Of a DNA stretch of 64,000 bases, positions 1-64,000 are shown in pieces. Position 1 is the first letter of the stretch, and each line of letters begins with the position of its first letter. Both the position numbers and the translations under genes were made by a program. The stretch spans positions 2,604,001 through 2,668,000 of the forward strand of contig NZ_AP017558.1 in assembly GCF_002355635.1 (NCBI RefSeq), read 5' to 3'. The notes below the pieces were generated by a model, which had not been told where the DNA came from, did not search any database, and saw nothing but the letters and a program-made list of their open reading frames with translations. The DNA comes from Halopenitus persicus (GTDB taxonomy: Archaea > Halobacteriota > Halobacteria > Halobacteriales > Haloferacaceae).

Positions 1-153
1 CGAGAGGGCCGCGGGGTCGATCCCGGACCCGTTCGCCGGGGCGGAACCGGACTCGTTCGCCGGGGCGGAACCGGAGCCGTCCACCGAACCGAGTTCAGTT
101 CGATCTCGCTCGGCATCCGGCGGATCCGGTTCGCCGTCGGCGTTCTCAGCCAT
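1..153 (-). CDS. N-terminus of an unidentified acidic protein (cut by window edge)
   Basis: Only the first 51 codons are inside the window, starting at an ATG read leftwards. The visible part is hydrophilic and rich in Glu, Asp, Gly, Ser and Pro, as in a disordered haloarchaeal N-terminal extension. A 24-bp unit is repeated in tandem at 31-54 and 55-78 and encodes two near-identical ESGSAPAN/GSGSAPAN-type peptides. Nothing seen identifies the function. The gene is divergent from the DUF1405 gene. Confidence 0.5.
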   Translation of the reverse strand, partial: MAENADGEPDPPDAERDRTELGSVDGSGSAPANESGSAPANGSGIDPAALS

Positions 154-299
154 TACCCGCACCAATCCCGGGAGAGTCAAAAAGGCTTCCACCAAAAGAG
201 TCATCCAGACAACCTGTCTCGGCAGTTTTCGGCGGATCGGCCGTTCGCGAGACCGGAGGCGACGCCGTCGACGGGCGCGTCCGACTTCGGGGTCCCGCG

Positions 300-308
300 A
301 GCTTTTTC
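300..308 (+). promoter_or_regulatory. TATA element of the DUF1405 gene
   Basis: A T-rich element (GCTTTTTCC) ends about 23 nt before the GTG start of the following gene. This spacing is typical of leaderless haloarchaeal transcripts. Confidence 0.45.
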
Positions 309-331
309 CACCGGGACGCCGGAGCGGGAGT

Positions 332-1015
332 GTGAGTCGATCGGACCACACCCTCCTCGCCGCGCTCCGCGACCCGACGGTCCGGCGCCGGATCCGCGAC
401 CGGGCCGCCGAGGAGTTCCTCGGCGACGCGGGGAGCCTCCTGGCGACGATCGGGATCTGCGCGCTCGGCGTGCTCGTTGGGGGTCGGTTCTACGTCGCGA
501 CGATGCCCGCGGTGCCGACGCTGCTGTGGCCGCTGTACGCGGATTCGCCGACCGCGCTGGCGCTCGTGCTGCTCGCGCTCGCCGCGCTCCTTCCGACCGT
601 CGGGTCGGGCCGCCCGGCACGCGAGACGCCGACCAATCGGCCGCTCGCGTACCTGCAGACGCTCGCGTTCGTGTGGCTCGTCAAATACGGGCTCTGGCCG
701 CTGGCCGCGTTGAACGTCCACGCCGGGCTCTACCTCGGGTCCCCGGACGCGCTGGCGTCATACTGGGGGATCCTGGTCACGCATCTGCTGTTCGTCGCGC
801 TGGCACTCCTGCTGCCCGCGATCGGTCGAACCACCCGCGGGGCGCTGGGACTCGCGTTGGGGCTCTCGGTGTGTAACGACGTCCTCGATTACGGACTCGG
901 GTTCCATCCCCCACTTCGATACGATCCCGGCCTCGTGCTGCCGGTCGTGACCGTCGCGATCGGCGTCGTCGCGGTCGCCCTCGCGAACCGGTCGTTCCGC
1001 CGGCTCGGGGAGTAA
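332..1015 (+). CDS. DUF1405 family integral membrane protein
   Basis: A 227-residue protein that is mostly hydrophobic, with about six or seven membrane segments from residue 33 onward separated by short polar loops. The length and the layout (short charged N-terminus, tryptophan-rich middle with VWLVKYGLWP near residue 112, Arg-rich C-terminus) fit the DUF1405 family of haloarchaea and some Gram-positives, whose role is unknown. The GTG start is chosen because a TATA-like element lies about 23 nt upstream, so the message is probably leaderless. It appears monocistronic, followed by a gene-poor repeat region and a tRNA. Confidence 0.75.
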   Translation: MSRSDHTLLAALRDPTVRRRIRDRAAEEFLGDAGSLLATIGICALGVLVGGRFYVATMPAVPTLLWPLYADSPTALALVLLALAALLPTVGSGRPARETPTNRPLAYLQTLAFVWLVKYGLWPLAALNVHAGLYLGSPDALASYWGILVTHLLFVALALLLPAIGRTTRGALGLALGLSVCNDVLDYGLGFHPPLRYDPGLVLPVVTVAIGVVAVALANRSFRRLGE

Positions 1016-1371
1016 GGGATGCTCGCGCCGGACGCGATCCGCGACGTCGACGCGTGCCGAACCCGGATGCCGCCATCCGCCGGCCGGAGGCATATTTAAA
1101 TAATATTTACGGGAAAGTCGTTCACGAGGGCGTCGTTGAGCGAACCCGACCGTCCTCGCCAGTTGGGATGGCATCCGCTGGATACGCGAGGAGAGGATTC
1201 GATTGTGGTCCCACAAACGAACGCATAGCTGAACCAGTGGGCGGACGCGGCTGGAGTCCCGCGAGCGAACGTATGGATGAACCAGTGGGAGGACGCGGCG
1301 GGAGTCCCGCGAGCGAACGACGTGAGCGAGCGGGACTACGCCGCGGCCGCGAGTGAACGCAGTGAACGAGC
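1016..1371. other. Gene-poor spacer between DUF1405 gene and tRNA-Arg
   Basis: About 356 bp without a convincing gene. It contains an AT-rich tract at 1091-1110 (ATATTTAAATAATATT-like), which is unusual in this GC-rich region and could be a promoter. It also contains a pair of imperfect direct repeats near the tRNA 3' end, listed separately. A 100-codon open frame covers much of it, but its sequence is dictated by the repeats and looks non-coding. Confidence 0.5.
1231..1319. repeat. 48-bp-period direct repeat carrying part of the tRNA-Arg 3' end
   Basis: Two tandem copies begin with GAACCAGTGG at 1231 and 1279 and differ at about two positions over 41 bp. Each contains GGACGCGG; the second copy extends this to GGACGCGGCGGGA (1291-1303). 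That is identical to the last 13 nt (complement) of the adjacent tRNA gene at 1372-1384. tRNA 3' ends are common integration sites, so this may be an integration footprint, but no integrase is present. Confidence 0.6.
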
Positions 1372-1443
1372 GGACGCGGCGGGATTCGAACCCGCGATCG
1401 AGAGGTTAGGAACCTCTCGCCCTATCCGCTAGGCCACGCGTCC
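1372..1443 (-). tRNA. tRNA-Arg, anticodon CCT
   Basis: Read on the minus strand, the 72-nt sequence gives a complete cloverleaf. The 7-bp acceptor stem is perfect (GGACGCG/CGCGTCC), the D arm carries AGCGGATA, the anticodon stem is AGAGG/CCTCT around the loop TTCCTAA, and the T arm is GCGGG-TTCGAAT-CCCGC. The loop places CCT at 34-36, decoding the Arg codon AGG. There is no long variable arm, intron or encoded CCA. Confidence 0.97.
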
Positions 1444-1511
1444 ACGAGAAACGGTCGTCGATCGTCGGCCCGGTCGTCGGCGATGCGTCGGTTGGGCGCG
1501 GTCGGTCGCGG

Positions 1512-1847
1512 TTATTTCGACGACGATTCGGTTTCGGTCTCGGTCGCGTCGTCCTCGTCGGTCGCGTCCGAGGACGTCGAGTCGGTGCTCGTCTCGTCGG
1601 CGGACGCGTCCGCGCCCGTCGAGCCGGCGGTCGTCGTCTCATCCTCCTCGTCCTCATCGCCCTGCATCTCCTGGAGCTCCTCCTCGATCTCCTCGCGCCC
1701 CTTCTTGAACTCGCCCATCGCCTGGCCGGTCGAGCGGGCGAGCTTCGGGATCTTGTTCGCGCCGAACAGCAGCACGAGGACGAGCAGGATGATGAGGAGT
1801 TCGGGACCGACGGGAAGCGGGCCGAACAGTGGGATCGAAGGTACCAT
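1512..1847 (-). CDS. tatA: Sec-independent (twin-arginine) translocase subunit TatA
   Basis: A 111-residue TatA/E-type protein that would form the oligomeric membrane component moving folded, Tat-signal-bearing proteins. One membrane segment (about residues 12-27) is followed by the hallmark FGANKIPKLARSTG hinge and an amphipathic helix, then a long Asp/Glu/Ser/Thr-rich cytoplasmic tail. The ATG at 1847 is preferred over an upstream in-frame start because it is preceded by GAGGTGAG, a good Shine-Dalgarno match, and by a TATA element. Haloarchaea export most secreted proteins through Tat. tatC is not in this window. Confidence 0.93.
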   Translation of the reverse strand: MVPSIPLFGPLPVGPELLIILLVLVLLFGANKIPKLARSTGQAMGEFKKGREEIEEELQEMQGDEDEEDETTTAGSTGADASADETSTDSTSSDATDEDDATETETESSSK

Positions 1848-1867
1848 CTCACCTCGGAGTAGCCCGG

Positions 1868-1880
1868 TTATTATTATATG
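1868..1880 (-). promoter_or_regulatory. TATA element of tatA
   Basis: CATATAATAATA on the minus strand lies about 22-33 nt before the tatA ATG, in an otherwise GC-rich spacer. It supports the shorter TatA start. Confidence 0.6.
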
Positions 1881-1923
1881 CCTTTTGCCTTTCGGGCCGT
1901 GACACGGCGCCGGGATGGCCACG

Positions 1924-1956
1924 GAACGCCGTCTGAACGCCGTCTGAACGCCGTCT
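1924..1956. repeat. Three tandem 11-bp repeats upstream of tatA
   Basis: GAACGCCGTCT occurs three times in direct tandem. The period is close to one DNA helical turn. The block lies about 45-75 bp upstream of the tatA TATA element and after the stop codon of the SDR gene, so it could be a regulator-binding site. No binding protein is known from the sequence. Confidence 0.65.
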
Positions 1957-2032
1957 ACCGGCGATATCGAGAACGATCCCCGAGAAACTGACGGCCTCGG
2001 ACCGTGCAGGCGGGTGGCCGAGCGGCGGTCCC

Positions 2033-2800
2033 TCAGCGACGGAGATATCCGCCGTCAACGTGGAGCGTCTCGCCGGTGATCCACTCGGCGGCGTCGCTCG
2101 CCAGGAAGACGACCGCGGACGCGACGTCATCCGGCTCGCCGATCCGGTCGAGCGCGTACGCGTCCAGCAGCTCGTCCGCGTACTGCTCGACGAACGCCTC
2201 GGTTGCCGGGGTGTGGACGGTGCCGGGACAGACGCAGTTCACGCGGACGCCGTCACCGCCGACCTCCCTGGCGAGAGTCTTGGTGAACGACCGGTTGGCC
2301 GCCTTCGCGGCGCCGTAGACCGCGAGCCCGGGGTCGTTGCCGCGGTAGGAGGAGCTCGCGTAGTTGATGACGACGCCCGACCGGTCGACGAGCTCCGGCA
2401 ACGCGGCGTGAGTGCAATTCAACGTTCCGAACAGGGAGACGCCGATCTTTCGGTCCCAGTCCTCGGGGTCGGACTCGCGGAACCGCTGGGCCCCCGCGAC
2501 CCCCGCGTTGTTGACGAGGACGTCCAGGCCGCCGAGCTCCGCGACGGCGGTCTCGACCAGCGCCAGTGTCTCGTCGTACTCCGTGACGTCCACCTCGACC
2601 GGGAGCGTCTCGGTACCGTACTCCGATCCGATCCGCTCGGCGGTCGTCTCGGCGGCGTCGACGTCGACGTCCGCGACGACGACCGCGGCGCCCGCATCGG
2701 CGAACGCCGCCGCCACGGCCTCCCCGATTCCCTGCCCGGCGCCCGTGACGCAGACGACGCGATCCGAGAAGTCGAGCGCGTCCTCGAAGGCCTCGAGCAT
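2033..2800 (-). CDS. SDR family NAD(P)-dependent oxidoreductase
   Basis: A 255-residue classical short-chain dehydrogenase/reductase. The Rossmann nucleotide-binding motif TGAGQGIG is at about residues 19-26, NNAG is near 93, a Ser-rich catalytic segment precedes the YxxxK motif (YGAAK), and the C-terminus ends with ITGETLHVDGGYLRR, typical of FabG-like enzymes. The exact substrate cannot be read. It starts 5 bp after the stop of the enoyl-CoA hydratase gene with GGGAGG upstream, so the two form an operon. The pairing suggests fatty-acid or CoA-thioester metabolism (inference). Confidence 0.88.
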   Translation of the reverse strand: MLEAFEDALDFSDRVVCVTGAGQGIGEAVAAAFADAGAAVVVADVDVDAAETTAERIGSEYGTETLPVEVDVTEYDETLALVETAVAELGGLDVLVNNAGVAGAQRFRESDPEDWDRKIGVSLFGTLNCTHAALPELVDRSGVVINYASSSYRGNDPGLAVYGAAKAANRSFTKTLAREVGGDGVRVNCVCPGTVHTPATEAFVEQYADELLDAYALDRIGEPDDVASAVVFLASDAAEWITGETLHVDGGYLRR

Positions 2801-2805
2801 CGGGG

Positions 2806-3624
2806 TTACCGTCCCTCCCACTCGACGTCGGCATCGGTACCGAACGCCTCGACCGCCCGGTCGTAATCGCGCGTCTGCGAGAGCGACAGCCACGCCCGGT
2901 TGCCGTACTGGAGGGCCTCCTCGAAGCCGACCTCGCGGGTGCGGTCGGCGGCCTCCTTGATCGTTCGCACCGCGAGCGGCGGCTTGTCGACGATCGAGTC
3001 GACGAACGATTCGACCGCCTCCGCAAGTTCCGCGGCCGGGTGAACGTGATCGACGATCCCCTCCGCCGCGGCCTGCTGGGCGTCGATCCGTTCGCCGGTC
3101 ATACACAGCTCCTTCGCGCGGCTGACGCCGACGATCATCGATAGCCGCTGTGCCCCGCCCCCGCCCGGAAGGACACCGAAGTTGACCTCGGGCTGGCCGA
3201 ACGAGCTCCGCTCGCTGGCGAGTCGGAAGTCGGACGCGAGCGCGATCTCCAAGCCGCCGCCGAGACAGAGTCCGTCGATCCGCGCGATCACCGGCGGCTC
3301 GCACCGCTCGATCGTCTCCGCCATCTCGTGGAACCCGTCCGGGATCCGCTTCTTCTCGCCGTAGTCGGTGATCGACTGCATCTCGCCGACGTCGAGGCCG
3401 GTGCTGAACGCCCGGTCGCCGGCGCCCGAGACGACGATCGCGCGGACGGCCACGCCCGTCCGGTCCTCCTCGAGCCGTCGAAACCGCCGGAATCCCTCGA
3501 TGAGTTCCCGTTGCATTCGTCCGTCGATCGCGTTCATCGCGTCCGGGCGATCGAGTTCGATCCGTCCAACGCCGGCGTCCTCGTCGAACGACCAGGCGAT
3601 CGCCTCGTAGTCGGGGTCCGACAT
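2806..3624 (-). CDS. Enoyl-CoA hydratase/isomerase (crotonase) family protein
   Basis: A 272-residue crotonase-fold protein. The oxyanion-hole segments are FSTGLD (about 73-78) and GLCLGGGLE (about 118-126), followed by the family stretch with QPEVNFG, where Glu146 aligns with a catalytic glutamate, and LPGGGGAQRL. These features indicate hydration or isomerisation of an acyl-CoA, probably in beta-oxidation. The ATG at 3624 is preferred to the in-frame GTG one codon upstream. It is the first gene of a two-gene operon with the SDR gene and has a strong AT-rich promoter. Confidence 0.88.
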   Translation of the reverse strand: MSDPDYEAIAWSFDEDAGVGRIELDRPDAMNAIDGRMQRELIEGFRRFRRLEEDRTGVAVRAIVVSGAGDRAFSTGLDVGEMQSITDYGEKKRIPDGFHEMAETIERCEPPVIARIDGLCLGGGLEIALASDFRLASERSSFGQPEVNFGVLPGGGGAQRLSMIVGVSRAKELCMTGERIDAQQAAAEGIVDHVHPAAELAEAVESFVDSIVDKPPLAVRTIKEAADRTREVGFEEALQYGNRAWLSLSQTRDYDRAVEAFGTDADVEWEGR

Positions 3625-3668
3625 CACCGAAACGGTTCGCGAGCTATTATTAATGATTTACGATGATC

Positions 3669-3682
3669 ATTTATAAATATTA
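3669..3682 (-). promoter_or_regulatory. TATA element of the ECH-SDR operon
   Basis: A near-palindromic TTTATAAATATT stretch sits in an AT-rich 60-bp island about 45-58 nt before the ECH start. It would give a short 5' leader of roughly 20 nt. Confidence 0.55.
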
Positions 3683-3854
3683 TAGATAACCTTTGATACT
3701 ACCAGTGCGTATAATTACCGCGTATGTCGATACCAAACACCGTATTCGATCCGCGCCGGAGTCACCGCCACGCGCCGCCCCCACGCGCCGCCCCCACGCC
3801 TCGGCGACCCCGCTCAGTGAGGCGGTTCGAGGTGGCGTCCACGATGGCGGATGG

Positions 3855-3862
3855 CTTTTAAG
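3855..3862 (+). promoter_or_regulatory. TATA element of the HD-domain gene
   Basis: CTTTTAAG ends 25 nt before the ATG at 3887. This argues for a leaderless start there rather than at an upstream in-frame ATG that overlaps the element itself. Confidence 0.65.
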
Positions 3863-3886
3863 ACGGTCGCCCCTCAGCATCGAACG

Positions 3887-4735
3887 ATGGACATCGACGA
3901 CGGCGATCCCACGACCCGGAGCGTCAAGACCGACGTCGACGAGTCGCGACGGGAGTACGACCCGACGGCCGACCACGCATTTCCGGACGGGCGGGTGAAC
4001 GAGGTGCTCGAGACGGTCGAGTCCGACCCGGAGATCGGGGCGTACCTCGAGGCGCAAAACGTCAACGCGGTCACTCGGAAGGGGTACAACGACCACGGGA
4101 CCAAACACATCGAGATCGTCAGGGACCGCGCGCTGCGGCTGTATGACCTGCTCAAACGGGCCGGCGTCGAATTCAACGGCGCGAGCGAACAGGGCCTCGA
4201 GGAGTCGGACGAGCCGGTCGTGATCGCGTTGGCGGCCACGCTCCACGACATCGGCCACGTCGTCCATCGCGATGACCACTCCTACTACTCGATCCCGCTT
4301 GCGGCGGATCTCCTCGACCGGTTCCTTCCGGAGTGGTACGACACGGCGACCGCGGTCCGGGTCAAAGCCGAGGTGCTCCACGCGATCCTCTGTCACCACA
4401 CCGAGGAGACGCCGCTCACCCGGGAAGCCGGCGTCATCCGGATCGCCGACGGGCTCGACATGGAGCGCGGTCGGTCGCGGATCCCCTATGAGAAGGGCGG
4501 GCGCGGGATCAACACCATCTCCTCGCGGGCGATCGAACGCGTTCGGCTGACGACCGGCGACGAGGAGCCCGTCGAGGTGGAGATCACGATGAACAGCGCC
4601 GCCGGCGTCTACCAGGTCGACTCCCTGCTGAAGGAGAAGCTCCGTGGCTCGATGCTCGAGGATCTGGTCCGGATCGTCGCGATCAACACGAAGAGCGACG
4701 ACGGGGACCGGCTCGTCGAGCGGATCGAGCTGTGA
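3887..4735 (+). CDS. HD domain-containing metal-dependent phosphohydrolase
   Basis: A 282-residue protein of the HD superfamily. The metal-binding residues are visible as NDHGTKH (about 81-87), the HD doublet in LHDIGHVVHRDDH (near 148-160) and a later HAILCHHTEE segment; a further Asp lies in RIADGLDM. Members cleave phosphomonoester or nucleotide substrates with divalent metals, but the substrate here cannot be assigned. The C-terminal third (about 190-282) includes VEVEITMNSAAGVYQVD and may regulate or mediate oligomerisation. It appears monocistronic and leaderless. Confidence 0.85.
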   Translation: MDIDDGDPTTRSVKTDVDESRREYDPTADHAFPDGRVNEVLETVESDPEIGAYLEAQNVNAVTRKGYNDHGTKHIEIVRDRALRLYDLLKRAGVEFNGASEQGLEESDEPVVIALAATLHDIGHVVHRDDHSYYSIPLAADLLDRFLPEWYDTATAVRVKAEVLHAILCHHTEETPLTREAGVIRIADGLDMERGRSRIPYEKGGRGINTISSRAIERVRLTTGDEEPVEVEITMNSAAGVYQVDSLLKEKLRGSMLEDLVRIVAINTKSDDGDRLVERIEL

Positions 4736-4757
4736 GGTGATCGGCCGGCCGAAGCCG

Positions 4758-5180
4758 TCATACCGCCCCGAGGATCCTGGCGAGGTTGTGGACGGCCGCA
4801 AGCAGCGAGAGGGCGCCGACGCCGCCGAACATCACGGCCAGCACGACGGTTCGGTTCCGCTTCGCGATCGCGACCGGCAGCGCGATGAGCACCATCCCGG
4901 CCAGCTTCGTCGCGATCATCCCGCGAACGAGCCCGTAACGATCGATGAGGACCCGACCGACCGGCGATCCCTCGACGAACGGTCCGAAGGTGATCGCCAC
5001 GTACGTCGTCGCCACGTCGGCGAGGACTCCGACGAGGAACAGGCCGACCGCCAATCGCATCCGGCGATTCCACGGGTCCACGTTCCCCGATCGGCCGGAA
5101 TCCGATCGGTCGGCGGTTGAACTCCCGGAATCCGACCGGCCGGCGCTGGTGTCGTCGGTCCGTGGGCGGCGCTCCGTCAC
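4758..5180 (-). CDS. Small haloarchaeal membrane protein, three predicted membrane segments
   Basis: A protein of 140 residues with a hydrophilic Ser/Asp/Arg-rich N-terminus of about 40 residues, then hydrophobic helices around residues 42-64, 80-101 and 106-130. The layout resembles DUF5658-like haloarchaeal membrane proteins, but I am not certain of the family and no catalytic motif is visible. The GTG at 5180 is chosen over the GTG at 5192 because a TTTTTAT element ends 23 nt before it, fitting a leaderless transcript. It is convergent with the HD gene. Confidence 0.65.
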   Translation of the reverse strand: MTERRPRTDDTSAGRSDSGSSTADRSDSGRSGNVDPWNRRMRLAVGLFLVGVLADVATTYVAITFGPFVEGSPVGRVLIDRYGLVRGMIATKLAGMVLIALPVAIAKRNRTVVLAVMFGGVGALSLLAAVHNLARILGAV

Positions 5181-5202
5181 GGTTGCGACCACGGGCGAGA
5201 CC

Positions 5203-5210
5203 GATAAAAA
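5203..5210 (-). promoter_or_regulatory. TATA element of the small membrane protein gene
   Basis: TTTTTATC on the minus strand ends about 23 nt from the GTG at 5180, but only 11 nt from the alternative GTG at 5192. Confidence 0.5.
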
Positions 5211-5277
5211 GACGACGACGGCGCCCGGCGCCGACCGCCGTCCGCGCCGGACCGCGGCCCACCGACCCCGAACCGGC

Positions 5278-7092
5278 CTACCAGACGAGTCCGATCAGCA
5301 CCGTGCCGGCCGCCACGAGCGTGATGATGAGGACGCCGCGACCGATCCCGCTGCGCAGCTCCGCGTCGATCCCGACCCGACGGGCGGCGGACCGCGGGTT
5401 CATCGCGACCCACTCGATGGCGGCCACGAGACGCATCGTGAGCCGGTCGACGGCCGCCCACGACTCTGTTACCCCGATGACGAGTCCGCGACCGGCGTAG
5501 AAGAACGCCGGGTAGGTGACCGCGTCGACGTCGCGCATCCGGTGGGCGAGCCACGCGAGGGGACGCTTGAGCGCGAAGAAGCCGACGAAGCCGGCGGTCA
5601 ACAGCGCGGCGGATTCGGTCAGGTGGCCGGTGCTGTAGGGATGTAGCTCAGCGAGCAGGTACTCGGTGTGGGGCATCAGTCCGAGCAGCGTCTCGTAGGA
5701 AACGCCGAGATAGATGCAGGCGCCGGCGGCAAGCGTCATGCCGACCGTCTGGAACGGCGTCGCGTCGCGCGGCGAGCTCGAGGCGCTCCCGTGGAAGAAC
5801 GTGTAGTAGCCGAGCTTGATGAAGGACATGAACGTCCCGACCCCACCGAGGATGAGCAGCCACCAGAGCAGCCCGCCGTCGAGAGCGATCGTGAACCGGT
5901 GGATCTCGTGAGCGGAGTCGATCACCATCCCCTTCGAGACGAAGCCGTTGAAGCCGGGGACGGCCGTGATCGACGCGGCACCGACCAGATAGATCACGAA
6001 CGCGATCGGGGTCTTTCGCCAGAGCCCGCCCATCTCGCGGATGTCCTCCGTTCCGGTCCGATAGATGATCACGCCGACGGCCATGAACAGCAGGCTCTTG
6101 TAGAGGACGTTGTTGAGCAGGTGGGCGAACCCGCCGGCCAGCGCCTTCTCGCCGACGTAGCCCGCCAGGCCGATCCCCGCGAGCATGTACCCGACCTGCG
6201 CCTGGATGTGATACGAGAGGAGCCGCCGCGGGTCGTACTGCAACAGCGCGAAGAAGGCGCCGTAGACCGCCATCGCGCCGCCGAGGTAGGCCATCCACAT
6301 CCCGCCCTCGGGGAACGCCCGGTAGAGCACGTAGACGGCCGTCTTGGTCGTAAACACCGAGAGGAACACCGACGCGGCGACGTGGGGGCGCGGGTAGGTG
6401 TCCGGCAGCCAGGTGTGCAGGCCGATGAACCCGCAGTTGATGCCGATCCCGATCGCCGCGAGCAGCGCCGCGGAGTCGTGGATCCCGGTCTCGGCCGTGA
6501 ACAGGAAGCTCTCGACGGCACCGAAGTGGACGACGACCGCGCCGAGCAGCACCGTCCCGCCGATGCCGTGGAAGATGGCGTACCGGAAGCCGGCACGGAC
6601 CGCCGCCCCGCCGTGATGCCAGACGAGCAGCGTCGAGGTGACCGCCATCAGCTCCCAGAAGACGATCAACGTGAGCCAGTCCCCGGCGTAGATCGTCGCG
6701 ACCGTCGACGCGACGTAGATCAGCGCGAGCCCGGTCATCCATCGCGGCGCGTCGCTGCCGTAGGCGTAGATCACCGCCGCCGTCGCGAGGAACCCGACGA
6801 CGACGCCCATCAGCCGAGAGAAGTCGTCGACGTTGAAGAAGACGACGTCGAACCCGAGGAACGTCGACGCCAGGTGTGGCCCGTACATCGCCGGGTCGAA
6901 ACTCGCCGCCTGCACGAACACGAACGCGGTCGCGGCCGCTCCGAGCAGGTGGCCAAGGCGCCGCGGCAACACGACCGCCAGAACAGCGGCGATCGCCACG
7001 AGCAGGTAGGGCGGGATCGTCGTCAGGGCGATCCCGCCGGTAACGTCGGTGACGAGCGCAACACCGGCGGTTCCGGCGGTTCCGGCAGTCAT
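5278..7092 (-). CDS. Mrp-type antiporter, third D-type (NuoL/M/N-like) subunit
   Basis: A 604-residue membrane protein of the proton-translocating antiporter family (complex I NuoL/M/N and MnhA/D relatives). The membrane-embedded Glu of helix 5 is present (VFWELMAVTS), and so is the helix-8 Lys (FTTKTAVYVLYR). However, the helix-7 Lys expected just before LHTWLPD is replaced: INCGFIGLHTW has Asn at that position. It is the last gene of the operon; its ATG overlaps the previous stop by 4 bp (ATGA). It probably moves H+ or cations across the cytoplasmic membrane as part of the Mrp complex. Confidence 0.88.
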   Translation of the reverse strand: MTAGTAGTAGVALVTDVTGGIALTTIPPYLLVAIAAVLAVVLPRRLGHLLGAAATAFVFVQAASFDPAMYGPHLASTFLGFDVVFFNVDDFSRLMGVVVGFLATAAVIYAYGSDAPRWMTGLALIYVASTVATIYAGDWLTLIVFWELMAVTSTLLVWHHGGAAVRAGFRYAIFHGIGGTVLLGAVVVHFGAVESFLFTAETGIHDSAALLAAIGIGINCGFIGLHTWLPDTYPRPHVAASVFLSVFTTKTAVYVLYRAFPEGGMWMAYLGGAMAVYGAFFALLQYDPRRLLSYHIQAQVGYMLAGIGLAGYVGEKALAGGFAHLLNNVLYKSLLFMAVGVIIYRTGTEDIREMGGLWRKTPIAFVIYLVGAASITAVPGFNGFVSKGMVIDSAHEIHRFTIALDGGLLWWLLILGGVGTFMSFIKLGYYTFFHGSASSSPRDATPFQTVGMTLAAGACIYLGVSYETLLGLMPHTEYLLAELHPYSTGHLTESAALLTAGFVGFFALKRPLAWLAHRMRDVDAVTYPAFFYAGRGLVIGVTESWAAVDRLTMRLVAAIEWVAMNPRSAARRVGIDAELRSGIGRGVLIITLVAAGTVLIGLVW

Positions 7093-9224
7093 CGGCCCAC
7101 CCCCGCGCCCTCGAGACGCGTTTCGACGATGAGCTCGATCAGATCGAGAAACGCCATCTCGCTCGGGATCACGCCGAGCAGGACCGCAAGCGTCATCGCG
7201 GCCAGGATCGGCGCGAGCATGAACCACGTCGTCTCACGACCCAGCAGGGCCGACGCACCCCGGATCGACGTCCAGCCACCCGGCGGCGGGCCGCCGTGGT
7301 GAGCGTGGTCGTCGTGTGCGTGGTCATCGCGTCCGTCGTAGTCATCGCGTCCGTCGTCATCGTGTCCGTCGTAGTCATCGCGTCCGTCGTCATCGTGTCC
7401 GTCGTGGTCGTGCGTGCTGACCTCGTCAACGTGGCCGCTCCCGTCTCTTTCACCTGCGTGGTCGGCGGAACCGCTTTCCGGGGAGAACCGAACGTCCGTG
7501 TCGGAAGGGTTCATATCGACCGCGTAGTCCCCCGTGTCCACGCGTTCGGCGGGCTCCGAGAAGTCACGATCCCCGGGCGCGAAGTCGGGTCTCACGACGC
7601 CGTCGTCCGGTTCGACGTCCTCCGTCTCGTCGGCAGCGTCGTTCTCGTCGCGCTCGTCTCCCTCCGCCACGTCGTCGCCCTCGGCGTCCGGGATCGGCGT
7701 CTCGCCGTCCGGTTCCGAGGTGGTGCTCGCGTCCGGGTCGACGTCGCCGGTCCGCTCGTCGCGGTCGCCGCCGTCGGTTCTGACGGCCTCGATCGTGGCC
7801 GCCGTCCGGCCGCCGAGCGGGAACTCGACGAGCGGCTTGGCGTCGTGGGCATCCTCCGCCTCGAAGAAGGCGGTGTAAACGACCGGCCAGAAGTACGCGA
7901 TGTTGAGCACGCCCGACAGCAGCAGCGCGCCGGCGAGGTAGTAGCCGACCGGCGTCGCCGCGCCCATGGCGACTCCCCCGACCAACATATAGAACTTGCT
8001 CACGAACCCGGCGACGAGCGGGATGCCTGCCATCCCGGCGGCCGCCACCGTGAACGCGACCATCGTCACCGGCATCCGTTTGCCGATGCCGGCCATCTCC
8101 GAGATGTAGTCGGTGTGGGTCTCGACGTGGATGCAGCCCGCACAGAAGAACAGGGTGAGCTTCATGAAGGCGTGTGCGGGGATGTGCAACAGCGCGCCAA
8201 CGAGCCCGTGCCAGCCGAACAACCCGAGTCCGAGCAGGATGTAGCTGAGCTGGCTCACCGTCGAGTAGGCGAGCCGCTGTTTGAGGTGGTCCTTCCGCAT
8301 GGCGATGATGCTGGCGGCGGTGAGCGTGATCGCGGCCATCACCGACAGCCAGACGCCGACGCCGAGGTCGAAGACGACCTCGGGGCCGAAGACGTCGAGG
8401 ACGACCCGCGAGACGCCGAACGCGCCGGACTTGACGACGGCCACCGCGTGCAACAGCCCCGACACCGGCGTCGGCGCGACCATCGCCTCCGGCAGCCACT
8501 GGTGCAGCGGCATCAGGCCGGCCTTCACCGCGAACCCGACCCCGAGCAGGACGAAGGCGATCTTCGCCATTAGGGGATCGCTGTTCGCCGCGGTCGCGAT
8601 CGCGTCGATCCCGCCCGCAGAGAAGGCGACGGTCGGCTCTCCCACGAGGCCGGTGAGCCAGTAGACCAGCACGGTGCCGGCGAGCACGAGCACGCCGCCC
8701 CCGAACATCGTGTACGCGAGGTACTTCCGGCCCGCCGACCGCGCCTCGGGCGTCTCGTCGTGGGCGACGAGCGGGTAGGTCGCGACCGACAGCAGCTCGT
8801 AGAAGACGAAGATGGTGACCAGGTTGCCCGCGAAGGCGATCCCCATCGTCGTCGACAGCGAGACTGCGAAGGCCGCGAAGTACCGGGTCTGGTTGGGCTC
8901 GCCCAGCCCGCGCATATACCCGATGCTGTACAGCGACGTGATGATCCACAGCCCGCTGGCCAGCACCGCGAACAACATTCCCAGCGGGTCCGCCCGCAGG
9001 GTGAATTCGACGTACGGCAGGAAGGTCACGACCTCGGTGACGTAGACGGTCCCGGCGAACACGCCGGGCAGCAGCGAGACCACGGCGCCGAACTTCGCGA
9101 GGGCGGCCAACAGCGTCCACCCCTCGCGGAGGTTCGGCCGGCGGTGGGACGCGACGATAGCCCCGCTGGCAACGAACGATACGAGAACGACGAACAACGG
9201 TCGCAGTGAGTCGACTTCGGTCAT
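7089..9224 (-). CDS. Mrp-type antiporter, second D-type subunit with large acidic His/Asp insert
   Basis: A 711-residue NuoM/MnhD-like subunit. Residues 1-465 carry the usual set of membrane helices, including helix-5 Glu (FVFYELLSVATY), helix-7 Lys (FAVKAGLMPLHQW) and helix-8 Lys (HAVAVVKSGAFG). An insert of about 180 residues (around 468-650, DNA 7277-7820) follows. It is extremely acidic and ends in a His/Asp-rich repeat block; one final membrane segment (about 665-690) comes after. The insert has no counterpart in ordinary MnhD and probably faces the cytoplasm or exterior as a loop. The gene starts immediately after the preceding stop codon, with no gap. Confidence 0.88.
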   Translation of the reverse strand: MTEVDSLRPLFVVLVSFVASGAIVASHRRPNLREGWTLLAALAKFGAVVSLLPGVFAGTVYVTEVVTFLPYVEFTLRADPLGMLFAVLASGLWIITSLYSIGYMRGLGEPNQTRYFAAFAVSLSTTMGIAFAGNLVTIFVFYELLSVATYPLVAHDETPEARSAGRKYLAYTMFGGGVLVLAGTVLVYWLTGLVGEPTVAFSAGGIDAIATAANSDPLMAKIAFVLLGVGFAVKAGLMPLHQWLPEAMVAPTPVSGLLHAVAVVKSGAFGVSRVVLDVFGPEVVFDLGVGVWLSVMAAITLTAASIIAMRKDHLKQRLAYSTVSQLSYILLGLGLFGWHGLVGALLHIPAHAFMKLTLFFCAGCIHVETHTDYISEMAGIGKRMPVTMVAFTVAAAGMAGIPLVAGFVSKFYMLVGGVAMGAATPVGYYLAGALLLSGVLNIAYFWPVVYTAFFEAEDAHDAKPLVEFPLGGRTAATIEAVRTDGGDRDERTGDVDPDASTTSEPDGETPIPDAEGDDVAEGDERDENDAADETEDVEPDDGVVRPDFAPGDRDFSEPAERVDTGDYAVDMNPSDTDVRFSPESGSADHAGERDGSGHVDEVSTHDHDGHDDDGRDDYDGHDDDGRDDYDGRDDHAHDDHAHHGGPPPGGWTSIRGASALLGRETTWFMLAPILAAMTLAVLLGVIPSEMAFLDLIELIVETRLEGAGVGR
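7323..7403. repeat. 33-bp tandem repeats encoding a His/Asp-rich segment
   Basis: Two perfect 33-bp copies (7338-7370 and 7371-7403), preceded by a partial copy, lie within the antiporter gene on the minus strand. They encode repeats of the DGHDDDGRDDY type, followed by HAHDDHAHH. Confidence 0.8.
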
Positions 9225-10811
9225 TCAGATCATCCTCCCGAGGAACGGTTCGAAGAGATCGGCGGCGGCGAAGCCAGCGAATCCGAGCCCGACCGCGGCC
9301 AACGTGACGACAACGAGGACGACGAACGCGCCGGTCGGGACGTCACGCGCTCCCGTGTGACCGCCGTCCGGCTGGGCCGGGGCGTCCGACTGCGTCGACG
9401 CGTTCGGTTGGGTCGGGGCGTCCGCGACGGAAGCCGACGACCCGGCGTCGCCGGGACCGGGATCGGCGCCGGCGAAGTACAGTTGCTCGATGACCCGGGC
9501 GACGTACGCCAGCGTGAACAGGGTGCTCGCGAGCATCACGGCCGCGATCCCCAGTCCGGCGGGATCGCCGCTCCCGGCGGCCCGCACCGCACCGAGCGCG
9601 ATGTACCACTTGCCGAGGAGCCCGACCGAGGGCGGGATGCCGACGAGCGCGAGCCCGAGGACGACGAACGCCCCCGAGAGGTACGGCGCCCGCCGCGCGA
9701 GGCTCGCGAGGTCGGCGACGCGCCGCGCGCCGTAGCCGTACGCGAGCAGGGCGACGGCCAGGAACAGCCCGAACTTGAGCAGGCCGTGGCCGAGCAGGTG
9801 GACGATGCCGCCCAGCAGCGCCGTCTCGTTGGCGAGCGCGATCGCGGCGACGATCATCCCGAACTGCGCGACCGACGAGTAGGCGAACAGCCGCTTGAGG
9901 TCGGACTGCATCGCCGCCAGCGCCGAACCGACGAGGATCGAGACCCCGGCGGCCAGCAGCATCGCGTTCGTGATCGCGTCGTTCGCCGCGAGGAACTCGA
10001 CCGTGAAGACGGTGTAGGTGATGCGCAACAGCGCGTACGCCGCCGACGTGGAAACCAGCGCCGCGATGAACGCCGTCACCGCGTCCGGCGCGCGCTGGTA
10101 GGCGTCCGGCTGCCAGACGTGCAGCGGGAAGACGGCGATCTTCAGCGAGAGGCCGACGACGATGAACGCGTAGCCCGCCCGGATCAGGGGGTCGCCGTAT
10201 CCGACCCCCGCGATCGCGGACTGGAGGTCGATCATGTTCAGCGACCCCGTCGCGAGGAAGGTGTAGCCGACGCCGATCAGATACAGCGAGGCGCCGACCG
10301 TTCCCACGATCAGATACTTGATCGACGCGTACGCGCTGGCGCCCGACCGATCGGCCGCGACGAGCGCGTAGGTGGTCAACCCGACGATCTCCAGGAAGAC
10401 GAAGAGGTTGAAGAGGTCGCCGGTGAGGGTGATCCCCATCAACCCGCCGGTCAGCAGCAGGTACCCGGAGTAGAAGGCGTTCCCGCGCGGCCCGATCACG
10501 CGCGAGAGGACGAGCGTACCGGCCGCGACGAGCGCGACGAGGACCACGAGCGCGGCCGACAGCTCATCGGCGACGAGTTCGATGCCGTAGGGGCGCTGCC
10601 AGCCGCCCAGCTCGTGGACGATCCCGTACTCGGTCGGCGCCCCGACCACGAAGACCGTCCGAGCGATCCAGGCGGCTATGCCGACCAGCGAGACGGCCGT
10701 CGCTGCCGCGATCGGCCAGCCGATCCGGTCGTATCGCCGTCCGAGCAGCAGCGGAAGCGTCGCCGCGAGGATCGGGACGACGATCGCAAGTGGAAGTAGC
10801 AGGTCGCTCAC
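9225..10811 (-). CDS. mnhD: Mrp-type antiporter, first D-type subunit (MnhD-like)
   Basis: A 528-residue integral membrane subunit of the MnhD/MrpD family with about 14 membrane segments. The helix-5 Glu (Glu141, FLEIVGLTTY) and helix-7 Lys (Lys224, SLKIAVFPLHVW) are present. The helix-8 Lys usual in MrpD is missing: the segment reads ALVSTSAAYALLR, with Ser/Thr in its place. A Pro/Gln/Ser/Asp-rich cytoplasmic stretch with short repeats (DAPTQPNASTQSDAPAQPD region) precedes the last helix. It overlaps the mnhC stop by 4 bp and abuts the next D-type gene. Confidence 0.9.
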   Translation of the reverse strand: MSDLLLPLAIVVPILAATLPLLLGRRYDRIGWPIAAATAVSLVGIAAWIARTVFVVGAPTEYGIVHELGGWQRPYGIELVADELSAALVVLVALVAAGTLVLSRVIGPRGNAFYSGYLLLTGGLMGITLTGDLFNLFVFLEIVGLTTYALVAADRSGASAYASIKYLIVGTVGASLYLIGVGYTFLATGSLNMIDLQSAIAGVGYGDPLIRAGYAFIVVGLSLKIAVFPLHVWQPDAYQRAPDAVTAFIAALVSTSAAYALLRITYTVFTVEFLAANDAITNAMLLAAGVSILVGSALAAMQSDLKRLFAYSSVAQFGMIVAAIALANETALLGGIVHLLGHGLLKFGLFLAVALLAYGYGARRVADLASLARRAPYLSGAFVVLGLALVGIPPSVGLLGKWYIALGAVRAAGSGDPAGLGIAAVMLASTLFTLAYVARVIEQLYFAGADPGPGDAGSSASVADAPTQPNASTQSDAPAQPDGGHTGARDVPTGAFVVLVVVTLAAVGLGFAGFAAADLFEPFLGRMI

Positions 10812-11293
10812 GCGCGCTCACCACCTGGGGAGCCGCCACCAGCGCTCGGGGAGCCGCCACCAGCGCTCGGGGAGTCGCCACCGGCCGCCGGCAGATCGTC
10901 CTCCTCGGCCATCGCCTCCCGGAGCGCGTCGGTTCGAAGGGTCCCGTACTCCGTGTAAATACGGACACAGAGCGCGAGCCCCACCGCGGTGAGGCTCACG
11001 CCCACGACGATGGCGGTCAGGACGATCACCTGCGGGAGCGGGCTCACGAGGGTCGCCTCCGGCGCGCCGCCGCTCTCGACGATCGGTATCGAGCCGCCGT
11101 GGACGTACGCGGAGGCGATGAAGAACAGGAAGATCGCGGTCTGGAACAGATTGAGCCCGATGATCTTCTTCACGAGGTGCGGGTTGGCGATCATCATGTA
11201 CAGTCCGATGCACAACAGCACGGTGAACACCGCGTAGGCGTGGCGCGTCGCCAGCACGTCGAGTGCGAGTTGGATCGGTAGGTGGTCGGTCAT
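10808..11293 (-). CDS. mnhC: Mrp-type antiporter subunit C (NuoK-like)
   Basis: A 161-residue homologue of MnhC/NuoK. Three membrane helices lie in the first 110 residues, with the family segment KKIIGLNLFQTAIFLFF. The C-terminal 35 residues are an acidic then Gly/Ser/Pro tail made by two to three copies of a 21-bp unit (10827-10868 plus a diverged copy), giving SPSAGGG repeats not usual in MnhC. It overlaps the neighbouring genes on both sides by 4 bp, so translation is likely coupled. Confidence 0.92.
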   Translation of the reverse strand: MTDHLPIQLALDVLATRHAYAVFTVLLCIGLYMMIANPHLVKKIIGLNLFQTAIFLFFIASAYVHGGSIPIVESGGAPEATLVSPLPQVIVLTAIVVGVSLTAVGLALCVRIYTEYGTLRTDALREAMAEEDDLPAAGGDSPSAGGGSPSAGGGSPGGERA

Positions 11294-12015
11294 CGGTCGG
11301 CCTCCGTGGTCGTGTCGGCGTCAGCTCCGTCGTCGGTGGTTGCGTCAGCGATCTCGGTCTCCGTCCCCGCGCCGGCCCGGTCGTCGAAGCCGGCCGCCAA
11401 CAGGAAGAACAGGCCGACGAGAACCCCGGCGACGATCGGCGCGATGCCGAGGATCTCCACGCCCTCCATTCCGTACTTCACCGGATGCGGGATCGGCAGC
11501 CGGGCGTACTCGAGGAAGGTCCCGCCGCGGGCGAGCCCGACGAGGCCGATCCCGCCGAAGACGAGCACGCCGCCGACCGCGAGGCCGACGACGACGACGT
11601 TCGTGAACCACTCGCGGGTGGCGTCGATCCCGAACGCGAAGGCGATCATCAACACGACGGCGGCGGCGATCGCACCGCCCTGGAACCCGCCGCCGGGCGA
11701 GCCCGCCCCGTGGAAGGTGACGAACAGCCCGTAGGTGAGCGCGAACGGCGCCACGACCTTCACGGTCGACATGATCACCTGGCTCTCCGTGTAGGGCGTC
11801 TGCTGGCGCTGGATCGCCGAGAGATGCGGCCGGGCGTCGTGTCCCGAGTAGGTCGGTTGGATCGGCGGTCGGTCGGTCGTGGCGTCCGATCCGGCAGCGT
11901 CGTCGCCCGGCGCAGCGCCGTTGGCGGCGTCGTCGCCCGGCTCAGCGGTGGTGGCGACGTCGTCGACGACGTCAGGGTCGCGTTCGCCGTCGCCGGCGTC
12001 AGTCGGATCGCTCAC
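11290..12015 (-). CDS. mnhB: Mrp-type antiporter subunit B (MnhB domain)
   Basis: A 241-residue protein with an acidic, Ala/Asp-rich N-terminal extension of about 80 residues and then the MnhB domain. The domain shows STVKVVAPFALTYGLFVTFHGAGSPGGGFQGG, given here only as a region at about residues 85-118, and four membrane segments to about residue 215. The GTG start at 12015 is supported by GGGAGGTG seven to eight bases upstream and by its 4-bp overlap (GTGA) with the preceding stop. The N-terminal extension contains short GDDAA repeats. Confidence 0.88.
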   Translation of the reverse strand: MSDPTDAGDGERDPDVVDDVATTAEPGDDAANGAAPGDDAAGSDATTDRPPIQPTYSGHDARPHLSAIQRQQTPYTESQVIMSTVKVVAPFALTYGLFVTFHGAGSPGGGFQGGAIAAAVVLMIAFAFGIDATREWFTNVVVVGLAVGGVLVFGGIGLVGLARGGTFLEYARLPIPHPVKYGMEGVEILGIAPIVAGVLVGLFFLLAAGFDDRAGAGTETEIADATTDDGADADTTTEADR

Positions 12016-12560
12016 GAGAACACCTCCCGGTGGAGCACGAGCATCGTCGCGATCCCGGCCCCGAAGACGACGACGGCCTCGCCGAAGGTGTCGAACCCAC
12101 GGTAGGAGGCCAACACCGCCATCACCGTGTTGCCGACGCCGGTGTCCGCGTAGGTGTTCTCGAGGTAGTAGCCGGTGACGTCCGGATTCGAGTAGACGGG
12201 CGCGCTCGGGTCCCCGACGGCCGGCATCTGCGTGACCGTTGCGAGCATCACGACGCACAATCCACCAACGGCCAGCGCCGCGGTGGGATTCACGCGCTCG
12301 AAGACGGCCTCGTGGTCCATTCGCGAGGTCTTCGCGATCGTGAGCAGCAGGAGCACGGTCGTGACGCCGGCCGAGATCGCCGCCTCGGTCAACGCCACGT
12401 CGGGTGCCCGGTAGAACGTGTACAGCGCCGCCATCCCGAGGCTGTAGGCCCCGAAGACGATGATCGACGAGAGCACGTCGCGGGCGAGCGCGGTCACGAC
12501 GGCCGTGGCGATCACGAAGACGAACAGCGTCGCCTCGATCGCGGTCACCGCGGCGCTCAT
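12012..12560 (-). CDS. DUF4040-domain Mrp subunit (MrpA C-terminal/MbhD-like)
   Basis: A 182-residue membrane protein with about five helices. The N-terminal part (FGAYSLGMAALYTFYRAPDVALTEAAISAG region) is the DUF4040 domain. In bacterial Mrp this domain is the C-terminal portion of the large MrpA subunit; here it is a separate gene, as in archaeal Mrp/Mbh systems. Because no full-length MrpA is present, the D-type subunits must supply its NuoL-like half (inference). Start and stop both overlap their neighbours by ATGA. Confidence 0.85.
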   Translation of the reverse strand: MSAAVTAIEATLFVFVIATAVVTALARDVLSSIIVFGAYSLGMAALYTFYRAPDVALTEAAISAGVTTVLLLLTIAKTSRMDHEAVFERVNPTAALAVGGLCVVMLATVTQMPAVGDPSAPVYSNPDVTGYYLENTYADTGVGNTVMAVLASYRGFDTFGEAVVVFGAGIATMLVLHREVFS

Positions 12561-12898
12561 CGGCGCTCGTCCCCCTCGGTCCACGGCACGTTCCCGTCCT
12601 CGAAGGCCGCCCGTGCGACCGCGTGGGCGGCGGTCGGGTTGGTCACGAAGATGAAGAACAGCAGGATGGCCGTCTTCACCGACGCTCCCTGCCAGCCGAG
12701 CGTGAGCGCGACCGCGGCCAGACCGAAGCCGGCGCCGAGCGTGTCCGCCTGCGAGGCGGTGTGGGCACGCGCGTAGACGTCCGGAAGCCGGATCACGCCC
12801 GTCATCGAGACGAACGTGAAGAACAACGCCCCCGCAAGGAGCACGAGGATCAGGCCCACGCGTGCCGCCGTGACGGGGTCGAGCGCGTCGAGGGCCAT
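12557..12898 (-). CDS. mnhG: Mrp-type antiporter subunit G
   Basis: A 113-residue MnhG protein with three membrane segments and the family signature GVIRLPDVYARAHTASQADTLG at about residues 34-55. The ATG at 12898 overlaps the mnhF stop by one base (TGATG). It is a small accessory subunit of the antiporter; its length is typical. Confidence 0.92.
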   Translation of the reverse strand: MALDALDPVTAARVGLILVLLAGALFFTFVSMTGVIRLPDVYARAHTASQADTLGAGFGLAAVALTLGWQGASVKTAILLFFIFVTNPTAAHAVARAAFEDGNVPWTEGDERR

Positions 12899-13203
12899 CA
12901 GAGGACCCCCCCACGTTCGACCGTGAACTTCGAGACGGCGATCGCCATCAGGAAGTTCAACAGCGCGTAGACGATCGCGATGTCGAGGAACGTCGGCTCG
13001 TCGAGCGCGGCGCCAAGCAGCGCCAGGATGACGACCGTGTTCGTCCCGAGGACGTTCACCGCGAGCACGCGGTCCTGCATCGTCGGGCCGACCACCGCGC
13101 GGTAGAGCATACCGAGCGCGAGGACGACGAATCCCGCCGCGCCGGCAAGCAGCACGTCGCCAACCGTATAGCCGCCCGCGATCACGACGTCGGCGATGCT
13201 CAT
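12898..13203 (-). CDS. mnhF: Mrp-type antiporter subunit F
   Basis: A 101-residue MnhF protein with three membrane helices. The conserved part GPTMQDRVLAVNVLGT is near residues 39-54 and is followed by FLDIAIVYALLNF. The length is usual for the family. Its ATG overlaps the mnhE stop by 4 bp. Confidence 0.92.
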   Translation of the reverse strand: MSIADVVIAGGYTVGDVLLAGAAGFVVLALGMLYRAVVGPTMQDRVLAVNVLGTNTVVILALLGAALDEPTFLDIAIVYALLNFLMAIAVSKFTVERGGVL

Positions 13204-14330
13204 CGGTGGTCACCGTCCTCGTCGTGATCAGTCCCGTTCGCGGGGGGCTCACGGCCGCCGTCGGTGGTCGCGAACGGCATCGGTTCGTCGGCGTCCGGCC
13301 CCTGCAGGACCGCGCAGTCGTCGCGCTCCCGGGGCGTGGGCATACGGGCGGCCTCCCGGCCGTAGAAGACGAAACGGGTCCACCGCTCGAGCCCGCCGTC
13401 GAAAAGTCCCTCGCGGGCCCACGGGATCAGCGTGTGGACGTAGAGATCCGCGTCGCGCGCTCGGACCGTCAGCGTACCCGGCGTCAGCGTGATCGAGTTG
13501 GCAAGCGTCGTGACCGGCAGTCCCGACCCCACGAGCACGCGCATCCGCGTCATCGTCGGCTCGATCGGTAGCGACGGCGACAGGATGACCCGGGCCACGA
13601 CGACGTTCGATTTGAGGATCTCCAGCAGCAGGAACGGCACGTAGATCAGCCCGCGAACCAGCCGGAGCGGGGAGTCCCGCAGCGTCGGATCGTGGTCCAG
13701 GCTCACCTGCGACAGCGAGATGGCCACCACGAGCGCGGTCGCGACGCCGGTGACGAGATCGAAGGGATAGGTCGGATCGCCCAACACCAGGTAGAACAAC
13801 AGCGACCCGCCGAAGACGGTCGCGAATCTCGGCCCGGTGATCTCCGAGACGAGTCGCTCGCCGCGCGACGGGCGGTCCACGGGTGCCTCCCGGACCTCGA
13901 GCGGGGAGGATGCAAGCTCGAACTCCATCGGCTGGAGGAGCGTCGTGTTGCCGACGGGGGTGTATTCGGGGTCGAGCACGACCGTTTCGATCCCGTGTTC
14001 GTCGGCGTACTCGTGGAGGCGGTCGGCATACTGGCTCGGGCCGAACAGGTAGACGTCCTCCGCGATCAGCGCGGTCTCGACGGCGACGGTTCCCTCCGGT
14101 ACGTCGGCGTCGTCGAGGTCGTAGCGCGCCCAGTCCGCCACCTCCTCGAGCAGCGTCCGCGCAGTCCGCCGACGGTCGTCGATCCGCGGATCGTCCTCGC
14201 GCCAGGAGGCGAGGTAGACGAAGTGGATCGCCGAGACGTCGCCGTCGGCGGCGGCCGCGACGACGTGGGCGACAGTCGACCGCAGCGTGGCAGTGTCCTC
14301 GATCGGGACGACGACCCGGCCGTTAGCCAC
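13200..14330 (-). CDS. mnhE: MnhE fused to an N-terminal universal-stress-like domain
   Basis: A 376-residue first subunit of the Mrp operon. Residues 1 to about 150 look like a UspA/nucleotide-binding alpha-beta domain (VVVPIEDTATLRSTVAHVV at the start, LFGPSQYADRLHEYADEHG later). The MnhE domain follows (about 165-320), with two or three membrane helices and the typical ITLTPGTLTVRARDADLYVH segment, then an acidic tail. The GTG at 14330 is preferred over one three codons upstream, because GGAGGT lies seven bases before it and overlaps the upstream GTG. Fusion of the stress-like domain suggests ligand control of the antiporter (inference). Confidence 0.88.
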   Translation of the reverse strand: MANGRVVVPIEDTATLRSTVAHVVAAAADGDVSAIHFVYLASWREDDPRIDDRRRTARTLLEEVADWARYDLDDADVPEGTVAVETALIAEDVYLFGPSQYADRLHEYADEHGIETVVLDPEYTPVGNTTLLQPMEFELASSPLEVREAPVDRPSRGERLVSEITGPRFATVFGGSLLFYLVLGDPTYPFDLVTGVATALVVAISLSQVSLDHDPTLRDSPLRLVRGLIYVPFLLLEILKSNVVVARVILSPSLPIEPTMTRMRVLVGSGLPVTTLANSITLTPGTLTVRARDADLYVHTLIPWAREGLFDGGLERWTRFVFYGREAARMPTPRERDDCAVLQGPDADEPMPFATTDGGREPPANGTDHDEDGDHR

Positions 14331-14549
14331 CGGGACCACCTCCGGGGACCGTAGTTACGACTGGTGTGGACGACATACAGGGTTCTCGTTCGGGGAGTGG
14401 CACGGACTCCTCAAAACAGTTCTTATCTTCGGGGCGGGTCGCCGCTCGCCGACACCCTCTCGCACGGAGCGAGCCGGGAGGAACCGAATCGGCGTACCGA
14501 TCCTCGAACCACGATACGCTCGTTCCGGCGGAACCACGACTTGCGCCCG

Positions 14550-14840
14550 TTACTCCTCTCGGAGTTTCCGTTCGATCAGCTCGTCGAAGTCGACGTCGCC
14601 ACGCTCGTATGCGTCCCTGTTTTGGGCGACGATACAGCCCTTCTCGGTGATCACGTAGAGCCCGCTGTTCGGGGCCGGGCCGACGCGGTCGAGGAGGTCG
14701 TAATCCGCCAATACCGGAAGTCGGGTGTTGATGTACGACCGGTTTCGGTCGAGAACGTACGCGAGATTCGCCGCGTTGTTCCGCCGACCGTCGATGAGGG
14801 CATCGAGGATCTCGAAGTCGGTCGGAACGGTCAACCGCAT
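14550..14840 (-). CDS. Winged-helix DNA-binding protein (PhiH1 repressor/PadR-like)
   Basis: A 96-residue protein with a winged-helix layout. Helices cover about residues 7-18 and 23-32, a recognition helix lies around NRSYINTRLPVLADYDLL (33-50), and a beta wing is at GLYVITEKG (60-68). It closely resembles the small phage PhiH1-repressor-like regulators common in haloarchaea. It has its own TATA element 21 nt upstream, flanked by an inverted repeat that could be its operator. The 219-bp gap to mnhE (14331-14549) holds no gene; a TATA-like GAAGATAAGA at 14421-14430 may belong to the Mrp operon. Confidence 0.85.
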   Translation of the reverse strand: MRLTVPTDFEILDALIDGRRNNAANLAYVLDRNRSYINTRLPVLADYDLLDRVGPAPNSGLYVITEKGCIVAQNRDAYERGDVDFDELIERKLREE

Positions 14841-14848
14841 TAGGGCGG

Positions 14849-14897
14849 TATAACTCGTGCAAATATATAGTCCTTATTGATTCGCGTGCGAGTTATA
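14849..14897 (-). promoter_or_regulatory. Promoter and candidate operator of the winged-helix gene
   Basis: Perfect 9-bp inverted repeat arms, TATAACTCG (14849-14857) and CGAGTTATA (14889-14897), bracket the TATA element CTATATATTT (14861-14870), which lies 21-30 nt before the ATG. Arm centres are 40 bp apart, about four helical turns. A repressor binding both arms could block TBP and TFB (inference). Confidence 0.55.
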
Positions 14898-14947
14898 ACT
14901 AAATTAAGAAGAGATCATTGGGATATTTCAGTACGGTTGAACCTTGT

Positions 14948-15203
14948 CTAACCAACCAGTGGCTGATCTCTCGAATTGTCCCGTGGATTCCCACTCGAAC
15001 GGTCGACCGGCCGGAACGCCGTTCGAATCCCCCGTCGCGCGGCATCCTGTTCCGTCGTCGTGCGTTTATGGCTCGCGATCGTCAGATCGGGGCGAATGAC
15101 GAATCCTTCGGGGTCGAGACCGTCCTCTTCGTCGAGCACGTACATAGCTGCGGGTCCGGATCGACGTATCAGTGTCGTCCCCATATGCGTGGGTATCAGT
15201 CAT
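14948..15203 (-). pseudogene. Possible frameshifted small haloarchaeal gene
   Basis: Two overlapping minus-strand frames look like pieces of one small protein. Starting at the ATG at 15203 (GGGAGAG upstream), one frame gives MTDTHAYGDDTDTSIRTR and then turns into Arg-rich sequence. The next frame (ATG at 15184) gives AAMYVLDEEDGLDPEGFVI followed by RPDLT and ends at 14948. The acidic start joined to MYVLDEEDG..FVI is faintly like small haloarchaeal proteins such as DUF7556, but this is tentative. It may be decayed, or it may not be a gene. Nothing else is visible between 14898 and 15249. Confidence 0.25.
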
Positions 15204-15249
15204 TATGTCTCTCCCAACTGGCAACGTTGACTGATGGATTCCGGGCGGC

Positions 15250-15861
15250 CTACCGCGACCGGACCCGAACGCCGTCGTCGCAGTGCTCGATCACGGTATC
15301 GAACAGTCCGAGGAACGCGTTCACGGTTTGCTCGTCGTGTGCACGCGGATCCAGGTGGAATCGCGCGGTCGCGTTCGCGGCCGCACAGTGGCCGGTGATC
15401 CGGTTGACGAACCGGTAGCCGCGTTTGACGTCGACGTACTGGAGCAGCGTCGTGATCGAGGCGAACTGGAGGTCGACCGGGTACTCGCGGTCGGTCCACG
15501 CGTCGACCCGCTCGGTGATCCGGATCCCGAGCGGCGTCAACGCGCCGGGCGAGCTCACCGCGAGGACCGAGAACGCCGACCGGGAATCGTCGAACGCGGT
15601 CGCGTTCGCTCCGGTACAGAGGATCGCACCGTCGCCCGGGTCCGTGCCGACACGGCGGTCCCACGACTCGAGACACCGACGCGGCGACCGCGTCAGGCTG
15701 ACCAGCAGCACGCCCGCGTCGGCAGGATTCACGACCGGACGCTCGGGGAACGGGGGCGCGGCGGCCGCGTCCGTGGTTCGGTCGAGGACGAGGACGGCGG
15801 ACCCCGGCTCGATCGCCGCGGCCGGCTCCGAACCGTCCTCTCCGTCGGAACCGGTGCTCAT
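15250..15861 (-). CDS. DUF7504 family protein
   Basis: A 203-residue protein that matches the haloarchaeal DUF7504 type: an N-terminal segment ending in GVLLVSLTRSPRRCLESW, a central SPGALTPLGIRITE, and the strongly conserved tail LLQYVDVKRGYRFVNRITG followed by ATARFHLDPRAHDEQT. The fold appears related to KaiC/RecA-like ATPases without a recognisable Walker A motif. Its function is unknown; relatives sit near signalling and transcription-regulator genes. It is the last gene of a three-gene operon and its ATG overlaps the previous stop (ATGA). Confidence 0.8.
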   Translation of the reverse strand: MSTGSDGEDGSEPAAAIEPGSAVLVLDRTTDAAAAPPFPERPVVNPADAGVLLVSLTRSPRRCLESWDRRVGTDPGDGAILCTGANATAFDDSRSAFSVLAVSSPGALTPLGIRITERVDAWTDREYPVDLQFASITTLLQYVDVKRGYRFVNRITGHCAAANATARFHLDPRAHDEQTVNAFLGLFDTVIEHCDDGVRVRSR

Positions 15862-16100
15862 CGATCGCCGTCGGCCTCGCGGTCGAGGTACTCCTTGGCG
15901 GTCCGGAGGTCGTCGATCGCCTGCGCGTGGTTGTCGATCGCGTCCTCGAGACTGGTCTCGATCTCGGCCTCGCTCAACTCGAACTCGTCGTGCGTGACGG
16001 CGAGGAGGTACCGCTCCAGGCTCGTGTTGGTGTGCGACTGTGCGTCGATGATGGCCTTTACCACCGTCCAGTCGACCTCGGAGGGATGGGGCGGAGCCAT
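15858..16100 (-). CDS. Small acidic helical protein of the DUF7504 operon
   Basis: An 80-residue acidic protein that I do not recognise. It looks entirely helical: a first helix around DWTVVKAIIDAQSHTNTSLERYLLAV, then ELSEAEIETSLEDAIDNHAQ and a C-terminal helix with heptad-like AIDDLRTAKEYLDRE. There is no signal peptide or Cys. The ATG at 16100 overlaps the upstream stop by one base (TGATG); a GTG one codon earlier gives a GTGA overlap. Coupling with both neighbours suggests the three proteins act together. Confidence 0.65.
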   Translation of the reverse strand: MAPPHPSEVDWTVVKAIIDAQSHTNTSLERYLLAVTHDEFELSEAEIETSLEDAIDNHAQAIDDLRTAKEYLDREADGDR

Positions 16101-16348
16101 CACCGGTCCTCCGTGGTCGGGAACCGGACCGTCGTGGCGTGATCGTGCAGTCGGTCAAGCATCACGAGGTCCTCGCCCCGGCATCGTAGTTGAACGTTCG
16201 GCGGGGAACGGACGGTTGGCTCGTGGCGGAGGGGACGGGTGGCTGGCTCGTGGCGGAAGGGACGGGCGGTCGGATCGTGGTGACGCGGGATCCGCCGATC
16301 CGACCCCTTGGGGTGTGGCCGTGGAACGGATCGGACCGGCTCGGACAT
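16100..16348 (-). CDS. Small His/Arg/Pro-rich protein, first gene of the DUF7504 operon
   Basis: An 82-residue unknown. The first 50 residues are basic and Pro/His rich and contain a short internal repeat (RPFRHEPAT then RPLRHEPTV) made by a DNA duplication near 16217-16262. The last 30 residues (VQLRCRGEDLVMLDRLHDHATTV region) look folded and could be the end of a HalOD1-like output domain, but this is weak. The ATG at 16348 fits a TATA element 23 nt upstream (leaderless), so an upstream in-frame ATG is rejected. Confidence 0.55.
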   Translation of the reverse strand: MSEPVRSVPRPHPKGSDRRIPRHHDPTARPFRHEPATRPLRHEPTVRSPPNVQLRCRGEDLVMLDRLHDHATTVRFPTTEDR

Positions 16349-16370
16349 ATGACACGTCTCTCCCATGCTT

Positions 16371-16380
16371 AATTTATACC
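16371..16380 (-). promoter_or_regulatory. TATA element of the DUF7504 operon
   Basis: GGTATAAATT on the minus strand, 23 nt before the ATG at 16348, at the edge of a marked AT-rich island. Confidence 0.65.
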
Positions 16381-16681
16381 GATGGTACATATCATTAATA
16401 AACTTACTGTACCCCACACATTTGTTGAGTTTCGTCTCGCCGTAGAATTATATAGCTTCACCCAGATTCGAGTCATATTCGGTCATTCGTGGATCAATAT
16501 CGGAATATTACCCAAATATATCCACGGCGAATACGTCATTCAGGAGAGACGAGATCGGCGACGAGCGAGCGAAACCGCCGGTTCGTCAGTCTTCGGTCGG
16601 CGGCGTGAAACGAGATCTGGCCAAACCTCCGAGGACGCGCTCGACCGATCGGCGATCGTCGCGGCTCCGCCGGGCGACGGT
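16381..16681. other. AT-rich island and coaBC 3' flank without a recognised gene
   Basis: Bases 16381-16540 are clearly less GC-rich than the surroundings, with runs such as CATTAATAAACTTA and ATTATATAG. This is typical of regulatory or acquired DNA. An open frame on the plus strand runs through the island, but it continues through coaBC in antisense and is not believed. Bases 16560-16681 are normal GC and hold the 3' flank of coaBC, with a CCGCCG/CGGCGG hairpin near 16578-16606 that could aid termination. Confidence 0.5.
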
Positions 16682-17851
16682 TCACGCCCGGAGTACGTCC
16701 GCCAACCGGTCGGCGACGCGCCCCGCGACGACGTCCTTGCTCCCGCGAGCTTCCTCGACGTCGTCGGGGTCCGACTCCCCGGCTACGAGCAACACGCGCG
16801 TCTCGTCGGCGCCCATCACGCTCGCGTCGTTGGCGACGACGAACGAGAGTCCGACGCGGTCGTAGATCCGGTTCGCTTCCCGCACCATCGCCGCGTCGTC
16901 GCCGGACGTCTCGGCCTTGAACCCGACGATCGGCAGGTCCGGATGGGCGCTTCGGACGGCGTCGATCAGCTTCGGGGTCGGCTCCAGATCGACCGAGAGC
17001 GGCGATCCGGATCGGATCTTCTCGTCGACCGCGTCCGCGGTGAAATCCGAGATCGCCGCGGCCGACACGAGCGCGTCCGCGGTCGCGCAGGCGTCCGTGA
17101 CCGCCGCCAGCATCTCGTCGGCCGTCTCGACGGGGGCCACGTCCGCGTACCCCACCTCCGGACCGTCCTGGACGAGCGTGACGTCCGCGCCCCTGATGTA
17201 GCAGGCACGCGCGACCGCGCGCCCGGTCTTGCCCGAGGACCGGTTGGTCAGGATCCGAATGGGATCGATGTACTCCTTGGTCGCGCCCGCGGTGACGACG
17301 ACGTGCGCGCCGGCCAGCGAGTCGGGCGTCGTCGCGCGGGCGACCTCCGTGAGGATGGTCTCCTCGGTGGCGATCTTCGCCTTCCCCTCCTCGATCCGGG
17401 GGTCGGCGAAGCGCACGCCCCAGGACTCCAGCGTGTCGAGCGCCGCGAGCACGCCCGGGTGGTCGTACATCGGCTCGTGCATCGCGGGCGCGAACACGAC
17501 CGGGACGCCGGCCCCGAGCGCGGTCGTCGCGCACGTCGTGACCGGCGTGTCGTCGATCGCCGCGGCCATCTTTCCGGCGGTGTTGGCTGTCCCCGGCGCG
17601 ATCAGCAGCACGTCCCCCCAACCGTCGACGCCGCAGAGCGCGACGTGCTCGACCTCGCCGGTGATATCCGTGACGACGTCGGCCTCGGTCGCGAACTCGA
17701 GCGCCCACGGATGGACGATGTTCGAAGCGGCATCCGTCATCACCGCGCGCACGGACGCGCCCCGGCGGCGGAGCTCGTGGGCGAGTTCGACGGTCTTCAC
17801 GGCCGCGATGCTGCCCGTCACGCCCAACGCGACGTTGACCCCCGAGAGCAT
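16682..17851 (-). CDS. coaBC: Bifunctional phosphopantothenoylcysteine decarboxylase / phosphopantothenate-cysteine ligase
   Basis: A 389-residue CoaBC enzyme that joins cysteine to 4'-phosphopantothenate and decarboxylates the product, two steps of CoA biosynthesis. The flavin-binding CoaC half (about 1-180) begins GVTGSIAAVKT, has the catalytic-His region (VEHVAL) and the substrate clamp PAMHEPMYDHP, where bacteria usually have PAMNxxM. The CoaB half starts at about 190 with VVTAGATKEYIDPIRI followed by TNRSSGKTG. The length is normal. ATG is 24 nt from a TATA element, so it is leaderless. It is monocistronic. Confidence 0.95.
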   Translation of the reverse strand: MLSGVNVALGVTGSIAAVKTVELAHELRRRGASVRAVMTDAASNIVHPWALEFATEADVVTDITGEVEHVALCGVDGWGDVLLIAPGTANTAGKMAAAIDDTPVTTCATTALGAGVPVVFAPAMHEPMYDHPGVLAALDTLESWGVRFADPRIEEGKAKIATEETILTEVARATTPDSLAGAHVVVTAGATKEYIDPIRILTNRSSGKTGRAVARACYIRGADVTLVQDGPEVGYADVAPVETADEMLAAVTDACATADALVSAAAISDFTADAVDEKIRSGSPLSVDLEPTPKLIDAVRSAHPDLPIVGFKAETSGDDAAMVREANRIYDRVGLSFVVANDASVMGADETRVLLVAGESDPDDVEEARGSKDVVAGRVADRLADVLRA

Positions 17852-17872
17852 TGGTCGCCGGTTCGGACGTGG

Positions 17873-17884
17873 CCCTTAAATACT
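17873..17884 (-). promoter_or_regulatory. TATA element of coaBC
   Basis: AGTATTTAAG on the minus strand ends about 23 nt before the coaBC ATG. Confidence 0.6.
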
Positions 17885-17980
17885 CTCCCGAAACGTGTCG
17901 GAGCGCCGTCGAGCCGCATCCGTCCCGGGTCGGCGGCCGGCCGAAACACACTTGGCCGTCCGGCGACGCATCGCAGGCGT

Positions 17981-18196
17981 ATGCCCTCCAGCATTCTCCT
18001 CCAGGACGGAGCGATGGCGTTCGTGTTCCTGTTCGGCCTGCTGCTGCTGGCCGTCCAGGTCGCGCTCATCGTCTGGACGTATTCGGACGCGCAACGGAAC
18101 AGCAGCCACCCCGCGTTTCTGTGGGCGATCGTGATCTTCTTCGCGCCCCTGCTGGGGATCGTGTTGTACCTCCTGCTCGGTCGCGACCGAGTGTAG
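17981..18196 (+). CDS. Small PLDc_N-type membrane protein
   Basis: A 71-residue protein with two membrane helices (about 12-32 and 46-64). The first is followed by WTYSDAQRNSSHPAF and the second ends in LLLGRDRV. This matches the phospholipase-D-nuclease N-terminal (PLDc_N) two-helix module found as free-standing small proteins in many archaea and bacteria. The function is unknown. The same strand is open far upstream, antisense to coaBC, but the true start is the ATG at 17981, where the protein-like sequence begins. Confidence 0.75.
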   Translation: MPSSILLQDGAMAFVFLFGLLLLAVQVALIVWTYSDAQRNSSHPAFLWAIVIFFAPLLGIVLYLLLGRDRV

Positions 18197-18239
18197 CCGA
18201 CGTCGCGGCGTGCCGTCGCGACTTCCGGATCCTACCGCC

Positions 18240-19082
18240 TCACTCCTCGGGCAGTCGTCCGAGATCGTCGTCGACCAGGCTCGGGTGCGTCCGCTGTCGC
18301 TCCCCGTGTGGTTCGGCGAGATACTCCCGCATCGCGGCGAGCGACTCGCGCTCGCGGACGCGGCGCTCCGTCTCCGAAACCTCCTCACACCCCGGCGGGA
18401 CCTCCCGGTTGCGGTCGGTGAAGTACCCCTCCGGGGCGACCCAGTCGTGGTAAAAGGGGATCTCCGCGTCGTGGATCAGCGTGAGCGCCGTCTCGGCCCC
18501 GTCGCCCGCCGCGACGATCGCCTGGTGGTACCGCTCCGCCAGCCGTCCGGCCACGTAAAGCCCGTCGACCGAGGTCCGGCCGTGGCCGTCGTCCTCGACG
18601 TACGTCTTCGACCCCGCGGCGCGACGGTCCGCGCCGACCGGATCCAGATAGGAGGTGTCCGACCAGGAGGTCGCGATCGCGCGCTCGGCGAGCAGTGCCT
18701 CGGGAGCCTCCCCGTCGTCGTCTTCAGCCCCCTCCTCGCGCTCGAGCACCGCGCGAAACCGCGGGTCACGATCGCTCCCGCCACGGTTCGTTCGATCGGT
18801 TTCGTCGTGATCCGCAACGTCCTCTAGCCGCGTCACGCGCCCCCGACGCAGGTCGACGCCGTTGCGGGTCGCCTGCGACCGTCCCATCTCGAGGAGCAGT
18901 CGCGGGTTGATCCCGGCGGGGAAGCCGAGGTAGTTCTCGACGTGCGCGTTGCGCTTCAGGATCGACTCGCCGGCGGTGACGACGACGGTGTCCAGACCGG
19001 CGCGCGCGGTGAACGTGGCCGCGGACAGCCCCGCCATCCCGCCGCCGACGATCAGCACCTCGTAGGGGTCCGACTCGGACAT
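18240..19082 (-). CDS. TrxB-like FAD-dependent oxidoreductase lacking a CxxC centre
   Basis: A 280-residue flavoprotein. The FAD-binding Rossmann motif GGGMAGLSAATFTARAG is at about residues 12-28, NYLGFPAGINPRLLLE resembles the thioredoxin reductase segment, and the second FAD contact is TSVDGLYVAGRL near 187-198. The redox-active CxxC and the NADPH domain of thioredoxin reductase are absent: residues 80-165 are a short acidic linker instead. The C-terminal 65 residues are specific (VAPEGYFTDRN, PPGCEEVSE). The electron donor and substrate are unknown. A TATA element lies about 20 nt upstream. Confidence 0.8.
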   Translation of the reverse strand: MSESDPYEVLIVGGGMAGLSAATFTARAGLDTVVVTAGESILKRNAHVENYLGFPAGINPRLLLEMGRSQATRNGVDLRRGRVTRLEDVADHDETDRTNRGGSDRDPRFRAVLEREEGAEDDDGEAPEALLAERAIATSWSDTSYLDPVGADRRAAGSKTYVEDDGHGRTSVDGLYVAGRLAERYHQAIVAAGDGAETALTLIHDAEIPFYHDWVAPEGYFTDRNREVPPGCEEVSETERRVRERESLAAMREYLAEPHGERQRTHPSLVDDDLGRLPEE

Positions 19083-19100
19083 ACCCCCGTTCGGCGTGGC

Positions 19101-19112
19101 GAGAATATATGA
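19101..19112 (-). promoter_or_regulatory. TATA element of the flavoprotein gene
   Basis: TTCATATATTCTC on the minus strand lies about 20-30 nt before the ATG at 19082, directly after the psmA 3' end. Confidence 0.55.
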
Positions 19113-19142
19113 AAACCGGATCGAGCCGCGGTGGCGGTCGCG

Positions 19143-20018
19143 CTACTCCTCGTCAGCGTCCGCTCCGGACTCCTCAGCGTCCCCGGACGCGTCGTCCTCG
19201 GCCGAATCGGCGTCGGCCGCATCGGCGTCGGCCGCATCGGCGTCGGCCGCATCGGCGTCGGCCGCGTCGTCCTCGTCCGGTTCGTCCTCGGCGAGCAGCC
19301 CGTGTTCCTCGAGGATCGCCTCCTTCTCCGCGGTCGACCGCTCGTGGAACGTCTCGTCGTCGACCGTCACGGTCCCGACGCCGACGCCCTCCGGGCGCAG
19401 TCCCTCGTCGTTCACCTCGGCCAGCGCCTCGAGCGCGAGGGCGACCGCCTCGTCGGTCGAGAGGTCCTCGCTGTAGTGCTCCTCGAGGTACTCACGGATG
19501 TCCGTCCGGTTCGAGCCGACCGAGAGCGCCTTCCACTCGTAGGGGGTTCCGGACGGGTCCGTCTCGAACAGACGCGGCTCCCCGTTCTCGATCCCGCCGA
19601 CGACCAGCGCGACGCCGAACGGGCGCGCGCCGCCGACCTGGGTGTACTGCTGGATGTGGTCGGTGATGTCCTTGGTCAGCGTCTCGATGCCGATCGCCTC
19701 GCCGTATCGCAGCCGGTTCACCTGGGCCTGGCGGCGGGCGAAGTCGATGAGCTTGCGCGCGTCGGCAACGTGGCCGGCCGACGCGACGCCGACGTGGTCG
19801 TCCGCCTTGTGGATCTTCTCGACGCTCGCCGGCTCCATCAGCGACGACCGAGCGCGCTTGTCCGCGACGAGGACGACGCCGTCCGCGGCGCGGACGCCGA
19901 TGCTCGCGGTGCCGCGCTTGACGGCCTCGCGGGCGTATTCGACCTGGTAGAGCCGACCGTCGGGCGAGAAGATCGTGATGCCGCGGTCGTACGCCTGTTG
20001 TTGGGCTTGTCCCTGCAT
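19143..20018 (-). CDS. psmA: Proteasome subunit alpha
   Basis: A 291-residue alpha subunit forming the outer rings of the 20S proteasome, which gate substrate entry. The N-terminal gate helix motif AYDRGITIFSPDGRLYQVEYA (residues 9-29) is intact, followed by the usual alpha-subunit core to about residue 240. The last 50 residues form an acidic Ala/Asp tail built from 15-bp DNA repeats, which makes the protein longer than most archaeal alphas. It is the third gene of an Rpp30-Pop5-psmA operon, 6 bp after the pop5 stop. Confidence 0.96.
   Translation of the reverse strand: MQGQAQQQAYDRGITIFSPDGRLYQVEYAREAVKRGTASIGVRAADGVVLVADKRARSSLMEPASVEKIHKADDHVGVASAGHVADARKLIDFARRQAQVNRLRYGEAIGIETLTKDITDHIQQYTQVGGARPFGVALVVGGIENGEPRLFETDPSGTPYEWKALSVGSNRTDIREYLEEHYSEDLSTDEAVALALEALAEVNDEGLRPEGVGVGTVTVDDETFHERSTAEKEAILEEHGLLAEDEPDEDDAADADAADADAADADAADADSAEDDASGDAEESGADADEE
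19201..19260. repeat. Four 15-bp tandem repeats in the psmA tail
   Basis: Four copies of GCCGCATCGGCGTCG (one base differs in the first) lie in tandem and encode the repeated ADADA pentapeptide near the C-terminus of PsmA. The unit keeps the reading frame when copy number changes. Confidence 0.85.
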
Positions 20019-20024
20019 ATGGTA

Positions 20025-20510
20025 TCACTCGAGATCGAGTCGCGTCGCGCCGACGTGACCCGACCCCGTGGACACGTCGACCGCGTCACCGCGGACGACG
20101 GCCGGTCGGTCGGCGCCCTCGAACGCGACGTCTCTCTGTTCCGCAGGTCCGCCCGCCCGACCCATATATCTTTCTTCACAGGCTCGAACCGTCCCCGAAA
20201 TCCCGCGAACGTGGATCCCGACCTGCTGGTCCTCGATCGTCGAGACGCAGGCGATCGCGGCCCGGGCAGTCGACACGTGTCCGCGTCGAATCCGGACCAC
20301 CGCCTCCCCCTCGCCCGTCGTCTCGTCGAACGTGAACGACAGCACCGACAGGTCCGCGTCCGCGCTTCCTGGGTCCCCGAGGAGGTTCCCTGCCGCGTAC
20401 CAGAGCGCCCGCTGAAAGTCCCGCCGGCCGATCGTCGCGTCGGGCCACGTCTCGATCCCGACGCCGAGGTACCGCCACCGCGGCCGGAGGTGCTTTGGAA
20501 GATGCTTCAC
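20025..20510 (-). CDS. rnp2: RNase P protein component 2 (Pop5/Rnp2)
   Basis: A 161-residue homologue of Pop5, a protein subunit of archaeal RNase P that matures tRNA 5' ends together with Rpp30. The signature MKHLPKHLRPRWRYLGVGI opens the protein, followed by an alpha-beta core (VVRIRRGHVSTARAAIACV) to about residue 118. The C-terminal 40 residues are a haloarchaeal extension. It overlaps the rnp3 stop by 4 bp. Confidence 0.92.
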   Translation of the reverse strand: MKHLPKHLRPRWRYLGVGIETWPDATIGRRDFQRALWYAAGNLLGDPGSADADLSVLSFTFDETTGEGEAVVRIRRGHVSTARAAIACVSTIEDQQVGIHVRGISGTVRACEERYMGRAGGPAEQRDVAFEGADRPAVVRGDAVDVSTGSGHVGATRLDLE

Positions 20511-21244
20511 TTCCCCACCTCCGATCCGGCATCGTCCACGGGTTCGGCGTCGTCACCGTACCGACCACGCCGGACGCCCGGCTCGACGAACGATTCCGAG
20601 AGCCGATGGCGGTTCCGCTCGGCGATCCGCCGCCACGCGCGGAGCCCCTCGTCGATCGCGGCCGCATCGAACCCGATGGCCTCGCCGACCGCCCGCAGCT
20701 CCCGTGGCGCACGGAGCTCGAGGTGTGATTCCGCGGTCGCGCTCACGACGTAGGGCGCGCCGTAGTGGTCGACGATCTCCCGCAGCTTCCGGAGGCCCGC
20801 GAGCGCCTGAACGCGGCGTCCGCCGGTCGCCCGGAGGACCGGCCCGAGGTCGAACTCGATTGCCACGCCGTGGTCGACGGCGGCCTTCGCGAGCACGTGG
20901 TTCACGTCCCCGCGGTCGGCCATCGGCGTCGAGAGCACGTCGACGCGGTCGGACTCGACCGCGAACCGGTTGAGCGCGTTCGACCCGCCCCGGACCGACA
21001 GCACCGTGAAGTCGGGTCGGAAGTTCCCGACCGACCCGCTCGCTGCCGAGGGGTCGTCCGCGTCGATCTCGGCACCGTCGACGACGTCGATGCCGTACTC
21101 GTCGCCGACCGCCGCCAGGTCCGTCCCGTTCGAGGCGGACCGCGTCCGGACCACCAGCCCCGAGTAGCCGAGCCGTGCTGCCGCCTCGGCGAATCGGGCG
21201 ACGGTGCTCTCGCCCGCCGGATGCGCGTGGACCGCCTCATACAT
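20507..21244 (-). CDS. rnp3: RNase P protein component 3 (Rpp30/Rnp3)
   Basis: A 245-residue protein with the TIM-barrel-like PHP-related fold of Rpp30, a subunit of RNase P. Features are MYEAVHAHP at the start, the segment VDVLSTPMADRGDVNHVLAKAAV, and the conserved VAIEFDLGPVL. It begins the operon Rpp30-Pop5-psmA, a conserved archaeal association of RNase P and proteasome genes. No clear TATA box was seen; a 20-bp tandem repeat lies 67-106 bp upstream. Confidence 0.92.
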   Translation of the reverse strand: MYEAVHAHPAGESTVARFAEAAARLGYSGLVVRTRSASNGTDLAAVGDEYGIDVVDGAEIDADDPSAASGSVGNFRPDFTVLSVRGGSNALNRFAVESDRVDVLSTPMADRGDVNHVLAKAAVDHGVAIEFDLGPVLRATGGRRVQALAGLRKLREIVDHYGAPYVVSATAESHLELRAPRELRAVGEAIGFDAAAIDEGLRAWRRIAERNRHRLSESFVEPGVRRGRYGDDAEPVDDAGSEVGK

Positions 21245-21310
21245 ACGCCGGCGTTCGGCGGCCGGGGATTTGGGGATTGCGCTTGTCGGCGTCGCCGTGC
21301 CGCCACCGGT

Positions 21311-21350
21311 CCGCTGAGGTGAGACCGTTTCCGCTGAGGTGAGACCGTTT
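21311..21350. repeat. Perfect 20-bp tandem repeat upstream of the Rpp30 operon
   Basis: CCGCTGAGGTGAGACCGTTT is present twice with no gap, between the folC-folP stop and the rnp3 start. Read on the minus strand, it is 67-106 bp before the rnp3 ATG. It may be a regulator site or a simple duplication. Confidence 0.8.
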
Positions 21351-21379
21351 CCGACTGCTCCCGGCTGCCACCGACCGCT

Positions 21380-24052
21380 TCAGTCGTCCACGGCGTCGGG
21401 GTCGTGCACCGCCGTGACGACGTCGACCGCGGCTCGGTTCCGGGCCACGTCGTGGACGCGGACGATGTCGGCGCCACGATCGACCGCGACCGCCGTTCCG
21501 GCGACCGTCGCAGCCCCGCGGTCGTCGGCGTCGTAGCCGAGCGACCCGAACATCGACTTGTGTGAGTGGCCGATCAGGATCGGACAGTCGAGCGCGGCGA
21601 ACTCCTCGACCCGCGACAGGATCTCGAACTCCTCGGCGGAGGACTTGGCGAACCCGAGTCCCGGATCGACGATCACGTTGTCGCGGTCGATCCCCGCCGC
21701 CTCGGCGCGCAGGATCCGCTCTCGGAGGGCGGCGATCACGTCGTCGACGACGTCCTCGTACTCGACGGTGGTGTCGGGATCGACGGGTGCATCGAGGCTG
21801 TGCATCACGACGACCGGACAGCCGGCCTCGGCGACGACCTCCCGCATCCGGGGGTCCTCGAGTCCTGTCACGTCGTTGATGACGTCCGCGCCGGCCGCAA
21901 GCGCCGCCTCCGCGACGGCCGGCTTGCGCGTGTCGACCGAAATCGCGACGTCTCCGTCCGCGACGGCCGGCAGCTCCCGAAGCGCCTCGACGGCTGGAAC
22001 CACGCGATCGATCTCGTCGTCGACCGGAACCGGGTCGGCGCCGGGCCGCGTCGACTCGCCGCCGACGTCGATGACCCCCACGCCGGCGTCGATCATCCGC
22101 CGCGCGCCCGCGACGGCGTCCTCGAGCCCCCCGTGGCGTCCGCCGTCGTGAAAGGAGTCCGGCGTGACGTTGAGGATCCCCATCACTGTGGGTCCATCGG
22201 TCCAGGGCCAGTCGACATCGGCGGCATCGCCGGTTCGGTGGGCACCGCCCGCGTCCGCCTGGTCGGTTCGGGACACGCCCGCCTCCGCCGACTCGAACGC
22301 CGGGATACCCGCCCGATCGCGGATGGTCCCGGCGAGGCCGGGAAGGCCCTCGTGACCGCCGTTGTGGTCCCTCCCGTCGATCGCGTCGGCAAGCTCGCGA
22401 AGCCGGTCGACGGTTCCGCCGAGCACGACCTCGATCGATTCGCCGCCGGGTCCGACTCCCGAGACCGCACACTCCACGTCGGCCTCGAGCGCCGCCCGGC
22501 GAACCGTCTCCGCTCGCGTCGGGTCGAGCTGCGTCCGGAGGACGCGGTGGACCAGCCCGTCGCGGACGCGGTCGCGGTCGGCCTCGGCCACGTCCGCGTC
22601 CACGAGCAGCGTCTCGGCGTCATCGAGGTCGTCGGTCCGCTTCGGAACGACCCGCCGCGTGTAGCGTGCGCGACCCTCCGCAACCGCAAACAGCGACCCG
22701 GCAAGAAGGACGCAGTCGTCGGCGCCTGCGCGGTCGACCGCGGCCTCGAGCGCGTCCGCCACCGCGGGCTCGACCGTCACGTTCCCGACCCCGGCGTCGT
22801 CGAACGCCGCCGCCAGCACGTCGGGGTCCTCCGCACGCGGGTGGTCGGGCTCACAGGTGTGGACTGACGACGGCGTCGGCAGGGCTGCGATCGTCCCCGC
22901 GTGGTCCTTGTCGTGCATCGCCCCGAACGCGAGGTGGAGCTCGTCGTAGTCGTATTCCCCCAGCGTTCCCGCCAGCGTCCGGCAGGCGGCCGGGTTATGG
23001 GCACCATCGAGGACGACGAGGGGATCGGTTCCGAGGACCTCGAACCGTCCCGGCCAGGTGGCCGTGGCCAGCCCGTCGGTGACTGCCGCATCCGGGATCG
23101 GGGCGGCTGCCGTCTCCGGTTCGGATCCGGAACTCCGACCGTCAGCGGCGGTCCCGGAACTCCGACCGTCCGTGAGCCGGTCGACGGTCGCGTGGGCGAG
23201 CGCGACTGCGATCGCGGCGTTGGTGGCCTGATACTCGCCGACGAGCGGAAGACGCGCATCGTACCCCCAACCCGACCCCGTCACCTCGATCCGGGAATCG
23301 GTCGGGCTGCGTCCCCCCGACCGCGTCTCCATCCGCCCGTGGTAGGTGGCGGTCACGTCCGGGTCGGGATCGGGGTCGGAGACGGTCGGCCCGTCCACCG
23401 TCCGGACCTCGCCGCCGACGTCCGCGACGACCTCCCTGACGACCGACAGCGCGGTCCCGCCGCACGCCGTGACGACCGGGGTCCCAGCGCCCGCGATCCG
23501 GGCCTTGGTTCGGGCGATCTCCTCGATCGAGTCGCCGAGGACCGCCGTATGCTCGAGCGAGACGTTCGTGATGGCGGCCGCGATCGGATCGACGGCGCTC
23601 GTGGCGTCGTACTCGCCCCCGAGACCGACCTCGAGGACCGCGACGTCGACGTCACGGCGGGCGAACTCCTGGATAGCCATCGCGGTCACCACCTCGAAGA
23701 AGGTGAGCGGATCGCCGGATGCGGCCCGATCGACGAGCCACGGACGCGTTCGCTCGACGAACGCGGCGATCGCGTCGTCGCTCATCGGGCGCCCGTCGAC
23801 GCGGACGCGCTCCGAGAGGTCCTCGAGATGTGGGGAGGTGTACAGGCCGACCGTCCGGTCGCCCTGCCGCAGGACCGATTCGGCGATCCGAGCGGTGCTT
23901 CCCTTCCCGTTCGACCCGGCGATCTGCACGAACTCGAGCTCGTCCTCCGGGTTCCCGAGGTGGTCGAGCAGCGCCTCGATCGAGTCGGTCCCGGGCCGAA
24001 CCGAGAAGCGGCGGAGGCCGAACAGGAAGTTCGCCGCCTCGTGGTAATGCAT
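21380..24052 (-). CDS. folCP: FolC-FolP fusion: folylpolyglutamate synthase / dihydropteroate synthase
   Basis: An 890-residue fusion. Residues 1 to about 440 are a FolC/Mur-ligase ATPase (P-loop AGSNGKGSTARIAESVL near 44-60, VLEVGLGGEYDATSA, VLDGAHNPAA), which would add glutamate to folates. About 445-600 is a middle segment of unclear function (LLVDADVAEADRDRVRDGLV region). About 620-885 is dihydropteroate synthase with MGILNVTPDSFHDGG, IDVGGESTRPGA, ISVDTRKPAVAE and DPGLGFAKSS. Haloarchaea are known to carry such a fusion. A small RSSG-repeat insertion lies in the FolC part. It is apparently monocistronic. Confidence 0.93.
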   Translation of the reverse strand: MHYHEAANFLFGLRRFSVRPGTDSIEALLDHLGNPEDELEFVQIAGSNGKGSTARIAESVLRQGDRTVGLYTSPHLEDLSERVRVDGRPMSDDAIAAFVERTRPWLVDRAASGDPLTFFEVVTAMAIQEFARRDVDVAVLEVGLGGEYDATSAVDPIAAAITNVSLEHTAVLGDSIEEIARTKARIAGAGTPVVTACGGTALSVVREVVADVGGEVRTVDGPTVSDPDPDPDVTATYHGRMETRSGGRSPTDSRIEVTGSGWGYDARLPLVGEYQATNAAIAVALAHATVDRLTDGRSSGTAADGRSSGSEPETAAAPIPDAAVTDGLATATWPGRFEVLGTDPLVVLDGAHNPAACRTLAGTLGEYDYDELHLAFGAMHDKDHAGTIAALPTPSSVHTCEPDHPRAEDPDVLAAAFDDAGVGNVTVEPAVADALEAAVDRAGADDCVLLAGSLFAVAEGRARYTRRVVPKRTDDLDDAETLLVDADVAEADRDRVRDGLVHRVLRTQLDPTRAETVRRAALEADVECAVSGVGPGGESIEVVLGGTVDRLRELADAIDGRDHNGGHEGLPGLAGTIRDRAGIPAFESAEAGVSRTDQADAGGAHRTGDAADVDWPWTDGPTVMGILNVTPDSFHDGGRHGGLEDAVAGARRMIDAGVGVIDVGGESTRPGADPVPVDDEIDRVVPAVEALRELPAVADGDVAISVDTRKPAVAEAALAAGADVINDVTGLEDPRMREVVAEAGCPVVVMHSLDAPVDPDTTVEYEDVVDDVIAALRERILRAEAAGIDRDNVIVDPGLGFAKSSAEEFEILSRVEEFAALDCPILIGHSHKSMFGSLGYDADDRGAATVAGTAVAVDRGADIVRVHDVARNRAAVDVVTAVHDPDAVDD

Positions 24053-24178
24053 ATACCGTCACGGTCGGGCGGGGCGTCGCTTGAGGGTGACGATGTCGAC
24101 GATCGAACGCGAGTGCCGATCGCGAGGCTGCCGACGGCGCTGCGACCACGAGCCGGCAGCCTCGGCCGCAGGAGGAAC

Positions 24179-24188
24179 GTTAAAAACC
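24179..24188 (+). promoter_or_regulatory. TATA element of the metallo-beta-lactamase gene
   Basis: GTTAAAAACC ends 22 nt before the GTG at 24210, supporting a leaderless GTG start. Confidence 0.6.
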
Positions 24189-24209
24189 GACCACGACACA
24201 GGTACCCAC

Positions 24210-25292
24210 GTGAAGCGAATCAGGCTCGGGAACGCCGTCTTCGAGGGACTCAACGACGTCTACGTCCTCGACGGGGAGACGACGGCCCTCGTCGATACGG
24301 GGATCGCAACGCCGGCGGTCGAATCGGAACTGGCGGACGGGCTCGCCGAGTTCGGACTCGAGTTCACGGACGTCGACGAGGTCCTGCTCACCCATTGGCA
24401 CCAGGACCACGCCGGTCTGGCCGGGGTGATACAGCGCGAGAGCGACTGCGTCGTCCGCGTCCACGAGGCCGACGCCCCGCTCGTGTCGGGCGCGGAACGC
24501 CCGCCGTCGAGCGACCCGGAGCTGCGGCGGAACGTCTTCGACCGGTGGGGAATGCCCGACGCGGCCCGCGAGGAGCTCGAGGAGGTGCTCGACGTCAACG
24601 AGTCGTTCCGCGAGGTGGACGCCGACGTCACGCCGTTCGCCGACGGCGACCGGTTCACGATCAACGGGACCGAGATGGAGGCGGTGCACCTGCCCGGCCA
24701 CGCCGCCGGGCTCGCCGCGTTCGCGTTCGACCGAACGGGCGTCGACACGTCGGAGATCGACGATCACGCGACCGGGTCCGGAACGAAAACGACGCGTGAC
24801 GGAGGCGGCGACGAGGCCGCCTTCGTCGGCGACGCGATCCTGCCGCGGTACACGCCGAACGTGGGCGGCGCGGACCTTCGGATGACGAACGCGCTCGCCC
24901 AGTACGTGAACAGCCTCGTTCGCGTCATCGACCGCGACTGGTCGGTGGCCTATCCCGGCCATCGGGACACGATCGCGGACCCGAGTCGGCGGGCCGCGGT
25001 GATCCTCGAACACCACCGCGAGCGCACCGAGCGCGTCATCGACGTCCTCCGCGATCACGGCCCGATCGACACCTGGAGCGTCTCCGCACACCTCTTCGGC
25101 GACCTCTCGGCGGTCCACATCCTCCACGGCCCCGGCGAGGCGCACGCCCACCTCGAGCATCTCGCGGACGCCGAGATCGTCGAACGCGATGGAACCGAGT
25201 ACGCGCTCGTGGACACGGACCCCGACGTCAGGTCGCTGTTCCCCGAGACGCGGTTCTACGGTCGGGTCACGGCCGAAACCGAGGGGCGCTGA
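24210..25292 (+). CDS. Metallo-beta-lactamase-fold hydrolase
   Basis: A 360-residue MBL-fold protein. The metal ligands are in THWHQDHAG (about 69-77), HLPGHAAG (near 163-170), GDAIL (near 210) and YPGHRDTI (near 253). The C-terminal 100 residues (EHHRERTERVIDVLRDHGP, then VSAHLFG) resemble the helical/winged domain of the LACTB2-like subgroup, which includes nucleases and thioesterases. The substrate is not known. An acidic 25-residue loop (SEIDDHATGSGTKTTRDGGG) interrupts the core. The GTG start is supported by the TATA spacing. Confidence 0.87.
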   Translation: MKRIRLGNAVFEGLNDVYVLDGETTALVDTGIATPAVESELADGLAEFGLEFTDVDEVLLTHWHQDHAGLAGVIQRESDCVVRVHEADAPLVSGAERPPSSDPELRRNVFDRWGMPDAAREELEEVLDVNESFREVDADVTPFADGDRFTINGTEMEAVHLPGHAAGLAAFAFDRTGVDTSEIDDHATGSGTKTTRDGGGDEAAFVGDAILPRYTPNVGGADLRMTNALAQYVNSLVRVIDRDWSVAYPGHRDTIADPSRRAAVILEHHRERTERVIDVLRDHGPIDTWSVSAHLFGDLSAVHILHGPGEAHAHLEHLADAEIVERDGTEYALVDTDPDVRSLFPETRFYGRVTAETEGR

Positions 25293-25346
25293 GGCGCCCG
25301 CGCCGGCCCCATCGCCACCCGCTCCATCGCGACCCGCCGCTCCGAT

Positions 25347-26888
25347 CTAGCGGCGCCAGAAGCTTCCCGTGAACACGACGAGCACGGGCAGGATCTCGAG
25401 CCGGCCGAACCACATCAGAAGGACCATCACCAGCTTCGAGGTGGCCGGCAGATCGAGATACGATCCGAAAGGTCCCAACCGGCCGAACGCGGGCCCGATG
25501 TTGCCGATCGCCGCGAGGCTGGCGCCGATCGCCTCCAGGGCCGTGAGCTCGAGCCCGATGCGAGCCGCATCGAGTGCGATCACGAGCACGCCGGCGCCGA
25601 ACAGCCCGAGGTACAGCAGCGTGAAGACGACGACGCCGCGGATGGCTCCCTCGTCGACGACGGTCCCGGCGAGTCGGATCGGCTGCACCGCGTCGGGGTG
25701 TGAGGTCCGGAACAGCTCGCGACGGAGTGCTTTAAAAACGATCAGCCAGCGGATCACTTTGATCCCGCCGCCGGTCGACCCGGCCGATCCGCCGACGAAC
25801 ATCGCGAACAGCAGCGTGAGCTGCCCGTAGGTGCCCCACTGGGCGAAGTCGCTCGTGGCGAACCCGGTGGAGTTCAGCAGCGAGCCGATCTGGAAGACGG
25901 CGTGTCGGAGCGCGGGCTCCACGGTCCCTTCGGTCGTCCCGCCGATCTCCATCGGCGGCGCGACGCCGGCATACAGCAGGCCGAAGACGACCGCGACGAA
26001 GGCCGCGACCGCGCCCGCGTATGTCCGCAGTTCGGTGTCTCGGAAGAACTCGCGCGTGTCGCCCGCGAGGACGTGCCAGAACAGCGCGAAGTTGACCCCG
26101 GCGACGACCATGAACGGGATGATCGCCCACTGGACGGCGGCCGAGAAGGCCGCAATGCTGTCGGCCTTCGTCGAGAATCCGCCCGTCGGCATCGTGGAAA
26201 AGGCGTGCGCGATCGCGTTGAACAGATCCATCCGCGGCGCGAATCCGGCCAGGTGGAGCCCGTAGAGGACGACCGCGAGCAGGAGGGTGAACGCGAAGTA
26301 GACCTTCCAAAGGACCCTGGCCGTCTCCTGGATGTGCGGCGTGAGCTTCTGAAGCTGCGGGCCGGGCGCCTCGGCCTGGATGAGGTCGGCGCCGTTGACC
26401 GCGAGCTCCGGGAGGATGGCCACCATCAGAACGATGATCCCCATCCCGCCGAGCCACTGGGTGAGCTGGCGCCACAACAACAGCGCGTGGGAGTGCCGCT
26501 CGGTCGATATCTCGCCCATCACGGTCGCCCCGGTGGTGGTAAACCCCGACATCGACTCGAAGAGCGCGTTGACGGGGTGGGCAAGCGTCGACGCCGTGCC
26601 GTAGCCCGCCAGCAGGTAGGGGATCGTGCCGACGACGCCGACCGCCAGCCAGGCGAGCGCGACGAGGAGGAGTGCCTCCCGCGGGCCCAGATCCGGTTCG
26701 GGGTCGGCCCGCTCGAGCAGGATGCCGAGCCCGAGCACGCAGAAGATCGAGGTTCCGAAGACGAGCAGGTCCTCGCCGTACACGAGCGCGACGACGAGCG
26801 GGATCGCCATCGCGACGGCGGTGTATTTGATGACCGTGCCGGTGATCGCGACGCTCGTCCGCCAGTCGACCCTCACCGACACGGACAC
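25347..26888 (-). CDS. trkH: TrkH family potassium uptake protein (first copy by position)
   Basis: A 513-residue potassium channel-like transporter subunit with four membrane-pore-membrane repeats. The filter segments are visible: GFTTTGATV, STMPTGGFST, LNSTGFATSD and GGSAGSTGGGIK. It works with the cytoplasmic RCK protein TrkA, encoded upstream on the same strand. The start is GTG at 26888. It follows the second TrkH gene after 160 bp containing a direct repeat, so it may be the third gene of a trkA-trkH-trkH operon or have its own promoter. Confidence 0.93.
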   Translation of the reverse strand: MSVSVRVDWRTSVAITGTVIKYTAVAMAIPLVVALVYGEDLLVFGTSIFCVLGLGILLERADPEPDLGPREALLLVALAWLAVGVVGTIPYLLAGYGTASTLAHPVNALFESMSGFTTTGATVMGEISTERHSHALLLWRQLTQWLGGMGIIVLMVAILPELAVNGADLIQAEAPGPQLQKLTPHIQETARVLWKVYFAFTLLLAVVLYGLHLAGFAPRMDLFNAIAHAFSTMPTGGFSTKADSIAAFSAAVQWAIIPFMVVAGVNFALFWHVLAGDTREFFRDTELRTYAGAVAAFVAVVFGLLYAGVAPPMEIGGTTEGTVEPALRHAVFQIGSLLNSTGFATSDFAQWGTYGQLTLLFAMFVGGSAGSTGGGIKVIRWLIVFKALRRELFRTSHPDAVQPIRLAGTVVDEGAIRGVVVFTLLYLGLFGAGVLVIALDAARIGLELTALEAIGASLAAIGNIGPAFGRLGPFGSYLDLPATSKLVMVLLMWFGRLEILPVLVVFTGSFWRR

Positions 26889-26922
26889 GCGGCGTCACCC
26901 CCCGTTCGAGGGTCCGGACGAT

Positions 26923-26966
26923 GCGTGGTCGCACCGACCCGCGTTTGCGTGGCCGCACCGACCCGC
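26923..26966. repeat. 20-bp direct repeat between the two trkH genes
   Basis: GCGTGGTCGCACCGACCCGC and a copy with one mismatch occur with a period of 24 bp, 35-78 bp upstream of the downstream trkH start. They could be a regulatory site. Confidence 0.6.
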
Positions 26967-27048
26967 ACTCGAGACATATCCCTGCCGAGACGGGGGTCCG
27001 GCAAGAATCCACCGGGTTCGGAACGACCGGGGATCGGACGGCTGCACG

Positions 27049-28602
27049 TCACGACCGCCAGTAGGCGGGCGTCAACAGGACGAACACGGGGAGTATCTCG
27101 ATCCGGCCGACCCACATCAACACGATCATCGCCGCCTTCGTCGCGTTCGAGAACGGATGATAGCTCCCGAACGGGCCGGCGACGCCGAATGCCGGGCCGA
27201 TGTTGAAGAAGGTGGCCGCGGCCGCGCTCATCGCCTCGAACTCCGTGAGTTCGAGGCTGGCTCGCGCCCCGTCGACCGCGATGAACGCGGTGAGCGCGAA
27301 GAAGATCACGACCGAGAGGAGCGTGTACGCATAGACGTCCCGGACCGTCTCCTCCTCGACGACGGTTCCGGAGAGCCGGATCGGGCGGACCGCGTCGGTG
27401 TGAACCGCGGTGAACAGGTCCCGGCGGAACCCCTTCAGCACGATCATCCACCGCAAAAGCTTGATGGAACAGGTCGTCGAGCCGGCCATCCCGCCGAGGA
27501 ACATCAACAGGAACAGCACGTGTTTCGCGGCCGGGGACCAGCCGTTGAAATCGACGGTCGCGAACCCGGTCGTCGTGAGGATCGAGACGACCTGGAAGGT
27601 GGCGTGGCGCAGCTTCGCCTCGATCGGGAACGATACGCTCGGGTCGGTGAGAAGCAACAGCGCCATCAGCACCGTCGTCCCGACGACCACGCCGACGTAG
27701 TAGCGGAACTCCTCGTTGCGGACCGGGCGAAGCCAGTCGCCGCGGACGAAGTAGTAGATCAGGATGAAGTTCGTCGCCCCGATGAACATGAAGGGGATGA
27801 CCGTCCACTGGGCCGCCCGCGAGAACGCCCCGACGCTGCCCGGGTCCGGCGAGAATCCCGCCGTCGCGACCGCGGTGAGCGCGTGTGCGAGCGCGTTGTA
27901 CGGCGTCATTCCGGGCGCGACCCCGGCGAGGTTCAGGACGTACAGCACGCCCGCACAGGTCAGGGTGATCGCCGAATAGAGCGACCACAGCATCCGCGCC
28001 GTCTCCTCGATGTGCGGCGAGAGCTTGTGGACGTTCTGGGTCTGTGCCTCCGTCTCCATCAACTGGGTCCCGCCGATCGACAGCTGTGAGAGCACCGAGA
28101 TGGCCAACACGAGCACGCCGAGCCCGCCGAGCCACTGGATGACCTGCCGCCACATCAGGATCGACCGCCCGTGCACCGAGAAGTCGACGAGCACGGTCGC
28201 GCCGGTGGTCGTGATCCCCGACATCGACTCGAAGAGCGCGTCGACCGGATGTGCGATGACGCCGTTTCCGGCGACGAGGAAGGGGATCGCCCCGATGAGG
28301 CCGACGGCGAGCCACGCGAGCGCCACCATCAGGAACGCCTCGCGGCCGCCCAGATCGGCATCGCCGGAGAGCCGTTCGAGCCACCGGCCGACGCCCAGCG
28401 TGACGGCGATGGTCACGAGGAACGGGAGAAGCGGCTCGTCGTAGTAGCCCGCCAGCACCAGCGGGAACGACAGCGGGACGGCGAGCCAGACGAGGATGCT
28501 CCCGACCAGTCCGAGACTGGCCCGCCACTTCACCCGAACGGGCCGGCGTCGCCACCGGTCGATCCGGTCGGCGATTCCGGTGAGGATCGGGATCGAGGAC
28601 AT
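27049..28602 (-). CDS. trkH: TrkH family potassium uptake protein (second copy)
   Basis: A 517-residue paralogue of the neighbouring TrkH, with the same four-repeat layout. Its filter segments differ: GITTTGATV, TAVATAGFSP, LTTTGFATVD and GGMAGSTTCSIK. The last lacks the GGG of its paralogue, so the two may differ in affinity or partners (inference). The N-terminus has about 25 basic cytoplasmic residues. It starts 27 bp after the trkA stop, so it is in an operon with trkA. Confidence 0.93.
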   Translation of the reverse strand: MSSIPILTGIADRIDRWRRRPVRVKWRASLGLVGSILVWLAVPLSFPLVLAGYYDEPLLPFLVTIAVTLGVGRWLERLSGDADLGGREAFLMVALAWLAVGLIGAIPFLVAGNGVIAHPVDALFESMSGITTTGATVLVDFSVHGRSILMWRQVIQWLGGLGVLVLAISVLSQLSIGGTQLMETEAQTQNVHKLSPHIEETARMLWSLYSAITLTCAGVLYVLNLAGVAPGMTPYNALAHALTAVATAGFSPDPGSVGAFSRAAQWTVIPFMFIGATNFILIYYFVRGDWLRPVRNEEFRYYVGVVVGTTVLMALLLLTDPSVSFPIEAKLRHATFQVVSILTTTGFATVDFNGWSPAAKHVLFLLMFLGGMAGSTTCSIKLLRWMIVLKGFRRDLFTAVHTDAVRPIRLSGTVVEEETVRDVYAYTLLSVVIFFALTAFIAVDGARASLELTEFEAMSAAAATFFNIGPAFGVAGPFGSYHPFSNATKAAMIVLMWVGRIEILPVFVLLTPAYWRS

Positions 28603-28629
28603 GTAAGGGAGGACTGTCTTGGCGGGTCG

Positions 28630-29970
28630 TCACAGCAGCGCCGTTACTTCGTCGACGACGGCGGTCTCGACGAAGACGACGACGTGGTCGCCGGCGCGGA
28701 GTTCGGTGTCCCCGCGCGGGACGATGAACTCCCGATCGCGGGTGATCGCGCCGATGACGACGCACTCGGGGAGGTCAGCCATCGCGTCCTGGATCCGTTT
28801 CCCGGCGAGCGCGCTGTCGGCGCTGATCTCCACCTCGAGCACCTCCGCCCTGTCGGACTCGATGAACGCGACGTTCTCCGCCGATCCGGACTGGGTGAAC
28901 CGCGTTATCTCCTCGGCGACGACCTCCCGGGGGGAGACGCCGACGTCGACGCCGACCGTCTCGAAGAGGTCGACGTAGGAGGTCCGGTCGATGACCGCGA
29001 CCGTCCGCTCGACGCCGAGCCGTCTCGCGAGGAGACACTCGAGGAGGTTCTTCTCGTCGGAATCCAGCGTCGACACGAGGATGTCCGCGTCGCCGACGTG
29101 TTCCCGCTCGAGGAAGCCCATATCCGTCGCGTCCGACTCCATCACGAGCGTCTCGGGAAGGTGTTCGGCGAGGGTGCGAGCGCGATCGTGATCTTGCTCG
29201 ACCAGGCGGGGCGAGAGGCCGCGCTCCTCGAGCAGCCGGCAGACGTGATACCCGATCTCCGAGCCGCCGATGACGACCACTTCCGCCGCCTCGTCCGGTG
29301 ATTCCTTTGGCGCGATCGTTCGGGCGAACGTCTGCACGCTGTGTGGCGACCCGATCACGACTACGCGGTCGCCCGCCAACAGGCAGGAGTCGCCGCGGGG
29401 AACCTCGACGTCGCCGTTCCGGATGATCGCGGCGAAGGTGAGCGAGTCGAACCGGTCGGCCTCCTCGACCGTCTGGTCGACGATCGGCGACCCCTCGCCG
29501 ATCTCGAACTCGGCCATTTGGACCCGCCCGCCGGCGAAGACGTCGGCGTCGCGGGCCGCCGGCAGCCCGACGACGCGAACGATCGACTCCGCGGTGAGGA
29601 GGTTGGTGCAGACCATCAGATCGATGCCGAACGCGCCCTCGTCGTGTTCCCACGTCCGGAGGTACTTCGTGTTCTTGATGCGCGCGATGGTGAACGTCGA
29701 GGGGGCAAGCGCCTTCGCCGTCGAACACGCGACGATGTTCGTCTCGTCGTCGTCGGTGGTGGCCAAGACCATATCCGCCTCGTCGACGCCGGCCTCCTCG
29801 AGCGTGTGTAGCTCCGTTCCGTCGCCGGTGATCGTCAGGACGTCCAGCGCGTACGTCAGCTCGTCGGCCCGGTCGGCGCGGTTCTCGACGACCACGACGT
29901 CGTGGTCGTGTTGGAGGTCGGCGGCGATGCTCTCGCCGACCTGTCCCGCCCCGATGATGACTACGTGCAC
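28630..29970 (-). CDS. trkA: Trk system potassium transport regulator TrkA
   Basis: A 446-residue protein with the duplicated RCK_N-RCK_C arrangement of TrkA. The first NAD(H)-binding motif GAGQVGESIA is at residues 7-16 and the second, GGSEIGYHVC, at about 235-244. Each is followed by a TrkA_C domain (SPIVDQTVEEAD; SALAGKRIQDA). It would form the cytoplasmic gating ring under the TrkH channels and sense nucleotides. The start is GTG at 29970. It is first in the potassium uptake operon and divergent from rps15. Confidence 0.95.
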   Translation of the reverse strand: MHVVIIGAGQVGESIAADLQHDHDVVVVENRADRADELTYALDVLTITGDGTELHTLEEAGVDEADMVLATTDDDETNIVACSTAKALAPSTFTIARIKNTKYLRTWEHDEGAFGIDLMVCTNLLTAESIVRVVGLPAARDADVFAGGRVQMAEFEIGEGSPIVDQTVEEADRFDSLTFAAIIRNGDVEVPRGDSCLLAGDRVVVIGSPHSVQTFARTIAPKESPDEAAEVVVIGGSEIGYHVCRLLEERGLSPRLVEQDHDRARTLAEHLPETLVMESDATDMGFLEREHVGDADILVSTLDSDEKNLLECLLARRLGVERTVAVIDRTSYVDLFETVGVDVGVSPREVVAEEITRFTQSGSAENVAFIESDRAEVLEVEISADSALAGKRIQDAMADLPECVVIGAITRDREFIVPRGDTELRAGDHVVVFVETAVVDEVTALL

Positions 29971-30075
29971 GGGGCGGCCCCCTGGTGTGTCATACGCCGG
30001 GGTTCTCGGAGGAAGGGTAAATGGATTGTGTCCCGTCCACGCCCCTCGTCGACCCGCTCTCCGGACGAAGAGAAC

Positions 30076-30085
30076 ATCCTTAAGA
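30076..30085 (+). promoter_or_regulatory. TATA element of the rps15 transcript
   Basis: TCCTTAAGAG places the expected transcription start at about 30105-30110, exactly at the base of the long helix described in the next entry. It therefore predicts a 5' leader of about 130 nt. Confidence 0.6.
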
Positions 30086-30106
30086 GGCTCGGCGGGAACT
30101 CACTCG

Positions 30107-30230
30107 TGGGAACAGCACAGCCGTAAATCCGACTCGCCGGGGCACTCGCCCACGGCTCGGGATTGCGGCAGTGCGCCGCGAGTCCCTCCGGGGACCCGCG
30201 GTCACGCTTTTGCGGTTGTGCCGTTCCAAT
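30107..30230 (+). ncRNA. Highly structured rps15 leader or independent small RNA
   Basis: Bases 30109-30123 pair with 30213-30227 in a 15-position helix with one A-C mismatch and one G-U pair. Inside are two hairpins. A (30126-30164) has AATCC.GA pairing with TCGGGATT, then GCCG/CGGC and GGGC/GCCC. B (30176-30201) has CCGCG-GTCCC around a TCCG loop, with one mismatch. Together they make a three-way junction of about 120 nt. It starts at the predicted transcription start and ends 11 nt before the rps15 ATG. It could be an autoregulatory ribosomal-protein leader or a processed small RNA; I do not recognise the family. Confidence 0.55.
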
Positions 30231-30238
30231 GACAGACA

Positions 30239-30706
30239 ATGGCACGAATGCATACACGCCGCCGTGGCTCGTCCGGTTCGGACAAGCCCGTGGCAGACGA
30301 CTCGCCGGAGTGGAGCGACGTCGACGCCGAGGACATCGAGTCCCGCGTCGTCGAACTGTCCGAACAGGGCTACGACCCCAGCCAGATCGGAATGAAACTG
30401 CGTGACGAGGGCGTGACCGGCACGCCGATCCCGGACGTCAAGCTGGCGACCGGCAAGAAGGTCACCGAGATCCTCGAGGAGAACGACGCGGGCTCGTCGG
30501 TCCCCGAGGACTTCCGGAACCTCGTCGAGCGCGCGGTCCGGCTCCGTGAACACATGGAGGAGAACCCGCAGGACCACCAGAACAAGCGGGCGCTCCAGAA
30601 CACGGAGTCGAAGATCCGCCGGCTCGCCGACTACTACCGCGGCGACCAGCTCGCCGAGGACTTCACGTACACCTACGAGAACGGCGTCGAGCTCCTCGAG
30701 GAGTAA
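30239..30706 (+). CDS. rps15: 30S ribosomal protein S15
   Basis: A 155-residue S15 of the archaeal/eukaryotic S13 type. MARMHTRRRGSSGSDKP opens the protein, EQGYDPSQIGMKLRDE lies in the middle, and the S15 helical core DHQNKRALQNTESKIRRLADYY is at about residues 112-133. It binds 16S rRNA in the small-subunit platform. It heads a cluster rps15-recJ-like-pcc1-rps3Ae. The long structured leader suggests post-transcriptional control. Confidence 0.96.
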   Translation: MARMHTRRRGSSGSDKPVADDSPEWSDVDAEDIESRVVELSEQGYDPSQIGMKLRDEGVTGTPIPDVKLATGKKVTEILEENDAGSSVPEDFRNLVERAVRLREHMEENPQDHQNKRALQNTESKIRRLADYYRGDQLAEDFTYTYENGVELLEE

Positions 30707-30751
30707 CCGACCGCCGATCCATCCGTCGACCCGACTCCCAACCCACACACG

Positions 30752-31990
30752 ATGACCGAACCCGCGACCGCATCCGGCACGACGCCTGACACGATCGCCG
30801 GCGTCGTCCGCGACGCGCCGTTCATCCGGCTCGTCGCCCGCGACGACGGCGATTCCCTCGCAGCGGCGGCGCTGCTCGCGGCGGCCGCACGCGGCGTCGG
30901 CACGCCGTTCCAGATCCGGATCCATCCGGATCCGACCGGTTCGATCCGCGACGCGGTCGACACCGCGGAGCCGGAGCGGTCCGGAGGAAGCGGTGACGAG
31001 GTCCATCTGCTCGTGGGCGCCGATTTGCCCGATCGGCCGACCGCATCGGCGGTCGAGTCCTACGGGCTCGAGAGCGACGGCCGCCCCGCGAGCACCGCGG
31101 CCTTCGCCGTCGGGACCGAACTCGGAGTCGATCCCGATCCCGTGCTCGCGCTCGCCGGCGTCGTCGCCGCCGGTTCCGTTCCGGGAACGGACGGGTCCGG
31201 GGACGCGCTCGACGTCGCGACCCGCCGTCAGCTCGTCGAACGGCGCCCCGGACTCGCCGTCCCGAATCCCGAGACGGAGACCGGGCTGGCGACCGGGATC
31301 GCCGCCTCGACGCTGTTCCACGCCCCCTACTCGGGCGACCCCGACGACGTTCGGGAGGCGATCGGAACGGACGTCCTCGCGGACTCCGACCGCCGCCGGA
31401 TCGCGTCGACGGTCGCGGTCGACGTGGTTGCGCCCGAGACGGCGACGCCACAGGCGTCCGCCGCCGTCGAACGCGCGCTGCGCCCCTACGCGACGACCGG
31501 TCCCGTGGGGACCGTCGGCGGCTACGCCGACGTCCTCGACGTGCTCGCACGCGAGGCACCCGGGACCGGGATCGCGCTCGCGCTCGCCGGCACGGACGGA
31601 TCCGACGTGGACGACGATCTGCGATCGGCCGCGCTCGAGACGTGGCGGGCACACGGCACGGCCGCCCACGCGGCGGTCGCCGAGGCGACGACGGCGCGAT
31701 ACGACGGCGTCTCCGTCGCCCGCGTGTCCGCACCGGCGTCGACGCTACCCACCGTCGCCCGGCTGCTCAGCGCGTACCGCTCGCCGGAACGGGTCACGCT
31801 CGTCGTCGACCCGGAGACGGGCCGGCTGGCCGCCGCGGCCGCCGACCCGGCCGGCGTTGGCGCCGCGCTTCGTCACGCCGCCGCCGAGCTCGACGGCACC
31901 GGTTGGGGCGGCCCGACGCGCGGCGGCGCGCAGGTTTCGATCGACGACGACGGTGCGGCCGTGATCGCGGCCACGAGGGAGGCGCTATGA
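30752..31990 (+). CDS. RecJ-like (DHH superfamily) protein with degenerate motifs
   Basis: A 412-residue protein occupying the position of the RecJ-related gene found beside rps15 and rps3Ae in archaea. The N-terminal RDDGDSLAAAALLAAAA resembles the RecJ motif-I region and LLVGADLPD resembles motif II. The defining DHH triad and later catalytic Asp residues are not visible, so nuclease activity is doubtful. It may be a structural, Cdc45/GAN-like partner (inference). The start is 45 bp after rps15; the stop overlaps the pcc1 start by 4 bp. Confidence 0.75.
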   Translation: MTEPATASGTTPDTIAGVVRDAPFIRLVARDDGDSLAAAALLAAAARGVGTPFQIRIHPDPTGSIRDAVDTAEPERSGGSGDEVHLLVGADLPDRPTASAVESYGLESDGRPASTAAFAVGTELGVDPDPVLALAGVVAAGSVPGTDGSGDALDVATRRQLVERRPGLAVPNPETETGLATGIAASTLFHAPYSGDPDDVREAIGTDVLADSDRRRIASTVAVDVVAPETATPQASAAVERALRPYATTGPVGTVGGYADVLDVLAREAPGTGIALALAGTDGSDVDDDLRSAALETWRAHGTAAHAAVAEATTARYDGVSVARVSAPASTLPTVARLLSAYRSPERVTLVVDPETGRLAAAAADPAGVGAALRHAAAELDGTGWGGPTRGGAQVSIDDDGAAVIAATREAL

Positions 31991-32538
31991 ACGGCCACGG
32001 GGCCGACGACGAGTCCGCGGATGGCCCCAATGGTGCCGCAGACGGCTCCGACGACCGCGCAGTGGGTTCGTCCAGGGGTTCGCCCAGGACGGCGCTGGTC
32101 CGGACCGAGCACGACGATCCGGCGCTCGTCCGGGACGCGCTGGCGCCCGACAACACCGACTCGATGGACGCGCGCGTCGACGGCGACGCGGTCGTTTGTG
32201 CGATCGAGCGGGAGACGACCGGCGGGCTGCAGTCGACGGTCGACGACTACATCGTCAACCTTCGGGTTGCCGACCGTCTCGTCGCTCGCGGCCACGAACA
32301 CCGACACGTCATCGGGGACGATCGGGATCGCGCCGATCGAGTGCACGCCGATCAGGATCGACGGACGGACGGGACGAACGGGCACACGACCGACGCAGAC
32401 GCAACCGACGCAGACGCAACCGACGCAGACGCAACCGACGCAGACGCAACCGACGCAGACGCAACCGACGCAGACGCAACCGACGCAGACGCAACCGACG
32501 CAGACGCAACCGACGCAGACACGACACACCAGACATGA
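31987..32538 (+). CDS. pcc1: KEOPS complex subunit Pcc1 with long acidic repeat tail
   Basis: A 183-residue protein. The Pcc1 domain spans about residues 35-110 (RTALVRTEHDD, ALAPDNTD, VCAIERETTGGLQSTVDDYI, NLRVADRL). Pcc1 is the dimerisation subunit of KEOPS, which makes the t6A modification of tRNAs reading ANN codons. The N-terminal 33 residues are acidic. The C-terminal 46 residues are nine TDADA-type pentapeptides from a 15-bp DNA repeat, far longer than the usual Pcc1 of under 100 residues. ATGA overlaps couple it to both neighbours. Confidence 0.88.
   Translation: MNGHGADDESADGPNGAADGSDDRAVGSSRGSPRTALVRTEHDDPALVRDALAPDNTDSMDARVDGDAVVCAIERETTGGLQSTVDDYIVNLRVADRLVARGHEHRHVIGDDRDRADRVHADQDRRTDGTNGHTTDADATDADATDADATDADATDADATDADATDADATDADATDADTTHQT
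32391..32520. repeat. 15-bp minisatellite in the pcc1 tail
   Basis: Eight perfect copies of GCAACCGACGCAGAC (32401-32520) follow a partial copy (32391-32400), with no sequence divergence. This implies very recent expansion. Each unit adds five residues (TDADA) and keeps the frame; the array ends 14 bp before the rps3Ae start codon. Confidence 0.97.
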
Positions 32539-33176
32539 GCGAACGATCCGTATCCAAACAGACGCAAGAGAAGCGATGGTACTCGGTGCTCGCCCCCGAG
32601 CAGTTCGACCGGGACGAGATCGGCGAGACCCTCGCGGAGGAACCCGACCAGGTCGTCGGCCGGACGATCACGACGACGCTCGGCGACCTGAACCAGGACA
32701 GCAGCGGCAACAACACCAAGCTGACGTTCAAGATCACCGACGTCGGCAGCGACACGGCCTACACCGAGTTCGTGAAGTACGAGCTGACGCGGGATTACCT
32801 GCGCTCGCTCGTGCGGCGCGGCTCCTCGAAGGTCGAGGCGTCGATCACGGTCCTCACGACCGACGACTACCGCGTCCGACTCCAGCCCGTGTCGTTCACG
32901 ACGAAGAAGGCCGACCGCTCCCAGGAGCAGGCCATCCGTCGCGTGATGATCGACCAGGTCCACGAGGCTGCCGCCGACCGGACCTTCGATGAGCTCGTCG
33001 ACTCGATCGTCGAGGGGCGGCTCTCCTCGGCCATCTACGGCGACGCGAAGACGATCTACCCGCTTCGCCGCGTCGAGGTCCAGAAGCTCACCCTCGAGGC
33101 GCGGCCCGAGGAGGTCGCGGCCGAGGAGGAGGCTGCAGTGGACGTCGACTCCGAGGACGTCGCGGTCGACGAGTAG
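32535..33176 (+). CDS. rps3ae: 30S ribosomal protein S3Ae (eS1)
   Basis: A 213-residue archaeal/eukaryotic-type ribosomal protein of the small subunit. The family segments WYSVLAPEQFDRDEIGET (about 15-32), DVGSDTAYTEFVKYELTRDYLRS and PLRRVEVQKLTLEARPEE are present, and an acidic tail ends the protein. Its ATG overlaps the pcc1 stop (ATGA), immediately after the minisatellite. Confidence 0.95.
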   Translation: MSERSVSKQTQEKRWYSVLAPEQFDRDEIGETLAEEPDQVVGRTITTTLGDLNQDSSGNNTKLTFKITDVGSDTAYTEFVKYELTRDYLRSLVRRGSSKVEASITVLTTDDYRVRLQPVSFTTKKADRSQEQAIRRVMIDQVHEAAADRTFDELVDSIVEGRLSSAIYGDAKTIYPLRRVEVQKLTLEARPEEVAAEEEAAVDVDSEDVAVDE

Positions 33177-33314
33177 CTCGACCACCCGCGGATCCGGCCT
33201 CGCCGACGGCGGCACGCGATCCGATCGGCGAAACCGGATGCAGATCCCTTTTCAGTGCCCGGTCGCGCCCGTCGAGACGAAACGTTGAAACGCGGCTCGG
33301 ACGAATCGCTCGCT

Positions 33315-33593
33315 ATGGAACTGCGGGTCATCGATAAGAGCGAGGCGGAACTCCGCATCGAGATCGCGGGCGAGGACCACACGTTTATGAACGTCCTGAA
33401 GGGCGCGCTGTTGGAGGCCGAGGACGTCGCCGCGGCGACCTACGACGTCAACCCCGAGCAGTCGGGCGGTCAGACCGAGCCAATCTTGACCGTCAAGACC
33501 GAATCCGGCGACCCGCTGGACGCCCTCGAGGACGCCGCGGACGCGATCACCGAGAAGACGACGGCTCTCTCCGAGGCGGTCCGCGCGGCCTGA
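33315..33593 (+). CDS. rpo11: DNA-directed RNA polymerase subunit L (Rpo11)
   Basis: A 92-residue Rpo11, partner of Rpo3 in the archaeal RNA polymerase assembly platform. Features are [19 protein letters not shown] at the start, the conserved [15 protein letters not shown] at about residues 20-34, and a C-terminal helix with [11 protein letters not shown]. The ATG at 33315 matches the family start; an upstream in-frame ATG would add 20 Arg-rich residues that do not fit. Confidence 0.93.
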
Positions 33594-33644
33594 CGCTCGA
33601 CGATCCTCGCGCGTGGCGATCGTGGTGCAGCGTTCGTTCGAACT

Positions 33645-33676
33645 CGTTCCAGCGGCGATTCGTTCCAGCGGCGATT
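33645..33676. repeat. 16-bp tandem repeat between rpo11 and hisF
   Basis: CGTTCCAGCGGCGATT occurs twice in tandem, immediately before the hisF stop codon on the minus strand. It may affect the 3' end of either convergent transcript. Confidence 0.7.
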
Positions 33677-33680
33677 CGTT

Positions 33681-34496
33681 CTAGTTGCGAACCGGCACGC
33701 CGCGCTCGTCCAGATACTCCTTGACCTCGGCGATCGTGTACTCGCCGAAGTGGAAGATCGAGGCCGCCAGCGCCGCGTCGGCGTCCGCCTGGGTGAACAC
33801 CTCGTAGGCGTCCTCTGGGCCGCCACAGCCCGAGGAGGCGATCACCGGCGTCGAGACGGCGTCACAGACCGCGGTCATCAGGGGGATGTCGTAGCCGTCC
33901 TTGGTGCCGTCGCGGTCGATCGAGTTGATGAACAGCTCGCCGGCGCCGCGTTCCTCGGCCTCCAGTGCCCACTCGACGGCGTCGATGCCGGTCCCCTCGC
34001 GCCCGCCCTTTTTCGTACATTCGAACCAGACCGACTCGCCGTCCGCCTCGACGTAGTGCTCGCCGGCCTCGTCGTAGCGGCGGCGGGCATCGATCGAGAT
34101 GACGATACACTGCGAGCCGAACGCGGCCGCGCCCTCGTCGATCAGGGTCGGCCGGTCGAGCGCGCCGGTCGTGATCGACACCTTGTCGGCGCCCGCCCGA
34201 AGCGTCTCCTTGATGTCCTCCGTCGTGCGGATCCCGCCGCCGACGGTCAGCGGAATGAAACATTCGTCGGCGACGCCGCGAACGACGTCGAGCATGGTCT
34301 CGCGGCCGTCGGCCGAGGCGGTGATGTCGAGGAAGACGAACTCGTCGGCGCCCGACTCGTTGTACTTGCGGGCCAGCTCGACGGGGTCGCCGGTGTACTC
34401 CAGGTTCTCGAAGTTGACGCCGGTGTAGACGGCGGCGGTGCCGTCCTCGTCGAGGTCGACGTCGATACACGGGATGATGCGTTTCGTGAGTCCCAT
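33681..34496 (-). CDS. hisF: Imidazole glycerol phosphate synthase subunit HisF
   Basis: A 271-residue (beta-alpha)8 barrel cyclase that, with HisH, makes imidazole glycerol phosphate and AICAR in histidine biosynthesis. Catalytic Asp residues are in [11 protein letters not shown] (residues 9-19) and [13 protein letters not shown] (about 190-202). Phosphate-binding segments LTVGGGIRT and [10 protein letters not shown] are present. Compared with bacterial HisF, a 10-residue acidic insert follows the first strand ([13 protein letters not shown]). It is monocistronic, with a TATA element upstream. Confidence 0.96.
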
Positions 34497-34524
34497 TCGC
34501 TGTCGTACCCTTGACCGTGGACGG

Positions 34525-34534
34525 TACTAAAACC
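34525..34534 (-). promoter_or_regulatory. TATA element of hisF
   Basis: GGTTTTAGTA on the minus strand, about 29 nt before the hisF ATG. Confidence 0.55.
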
Positions 34535-34583
34535 ACCCGGGCGTCGATGGTGCGGCACGTGGCCCTGGGCCGTCACCGGCGCC

Positions 34584-35060
34584 TCACAGCTCGACGCCGG
34601 ACGGGATCAGGCTCTCGCCGCGGAGCAGGTTGCCGTCGGGGTCGTACACGAGGAAGGTCCGCTTGTCGTAGGTGACCAGCTCCTCGCCGTCGACCGTGAT
34701 CTCGACCCGGTAGCGTCCCTCCTCGTCGTCGGCCGCCGCCCGGCCGTATTCGCGGGCGGCCCGGATGAACCGCCGGACGTCGTCGGCTTCCTCGTTCAGC
34801 TCGAGCACGAAGTCGCCGGTCACCCGGTTCGTGACCGCGACGACGCCCTCCGCATCCGGGCCGTCCTCGAGCGCGTCCCGGAGACGGAACGCCACGTCGG
34901 TCTCGTCGGCGGCGAGCAGCTCGCCGTCCGGGCCGGTGAGTCGGTTCGTCAGTAACCCGTCAGGGCCGTGGAACGCGATCCGGACGAGCGGCTTGTCGTG
35001 GTTGCCCCCGGCGTCCGGGTCGACGTTGTCGACCGTCAGTTCGAAGTACTCCCGCCGCAT
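34584..35060 (-). CDS. DUF5793-like haloarchaeal protein
   Basis: A 158-residue soluble acidic protein beginning MRREYFELTVDNVD, a start typical of the haloarchaeal DUF5793 family. It has a beta-rich N-terminal half (LVRIAFHGPDGLL, VVAVTNRVTGDFVLEL), a helix around DDVRRFIRAAREYG and a beta C-terminus. The function is unknown. It lies between the hisF promoter and the divergent DUF7549-like gene and appears to be transcribed alone. Confidence 0.7.
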   Translation of the reverse strand: MRREYFELTVDNVDPDAGGNHDKPLVRIAFHGPDGLLTNRLTGPDGELLAADETDVAFRLRDALEDGPDAEGVVAVTNRVTGDFVLELNEEADDVRRFIRAAREYGRAAADDEEGRYRVEITVDGEELVTYDKRTFLVYDPDGNLLRGESLIPSGVEL

Positions 35061-35136
35061 CAGCTATTCGAACCTTATCGGCCGGACGGTATGAACGTAA
35101 CGCCCCCGGATCGTCCGCGACCGGTCGTCGAGGAAC

Positions 35137-35145
35137 GTTTTTAAG
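35137..35145 (+). promoter_or_regulatory. TATA element of the DUF7549-like gene
   Basis: GTTTTTAAG ends 24 nt before the ATG at 35169, which fixes that ATG as the start instead of an in-frame ATG next to the element. Confidence 0.65.
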
Positions 35146-35168
35146 TGATCCCGGTTCCGGGTGGTCGT

Positions 35169-35675
35169 ATGGTCTGGGTACGGTCGGAGTACGCCGGGGA
35201 GCTCGCCGTCGTCTCGGCGTGGCTCGCCGCGCTGGTTCCCTGGAACGTGACGTACGCCTCGATCCCGGGGTACGGATCCGCCGTGTACCTCCGCTATCCG
35301 TTCCTCGAGGTGCAGTATCTGCTCGGGTGGGCGATCGACGATCGGTCATTCTTCCTGCACTCGATCCCGGCGGCGATCTCGAACCAGGCGGGGCAGGTCG
35401 TCTACGATGCCTACCTCGCGTGGGCGGCGGGGTCGGCGCTGATCGGCGGTGCCGTCATCGTCTCGATCGTCTACTACCTGGCGGAGGAGCGCGTCGAGAA
35501 CGGGCCGGTCGATCCGGTCCGGCTCATCGGGGGACTGCTCGCGGCCGCCGGCGTCATCCTGCTCGTGGCGACGTACCTGCTGGTGACGCTCGGCGTACCG
35601 GGACTCCCGCTGCCGGTCGGGGCCCTACTGCTGGTCGCCCTCGGGGCGGTGCTGCTCGGCGCCGACCGGCGGTGA
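35169..35675 (+). CDS. DUF7549-like haloarchaeal membrane protein
   Basis: A 168-residue protein with an N-terminal hydrophobic segment (about 8-26, ELAVVSAWLAALVPWNVTY) and three more membrane segments (about 78-100, 120-140 and 145-165). The opening MVWVRSEYAGELAV and the Trp/Pro-rich first loop are shared by haloarchaeal proteins grouped as DUF7549. The role is unknown. It ends 61 bp before pilB, which has its own TATA element. Confidence 0.7.
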   Translation: MVWVRSEYAGELAVVSAWLAALVPWNVTYASIPGYGSAVYLRYPFLEVQYLLGWAIDDRSFFLHSIPAAISNQAGQVVYDAYLAWAAGSALIGGAVIVSIVYYLAEERVENGPVDPVRLIGGLLAAAGVILLVATYLLVTLGVPGLPLPVGALLLVALGAVLLGADRR

Positions 35676-35697
35676 GACCCGCCCGGCGTCAGTCCAG

Positions 35698-35705
35698 CTT
35701 TTAAG
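35698..35705 (+). promoter_or_regulatory. TATA element of the pilB-pilC operon
   Basis: CTTTTAAG ends 31 nt before the pilB ATG, giving a leader of only a few nucleotides. Confidence 0.55.
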
Positions 35706-35736
35706 TCGACGCGGACCGACGACCGGGTAGGAACGT

Positions 35737-37383
35737 ATGTCGGGGGATACGAACGCCGGAACCGGAGGCGACGGGCGACTCGAGACCCTTCGTCGTCGCG
35801 CGGTTCGGACCTGGGAGATGCTCCGTGGCTCCGACATCGCCGTCCGGCCGTTTCGCCCCGGCACGGACGGTCCCTTGGGGACGTTCACGCCGCCGGACGA
35901 CGAGACCGAGGTCGATCGCTATTGGGTGAACGCCCCGTTCGCGTACGTCGTGGTGACCTACGACGACGAGGAGAGCGAACACCGGTATCACGCCGTCGAA
36001 CCCGACCTCGACGCGTTCACTACGTCGCTGCTCCGTCGCGTCGTCGACGACATCAGGGACCCGCTGCTCTTTCAGGAGGGCGCCGGAACGACTCCGGAGA
36101 CGACGCTCAAAGCCGAGCTCGAGTCCCTGCTCGAGCAGTACGGGGTCGCGATCGATATGACGACCTTCCACGCGCTTGCGTACTACCTCTATCGCGACTT
36201 TCGGGGGTTCGGCAAGGTCGATCCGCTCCTGAACGACCCCCACATCGAGGACGTCTCCTGTGACGGCTACGACCTTCCGATCTTCGTCTACCACGACACC
36301 TACACCGACGTCGAGACGAACGTCTCCTACGGGCAGGAGGAGCTCGACAACTACGTCATCCGGCTCGCCCAGCAGTCGGGACGACACATCTCCGTCGGCG
36401 AGCCGATCGTCGAGACGACCCTCCCGGACGGCTCCCGCGCCGAGTTGGCCCTCGGCGAGGAGGTCACGCCGAGGGGATCCGCGTTCACGATCCGGCAGTA
36501 CGCCGACGAGCCGTTCACTCCGATCGATCTGATCGACTACGGAACGTTTTCGATCGAGCAGATGGCGTATTTCTGGCTGTGCATCGAGCACAACAAGTCG
36601 CTCATCTTCGCGGGCGGGACCGCCTCCGGCAAGACGACCTCGATGAACGCCGTCTCGATGTTCATCCCGCCGCGTGCGAAGGTGCTCACCATCGAGGACA
36701 CCCGCGAGCTCTCGCTGTACCACGACAACTGGCTCTCCTCGGTGACCCGCGAGCGCCTTCACGAGGGCAGCGACATCGACATGTACGACCTGCTCCGTTC
36801 CGCGCTCCGCCACCGGCCCGAGTACATCCTGGTCGGCGAGGTCCGCGGCGAGGAGGCGGTCACCCTCTTTCAGGCGATGAACACCGGCCACACCACGTTC
36901 TCGACGATGCACGCCGACTCGATCGAGACCGTCATCAACCGGCTGGAGAACGAGCCGATCAACGTCCCACGCGCGATGGTGCAATCGCTCGATATGCTGT
37001 CGATCCAGACCCTCGCCAGGTTCGGCACCGAGCGCGTCCGGCGCGCGAAGGTGATCGGCGAGATCGGCCGGATCGACCAGCGGACCGGCGAGCTCGACTA
37101 CTCCTCGGCGTTCGAGTGGACCCCGGAGTCCGATACCTTCACCGCGAACGACTCGGAGCTCCTCGGCGAGATCCAGGAGGAGCGGGGCTGGGACCGCGCC
37201 GAATTGCTCACCGAGATCGACCGTCGAGAGCGATTCCTCGAACTGCTCCGCGAGCTGGGCATCACGGGCTACAAGCGGTTCACCGCGCTCGTCAACGAGT
37301 ACTACGCCGATCCCGACCGGGTGATGAAACGGCTCGAATCGAAGGCGGCGTCCGAGCCGGATGCGGAGGCGACGAACGCGTGA
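35737..37383 (+). CDS. pilB: Type IV pilus/type II secretion assembly ATPase (PilB/GspE family)
   Basis: A 548-residue hexameric ATPase that powers assembly of type IV pilus-like filaments. Walker A GGTASGKTT is at 293-301, the Asp box at TIEDTREL, Walker B in ILVGEVRGEE (364-373), and the His box in GHTTFSTMHA (384-393). The N-terminal 270 residues are the archaeal-type regulatory domain (YYLYRDFRGFGKVDPLLNDP). It is followed after 64 bp by a PilC-type membrane platform gene. The pair resembles archaeal adhesion pilus loci rather than archaellum fla genes. Confidence 0.93.
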   Translation: MSGDTNAGTGGDGRLETLRRRAVRTWEMLRGSDIAVRPFRPGTDGPLGTFTPPDDETEVDRYWVNAPFAYVVVTYDDEESEHRYHAVEPDLDAFTTSLLRRVVDDIRDPLLFQEGAGTTPETTLKAELESLLEQYGVAIDMTTFHALAYYLYRDFRGFGKVDPLLNDPHIEDVSCDGYDLPIFVYHDTYTDVETNVSYGQEELDNYVIRLAQQSGRHISVGEPIVETTLPDGSRAELALGEEVTPRGSAFTIRQYADEPFTPIDLIDYGTFSIEQMAYFWLCIEHNKSLIFAGGTASGKTTSMNAVSMFIPPRAKVLTIEDTRELSLYHDNWLSSVTRERLHEGSDIDMYDLLRSALRHRPEYILVGEVRGEEAVTLFQAMNTGHTTFSTMHADSIETVINRLENEPINVPRAMVQSLDMLSIQTLARFGTERVRRAKVIGEIGRIDQRTGELDYSSAFEWTPESDTFTANDSELLGEIQEERGWDRAELLTEIDRRERFLELLRELGITGYKRFTALVNEYYADPDRVMKRLESKAASEPDAEATNA

Positions 37384-37447
37384 CCCGACGATCCGGTCGG
37401 GAACGGCGGGACGACCGTGAGATCGACCGTATCGCGGCCTGCGGACG

Positions 37448-39604
37448 ATGATCCGTTTCCTTCCGCTCGTGGCGTTGGCGGCCGCGCTCGGCGTGCTGAT
37501 CGCTCCCACGGTGAGTCGACGTGCTGGACTGTTCGTCTCCCGACTCGCGCTGTCGCTGTTCGGTGACTACGTCGCCGACGAGAGCCCACGCAAGCAGGAG
37601 CAGCGTACGCTGTTGCGGTCGGCACACGCGAGTGCTACCCACCGCGTCTATGCCTCGAAGACGCTGCTGTACGCCGGCGCCGCCGGGATCGCGGGCGGGA
37701 TACTGGGGATCTACGTTGCCGCGGGCGCCCTGTACGCCCTCGAGGTCGGAGGTGACCGGATCGAGGCAGCGCTGCCGACGGGACTCGCGTTCCTCGCCGA
37801 CCTCGCTCGGCTCTCGACGATCGGGGTCGGCGAGCTGTTCCTCCTGTTGGTGTTCTTCTCCGGAACGCTGGGCGCGACGTCGGCGCTCGCCGTCTACTAC
37901 GTCCGGTGGCTCGTGCTCGACCAGCGCGCACACGACCGCGGCGCCCGGATCGACGCGACGCTGCCGCGGACGGTCGCGTTCGTCTACGCGCTCTCCCGGT
38001 CCGGAATGACGTTCCCGACGGTGATGAACACCCTCGCCGAGAACGAGGACGTCTACGGCGAGGCGGCGACCGAACTGAGCGTCGCCGTCCGGGACATGAA
38101 CACCTTCGGAACCGACGTCCTCACGGCGCTGCGTCGCGTCGCTCACCACACGCCGAGCGAGAACCTCGAGGAGTTCGCCGAGAACCTGGCGTCAGTGCTC
38201 GGGTCCGGGCGGTCGATCTCGGAGTTCCTCAACGACCAGTACGAACGCTACCAGGAGGAGTCGGAGGCACAACAGGAGCAGTACCTCGAGCTCCTGTCCA
38301 CGTTCGCGGAGGCGTACGTCACGGTGTTGGTCGCAGGGCCACTCTTTTTCATTACGATCCTCGTCGTCGTCGGGCTCGTCATTCGAGACACCGTCCCGAT
38401 CCTCCAAGTCGTCGTCTACGCGGGAATCCCGCTCGCCAGCGCCGGTTTCATCGTCTACGTGGACAGCGTAACGCAGCCGGTCGACGATTCGACGACCGCC
38501 CCGGTCGGCTCCGCCGGAACGGACGACCCGCCATCCGCGAGCCCCGTCGAGGACTCCGCCGGTCCGTCGGACCGGGCGACCGGAACGCGACCCGACGGTG
38601 GCCCCGCATCCGCCGCGGACGGGACCACCGACGACCGGTGGCGAACGGACCGCGAACGGCTCGCGCAGTACGACCGGCTCCAGCGCGTCCTCGGTTGGGC
38701 TCGTCGGCCGACGCGGCTGCTGTTGTGGCACCCGTACACCTCGCTGGCCATAACCGTTCCACTGGCCGTGGTCTGGGTCTGGTCGACGGCAACTCCGATC
38801 CCAACCGAATCGCTCGACGCGCTGGTTCGCGGGGTCGACGATGCGCTCGTTCAGTCGACGATCTTCGTGCTCGCGGTCTATGCCGTGTTATACGAGGTAC
38901 AGAGCCGACGAACCGCCCGGATGGAGGCGGCGGTCCCGGACTTCCTGGATCGGTTGGCGTCGATCAACGAGGCCGGAATGACGGTCGTCGAGAGCCTTGA
39001 CCGCGTTCGCCGGTCCGATCTCGACGATCTCACCCCGGAACTCGAACGGACCTGGCGGGACGTCGAGTGGGGCGCCAACGTGGAGTCGGCCCTGTATCGG
39101 ATGGAGCGACGCATCAAGTCGCCGCTCGTCTCCCGTTCGATCGCGTTGATCGTGAACGCGATGCGGGCCAGCGGGGACATCGCGCCGGTTCTCAACATCG
39201 CCGCCGACGAGGCGCGGGCGACCCGGCAGCTCCGGCGCGAGCGAAAGCAGGTGATGTTGACCTACCTGATCGTGATATACATCTCCTTTCTCGTGTTCCT
39301 CGGGATCATCGCTTCGCTGACGCTCGCGTTCATTCCGGCGATCGAGGGGGCGGATCTCACGGGGTCGACGGCGGGAATGGGCGGGGTCGCGAGTGGCGTC
39401 GGCGGCGGAATCGCCGACGGGCTCGGCGACGCGAACGTGGCTGGGTACGAGCTGATCTTCTATCACGCGGCGGTCATTCAGGGCGTCTGTTCCGGACTGA
39501 TCGCCGGCCAGCTCGGCGAAGGAGACCTCCGCGACGGAGTCAAACACGCGGTCGTCCTGCTCGCGGCGACGTACCTCGTTGCGGTCGCGATCGGTCTGAT
39601 CTAG
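37448..39604 (+). CDS. pilC: Type II secretion F-like membrane platform protein (PilC/TadC family)
   Basis: A 718-residue membrane protein with two GspF-type domains: about 150-330 (YALSRSGMTFPTVMNTLAEN region) and about 495-660 (LASINEAGMTVVESLDRVRR region). Seven to nine membrane helices surround them. An acidic, Pro/Gly-rich linker of about 80 residues (350-430) lies between the halves. It would anchor the pilus in the membrane and transmit force from PilB. No pilin or prepilin peptidase is adjacent; the operon seems to end here. Confidence 0.9.
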   Translation: MIRFLPLVALAAALGVLIAPTVSRRAGLFVSRLALSLFGDYVADESPRKQEQRTLLRSAHASATHRVYASKTLLYAGAAGIAGGILGIYVAAGALYALEVGGDRIEAALPTGLAFLADLARLSTIGVGELFLLLVFFSGTLGATSALAVYYVRWLVLDQRAHDRGARIDATLPRTVAFVYALSRSGMTFPTVMNTLAENEDVYGEAATELSVAVRDMNTFGTDVLTALRRVAHHTPSENLEEFAENLASVLGSGRSISEFLNDQYERYQEESEAQQEQYLELLSTFAEAYVTVLVAGPLFFITILVVVGLVIRDTVPILQVVVYAGIPLASAGFIVYVDSVTQPVDDSTTAPVGSAGTDDPPSASPVEDSAGPSDRATGTRPDGGPASAADGTTDDRWRTDRERLAQYDRLQRVLGWARRPTRLLLWHPYTSLAITVPLAVVWVWSTATPIPTESLDALVRGVDDALVQSTIFVLAVYAVLYEVQSRRTARMEAAVPDFLDRLASINEAGMTVVESLDRVRRSDLDDLTPELERTWRDVEWGANVESALYRMERRIKSPLVSRSIALIVNAMRASGDIAPVLNIAADEARATRQLRRERKQVMLTYLIVIYISFLVFLGIIASLTLAFIPAIEGADLTGSTAGMGGVASGVGGGIADGLGDANVAGYELIFYHAAVIQGVCSGLIAGQLGEGDLRDGVKHAVVLLAATYLVAVAIGLI

Positions 39605-39667
39605 CCCGACCACGCCCGGAGCGGCGGATCGGACGGCGGGCCGCTCCGCCGTGGTGAGTCGCCTGGG

Positions 39668-39676
39668 TTTTTGAGG
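39668..39676 (+). promoter_or_regulatory. TATA-like element of the DUF5789 gene
   Basis: GTTTTTGAG ends 22 nt before the ATG at 39699. Confidence 0.45.
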
Positions 39677-39698
39677 GACGAACACGAACCCGATCACG

Positions 39699-40022
39699 AT
39701 GGCTGTCCGTCCCCCGAGCAACGACGCCGACGAACCGGACGCGATCGAGTTCGGAATCGCGGCGCTCGACGCCCACCTGGAGGAGTCCCACGTCGAGTTC
39801 CCGGCGACCCAACGGGAGGTGCTCGAGGGGCTCTCCTCGACGGCGGTTCCCTACGACGCGTCGGGCCGAACGCTCGACCTCGAGGAGGCGTTCGACCGCG
39901 TCCCGCGGGAGCGTTTCGAGACCCGCACCGAGCTGATGAACGCGGTCCATCCCGTCTTCGAGGAGCATCGCCGTCAGGGCAGGTCGATGCTGGATCGGCT
40001 CCGCGAGGCGCTTCCGTTTTGA
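39699..40022 (+). CDS. DUF5789-like small haloarchaeal protein
   Basis: A 107-residue acidic, helical protein without membrane segments or cysteines. The C-terminal FETRTELMNAVHPVFEEHRR (about 74-93) and the preceding LDLEEAFDRVP are the recognisable parts of the haloarchaeal DUF5789 group. The function is unknown. It is convergent with the glycosyltransferase gene. Confidence 0.7.
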   Translation: MAVRPPSNDADEPDAIEFGIAALDAHLEESHVEFPATQREVLEGLSSTAVPYDASGRTLDLEEAFDRVPRERFETRTELMNAVHPVFEEHRRQGRSMLDRLREALPF

Positions 40023-40061
40023 GACGCTCGCCGGCCGGTTCCCGCTCGACGCCGCGGGCAC

Positions 40062-40970
40062 TCAGTCCGGCTCGACGCCGAACTGCTCCCGGTGCAGCGT
40101 CAGGATCATATCGGCCAGGAAGCCGAACATCAACAGTTGAACCCCCAGCAGGACTCCCGCCGCGGAGACGATCGCCAGGATCTCGTGGCCGATGCCGTGA
40201 GCGATCCAGTCGTAGAGCACGTAGATCGCAACGAGGAGGCCGCCCGCCGCCGCGATCGTTCCGACGCTCCCGAAGTAGAACAGGGGGTTGTTCGTCTTCG
40301 CCTTTCGGTACAGCTCCAGGAAGATGATTCCCCCATCGCGGATCGGGTGGAGATTGGTATCGGACCCCGCCGGACGCGGGCGGTACGTGATGGGGACGAC
40401 CTCGACGGCGACGCCGCGCTTGACGCACTCGACTGCCATCTCGGTCTCGATGCCGAACCCCTCGGCAGCGAGCGAGAGGGATTCGAACGAGTCCCGCGTG
40501 AACGCCCGGTAGCCGGAGAGGATGTCACCGTAGTCACGTCCGTGGATGCGTGCGAACGCTCTGTTTATGAGCCGATTACCGATCCGGTTGAGCCGCGTCA
40601 TCGCGCCGGGGCGCATATCCGCGAACCGGTTCCCGATGACGTGGTCGGCTCGCCCGTCCCGGAGCGGTTCGAGCATCGCCGGCGCGTCCGCGGCGTCGTA
40701 GGTCGCGTCGGCGTCCGCGAGCAACACGAACTCGGCGGTGACGTGGTCCCGGACCGCCTCACGAACGGCCTGTCCCTTCCCCTCGCCGGACTGTTCGATC
40801 ACCCGAGCGCCCGCCCCGGCGGCGAGCTGCCGCGTTCCGTCGGTCGAGCCCCCGTCGACGACGAGGACGTTCTCGAACCCCTCGTCGCGGTAGGCGGCAA
40901 CGACGTCTTCGATCGTGGCGGCCTCGTCCATCGTCGGCAGGAGGACGCACACGTCGGACGATACAGCCAT
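40062..40970 (-). CDS. aglJ: S-layer N-glycosylation glycosyltransferase, AglJ-like
   Basis: A 302-residue family-2 glycosyltransferase. The GT-A nucleotide-binding region is at LLPTMDEAATIEDVV and VVDGGSTDGT (about 9-50), and the DxD metal motif lies in LLADADATYDA (about 86-96). GDILSGYRAFTRDSF and two C-terminal membrane helices (about 235-257 and 265-290) follow. The layout and order match AglJ, which in Haloferax loads the first hexose onto dolichol phosphate for N-glycosylation. Assignment to AglJ rather than a paralogue is by resemblance. Confidence 0.8.
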   Translation of the reverse strand: MAVSSDVCVLLPTMDEAATIEDVVAAYRDEGFENVLVVDGGSTDGTRQLAAGAGARVIEQSGEGKGQAVREAVRDHVTAEFVLLADADATYDAADAPAMLEPLRDGRADHVIGNRFADMRPGAMTRLNRIGNRLINRAFARIHGRDYGDILSGYRAFTRDSFESLSLAAEGFGIETEMAVECVKRGVAVEVVPITYRPRPAGSDTNLHPIRDGGIIFLELYRKAKTNNPLFYFGSVGTIAAAGGLLVAIYVLYDWIAHGIGHEILAIVSAAGVLLGVQLLMFGFLADMILTLHREQFGVEPD

Positions 40971-40993
40971 CGTCGAATCGTGGTTCACGTGAT

Positions 40994-41004
40994 CGGTTAA
41001 GTAT
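40994..41004 (-). promoter_or_regulatory. TATA element of the aglJ-like gene
   Basis: ATACTTAACCG on the minus strand ends 24 nt before the ATG at 40970, which fits that start rather than the upstream in-frame ones. Confidence 0.6.
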
Positions 41005-41071
41005 GCGGGTTTGTGCGCCGGTCGGTCGCGCCGGTCGGACCGAAGCGGCGGGACGCCCCTGACACACAACC

Positions 41072-41079
41072 ACTATACG
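41072..41079 (+). promoter_or_regulatory. TATA element of the traB-family/M50 operon
   Basis: ACTATACG ends 23 nt before the ATG at 41103. Confidence 0.5.
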
Positions 41080-41102
41080 CGACGCTCGACTAGCGGGGCG
41101 TA

Positions 41103-42920
41103 ATGCCCGACACGCCCGAGGAACCGGACGATCGACTCGGCGGATCGTCCGGTGACCAGTCACCGTCCGCGTCCGTCCGTGAGCCGGACGTCGGGGACGG
41201 AACCGACGCGGGCCAGCCAGGCGGAGACGCGACGCCAACCGACGGCGACGCCGAGCCCGGATCGGTGACCGTGGTCGGCACGGCTCACGTCTCAAGCGAG
41301 AGCGTGACCGAGGTCGAGGAGACGATCGAACGCGAGCGACCGGACGTCGTCGCCGTCGAGCTCGACGAGGGTCGGTACCGACAGCTCCAGGGCGAAACGC
41401 CCGACGATTTGGACGCGAGCGACCTCCTCAAGGGGAACACCGTCTTCCAGTTCCTCGCCTACTGGATGCTGTCGTACGTTCAGACCCAGCTCGGCGACCG
41501 GTTCGACATCGAACCCGGCGCGGATATGATGGCGGCCGTCGAGACCGCGCAGTCGCTGGGGATCGACGTCGCGCTCGTCGATCGTGACATTCAGACGACG
41601 ATGCAGCGGTTCTGGGCCCGAATGACGATCGCCGAGAAGCTCCGGATGGTCGGCGGTCTCGCGTTCGGCGTGACCGACTCCCGGATCGTCGGCATTCTCG
41701 TCGGCCTCCTCGTGGGCTTGCTTGTCGGTCCCGCCATCGGTCTGTTCGGCGGATCGATCGGGATCACCGACGCCGTGCTGCTCCGGGTTGCCGGCGGTGC
41801 CCTCGTCGGCGCCGTGATCGCGTATCTGGTCGATGCCCTCGGATCTCGTGCGCTGGACCCCGAATCGCGGCTCGTCGCCGCGCTGGGTGCCGGGCTGGCG
41901 GCCGCGGGGGTCGTCGCGGCCACGGGCGTCCTCGATGGCGTCCTGACCGCGTGGCTGGGACCGTTCACGATCCGCGCGATCGGCAGCCTCGGCCTCGGCC
42001 TGATCGGCGGCGTGACGCTGGGCCTGTTTGCCGCCGGCGTGCTCAGCCTGTTCGGGGAACTCGAGCCGACCGACGAGGGGGGCATCGAGGAGTTGGAGCT
42101 CTCGGAGCTGACCGACGCCGACGCCGTCACGATGATGATGGAGGAGTTTCGGCAGTTCTCTCCCGGGGGCGCCGAGGCGCTCATCGACGAGCGGGACGCC
42201 TACATCGCCCATCGACTCGTCGCGCTCCGGGACCGCGGTTTCGACGTCGTCGCCGTCGTCGGTGCCGGCCATCGACGGGGGATCGAGTCGTATCTCGAGG
42301 ACCCCGCAACGCTGCCGCTGGCGGCCGACCTCGTCGGAACCGAGCGGGCACGGAACCACCGAATCCCGTGGGGAACGATCATCGGCTATGCGATCTCGAT
42401 CGCCTTCATCGGGTTCTTCGTCCTGCTTGCGATGGCGGGGGTCGGCAACGAGTTCCTCCTCCGGCTGTTCGCGGCGTGGTTCGCGATCAACGCCGTCTTC
42501 GCGTTCACGTTCGCGAAGCTCGCGGGCGCCCGGTGGACGTCCGCCGGCGTCGGCGGCGCGGTCGCGTGGATGACGTCGATCAACCCGATGCTCGCGCCGG
42601 GCTGGTTCGCCGGCTGGGTGGAGCTGCGAAGCCTCTCGGTCAACGTGAGCGACGTCGCCACGCTGAACGAGCTGCTGTCCGATGAGACCAAACCCGTGAC
42701 GCAGATACTCGCCGAGATGTTCGACGTGCCCCTCTTCCGGCTGATCATGGTCGTCGCGATGACGAACGTCGGCAGCATCGTCGCCAGCTTTCTGTTCGCG
42801 ACGTATCTCCTGCCGCTGTTCGGCGCCGAGATCGGCGGGATCGACGGCGTCTCACGGCTGATGATCGAAGGAGCACGAAACAGCGCGGACGCGATCTGGG
42901 CGGCGGTGACGACGCAATGA
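41103..42920 (+). CDS. TraB/TIKI-family membrane protein
   Basis: A 605-residue protein. After an acidic 50-residue N-terminus, the TraB/TIKI domain shows VTVVGTAHVSSESVTEV with a potential metal-binding His (about 55-71), then PDVVAVELDEGRYRQL and, in a second part after residue 340, FDVVAVVGAGHRRGIESYL. The two parts are separated by five or six membrane helices (about 180-325); four to six more follow residue 415. Relatives may be membrane metalloproteases or regulators of pheromone/Wnt ligands; the archaeal role is unknown. ATGA overlap with the next gene. Confidence 0.85.
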   Translation: MPDTPEEPDDRLGGSSGDQSPSASVREPDVGDGTDAGQPGGDATPTDGDAEPGSVTVVGTAHVSSESVTEVEETIERERPDVVAVELDEGRYRQLQGETPDDLDASDLLKGNTVFQFLAYWMLSYVQTQLGDRFDIEPGADMMAAVETAQSLGIDVALVDRDIQTTMQRFWARMTIAEKLRMVGGLAFGVTDSRIVGILVGLLVGLLVGPAIGLFGGSIGITDAVLLRVAGGALVGAVIAYLVDALGSRALDPESRLVAALGAGLAAAGVVAATGVLDGVLTAWLGPFTIRAIGSLGLGLIGGVTLGLFAAGVLSLFGELEPTDEGGIEELELSELTDADAVTMMMEEFRQFSPGGAEALIDERDAYIAHRLVALRDRGFDVVAVVGAGHRRGIESYLEDPATLPLAADLVGTERARNHRIPWGTIIGYAISIAFIGFFVLLAMAGVGNEFLLRLFAAWFAINAVFAFTFAKLAGARWTSAGVGGAVAWMTSINPMLAPGWFAGWVELRSLSVNVSDVATLNELLSDETKPVTQILAEMFDVPLFRLIMVVAMTNVGSIVASFLFATYLLPLFGAEIGGIDGVSRLMIEGARNSADAIWAAVTTQ

Positions 42921-43585
42921 GTCGGCCACACGGCGGCCGCGGCGTCCGTATCGGCGGCCTCCAGTTCAGCCGCACCGAGCTGCGGGACCTCCTCGTCGCC
43001 TGGATCGCGCTCGGCGTTGCGTTCGCCGTCTTCTTCGAGGGCGGAGCGAGGGCACTCAGTGCGCTGTTATCCCCGGTCGGAGTCGTGTTGGTCGGCATCA
43101 GCCTGGCGACGGCCGGCGTCGCGTTCCTCCTCCACGAGGTCGCCCACAAGGTCGTCGCGGTCCATTACGATCAGGTGGCCGAGTTCCGGGCGGACCACGG
43201 GATGTTGTTCCTCGCGGTGATGTCGGCGTTCCTCGGATTCATCTTTGCGGCACCCGGCGCGGTCCACCATCGAGGGCGGCTGACGCCGCGGGAACACGGA
43301 CACATCGCGCTGGCGGGTCCTGCGGTGAACCTCGGCCTCAGCGTGCTTTTCGCGCCGGTCCTCGTGATCGGCTTCGCGACCCAATCCACGATCGTCTCGG
43401 TGCTCGGCGCGCGCGGCGTCGCGATCAATCTCTTTCTCGCGGCGTTCAACCTGATCCCGTACGGTCCCCTCGACGGGAAGACCGTGATCGGCTGGAACAA
43501 GCCGGTCTGGGCCGCCTGTTTCGTCGTCTCGGCGGTCGCGACGGCCGGATTCCTGATGAGCGGCGCCGGCGCGTACGCGTTCTAG
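42917..43585 (+). CDS. Site-2-protease-like (M50) membrane metalloprotease
   Basis: A 222-residue polytopic protein. The zinc motif HExxH appears as LLHEVAHK (near 73-80; HEVAH), and the third ligand lies in NLIPYGPLDGKTV (about 180-192), the usual NPxPxLDG-like region of M50 peptidases. Five or six membrane helices are visible. Such proteases cut substrates within the membrane. Translational coupling to the TraB-family gene suggests the two membrane proteins act together (inference). Confidence 0.85.
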   Translation: MSRPHGGRGVRIGGLQFSRTELRDLLVAWIALGVAFAVFFEGGARALSALLSPVGVVLVGISLATAGVAFLLHEVAHKVVAVHYDQVAEFRADHGMLFLAVMSAFLGFIFAAPGAVHHRGRLTPREHGHIALAGPAVNLGLSVLFAPVLVIGFATQSTIVSVLGARGVAINLFLAAFNLIPYGPLDGKTVIGWNKPVWAACFVVSAVATAGFLMSGAGAYAF

Positions 43586-43674
43586 AGTCGACGGTTGCGA
43601 CCAGCCTCGGAGACCGCTGCCAGCTACGGCGGTCGCTACCAGCCACCGTTCGAACCGATCGACCGACAAGCGGT

Positions 43675-43684
43675 GTGTTTTTGG
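43675..43684 (+). promoter_or_regulatory. TATA element of purM
   Basis: TGTTTTTGG ends about 24 nt before the ATG at 43708, supporting that start over an earlier in-frame ATG. Confidence 0.5.
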
Positions 43685-43707
43685 ACCGGCGAACCGCCTG
43701 CACGAGT

Positions 43708-44727
43708 ATGAACGAGGACGAAGCCTCCGGTTCGAACGCCGCCGTTGACGGCGGGCACGACGGAGACGACGCGGAGCTCACCTACGCGGAGTCGGGCGTC
43801 GACATCGACGCGAGCGAGGCAGCGACGGCGGCGCTCATCGGCGCGGTCGGCGACTCCGAGGGGGATTACGCCGGACTGCTCGACATCGGTGACCGCTATC
43901 TCGCGCTCGCGACGGACGGGGTCGGGACGAAGCTGCTCGTCGCCGAGGCGCTCGGCGACTACTCGACGATCGGCATCGACTGCATCGCGATGAACGTCAA
44001 CGACCTCGTGGCGGCGGGGGTTCGGCCGGTCGCGTTCGTCGATTATCTCGCGGTTGAGGACCCGGACGAGACCGTCTCGGAACAGGTCGGACGGGGACTC
44101 GACCGGGGTGCCGACCGCGCCGACATCGAGCTGGTCGGCGGCGAGACGGCGGTGATGCCCGAGGTGATCCGGGGGCTCGACCTCGCCGGCACGTGTGCCG
44201 GCCTCGCTCGGACGGACGCCGTCTTCGACGGAACGGCCGAGCCGGGCGACGCGCTCGTCGGGTGGGCCTCGTCGGGAATCCACTCGAACGGGCTGACGCT
44301 CGCCCGAACGGCCGCGACTCGGCGCCACGAGTACACCGATCCGTACCCCTACGACGGCTACGAGACGATCGGCGAGGCGCTGTTGGAGCCGACACGGATC
44401 TACACGGACCTCCTCGATCCGCTTCGCGAGCATGGGGTTCGCGGCGCGGCCCACGTGACGGGCGGCGGCTGGACGAACCTCGAGCGGCTCGGCGAGCACC
44501 GCTACGTGATCGAGGACCCCTACGACGCCCAGCCGGTCTTCACGTTCGTTCAGGAGGAGGGTTCCGTCTCGGACGAGGAGATGCATCGGACGTTCAATAT
44601 GGGCACGGGATTCGTCGCCGCCGTCGACGCCGATCGGGCGTCGGCGCTTGCCGACGCGAGCGGTGGACGCGTGATCGGTCACGTCGAGGAAGGCGAAGCG
44701 GTCGAGATTCGAGAGTTGAAACTGTAG
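43708..44727 (+). CDS. purM: Phosphoribosylformylglycinamidine cyclo-ligase
   Basis: A 339-residue PurM (AIR synthetase), which closes the imidazole ring in purine biosynthesis using ATP. The ATP/Mg region ATDGVGTKLLVAEAL is at about residues 69-83, GIDCIAMNVNDLVAAG follows, and LVGGETAVMPEV, SSGIHSNGLTLAR and GGGWTNLERL mark the rest of the family. The N-terminal 30 residues are an acidic haloarchaeal extension. It is monocistronic. The 203-bp gap after it contains a TTTAAAA element (44864-44871) with no gene behind it. Confidence 0.95.
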   Translation: MNEDEASGSNAAVDGGHDGDDAELTYAESGVDIDASEAATAALIGAVGDSEGDYAGLLDIGDRYLALATDGVGTKLLVAEALGDYSTIGIDCIAMNVNDLVAAGVRPVAFVDYLAVEDPDETVSEQVGRGLDRGADRADIELVGGETAVMPEVIRGLDLAGTCAGLARTDAVFDGTAEPGDALVGWASSGIHSNGLTLARTAATRRHEYTDPYPYDGYETIGEALLEPTRIYTDLLDPLREHGVRGAAHVTGGGWTNLERLGEHRYVIEDPYDAQPVFTFVQEEGSVSDEEMHRTFNMGTGFVAAVDADRASALADASGGRVIGHVEEGEAVEIRELKL

Positions 44728-44930
44728 CTCGGACCGAAGATGGACCGGTAACGGATGGCGAACAGGGTACGCGTGTCGTCGCTCCACCCCCGGCGCGTAC
44801 CGCACCCGCCCGGACCGGGAGTGGACGGTTCTCAGCGCATACGGACGCTGGTTCGATATCCGGTTTAAAATCGAGGGAGCGGTGGACCGACGAGCGGCGA
44901 ATCGATCCGTTCGGACGTCGGTCGAACGAC

Positions 44931-45470
44931 CTAGGACAGATGCGCGGCGATGTCCGCCTCGGTGATGATCCCGACGGTCTCGCCGCCGTCGGTGACCATC
45001 ACGGCTTTGTAGTGGTCGAGGAGGTTGCGGAGCTCGTCGACGGTCGCCTCGGGTGCGACGGTCGGGAACGACTCGCTCATCACCTCGCTGACGGGCAACT
45101 CGCCGACGTTTTCGCCGGCGTGGACGATGTCACCCTGGCTGATCGAGCCGACCGGGACGCCGTTTTGGAGGACGGGGAGCTGTGAGTACGCCTCCCGCTC
45201 CATCAGCGCAACCGCCTCCCCGGCGGCGTCGTCCGGGGCGACGCTGATGACGGTTTCGTGCATCAGATCGCGGGCTCTGACGACCTCGCCCTCCGCCTCC
45301 TCGAGGGCGTTGACGATCCGCCGAAGCGTCGAGAGCCGCGGGTCGACGTCCCCTCCCTCGATCCGGGCGATGAGGGGCTGTGAGACGCCGGCCGACTCCG
45401 CGAGGGCGCTTTGGGTCAGTCCCAGCGCGTTGCGGCGCTCCCGGAGATCCTGTGGCGTGGGTAAGTCCAT
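44931..45470 (-). CDS. HTH-XRE and CBS-pair transcriptional regulator
   Basis: A 179-residue protein. Residues 5-60 are a Cro/CI-type helix-turn-helix (LGLTQSALAESAGVSQPLIARIEGG), and residues 65-178 are two CBS domains (MHETVISVAPDDAAGEAVALM; VSEVMSESFPTVAPEATVDELRNLL) that usually bind adenosyl nucleotides. It fits a nucleotide-sensing regulator. Its position near purM is compatible with sensing purine status, but this is inference. Two TATA-like elements precede it. Confidence 0.9.
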   Translation of the reverse strand: MDLPTPQDLRERRNALGLTQSALAESAGVSQPLIARIEGGDVDPRLSTLRRIVNALEEAEGEVVRARDLMHETVISVAPDDAAGEAVALMEREAYSQLPVLQNGVPVGSISQGDIVHAGENVGELPVSEVMSESFPTVAPEATVDELRNLLDHYKAVMVTDGGETVGIITEADIAAHLS

Positions 45471-45484
45471 ACGGGGGATAACTA

Positions 45485-45502
45485 TGGGTTATACGAAAAG
45501 GT
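45485..45502 (-). promoter_or_regulatory. AT-rich promoter of the HTH-CBS gene
   Basis: The minus strand reads CCTTTTCGTATAACCCAT. CCTTTT is spaced 25 nt from the ATG and GTATAA about 18 nt, so either could be the TBP site. Confidence 0.45.
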
Positions 45503-45603
45503 TTCGGCGGCGGTCCATCTCGCCCGCGGGACGACGCACGGACCGGTCGCCAACCGGGAGTCGGCCGGGATCAGGGACCCCGTCAGGACCGGAAGTCGAC
45601 CGG

Positions 45604-45963
45604 TTACTCGGCCTCGTCGGCCTCGGTTTCGACGATCTCGATGACCTCCAGGGGAACGTCACGGAGCGCGCCGCCGACCTCGCTTTTCGCGATCCGGGAG
45701 GCGTGCTCCTCGCCGTCCGCGTTGAAGATCTCGATCTCCAGGAGGAGACCGACGAGCGCGGTGCCGGCGGCGATGAACGCCGAGTCGAAGGGCTCGCCAC
45801 AGGCGGGACACGGGGTCGCACCCACTTCGACCTCGACGTACTGTTTGTCGGTCTCGTTGAGTCGTTTGCCGGCCTCGCTGACCGCGACGCCGATGGCGTC
45901 ATCGATGTCCTCGACGTCTCGAACCAACCAGGCGGCCTCCATCGCGACCAGGTAGTTGCTCAT
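45604..45963 (-). CDS. UPF0212 (DUF555) family protein
   Basis: A 119-residue archaeal protein that begins MSNYLVAMEAAWLVRDVED and continues DAIGVAVSEAGKRLN, the UPF0212 signature. A CPACGEPFDSAF segment (about 52-63) gives one Cys pair that may bind a metal. The function is unknown; it is conserved in Euryarchaeota. The ATG at 45963 matches the family start. The 296-bp region upstream (45964-46259) holds only an AT-rich patch at 46077-46096 and the promoter of the next gene. Confidence 0.9.
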   Translation of the reverse strand: MSNYLVAMEAAWLVRDVEDIDDAIGVAVSEAGKRLNETDKQYVEVEVGATPCPACGEPFDSAFIAAGTALVGLLLEIEIFNADGEEHASRIAKSEVGGALRDVPLEVIEIVETEADEAE

Positions 45964-46220
45964 ACGTGCGGGTGGGTGTGGGAACACACGTGCTTTGCGG
46001 TTTGACGTCGGCATACCGCGACCGTCCACGCACGCGCTGCCGTTCCGATCGATAGGCGCACGACCCACAGCCCTTCGTCATAAGTTATGCAAATGGGTCG
46101 AGGGACTCAACGATTGTATCGGGATGGATCCGGCTTCGGAACGTTCGCGTGGGTGCCGCGACGGTGTCGATCGCTGATCGCCCGACTGCGGCCGGATCGA
46201 ACTCGGCCTTCGGTGGGAAG

Positions 46221-46230
46221 ACTTATATAT
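46221..46230 (+). promoter_or_regulatory. TATA element of the 57-residue membrane protein gene
   Basis: ACTTATATAT lies 30-39 nt before the ATG at 46260, with GGGAGCGAAG between the two. Confidence 0.55.
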
Positions 46231-46259
46231 GGCCTCCGTCTCGCTGGGAGCGAAGATCG

Positions 46260-46433
46260 ATGTTCAGCCGCACCCGACACGCGATCCGATTCGGCCTTCA
46301 CCAGCTAACCGTCACCCTCGGAATCGCCCTGTTCCCGATCGTGCTCGCCGCCCGCAGCGCCGGATTTCCGGTCCCGATCCCGATCGGCCGGCTCGTTCGA
46401 GCAACGGGTGCGGCTTTTAAGACCGCCGAGTGA
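46260..46433 (+). CDS. Small single-span membrane protein
   Basis: A 57-residue protein with a basic N-terminus (MFSRTRHAIRFGLH), one hydrophobic helix (about 15-36, LTVTLGIALFPIVLAARSAG) and a Pro-rich then basic tail. It has no motif that I recognise. The TATA element, the Shine-Dalgarno-like GGGAG and the normal codon composition support a real gene despite its size. A block of tandem 22-bp repeats begins at its stop codon. Confidence 0.55.
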   Translation: MFSRTRHAIRFGLHQLTVTLGIALFPIVLAARSAGFPVPIPIGRLVRATGAAFKTAE

Positions 46434-46510
46434 CCGTCGACCGCCCATTGGCCGACCGTCGACCGCCCATTGGCCGACCGTCGACCGCCCATTGGCCGAC
46501 CGTCGACCGC
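46432..46510. repeat. 22-bp tandem repeats upstream of psmB
   Basis: About 3.6 copies of CCGCCCATTGGCCGACCGTC plus GA run from the stop codon of the small membrane protein gene. Each unit contains a GTCGAC palindrome and an ATTGG (CCAAT) motif. The block ends about 135 bp before the psmB TATA element, and a diverged unit (ATGGGTCGCCCATCGGCC) follows it. Confidence 0.85.
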
Positions 46511-46645
46511 TTATGGGTCGCCCATCGGCCGATCACGACTGATCGCCGTCACCGGTGACGCTCGATTTCTCTCCGGGAGCGCCGGCTCGGCCGTCCCGGT
46601 CCGCCGCGGGTCACGGATTGCGGGTCGCAGGGGACCGAAGGGTTG

Positions 46646-46655
46646 CCTTTATCAG
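46646..46655 (+). promoter_or_regulatory. TATA element of psmB
   Basis: CCTTTATCAG ends 24 nt before the psmB ATG, consistent with a leaderless transcript. Confidence 0.6.
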
Positions 46656-46678
46656 CGCCCGCGGCGAACCGGGACGTA

Positions 46679-47398
46679 ATGCGAACACCGACAGGCGACC
46701 TCTCGATCGAACCGTCGAGCGATCAGCCGGTCTTCGGGCCGGAGCTCGGCGAGTTCACCGACCGCGAGCAGCGCGCCGCCGAGGCGAACGACGGCGAAGG
46801 GATGAAGACCGGGACGACGACGGTCGGCCTTACCACCGACGAGGGCGTCGTGCTGGCGACGGATATGCGTGCCTCGATGGGACGGATGGTCTCCTCGAAG
46901 GACGTCCAGAAGGTCGAGCAGATCCACCCGACCGGCGCGTTGACGATCGCCGGGTCGGTCTCGGCGGCCCAGTCGCTCATCTCGACGCTCCGTGCTGAGA
47001 CGAACCTCTACGAGGCGCGTCGTGGGGCGGACATGTCGATGCAGGCGCTCTCGACGCTCACCGGGAATCTGCTCCGGTCGGGCGCGTTCTTCATCGTCCA
47101 GCCCATCCTCGGCGGCGTCGACGACGAGGGTGCACACATCTACTCCATCGACGCGCTCGGCGGCACGACCGAGGAGGAGTACACCGTCACCGGCTCCGGC
47201 TCCCAGTACGCGCTCGGCGTTCTCGAACAGGAGTTCGAGACGGGCCTGTCGAACGACGACGCGAGGACGGTCGCCGCGAAGGCCATCAAGTCCGCCGTCG
47301 AGCGGGACCTGGCCTCCGGCAACGGGATCAACGTCGCGGTCGTCACCGAGGACGGCGTCGATATTTCGCGCCACAAGGAGATCGACGACCTGCTCTAG
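46679..47398 (+). CDS. psmB: Proteasome subunit beta
   Basis: A 239-residue precursor of the catalytic beta subunit of the 20S proteasome. A 45-residue propeptide ends at MKTG, and cleavage would expose Thr46 of TTTVGLTTDEGVVLATDMRA as the N-terminal nucleophile. Asp and Lys partners lie in ATDMRASMGRMV and SSKDVQKVEQIHP. The alpha subunit is encoded 27 kb away. It is monocistronic, with an upstream 22-bp repeat block that may regulate it. Confidence 0.96.
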   Translation: MRTPTGDLSIEPSSDQPVFGPELGEFTDREQRAAEANDGEGMKTGTTTVGLTTDEGVVLATDMRASMGRMVSSKDVQKVEQIHPTGALTIAGSVSAAQSLISTLRAETNLYEARRGADMSMQALSTLTGNLLRSGAFFIVQPILGGVDDEGAHIYSIDALGGTTEEEYTVTGSGSQYALGVLEQEFETGLSNDDARTVAAKAIKSAVERDLASGNGINVAVVTEDGVDISRHKEIDDLL

Positions 47399-47492
47399 GC
47401 GGTCGGCGACAGTTCCGACGTAATCGACCGGCCGCACGTGCGGGGAATCGTTTTCGACGCGTTCGTTCCTGCCCCGGATACGCCAGGATCCG

Positions 47493-49043
47493 TCACCAGT
47501 CGGTGAAACTCCCGTCGACCAGCGTGTCGGTCTGGTTCTCGATGTACTCCCGCTGGGCCGCAACGACCGCTGCCTCGAAGGACGCACCGTCGTCGAGCCG
47601 GTTGCGAACCCGATCGCGTTTCCACCGGGCCGGCGTCATCCGCTCGTGGGCCCGCCACCGGAGCGGCGCGATCCAGCGTTCGGCGGTCGAGGGGGCACAG
47701 CCGGCCGACTCCAGGCCTGCGACCGCGTGATCGAGGAGGTCCGCGAAGAGCTCCTCGTGGTCGTGAGTGAGTTCGCCGTGGTTGCCGATCCACGCCAATT
47801 CCGCGTCGATCCCGTCCGCGACGGCGGCGTAGAAGTTCTCTCGGGCGCGCTCCCATGGCAGGTCGATGACGGGGTGTTCCCGGCGGGGCAGCTCCTCGAG
47901 CAAGCCGGCGAAGGCGGCCTGGAACGCGATCGAATCGCCGACGGTCGGCTGGGCGGGGATCGGCCGGAACTCGATACGCGCGTTCGCCGACGAGCGCGTC
48001 GCGCCGTCGAAGACCGGACGGACCCACCGCCAGTAGGTGCCGTGTTTGCTGCGGAAGGTGGCGAAGTCGTCGTCGAACCGCGTTCCGGGGTCGGGGTCGA
48101 CCGGCACGAACGACTCGTCGGCCGCGATCCGGTCGACGGCCTCCTCCACCGTCTCGACGTCACGCGGGAACCGGACCTTGGGCTCGACGGTGCGGCCGTT
48201 CAACACCGACTCGAAGACGTGGATCCGGTTTTCGTGCGCGCCCTCCGCGAGGACCCGTTCGCCGTCCCAGTCCGCGTCGTACAGCTCCGGCGGGAAGAAC
48301 GGCGAGTTGACCCCGAGCGCCAGCAGGGGGCCCGCGATCCGCAGCGCGTAGCGGAAGTGAACCGGCAGCATCGTCGCCTGCGAGACCTGGTAGTGGGGCT
48401 GGATCGAGGTGATCAGGCTCTCCGGCATCACCGTCTTCGTGGTCATCGACACGCCCGGCGCCTCGAGCTCGACGTCGCGGCCGACCGAGTCGTCGGCGGT
48501 CGCGTTCGCCATCGCGTGGTACCGGACCGCGTCGCTCATGTTCGTCGCGATGTGGACGCCGTCGATCTCGACGCTGTCGGTGAGGTACTCGGTCGCCGTC
48601 TCGCCGGTCGGCGGGATCGTCCACAGGCCGTCCGAGACCAGCCGCATCCCCTCCGCGGCGGTACAGTCGAGGGCGGCCTGGAGACGGGCGCGCACCTCCG
48701 AGAGCTGCGCCTCGAGTCCGTGGTTCGAGAACGGCTGCGGGCTGGTCGACATCTCGGCGTTGTGGAGCCCGAGCTCCTTTTCGAACCCCATCAGCTCCAG
48801 CAGTCGGCGCGGAACGCGCATCAGGGAGAACTCGCCGTCGTGGGACTCGCCGTTCCACCGGCCGTCGCCGACGGCGTAGAACTCGTACTCGAAGCCGACG
48901 ATCGACTGGTGGTTGTCGAAGGCGCCGTCCCGAAGCCGCTCCTTGACGACCTCGGCGTCGGCCTCCGCCCGGGAGTGAAACGCCTCGATGTCGACGTCGA
49001 GGGCCTCACGAACGCGTGCGGAGAGCTCGTGGTCGGTGTCCAT
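47493..49043 (-). CDS. GCS2-like carboxylate-amine (glutamate-cysteine ligase) family protein
   Basis: A 516-residue protein that resembles the glutamine-synthetase-fold carboxylate-amine ligases (glutamate-cysteine ligase type 2). Metal-binding candidates are in VGFEYEFY (about 49-56) and LHNAEMSTSPQPF (93-105); SIQPHYQVSQAT (near 213-224) and SSANARIEFRPIPAQPT (near 358-374) are other typical positions. It may make gamma-glutamyl peptides such as gamma-glutamylcysteine, the main haloarchaeal thiol, but it is longer than ordinary GshA and the substrate is uncertain. It is divergent from the ligase gene. Confidence 0.7.
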   Translation of the reverse strand: MDTDHELSARVREALDVDIEAFHSRAEADAEVVKERLRDGAFDNHQSIVGFEYEFYAVGDGRWNGESHDGEFSLMRVPRRLLELMGFEKELGLHNAEMSTSPQPFSNHGLEAQLSEVRARLQAALDCTAAEGMRLVSDGLWTIPPTGETATEYLTDSVEIDGVHIATNMSDAVRYHAMANATADDSVGRDVELEAPGVSMTTKTVMPESLITSIQPHYQVSQATMLPVHFRYALRIAGPLLALGVNSPFFPPELYDADWDGERVLAEGAHENRIHVFESVLNGRTVEPKVRFPRDVETVEEAVDRIAADESFVPVDPDPGTRFDDDFATFRSKHGTYWRWVRPVFDGATRSSANARIEFRPIPAQPTVGDSIAFQAAFAGLLEELPRREHPVIDLPWERARENFYAAVADGIDAELAWIGNHGELTHDHEELFADLLDHAVAGLESAGCAPSTAERWIAPLRWRAHERMTPARWKRDRVRNRLDDGASFEAAVVAAQREYIENQTDTLVDGSFTDW

Positions 49044-49065
49044 ACAGGGTCCACGCGTCCACGGC

Positions 49066-49075
49066 GGTATAAATG
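49066..49075 (-). promoter_or_regulatory. TATA element of the GCS2-like gene
   Basis: CATTTATACC on the minus strand ends 23 nt before the ATG at 49043. Confidence 0.65.
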
Positions 49076-49076
49076 T

Positions 49077-49140
49077 CCACGACTGTGCCGGCCATCACGC
49101 CCACGACCGTGTCAGCCATCACGCCCACGACCGTGTCGGC
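49077..49140. repeat. 24-bp tandem repeats between divergent promoters
   Basis: Two near-identical copies of GCCATCACGCCCACGACCGT plus GTCA/G (49091-49114 and 49115-49138) follow a partial diverged copy (49077-49090). The block lies exactly between the TATA elements of the GCS2-like gene and the DNA ligase gene. Confidence 0.8.
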
Positions 49141-49168
49141 CGTCCGTCGATCCGGCGTCCATCGGCGC

Positions 49169-49178
49169 GTTTTTTACC
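49169..49178 (+). promoter_or_regulatory. TATA element of the DNA ligase gene
   Basis: GTTTTTTACC ends about 21 nt before the ATG at 49199. Longer in-frame starts would place the element inside the gene. Confidence 0.6.
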
Positions 49179-49198
49179 GGGACCCGCCGATCCGGCGT

Positions 49199-51091
49199 AT
49201 GGAGTTCGCCGCGTTCGCCGCCCGTGCAGGGGCGATCGAGGAGACGGAGGCCGACCACGCGACGACCGTGCTCGTGGCGGAGCTGCTCGCGGACGCCGAC
49301 GGCGACCTCGAGACGGTCGTCCGGTTCCTGCTGGGCCGCGTCTTCCCGGCCCACGAGACGCGCACCCTCGACGTCGGTCCGTCCCTCTGTCGGGAGGCGA
49401 TCGCCAAGGCCGCGGGTCCGAACGTGGACACGGCCGACGTGGAGAACCGGCTCGCCGATCGCGGGGAGATCGGGGCCGTCGCGGCGTCGTACGACTTCGG
49501 CGGCCAGCGTGGGCTCGCCGCGTTCTCGACGGGCGCGACTGACGCGCCCGTGACGGTTGCCGAGGTCGATGGGACGCTTCGGTCGGTCGCCGCGGCCGCC
49601 GGCGACGGGAGCGAGGCCACGAAGCTCGACACGCTGTTCGGCCTGTTCAACCGGATCGATCCGTCGGAGGCGAAGATCCTCGCCCGACTCGTGCTCGGCG
49701 AGATGCGACTCGGCGTCGGTGAGGGGACCGTCAGGGACGCGATCGCGGAGGCGTTCCTCGCGGCGGACGCGGCCGCGCCCTCGGCGGAGGGGACGGCCGG
49801 GACCGATGGAGACGGATCGGGTGATGAGGACGGATCGGGTGATGAGGACGGATCGGGTGATGAGGACGGAGCGAGCGATGAGGACGGAGCGAGCGATGAG
49901 GACGGACGGAACGACGCCCCCGGCGACGAGGACGTCCTCGCCGCGACCGACGAGGACGTCGCGGCGGTCGCGCGCGCCCTCCAAGTGACCAACGACTACG
50001 GGCGGGTCGCCGCGATCGCTCGCGACCGCGGCCGGCCGGGGCTCGCGGACCAGCGGCTGGTCGTCGGCCGGCCGGTACAGGCGATGCTCGCGCAGGCCGG
50101 CACGGCCGCCGACGCCCTTTCGGAGTGGGACCGGGCGGCGATGGAAACGAAGTTCGACGGCGCGCGCGTGCAGGTCCATCATTCGCCATCGACCGACGAC
50201 GTCGGCACGACCCTCTACTCGCGGAACATGGACGACGTCACCGAAGCGCTTCCCGAAATCGTCGAGCTGGTCGCGGATCGCGTCGAGGTCCCGGTCATCC
50301 TCGACGGCGAGGTCGTCGCGGTCGACGAGGACGGCGACCCGCTCCCGTTTCAGGAGGTGCTCCGGCGATTCCGCCGGAAACACGACGTCGACCGGATGCG
50401 CAATGAGGTCGACCTCCGGTTTCACGCCTTCGACTGCCTGCACGTCGACGGCGAGGACCTCCTCGAGGCGCCGCTCGAGACGCGCCACGACCGGCTTCGC
50501 CAGGCGGTCCCCGACCTCGCGGCGACGCTCACGATCGCGGACGGCGTGGAACCGATCGAGACGTTCGAACGCCGGGCACTGGAGGCGGGCCACGAAGGGA
50601 TCATGCTCAAAAACCCCGACTCGCCGTACACGCCGGGGGACCGGGGACGGAACTGGCTCAAGCGGAAACCCGACGTGGAGACGCTCGATCTCGTCGTGAC
50701 CGGCGGCGAGTGGGGCGAAGGGCGGCGGGCGTCGCTGTTCGGCACGTTCGAGGTCTCGGTCCGCGCCGACCGTGAGGGCGATGGGACCGGGACCGTCCAC
50801 GCGGGCCGGCGGTTCGAACCGGTCGGAAAGGTCGCGACGGGAATCACCGACGAGCGGCTCGCGTCGCTCACGGACCGGTTCGAGCCGCTCGTCCTGTCCG
50901 AGGAGGGAACGGCGGTGACGTTCGACCCGCAGGTCGTCTTCGAGGTGGGCTACGAGGAGATCCAGCGGTCGCCCACCTACGGCTCCGGCTACGCGCTTCG
51001 CTTCCCGCGGTTCGTCGGCGTTCGGGAGGACAAGGACGTGACCGATGCCGACACCCTCGACCGCCTCGAGCGACTCGCCGACACGCAGTGA
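49199..51091 (+). CDS. lig: ATP-dependent DNA ligase (archaeal replicative type)
   Basis: A 630-residue ligase that seals nicks in replication and repair. Residues 1-190 are the DNA-binding domain (TKLDTLFGLFNRIDPSEAKIL). Lys318 in METKFDGARVQ is the adenylated lysine. DGEVVAVDEDGDPLPFQE, EGIMLKNPDSPYTPG and NWLKRKPD supply the other nucleotidyltransferase motifs; an OB domain ends the protein (GKVATGITDE). An acidic insert (about 197-245) of six-residue repeats separates the first two domains and makes it longer than related ligases of about 550-600 residues. Confidence 0.96.
   Translation: MEFAAFAARAGAIEETEADHATTVLVAELLADADGDLETVVRFLLGRVFPAHETRTLDVGPSLCREAIAKAAGPNVDTADVENRLADRGEIGAVAASYDFGGQRGLAAFSTGATDAPVTVAEVDGTLRSVAAAAGDGSEATKLDTLFGLFNRIDPSEAKILARLVLGEMRLGVGEGTVRDAIAEAFLAADAAAPSAEGTAGTDGDGSGDEDGSGDEDGSGDEDGASDEDGASDEDGRNDAPGDEDVLAATDEDVAAVARALQVTNDYGRVAAIARDRGRPGLADQRLVVGRPVQAMLAQAGTAADALSEWDRAAMETKFDGARVQVHHSPSTDDVGTTLYSRNMDDVTEALPEIVELVADRVEVPVILDGEVVAVDEDGDPLPFQEVLRRFRRKHDVDRMRNEVDLRFHAFDCLHVDGEDLLEAPLETRHDRLRQAVPDLAATLTIADGVEPIETFERRALEAGHEGIMLKNPDSPYTPGDRGRNWLKRKPDVETLDLVVTGGEWGEGRRASLFGTFEVSVRADREGDGTGTVHAGRRFEPVGKVATGITDERLASLTDRFEPLVLSEEGTAVTFDPQVVFEVGYEEIQRSPTYGSGYALRFPRFVGVREDKDVTDADTLDRLERLADTQ
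49811..49906. repeat. Five 18-bp tandem repeats in the ligase gene
   Basis: Three copies of GACGGATCGGGTGATGAG and two copies of the variant GACGGAGCGAGCGATGAG encode DGSGDE and DGASDE hexapeptides in the linker after the DNA-binding domain. The unit is frame-preserving. Confidence 0.9.
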
Positions 51092-51207
51092 TCGCGGCCG
51101 GTGCCGGTCGTCCCGGATCGTGACCGGCGTCGACTGCCGGAAGCCACCGACCACCCTCCGACACCGTGACGGTAGCCTCAAGGCTGCGGCTCGCGGATCG
51201 TGAGCCA

Positions 51208-51927
51208 ATGACGGTTCGGTACGGCGACCTGACGGTGGAGTGGCTCGGCTACGCGACCGCGCGGCTGGAGACCGCGGACGGACTCGTGGCCTACACCGAC
51301 CCCGGGCGATACGGGGTGCTCGACGACTACTGGGCGCGGGACGGCGACCTCGTCGTGGTCACCCACGACCATCACTACGAGCCGGACGGGATCCGGTCGG
51401 TCGCGGCCGCGGACGCGACGCTCGTGATCTACGACGGCGTCGATCCGGACCGGATCAGCCGCGACGTCGAGCCGGTGGCCGACCTCGCGGCCGACTACGA
51501 GGTCGTCCGCGTCGACGAGACGGACCGGGTGACCGCTGGCGACGCGACGGTCTGGTCGGTGCCGGCATACAACGAGCCGGACGGTCCCCGGGCGCGGCCG
51601 GACGGGACGGTCCCGCATCCGGAGGGGTTCGGCTGCGGCTACCTGCTGTCGCTGGCGGGAACCACGGTCTTCTGGCCGGGCGATTCCGACGCGCTCGAGG
51701 GGTTCGCCGAACTCGACGTCGCGGTGTTCCTCGCGAACATCGGCGGCGGGGTGGTTTCGGACCGCCACGAGGCGGCCGACCTCGCGGAGCGGCTGGACCC
51801 GGAGCTGGTCGTGCCGATCCATTACGACACGATCGAGACGCTCGCGGCGGACGGAGGCGCCTTCGCCGCCGACGTCGCCTCGCGGTCGATCCCCGTGGCG
51901 CTCGACGAGCGTTCGGCGAATCAGTAG
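51208..51927 (+). CDS. MBL-fold (UPF0173-like) metallohydrolase
   Basis: A 239-residue protein of the L-ascorbate-6-phosphate lactonase/UPF0173 side of the MBL fold. VEWLGYATARLETADGLVAYTDPG (about 9-32) starts the beta sandwich, the metal site is VTHDHHYEPDG (about 51-61), and VFWPGDSD and LVVPIHYDT are later ligands. The first site has HDHHYE rather than the classical HxHxDH, so metal binding may be altered. The substrate is unknown. The ATG at 51208 gives the usual family start. Confidence 0.82.
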   Translation: MTVRYGDLTVEWLGYATARLETADGLVAYTDPGRYGVLDDYWARDGDLVVVTHDHHYEPDGIRSVAAADATLVIYDGVDPDRISRDVEPVADLAADYEVVRVDETDRVTAGDATVWSVPAYNEPDGPRARPDGTVPHPEGFGCGYLLSLAGTTVFWPGDSDALEGFAELDVAVFLANIGGGVVSDRHEAADLAERLDPELVVPIHYDTIETLAADGGAFAADVASRSIPVALDERSANQ

Positions 51928-51970
51928 CGGGACCGTCGATTTCGACCCCGTGAGTAGGCCTCCCCGGCGT

Positions 51971-52334
51971 CGTCCTCGAACTCCATCGCGACCGAGTTGA
52001 TACAGAACCGCTTCCCGGTCGGCTCCGGTCTCGCGTCGGACCGGCTCCGCCGGCCCGACTGACTCACGCTCGCTGGCGCTCGCGTGAGCGTCGTCGAAGA
52101 CGTGACCGAGCAGACTCCTCTACTCGTCCTCGAACTCCATCGCGACCGAGTTGATACAGAATCGCTTCCCGGTCGGCTCCAGTCTCGCGTCGGACCGGCT
52201 CCGCCGGCCCGACTGACTCACGCTCGCTGGCGCTCGCGTGAGCGTCGTCGAAGACGTGACCGAGCAGACTCCTCTACTCGTCCTCGAACTCCATCGCGAC
52301 CGAGTTGATACAGAACCGCTTCCCGGTCGGCTCC
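51971..52334. repeat. Tandem 154-bp duplications of the msrB 3' end
   Basis: The last about 60 bp of msrB (encoding EPTGKRFCINSVAMEFEDE and its stop) are present three times with an exact 154-bp period: inside the gene (ending 52274) and in two downstream copies beginning near 52120 and 51971. The two downstream copies differ at about two positions. Between the copied tails lies about 60 bp not found in msrB, with a CTCACGC/GCGTGAG inverted repeat, plus a copy of the GTCGTCGAAGACGTG segment of msrB. They are out of frame with msrB and not translated by readthrough. Confidence 0.93.
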
Positions 52335-52702
52335 GGTCCGTCGTCGAAGACGTGGCCGAGATGGGAGTCGCAGTTCGCACACCGGACCTCGGTTCGGCGC
52401 ATCCCGTGGCTCGTGTCGAGCTGCGTCGTGACCGCGTCGTCCTCGGCCGCGTAGAAGGCCGGCCAGCCGCAGCCGGAGTCGTATTTCGTGTCGGCGTCGA
52501 ACAGGACCGTCCCGCAGGCGCCACACCGGTAGACGCCGTCGGCGTCGTGGTCGACGTACTCGCCGGAGAACCGGGCCTCGGTGCCGGCCTCCCGGAGGAT
52601 CCGGTACTCCTCCTCCGAGAGCCGTTCACGCCACTCCTCGTCGGTCAGTTCGGTCGGGTCGACGTCCCCGGCGGGACCGGAATCGGCGGTGGTATCGCTC
52701 AT
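52274..52702 (-). CDS. msrB: Peptide-methionine (R)-S-oxide reductase MsrB
   Basis: A 142-residue MsrB that repairs oxidised methionine. The catalytic Cys is in GKRFCINSVAM near the C-terminus. Two CxxC zinc motifs are CGAC and CANC (about 61-64 and 107-110), and the substrate motif SGCGWPAFY is at about 76-84. The N-terminal 40 residues are acidic. The ATG at 52702 is the family start. Its 3' end is duplicated downstream; the intact copy contains all active-site residues. Confidence 0.95.
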   Translation of the reverse strand: MSDTTADSGPAGDVDPTELTDEEWRERLSEEEYRILREAGTEARFSGEYVDHDADGVYRCGACGTVLFDADTKYDSGCGWPAFYAAEDDAVTTQLDTSHGMRRTEVRCANCDSHLGHVFDDGPEPTGKRFCINSVAMEFEDE

Positions 52703-52781
52703 ACCGATCGATAGTCGCCGGACGCCGAAGGGCGTTTCGGCGACTTCGAGGTCGACCGCACTCCTTCGAGATCGACGACGA

Positions 52782-54125
52782 CTACTCGAGGTCGACCGCG
52801 ACGCCGAGATCCGTGAGCGTCTCGAAGAAGTCCGGAAACGAGACGTCGACGTGTTCTGCCCCCCGGACGGTCGTGTCTCCATCGGCGGCGAGCGCCGCGA
52901 TCGAGAGGGCCATCACCAGCCGGTGGTCGCCGCGGCCGTCGACGGCTGCGCCGCGGAGATCGGTCTCCCCGCCGTGGATCGTCAGCACGTCCCGGTCCTC
53001 GGCGACGCTCGCGCCCATCGTTTGGAGTTCCTCGGCCATCGCCGACACCCGGTCGGTCTCCTTGTATCGAACGTGCTCGCAGTTCACGATGCGCGTCTCG
53101 CCGTCCGCGATCGCGCCGAGCGTCGCGATCGTCGGCAGGAGGTCGGGCGTGTCGCCGACGTCGACCTCGATCCCGGCGAGGTCGCTACGATGGGCGCGGA
53201 TGGTCGCATTCCCGCGGTCCCACTCGACGTCCGCCCCCATCCGATCGAGGACGTCGACGATCGCGGCGTCGCCCTGCGCGCTCTCGACCGCGCCGCGGAT
53301 CGTGACGACGTCGTCGGGAGCCGCCGCGACGGCCCCCGCTGCGGCGAGATAGGAGATCGACGAGAAGTCACCCGGAACCGTGTATTCCCCGTTTTCCGGG
53401 GCGTATCGCTGACCGCCGGCGACCCGAAACCCGTCCGCTCCGGCGGCCGCGTCGCTCCCGATCGGCTCGGCATCCACGCCGAAGTCGGCGAGCACCTCGA
53501 GGGTGATGTCGACGTAGGGCGCGGACTTGAGGTCGGTCGTGAGGTCGATCGTGATCCCCTCGTCGCTCGCCGCCCCGGCCAGCAGCAACGCGGTGATGTA
53601 CTGGGAGGAGACGTCGCCCGGAATGGCGACCTCGCCGCCCGTGGTCGGGCCGAACACCACGAGCGGCGCCTGCCCGTTCCCGCGAGTCGATTCCGCGCGC
53701 GCGCCGAGTTGTTCGAGCGCGTCGAGCAGCGGCCCCTGCGGGCGCGACCGGAGCGACGCGTCGCCGGTGAGGACGGTCCCGCCGTCCGCGAGCCCGGCCG
53801 CGCCGGCGACCAGTCGCGTCGTCGTTCCGGAGTTGGCGCAGTCGATGACGTCGTCCGGCACGGCCGGAGTTCCGTCGAACCCGTCGACGACGAGTGCGTC
53901 CTCGGCCGTTCGCTCGGAGCCCTCGAGGTTCGGGTCGCGGTCGACCGTGCCGCCGAACGCCTCGACAGCACGGGCCGTCGCCCGGGTGTCGGCGCTGTCG
54001 AGCGGCGACCGCACGACCGCGCCGTCGCTGTAGCCCGCCGCGAGGATCGCCCGGTGGGTGTAGCTCTTCGAGGGGGGTGCCCGGACGGTTCCGGAGACGT
54101 CGCCGGGCGTGATGCGTGCGTCCAT
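52782..54125 (-). CDS. aroA: 3-phosphoshikimate 1-carboxyvinyltransferase (EPSP synthase)
   Basis: A 447-residue EPSP synthase of the shikimate pathway, with two inverse alpha-beta domains. It shows the shikimate-phosphate site [16 protein letters not shown] (about 17-32), [13 protein letters not shown] (near 95-107) where bacteria have [21 protein letters not shown], and the late [17 protein letters not shown]. Its length is normal with small acidic insertions. The msrB gene follows on the same strand after 79 bp. Confidence 0.96.
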
Positions 54126-54210
54126 ATCCGTCCCTTCGCCGCCGTCCGTATCAGCGTACCGGAGCCCCGCGAGCGGTGTGACGCATCGTTGGCGGGTCGC
54201 CAGCAGCGTA

Positions 54211-54220
54211 CGGTTTATAC
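54211..54220 (+). promoter_or_regulatory. TATA element of the aMBF1 gene
   Basis: CGGTTTATAC ends 23 nt before the ATG at 54244, so the transcript is probably leaderless. Confidence 0.65.
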
Positions 54221-54243
54221 TACCGGGTCCGTTACCCGAAGGT

Positions 54244-54777
54244 ATGCCTCAGTGTGAAATGTGTGGCGCCGAGCAGGCCTCGCTGACGACGACGAAGGTC
54301 GAAGGCGCCGAACTGGAGCTCTGTGACTCCTGTACGGACTTCGGGACCGAGGTCCGTCAGGAGCCCGACTCCACGACCACGAGCAAGTACTCCACGTCCT
54401 CCAGTTCCGGCCGATCGTCCGGCTCCGGCTCCGGTTCCGGATCGGGGTCCGGATCCGGAGGCTCCTCCGGTGGGGGCCGCCGGCGGGACATGTTCGACGA
54501 GATGGACGAGGTCGCCGCGGACTACGACGACCGCATCCGGGAGGCCCGCGAGTCGCGCGGGCTCAGCCAGGAGGAGCTCGCGGACCAGCTCAACGAGAAG
54601 GCGAGCCTCATCCGCAAGCTCGAACGCGGCGACATCCTCCCGCCGGACGACGTCCAGCGAAAGCTCGAACGGACGCTCGAGATCTCGCTCGTCGAGGGAA
54701 CCGACGTCGACGAGGAGTGGGAGTCCGGTGACTCCTCGTCGATGACGCTCGGCGACGTCGTGAAGCGGAAGGACTGA
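54244..54777 (+). CDS. Multiprotein bridging factor aMBF1
   Basis: A 177-residue protein with the archaeal MBF1 architecture. A zinc ribbon lies at residues 4-30 (CEMC then CDSC), followed by a flexible Ser/Gly linker (about 55-78, with an SGSGSGSG run) and a Cro-type helix-turn-helix at about 97-155 ([30 protein letters not shown]). Eukaryotic MBF1 bridges activators and TBP; in archaea a role in translation is reported. It is monocistronic. Confidence 0.93.
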
Positions 54778-54829
54778 TCGGACACGGGGTAGTAGTCGAG
54801 CGTCGGGTCGGATCCGAACCGGGATCGAC

Positions 54830-55567
54830 TCACTCCTCGGCGCCGCCGGCCGCGGCGACGCCGTACGTCTCCGAGAGGTGTGTTATCGCCTCGGCAACCA
54901 TCCGTGGGTCGTAGGTCCAGAACCCGAAGAAGCGGTCGGGTTCACGTTCCTCGGCGAGGAGCAGACAGGCGTTCTCCTCGAGACCGCCGCCGTCGTAGGC
55001 GACGAACCACGTCTCCCGGATCTCCGGCGCGCGCTCGATGTGGACCGCGAAGTCGGCGTCGGGCACGGATCCCTCGGGTGCGGCGTAGGCGTGAACGGCC
55101 AGGTCCTCCCGCTCGGCAAGCCGGTTGTACGTGTCGACGGTCTCGCCCAGCGTCGTGAGCGTCTGGAAGCCGGCATGGAGCGCTCCGGACCCGGTCCGCC
55201 ACGCGCGGTCCTCGATCTCCCGGGACGCCGCAACCATCTTCCGCTTCGAGTAGGAGGTGAACGTCGTCTCGTCGATCGCGTCGAGGACCGGGGCGTACGA
55301 CTGCTGGTCGAACGCCGGAGCGGTTTTCTCCGGCGAGGTCTCCGTCGAAGGCAGGAGGTCGTCGACGGCGATCGCGGTAACGAACTCCTCGTCGCGAGCG
55401 AGCACCGCGAACCGGTCGGGCGCGCCCGGGAGCGTGGCCTCGGTCACCACGAGGTTGCGGTCGCCGAACGTCTCCGCCAGCTCGTCGCGTGCGGCGGCGT
55501 TCGCGTTGACGACCGTCAAGGTCGCCGCGGTGGCTTCGACCCGGGCGATGAGTTCAATGAGCGACAT
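54830..55567 (-). CDS. DICT sensory domain protein
   Basis: A 245-residue protein beginning [21 protein letters not shown], the usual start of haloarchaeal DICT-domain proteins. The domain often accompanies two-component or diguanylate signalling and is linked to light or redox sensing. Features are [21 protein letters not shown] (about 103-123), [15 protein letters not shown] and [20 protein letters not shown] near 188-207. There are no membrane helices and no attached output domain. It is convergent with the aMBF1 gene and divergent from tpiA. Confidence 0.82.
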
Positions 55568-55714
55568 TCGGGATGGAGGCGTGGGCGTATGCGCCGACAG
55601 GGCGGTCGAACGCTTGTAGTTTTCGGCGTTGTGGGTTCCGACGGACGGTGCACCCCTCGGCCGAGGTCATCACCATACCGGCCGGCGGCGGGCCGCCACG
55701 CGGTCGGAGTATCA

Positions 55715-55723
55715 AACTATTTG
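55715..55723 (+). promoter_or_regulatory. TATA-like element of tpiA
   Basis: AACTATTTG ends 24 nt before the ATG at 55747, which fixes the start at that codon. Confidence 0.5.
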
Positions 55724-55746
55724 CGCCGGCGGGGTCGACTGCGGGT

Positions 55747-56391
55747 ATGTTCGTTCTCGTCAACCTGAAGGCGTATCCCTGTGACCCGATCGCGGTCGCG
55801 ACGGCCGCACGCGACGTCGCCGACGACGCCGGCGTTCGGATCGCCGTCGCGCCGCAGGCTGCCGACCTCTCGCGCGTGGCCGAGACCGGCGTCGAGACGT
55901 GGGCCCAACACGTCTCTCCGATCGACCACGGTTCCCACACCGGGTCGACGCGCGCGGCGGCGGTCGCCGACGCCGGCGCGGTCGGGACGCTCATCAACCA
56001 CTCCGAGCGCCGACTCACCCTGGCGGACATCGACGGCGCCCGTGAGGTGGCCGCCGAGCGCGACCTGGAGACGGTCGTCTGCGCGAACGATCCCGCCCAG
56101 GCCGGCGCCGCCGCGGCCCTGGGACCGGACGCGGTCGCGGTCGAGCCGCCGGCGCTCATCGGCGGCGACGTCTCGGTCGCGAGCGCCGATCCGGGGATCG
56201 TCAGGGACGCCGTCGAGGCGGTGACCGCCGTCGACGGGACGGTCGACCTGTTCTGCGGCGCCGGCGTCTCGACCGGCGCGGACGTCGACGCGGCCGCCGA
56301 TCTCGGCGCCTCGGGCGTCCTGCTCGCCTCGGGTGTCGCGAAGGCCGACGATCCGCGGGCGGCCCTCGAGGACCTCGTCTCCGGTATCTGA
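55747..56391 (+). CDS. tpiA: Triosephosphate isomerase (archaeal short form)
   Basis: A 214-residue TIM, shorter than the bacterial 250-residue enzyme as usual for Archaea; it interconverts dihydroxyacetone phosphate and glyceraldehyde 3-phosphate. NLKAYPCD holds the active-site Lys (Lys8), [16 protein letters not shown] follows, INHSERR holds the catalytic His, [11 protein letters not shown] (near 135-145) holds the catalytic Glu, and FCGAGVSTG binds phosphate. It lacks the extra helices of the long forms. Monocistronic. Confidence 0.95.
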
Positions 56392-56443
56392 GGGTACGCG
56401 GACGGTCCTCGGCCGCGGCCGGGTTCCCGCGAACCAGGGTGGC

Positions 56444-57364
56444 TCACGACTCCAGTACGACGAGCGGCAGCGCCGCGGTCAGCCCCGCGAGGTAGCCGGC
56501 GAAGTGCGCCCACACATTGGCGCCCGCCGGAACGAGCAGCATCGATCCGACGATCCCGGAGACGGCGACGCTCGCCCCAACGACGAGGACGAACTCGTGG
56601 ACCGGATCGATTCGGTCGTCCGCCGGATCGGGCCGATCTCCCATCGAGTCTCCCCTGCCGTCCCGCCGCGTGTGGTTTCGGCTTGCTCGCTGCGTCTTGC
56701 GCCATCGGATCCACGCGGCCACCAGGAGGCTCACGCCGGCCGCGGCCGCCGCCGCGATCGGGTAGCGCGGAAAGTACCACACCGAGGACGGAGCCGCGAG
56801 GACGACCGCGACCGAGGCTGGCGCCGCGACGAACGCCAGACTACGCGGGATCCGGCCGGTCGTGGCGCGGTCCGCGGAGACGAACCAGACGACGAGGAGA
56901 TAGCCGAGCAGGCCGGTGTTGACGTCCGAGAACCCGACCGAGGGCACGTCGGTGATCGTCCCGAGCGTGGCCAGCGTCGCCCACGCGGAGACGACCGGGA
57001 TCACGACTAGACACGCGATCGTGACGCCGGCGAAGCGGGCGCGCCAGCCGACGATGGCCGATAGCGGGTACGCCACGCCGACGACCATCCAGTAGACGCC
57101 CACGTTGTGGAGGAGGTGGTTCACGTCCGAGTGGACGTAACTCGAGGCGAACGCCGTCCAGAGCGTCCACCGGCTCGTCAGGATCCCCTCGTTCGCCAGC
57201 GAGAACGCCCACGCCTCGCTGCCCGGCAGGAGGTGTGCGCCCACGAGGACGCCCGGGACGACGAACAGGACCGCGGCGAGCTCCCCGGGGCCTGCAGCGC
57301 GCGCTCCCGCGACCGCCGCGGTCACGATCCGGCGAGCCACGCCACGAACGCCGGGCCGAACCAT
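56444..57364 (-). CDS. Rhomboid-like membrane protein, GxSG motif not intact
   Basis: A 306-residue protein with seven or eight membrane helices. SSYVHSDVNHLLHNVGVYWMV (about 74-94) matches the rhomboid His/Asn helix, and AHFAGYLAGLTAALP near the C-terminus matches the helix with the catalytic His (HxxGxxxG). The serine motif GxSG is represented only by VGFSDVNTGLLGY, where Ser is followed by Asp. It may be an inactive rhomboid (iRhom/derlin-like) or use an unusual site. A 45-residue basic cytoplasmic loop (about 212-258) separates the last helices. Confidence 0.75.
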   Translation of the reverse strand: MVRPGVRGVARRIVTAAVAGARAAGPGELAAVLFVVPGVLVGAHLLPGSEAWAFSLANEGILTSRWTLWTAFASSYVHSDVNHLLHNVGVYWMVVGVAYPLSAIVGWRARFAGVTIACLVVIPVVSAWATLATLGTITDVPSVGFSDVNTGLLGYLLVVWFVSADRATTGRIPRSLAFVAAPASVAVVLAAPSSVWYFPRYPIAAAAAAGVSLLVAAWIRWRKTQRASRNHTRRDGRGDSMGDRPDPADDRIDPVHEFVLVVGASVAVSGIVGSMLLVPAGANVWAHFAGYLAGLTAALPLVVLES

Positions 57365-57418
57365 ATCGGATCGAGGCCGCCGATCGACAAAAACGATCGT
57401 TCCCCGGCAGCACAGGAG

Positions 57419-59785
57419 TTAGGACCGCGAGTCGACGACCGACGCCACCGCCGCCCGGTAGTGGTCGGCCGTGATCCGGACCGCCTCGGGATGGTCGACC
57501 GCCGACTCGCCGTACGTCTCGGTCACGTCCTCGATCGCGGCGAGGGCGGCCTCCCGGCAGACGGACGCGAGTTCGGCCCCCGAGAGGCCGGCCGTCTCCG
57601 CGGCGATCGCGTCGAGATCGACGTCCTCGGCGAGGGGCTGGTCCGCCGTATGGACCGCGAGGATGGCGACGCGGGCCTCCCGGTCCGGGTTCGGAACCTC
57701 GACGTGGGTCTCCAGTCGTCCCGGACGCAACAGGGCCGGGTCGAGGGCGTCCCGCCGGTTCGTCGCCGCGATCACCACGAGCGAGGGGTTCTCGGCAGCA
57801 CGGTCGAGCTCGGTGAGCAGCTGGGAGACGACGCGCTCGCCGACGGCGGAGCCCCCGGTAGCGCCGCTTCCACCACCCGCGCTACTTCCACCACCCGTGT
57901 CGCCTCCACCACCCGAGCCACCCCCGCCGCGGGTCGTCGCGACCGCGTCGATCTCGTCGAAGAAGACGATCGTCGGCGCGGTCTGACGGGCCCGCTCGAA
58001 CACCTCGCGGACGGCCTTCTCGGACTCGCCGACGTATCGGTCGAGCAGCTCGGGGCCGGCGACCTGGATGAAGTTGACGCCGCTCTCGCCCGCGATCGCC
58101 CGCGCGAGCAGCGTCTTGCCGGTCCCCGGCGGTCCGTGAAGCAGGATCCCGGTGGGCGGGTCGGCCGCCGCGGCCTCGAAGAGGGGACCGTACGCGAGCG
58201 GCCAGGTGACGGCCTTCTCGAGGGCTTGCTTGGCGGACTCGAGCCCGCCGACGTCCGCGAAGGTGGTCTCGGGCGTCTCCGCGACGTACTCACGCATCGC
58301 GCTCGGCTCGACGGCGGTCAGGGCGTCCTCGAAGTCCGACCGCGTCACCGTCACAGCCGTGAGCGGATCGCCGGCCTCACGGGCGCGTCGCAGCGCCGTC
58401 ATCGCCGCCTCCTGGGTAAGGCTCTCCAGGTCGGCGCCGACGAACCCGTGGGTGCGGGCGGCGATCGCGTCGAGATCGACGTCCTCGGCGAGCGGGGTCC
58501 GCCGGGTGTGGACCTCGAGGATCTGCCGTCGACCGGCCTCGCCCGGGACGCCGATCTCGATCTCCCGGTCGAACCGGCCGCCGCGTCGCAGGGCCGGATC
58601 GAGGGCGTCGACCCGGTTGGTCGCGCCGATCACGATCACGTCACCGCGGGCGTCGAGCCCGTCCATCAGCGACAGGAGCTGGCCGACGACCCGGTTCTCG
58701 AGGTCGCCGCCGTCGTCGCGCTCGCCGGCGATCGAGTCGATCTCGTCGAAGAAGACGATCGCCGGAGCGTCCTCCCGAGCCCGCTCGAACACCTCCCGGA
58801 GCCGCTTTTCGCTCTCGCCCTTGTACTTCGAGGTGATCTCCGGGCCATCGACCGTGATGAACGTCGCGTCGACCTCGTTGGCGACCGCTCGGGCGATGAG
58901 CGTCTTCCCGGTTCCCGGCGGCCCGTACAGCAGGACGCCCTTCGGCGGATCGACGCCGAGTCGGGTGAAGAGATCCGGCGAGGAGAGAGGCAGCTCGATC
59001 AGCTCCCGCACCAGGTCGAGCTCCTCGTCGAGTCCGCCGATGTCCTCGTACGTCGCGCCCGTTCGAGGGGCCGCCGCCTCCTCCCGGCTCGGTTCGGCGC
59101 CGTCGACGCCATCGGTCGACCGGTCCCGTGGCCGGCTCCGGCTCGGTTCGGCGCCGGACGACCCCGGTTCCGCACCGGAGACGGACGTGTCAGCCCTCGG
59201 TTCGGACGCGTCCGAGCCGGCGGCCGAGTCGGCGGCCGGGATCTCGCGGTCCGGACTGCCGGCGTCGGAATCGACGGACCGGGAGGAGACGACTGAGACG
59301 TCGGTCCGGTCGGTGAGCCGTACCGTCCCTTCGGGATCGGTCGCCGCGACGACGAACCCAAGTCCGCCGAGCCGCTCGACGTGGACCGACTCCCCGGCGG
59401 TCAGGGGACGGTCCCGGAGGTCGCGGGCGATCGAGCGCTCGATCGTCTCCCGGTCGACGTCGACGTCCGCGAGGCTGCCGGGTGCCTCGAGGGTCACGGC
59501 GGTCGCGTCCGCGACCTCGACCGGCGAGATGCGGACCGCATCGCCGACCTTGACGTCGGCGTTGGCGCGGGTGTCGGCGTCGATCCGGATCGCGCCGTCG
59601 GGCACGTCGTGGCCGCCCGGCCAGACCTTCGCGACCGTGGTCCGACCGCCCTCGATCCGGACCGTGTCGCCGCTGAGGACGCCCAGGCGCGTCCGGGTCG
59701 ATTCGGAAAGTCTGGCGATCCCGCGCCCGGCGTCTCGTTTCTCGGCGGCGCGGACCGTGAGCTCGACGTCCCCGGTATCGCTCAT
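57419..59785 (-). CDS. CDC48/VAT-family AAA+ ATPase
   Basis: A 788-residue ring ATPase. The N-domain (about 1-165) has the double-psi barrel ([18 protein letters not shown]). D1 and D2 each have Walker A GPPGTGKT (288-295 in D1), Walker B FFDEID and second-region arginines. Two unusual features are a 70-residue acidic Ser/Asp/Glu-rich linker (about 170-240) before D1 and a 30-residue Gly/Ser-rich loop ([14 protein letters not shown]) after the D2 Walker B. It could unfold substrates for the proteasome; the C-terminus SVVDSRS lacks a clear HbYX motif. Confidence 0.92.
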
Positions 59786-59907
59786 GGACCACCGTTTCGT
59801 CCGGGACGCCTTGAGGATTTCTCAGGAGTATGATGGAACACCCGGGAACGCGACGGCCGGCGGTTCCGATCGTGGGGTGACCACCCGCCGCGTCGGACGT
59901 GACTGGA

Positions 59908-60186
59908 TCAGATCTTCCCTTCCGCGTCCTCGGCGAGCTCCTCCATCCGTTTGCCGACGCGGCCCGCCGCCGAGAACTCGTCCTCGCTCATCGCGGTCGC
60001 GAGCGCATTGCCGAGCACGAACACCGCGTGTTTGTGCTCGCTTTTCGACTTGTGAACGTGTGAGGGGTCGATGTCGAGCTCCTCGTAGGGGTCGAAGAGC
60101 TCGGTCCGGACGTCCTCTCGTTCCCGGAAGTGTTCCATAATCGTCACCATCTGTTCGTGAAGTTCGAGGAGTTCGTCCTTGTGCAT
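59908..60186 (-). CDS. UPF0058 family protein
   Basis: A 92-residue helical protein starting MHKDELLELHEQMVTIMEHF, with HVHKSKSEHKHAVFVLG at about 42-58; both are signatures of the archaeal UPF0058 family. The His cluster could bind a metal. The function is unknown. It has its own TATA element and is probably leaderless. Confidence 0.9.
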   Translation of the reverse strand: MHKDELLELHEQMVTIMEHFREREDVRTELFDPYEELDIDPSHVHKSKSEHKHAVFVLGNALATAMSEDEFSAAGRVGKRMEELAEDAEGKI

Positions 60187-60206
60187 ACTCGTGGTACGTT
60201 CGATGT

Positions 60207-60215
60207 CCTTTTAAG
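60207..60215 (-). promoter_or_regulatory. TATA element of the UPF0058 gene
   Basis: CTTAAAAGG on the minus strand ends 21 nt before the ATG at 60186. Confidence 0.65.
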
Positions 60216-60331
60216 CGTTTTTGGCGATCCGTCCCACGGCCGGTTGAGACCGGCGATCCCGGGACGTTCGTCGTTCGAACGCGTCCCGAAACGCTCCGTC
60301 GACCGTCCGTCGTCCGTCCACCGTCTGCCGG

Positions 60332-60547
60332 TCAGAAGACGTACTCGTCCTCGTGGCCCATCATTCCCTCGTCCTCGAAGCCCGGTCCCTCCTCCTCGTC
60401 GGTCGGTCCGCTGGTCTTGTACGCCTTGATTCCGGTCGACAGGAGCTCCTCGATCGCCTCCTCGCGGTTGAGGAACTCGCCCTGCTCGACCATATGGGCG
60501 ATCTGCATCTCCTGGTGTTCCGGGACCGTGATCTCGACTTTCGGCAT
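60332..60547 (-). CDS. Small ribbon-helix-helix-like protein (DUF7120-type)
   Basis: A 71-residue protein. The first 45 residues have a beta-helix-helix pattern (PKVEITVPEHQEMQIAHMVEQ then FLNREEAIEELLSTGIKAY) like CopG/RHH DNA-binding proteins. The tail is acidic (DEEEGPGFEDEG). Haloarchaea carry many such proteins, grouped as DUF7120; its targets are unknown. A strong TATA box (TTTATATAT) precedes it. Confidence 0.75.
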   Translation of the reverse strand: MPKVEITVPEHQEMQIAHMVEQGEFLNREEAIEELLSTGIKAYKTSGPTDEEEGPGFEDEGMMGHEDEYVF

Positions 60548-60573
60548 TCTCTACCCCGTGGTAAACCGAGGGG

Positions 60574-60584
60574 ATATATAAACC
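60574..60584 (-). promoter_or_regulatory. TATA element of the RHH-like gene
   Basis: GGTTTATATAT on the minus strand ends 27 nt before the ATG at 60547. It lies back to back with the AT-rich promoter of the molybdopterin oxidoreductase gene. Confidence 0.7.
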
Positions 60585-60655
60585 TACTGCCAAACTCTTG
60601 GTATACGAAAAAATAGACACCGTCATTCGCGATCTTCCGTTCCATATAGAAAAAG

Positions 60656-60670
60656 TATTATTTAAAATAA
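60656..60670 (+). promoter_or_regulatory. AT-rich promoter of the molybdopterin oxidoreductase gene
   Basis: TATTATTTAAAATAA predicts a transcription start near 60693. This gives a leader of about 30 nt to the ATG at 60724, or a near-leaderless GTG at 60700. Confidence 0.55.
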
Positions 60671-60723
60671 TGGAAATACGGACGACCCGACACCCATAGG
60701 TGGATCCGTCTCCGATCCCCGGT

Positions 60724-61317
60724 ATGGTCGAGGACGTCACGGACCTGTACCGGGAGTTCGGCGAGGATCGGCTCCCCCCGGGACAGCGACGGACGGACGG
60801 GTTTCCGGTGCTTTCCAAGAGCGGGACTCCGTCTTATAACCCTGCCGACTGGCGGTTCGAGGTGTACGGCGCGGTCGAGAACCGGCTCGAGTACGACCTG
60901 GAGGCGTTCGAGGAGCTACCGCACGTTCGGCAGCGCCAGGACTTCCACTGCGTGACCGGCTGGAGCCGGTTCGACTGCGAGTTCGCCGGCGTCCCGTTCA
61001 CCGAAATCGCGGACCGGGCGGGGATCGGGCCTGACGTCGAACACGTCCTGTTTCACGCGCTTGACGGCTACACGACCGATCTACCGCTGTCTGCGTGCCG
61101 ACGCCAGGAGGTGCTGTTCGCCGACGGGCTCGACGGCGAGTCCCTCCCCGATGACCACGGCGGCCCGGTTCGCGTGGTCACCCCGCACAAGTACGCGTAC
61201 AAGGGCGCGAAGTGGGTGACCGGCGTCGAGTTCCTCACCGAGCCCGAGCGCGGCTACTGGGAGAAGCGCGGCTACTCGGAAACGGCCAACCCGTGGAACG
61301 AGGAGCGGTATAGTTAG
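60724..61317 (+). CDS. Sulfite oxidase-like molybdopterin-dependent oxidoreductase (YedY-type)
   Basis: A 197-residue molybdopterin-domain protein. QDFHCVTGWSRFDCEFAGVPF (about 77-97) contains the Cys that ligates molybdenum in the sulfite oxidase family, and PLSACRRQEVLFADGLDGE followed by VTPHKYAYKGAKWVTGVEF (about 157-175) is the typical C-terminal half. It has no signal peptide and no heme domain, so it is probably cytoplasmic with an unknown electron donor. The ATG is preferred by family resemblance (MVEDVTDLYREF); GTG at 60700 is possible. Confidence 0.87.
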   Translation: MVEDVTDLYREFGEDRLPPGQRRTDGFPVLSKSGTPSYNPADWRFEVYGAVENRLEYDLEAFEELPHVRQRQDFHCVTGWSRFDCEFAGVPFTEIADRAGIGPDVEHVLFHALDGYTTDLPLSACRRQEVLFADGLDGESLPDDHGGPVRVVTPHKYAYKGAKWVTGVEFLTEPERGYWEKRGYSETANPWNEERYS

Positions 61318-61349
61318 GGTCAAGGGCGTCGCCCACCGATCCCGTATCA

Positions 61350-62759
61350 ATGGACCCGTCCGCGCTGGCCGACGCGCCGCGGCTCGTGAGCCGCGCCCGT
61401 CGGATCGCCGATCCGGAGTTTCAGGCCGTCTTCGAGGCGATCGAGACGCCGCGCGTCGTGTGGGGGGCGCCCGGGGAGTCGACGGCCATCGGCGGCGGCG
61501 CGGCCGCGACCCTGACCGCGAGCGGTCCCGACCGGTTCGCCTCGATCCGCGAGGACGCCGAGACGCTGTTCGCCTCGGGGGACGTCCACGCCGGAACCGA
61601 GGCCGCACGACCCCGGTTGTTCGGCGGGTTCGCGTTTCACGAGGCGGCCACCGACGGATCGCCCTGGGAGTCGTTCCCCGAGGCCCGGTTCGTCTTCCCG
61701 CGCGTGCAGGTCACGGCGGCCGACAACGGGACGTGGGTGACGGTCAACGCGGTGGGTCCCGACGCCGCCGCGGCCGACGTCGAGCGGCGCCTCGATCGCG
61801 CGGTCGAGACCTTCGACGGGCTCGGGACTGCCGGAGCCGGAGCCACCACCAGCGGCACTGCCGCACCCGAAGCCGCCGGCAGCGGACACGCTGCACACGA
61901 CCCGGATTCACGTCCCGACCGTCCCGGGATCGTCTCCCGCCGCCGGACAACGACGCGCCAGGAGTGGCGAGCCGGCGTCGAGGCCGCAGTCGACCGGATC
62001 CGCGCCGGGGACCTCGAGAAGGTCGTCCTCGCGCAGGCGCTTGCTGCCGACCTCCACGCTGACGCGCCCCGCGCCGCGACGGTCGACCGGCTCCGGAATC
62101 GATACCCGAACTGCTACCCGTTCCTCGTCGAGACCGACCCGGCGGGTGCGGCCTTCGTCGGCGCGACCCCGGAACGGCTCGTCTCGACGCGGGGACGAAC
62201 CGTCGAGACCGACGCACTGGCCGGGACCACCGGCCGGGGCGAGACGCCCGCGGAGGACGAGTGGCTCGCCTCGGAGTTGGCCGCCGACCGGAAGAACGCA
62301 CACGAACACGACCTCGTCGTCGACGCGATCCGCGACCAGCTCGCGCCGTTCACCGCCTCCATCACGGCGGGCGACCGCCGGATCAAGCGGCTGGCGGAGG
62401 TTCAACACCTCCACACGCCGATCACGGCCGAGCTCGAGGCGAACACCCACGTGCTGGAGCTGGTCGAGGCGCTGCACCCGACGCCGGCGGTCGGCGGGCT
62501 CCCGCCCGCGGCCGCGCTCGAGACCATTCGCGAAACCGAGCCGTTCGACCGCGGCTGGTACGCCGCACCGGTCGGCTGGATCGACGCGGCGGGCAACGGG
62601 ACCTTCGCGGTCGGGATCCGATCGGCGGTCCTCGAACCGCGGGCGGCGACGCTGTTCGCCGGGGTCGGCATCGTCGCCGACTCCGACGCCGACGAGGAGT
62701 GGGACGAGATCCAGCTCAAATACCGCCCGATCCTGAACGAGCTCGAGGACGGGGACTGA
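61350..62759 (+). CDS. menF: Isochorismate synthase
   Basis: A 469-residue chorismate-utilising enzyme of menaquinone (or isochorismate-derived) biosynthesis. The C-terminal catalytic domain (about 210-465) has LEKVVLAQALAADL, ETDPAGAAFVGATPERLV, ALAGTTGRGETPAEDE, LHTPITAELE, HPTPAVGGLP and the Mg site ending in EWDEIQLKYRPIL. A Gly/Ala-rich linker (about 150-200) separates it from an N-terminal half with WGAPGESTAIGGG. The other men genes are not in the window. It starts 32 bp after the molybdopterin oxidoreductase stop, perhaps cotranscribed. Confidence 0.92.
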   Translation: MDPSALADAPRLVSRARRIADPEFQAVFEAIETPRVVWGAPGESTAIGGGAAATLTASGPDRFASIREDAETLFASGDVHAGTEAARPRLFGGFAFHEAATDGSPWESFPEARFVFPRVQVTAADNGTWVTVNAVGPDAAAADVERRLDRAVETFDGLGTAGAGATTSGTAAPEAAGSGHAAHDPDSRPDRPGIVSRRRTTTRQEWRAGVEAAVDRIRAGDLEKVVLAQALAADLHADAPRAATVDRLRNRYPNCYPFLVETDPAGAAFVGATPERLVSTRGRTVETDALAGTTGRGETPAEDEWLASELAADRKNAHEHDLVVDAIRDQLAPFTASITAGDRRIKRLAEVQHLHTPITAELEANTHVLELVEALHPTPAVGGLPPAAALETIRETEPFDRGWYAAPVGWIDAAGNGTFAVGIRSAVLEPRAATLFAGVGIVADSDADEEWDEIQLKYRPILNELEDGD

Positions 62760-62793
62760 GACCCCGCCACGGGAGCGGAGCCGCCTCCGGCTT

Positions 62794-63534
62794 TTACTGA
62801 TACATTCGCAACGGACGCGCCTCGGTGCTCTCCTCCTCGACGTCCTGCATCCGCATCGCGAGCTGCTCTTTGGCGCGCTGGATCTCGTCGGCGCGGTCGA
62901 CGAGCGTGTCGGTCGGGATGTCGACCTCCGTGATCGGCGCGAGTCCGTTGGTGATCAGCGCCCGCGACGCCTCGGGGTCGGGGAACTGCGGGTCGGACTC
63001 GACGACGAGTCCGACGGCGGTCGTGTCGTTCTCCAGCGCGTGGGAGAGGAGCGCGCCGGTCGGGCCGGTGACGAGCCCCATCTCGGAGGGGGCGTCGATG
63101 CCGACGCGCTCGAGATGCGCGGCGCCGTCGCCGGTCGCGATCCCGTACAGCGCCGGCGGTTCCGTATCCTTCTCCGCCGGCCGACCGGAGAGGTACAGCG
63201 GCGTGACGCCCTTCTCGTCGAACCAGCCGGCGACGCAGTCGGCGAACTCCGTCGCCGCGGCCGGCGAGACCGGCACGTCGCTCTGCAGCACCAGCAGGTC
63301 TCGGTCGGCATCGGCGTAGATCCGAACCGGCGTCGACAGCCGCGAGTCGTTCTCGGGGTAGGTCACGACCGGGGGGACACCGTCGCAGTGGACGTTCGCG
63401 TAGTGAACCATGTCGAACGCCTCCACGATGTGGTCGGCGGCGATCTTCCCGACGAGCCCGACGCCCGGTAGCCCCTCGACCAGAAACGGCGCGTCCAGCT
63501 CGACGTCCTCGGCGAGTACGTTGATGCGAGCCAT
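62794..63534 (-). CDS. PAC2 family protein (proteasome assembly chaperone-like)
   Basis: A 246-residue protein of the PAC2/DUF75 family. APFLVEGLPGVGLVGKIAADHI (about 15-36) is the hallmark, and APSEMGLVTGPTGALLSHAL (about 148-167) the second conserved part; an acidic helical tail (AKEQLAMRMQDVEEES) ends it. Archaeal PAC2 proteins (PbaB type) are linked to proteasome assembly or activation, which fits the psmA and psmB genes found here. A TATA element gives a leaderless transcript. Confidence 0.9.
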   Translation of the reverse strand: MARINVLAEDVELDAPFLVEGLPGVGLVGKIAADHIVEAFDMVHYANVHCDGVPPVVTYPENDSRLSTPVRIYADADRDLLVLQSDVPVSPAAATEFADCVAGWFDEKGVTPLYLSGRPAEKDTEPPALYGIATGDGAAHLERVGIDAPSEMGLVTGPTGALLSHALENDTTAVGLVVESDPQFPDPEASRALITNGLAPITEVDIPTDTLVDRADEIQRAKEQLAMRMQDVEEESTEARPLRMYQ

Positions 63535-63557
63535 ACGCGACGGTTCGGCTGCCAGCC

Positions 63558-63567
63558 ACTTATAAGG
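63558..63567 (-). promoter_or_regulatory. TATA element of the PAC2-family gene
   Basis: CCTTATAAGT on the minus strand ends 24 nt before the ATG at 63534. Confidence 0.65.
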
Positions 63568-63632
63568 ACGCGCGGATCGCTTCCGCGAATGGGAGTCGAA
63601 ATCGACAAACCGACCGGCCGCGAACCGAACGT

Positions 63633-64000
63633 ATGAATCCGCTCGAGCGGTACCTCCCGCTCGTCGACGACGAGGACGCGTTTCTGGCCGCCTGCGACCG
63701 GCCGCTGCCCTCCGTCGTCCGCACGAACCCGATCGCGGCCACGCCCGAGCGCGTTCGTCGGGCGTTCGACGAGGAGGGGATCGACTACGAACCGGTCGAC
63801 TGGCACGACGGACTGTTCCGGCTGCCGGGGGGCAGCCCCGGAACGAACTGGCCGTACGTCCACGGCTGGATCCACGGCCAGGAGGAGGTCTCGACGCTGC
63901 CCGGGCTCGCCCTCGACGCGCAGCCGGGCGATCGCGTGCTCGACGCCTGCGCCGCGCCGGGCAGCAAGACGACCCAGATCGCGGCCGACATGGACGACCG
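63633..64000 (+). CDS. RsmB/NOP-family RNA cytosine-5 methyltransferase (cut by window edge)
   Basis: The first 122 codons are present. The N-terminal PLPSVVRTNPIAATPERVRRAF matches the RNA-binding part of NOP2/Sun enzymes, and VLDACAAPGSKTTQIAADM (about 102-120) is the S-adenosylmethionine-binding motif I of the family. The catalytic cysteines lie beyond the window. Archaeal members methylate tRNA (and some rRNA) cytosines; which RNA is modified here cannot be said. Confidence 0.9.
   Translation, partial: MNPLERYLPLVDDEDAFLAACDRPLPSVVRTNPIAATPERVRRAFDEEGIDYEPVDWHDGLFRLPGGSPGTNWPYVHGWIHGQEEVSTLPGLALDAQPGDRVLDACAAPGSKTTQIAADMDD

Follow-up and report, generated by a model that had tools for sequence, protein, structure and literature searches.

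To our knowledge, archaea have a small number of cis-regulatory RNAs, and how most of them work is not understood. The described system closest to the element considered here is the S15-Halobacteria leader (Rfam family RF03143), which was predicted by comparative genomics (Eckert & Weinberg 2020, PMC7247131). The genes it regulates are given there as rpsO, recJ, and rps3ae, and mimicry of rRNA by the leader is proposed, with the mechanism of regulation left unsettled. A second family of the same clan (CL00121), the S15-Methanomicrobia leader (RF03137), has the same presumed ligand and gene and carries the words GUCCGAC and CUUGGGAUU, but its secondary structure is another one. Bacterial rpsO (S15) leaders also combine autogenous S15 control with rRNA mimicry (PMC7247131); their structures, however, are unrelated, and no sequence match to them was found in the leader studied here. 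In the case of the archaeal L7Ae leader, a ribosomal protein has been proposed to refold its own mRNA leader and thereby regulate translation (PMC6298567), but that leader is a k-turn element bound by L7Ae, and the accessible part of the paper describes no comparable competing strand.

The window is a stretch of 64,000 nucleotides from Halopenitus persicus. An original prediction, made from its letters, placed a compact three-way-junction RNA just upstream of rps15 and read it as either a ribosomal-protein autoregulatory leader or a processed small RNA. The Rfam search suggested along with that prediction returns RF03143 well above the gathering score (76 bits compared to 49; E 4.5e-17), and the match has the same element, hairpin, and gene context as the published family. 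It is the sole Rfam family to reach threshold in the window leader, and this genome holds one copy. The family is found in 288 of the 292 Halobacteria genomes, and it is present in Haloferax volcanii too. This match, the position upstream of rps15 across Halobacteria, and two strands that resemble 16S rRNA (Table 1) point, at the level of sequence, to the autoregulatory leader; no feature in favor of a processed small RNA was found. The identity of the element as an autoregulatory S15 leader is therefore already known and not new.

Table 1. Features of the rps15 leader and its surroundings in the window.
Feature	Position	Strand	Remarks
TATA-like promoter element CTTAAG	30079-30084	+	29 nt upstream of G30108 (GGGAA)
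RF03143 S15-Halobacteria leader hairpin	30106-30174	+	State 1, A:B; Rfam covariance model, 76 bits
Strand A, GGGAAcaGCACaGCCGUAAA	30108-30127	+	Common to both folds; the transcript is expected to begin here
Internal loop, one side: AUCCGAC	30127-30133	+	Identical to positions 687-693 of the genome's own 16S
GGCUCGGGA, opposite side of the internal loop	30154-30162	+	One base off GGCUUGGGA of the genome's own 16S, 588-596
Strand B, GAUUGCGGcAGUGC	30161-30174	+	Partner of A in state 1
Middle hairpin	30176-30201	+	Sequence and length vary among relatives
Strand C, GCGGuuGUGCcGUUCC	30212-30227	+	Outside the Rfam model; partner of A in state 2
Region D, first eight rps15 codons	30239-30262	+	Predicted partner of freed C (fold prediction only)
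rps15 (uS15)	30239-30706	+	Regulated gene and presumed ligand; 155 aa; Pfam PF08069, PF00312; uS15 chains in PDB

The published RF03143 model stops at strand B and lacks both strand C and the A:C helix. Neither of these, nor a two-state design, is described in the main text of PMC7247131, and within the open-access literature they appear to be new. In state 1, the Rfam hairpin, the portion of A at 30115-30127 (GCAC and GCCGUAAA) pairs with B at 30163-30174. In state 2, A pairs instead with C, which ends 11 nt before the ATG. State 2 is the junction of the original prediction, and its particulars hold. The 15-position helix joins 30109-30123 to 30213-30227; its only mismatch is A30114 x C30222, its only G-U pair is G30120-U30216, and its predicted spacing of 11 nt from the ATG at 30239 is correct. 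The three-way junction is also the minimum free energy (MFE) structure of 30107-30230, at -76.1 kcal/mol compared to -51.3 +/- 3.8 in dinucleotide shuffles (z = -6.6, with 0 of 200 shuffles as stable). The transcript had been predicted to begin at the edge of the helix, and the TATA spacing fits a start at ~30106-30108. The distance from the TATA-like box to GGG is 28-30 nt in most of ~190 relatives, so that a transcript beginning at GGG fits in the relatives as well as in the window. What does not stand is the junction as a single structure. Since A is used by both A:B and A:C, the two folds are mutually exclusive, and the second fold of the 5' strand, the Rfam hairpin, was overlooked although it is equally conserved and almost equal in energy. 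The junction is one conserved fold of two.

Strand C is conserved across the class Halobacteria. Among 189 leaders extracted from Halobacteria genomes, essentially all carry it just upstream of the start codon; the distance from A to C varies widely, and the leaders range from ~92 to 283 nt in length. The UUCC of C is invariant (172 of 172 leaders) and complements the GGGAA of A, which is itself invariant in 166 aligned leaders and unpaired in the Rfam fold. The second base after UUCC is likewise always A (172/172; UUCC(A/U)A, at 30228-30229 in the window), and in some groups the motif often runs on as UUCCUAUCCUC. No pairing partner was identified for this A, which possibly makes a tertiary or ribosome contact. 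One of the four genomes without an RF03143 match is truncated at a contig edge, with B and C still there. In the other three, deep-branching members of two families, the leader was not found, and rps15 lies closely behind another reading frame. Codon 3 of rps15 in these three genomes is CGT or AGA, not CGA.

The conservation of the two helices was measured on an anchored alignment of 166 leaders. The coding sequences supplied the tree, and the expected counts derive from the spectrum of substitutions in columns that do not pair. Canonical pairs make up 98.0% of A:C and 98.1% of A:B, compared to 25-45% in controls in which A:C was slid out of register. On the tree, 61 of the 85 one-sided substitutions in A:C retain a standard pair where 37.7 are expected (z 5.9), and all 31 of those in A:B do so where 16.5 are expected (z 5.3). 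Both sides of A:C changed on four branches, including G-C to A-U exchanges in either direction at the GCAC/GUGC end. The compensatory changes that the original prediction had proposed as a check on its helix are thus found as events on the tree. By a G-test with a phylogenetic null, on the other hand, no individual column pair of A:C is significant (with APC), and the best A:B column pair reaches E 0.03. The G-test has low power for A:C, as the helix is near-invariant and few of its columns vary, and event counts were used instead.

Strength of pairing points the same way. The A:C duplex averages -24.5 kcal/mol over 99 distinct pairs, compared to -12.2 with shuffled C. When the partners are re-dealt among leaders, the mean is -23.5 +/- 0.2 kcal/mol, and none of 10000 deals is as low as the native value (z -5). 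For 56 leaders the RNAalifold consensus is A:C (-34.8); masking C brings out the Rfam fold (-30.6), and masking B leaves A:C (-27.7). Two conserved helices share strand A, as a two-state RNA switch would require.

The two states are also close in energy. Computed for 37 C and standard salt rather than molar KCl, the ensemble energies with A:C forbidden and with A:B forbidden differ by a mean of 1.3 kcal/mol over 175 leaders. When the A:B core is enforced, the median difference between the states is 0.95 kcal/mol (5th-95th percentile -3.9 to +6.8), and in the window leader the two states stand at -89.5 and -88.7. Such near-isoenergetic states provide the balance that a ligand-driven switch needs.

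The likely ligand is suggested by the internal loop of the A:B hairpin. Its two 16S-like words, GGCUUGGGA (588) and AUCCGAC (687) in the rRNA, presumably fall on strands h21/h22 and h22/h20, respectively, of the S15-bound junction. The hairpin resembles the S15-binding junction of 16S, in line with the rRNA mimicry put forward in PMC7247131, and from this likeness we infer that S15 binds it. We lean towards a reading, built on these models, in which the leader is a two-state switch: S15 would stabilize A:B, the freed C would repress the rps15 start, and A:C would form otherwise. Excess S15 would bind the hairpin as a mimic of the 16S h20/h21/h22 junction, and C, once freed, would fold onto the first rps15 codons and hinder the initiation of translation. 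Once S15 has been taken up into ribosomes, B would give way to C, the invariant GGAA/UUCC pairing likely serving as toehold, and the start region would become more open as A:C forms.

Fold predictions allow for an effect of C on the start. With A:C forbidden, C tends to pair with the first part of rps15, and the expected number of its pairs in the coding sequence is 11.7, compared to 1.7 with A:B forbidden. The cost of opening positions -3 to +12 is 8.1 kcal/mol when C is free, 4.4 when C is held in A:C, and 6.0 when C is free but shuffled (9.7, 3.9, and 6.7, respectively, in the window). Across 147 leaders, opening costs more with the native free C than in the A:C state in 91%, and more than with shuffled C in 80%. 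Pairing of the AUG triplet itself does not rise in state 1 (unpaired 0.50 vs 0.46). As the title of one study has it (PMC3986360), Haloferax volcanii does not use Shine-Dalgarno sequences to initiate translation at 5' UTRs, which makes structure in the start region a reasonable point of control. Codons 2 and 3 of rps15 are GCA and CGA in 160/160 and 158/160 cases. They had been considered as support for the pairing of C with the start and were dropped, since eL15, whose product also begins M-A-R, is equally fixed (GCA CGA in 19/19) and the rps15 start codons are therefore not independent support. Haloarchaeal M-A-R genes (rps15 and eL15) almost always use GCA CGA, compared to 19% and 7% for these codons elsewhere in rps15.

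Of course, the same helices can be read in other ways. Under the opposite polarity, A:C would be the OFF state and A:B the ON state, with S15 acting on A:C or via entrapment. The ribosome would then be blocked by a helix of very high stability right in front of the ATG, and A:C, at ~-24 kcal/mol and ending near the start codon, might indeed hinder ribosomes by itself; state 2, moreover, does not expose the AUG triplet any further. We consider this polarity unlikely, as the 16S-like words and their long stem belong to A:B, negative feedback needs the S15-bound form to be OFF, and the start region opens more easily in state 2 in the great majority (91%) of leaders. The alternative pairing could also govern termination within the leader rather than translation. 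Methanomicrobia leaders have a stretch rich in U, also noted in PMC7247131, close to their C strand, and this would suit such attenuation. In the window leader, however, neither C nor B is followed by a U-run, and C adjoins the start codon in Halobacteria, which leaves transcriptional control a very small share of the probability.

Both Rfam and PMC7247131 model A:B only, and it could be that this hairpin alone is functional, with C kept for another purpose, such as contact with the ribosome or an initiation factor, and its complementarity to A a by-product. The invariant bases of UUCC(A/U)A that have no partner in A would agree with this. It seems improbable to us, however, given that A:C is 98% canonical against 25-45% in the slid controls, that substitutions which keep its pairing exceed expectation, and that a similar complementary strand of different sequence occurs in Methanomicrobia. 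The converse, a static three-way junction as the sole functional fold, draws on the MFE of 30107-30230 and the alifold consensus, but the competing A:B has its own curated family, strongly conserved pairs, and 16S-like words. As for the processed small RNA, C sits close to the ATG of rps15 in all relatives, a position that suits a leader and not a free RNA. We rate this explanation, in either form, as highly improbable.

The Methanomicrobia leaders deserve a closer comparison with the two-state switch proposed for Halobacteria. RF03137 lies upstream of rps15 in 144 of 149 Methanomicrobia genomes, and in many of these leaders a strand downstream of the modeled region, and so outside the Rfam model, complements the 5' strand (GGACUUAC vs GUAAGUCC). 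Unlike its counterpart in Halobacteria, this C strand usually follows a pyrimidine- or U-rich run and is usually farther from the ATG. The duplex averages -14.2, compared to -8.2 for shuffled downstream sequence, and matched partners pair better than re-dealt ones (z -6.6, 0/5000). Without interruptions, the longest helix has a mean length of 9.5 bp compared to 6.1, and there are two-sided matching changes, for example, GCAAAUCC with GGAUUUUGC. A convincing C strand is absent from a few members. We would give even chances to the idea that both archaeal S15 leader families follow one unrecognized design, that of two-state switches in two classes, in which a downstream third strand competes for the 5' strand, by way of the GGAA/UUCC toehold in Halobacteria. 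The finding suggests a 3' extension of the Rfam models RF03143 and RF03137. A conserved competing strand also offers a concrete mechanism, one that can be tested in the genetically tractable H. volcanii. Elsewhere in the same phylum, six rps15 upstream regions from non-halobacterial members have a common motif, CUUCGC(C/A)A, mostly in short hairpin-like contexts and with no Rfam match. It is possible that these regions are a further type of S15 leader.

The closest relatives of the S15 protein among named organisms are those of Halopenitus. Downstream of rps15 in the window is rps3ae, identified by Pfam. The open reading frame between the two at 30752-31990 has no Pfam match, and its identity as recJ is putative. 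Between this recJ-like frame and rps3ae, another reading frame contains a perfect 15-bp tandem repeat (ACCGACGCAGACGCA) at 32389-32520, with 8.8 copies and 100% matches, that encodes a tail of TDADA repeats. The window also holds a 154-bp tandem repeat at 51970-52346 (2.4 copies, 97%) and a perfect 22-bp tandem repeat at 46432-46510 (3.6 copies).
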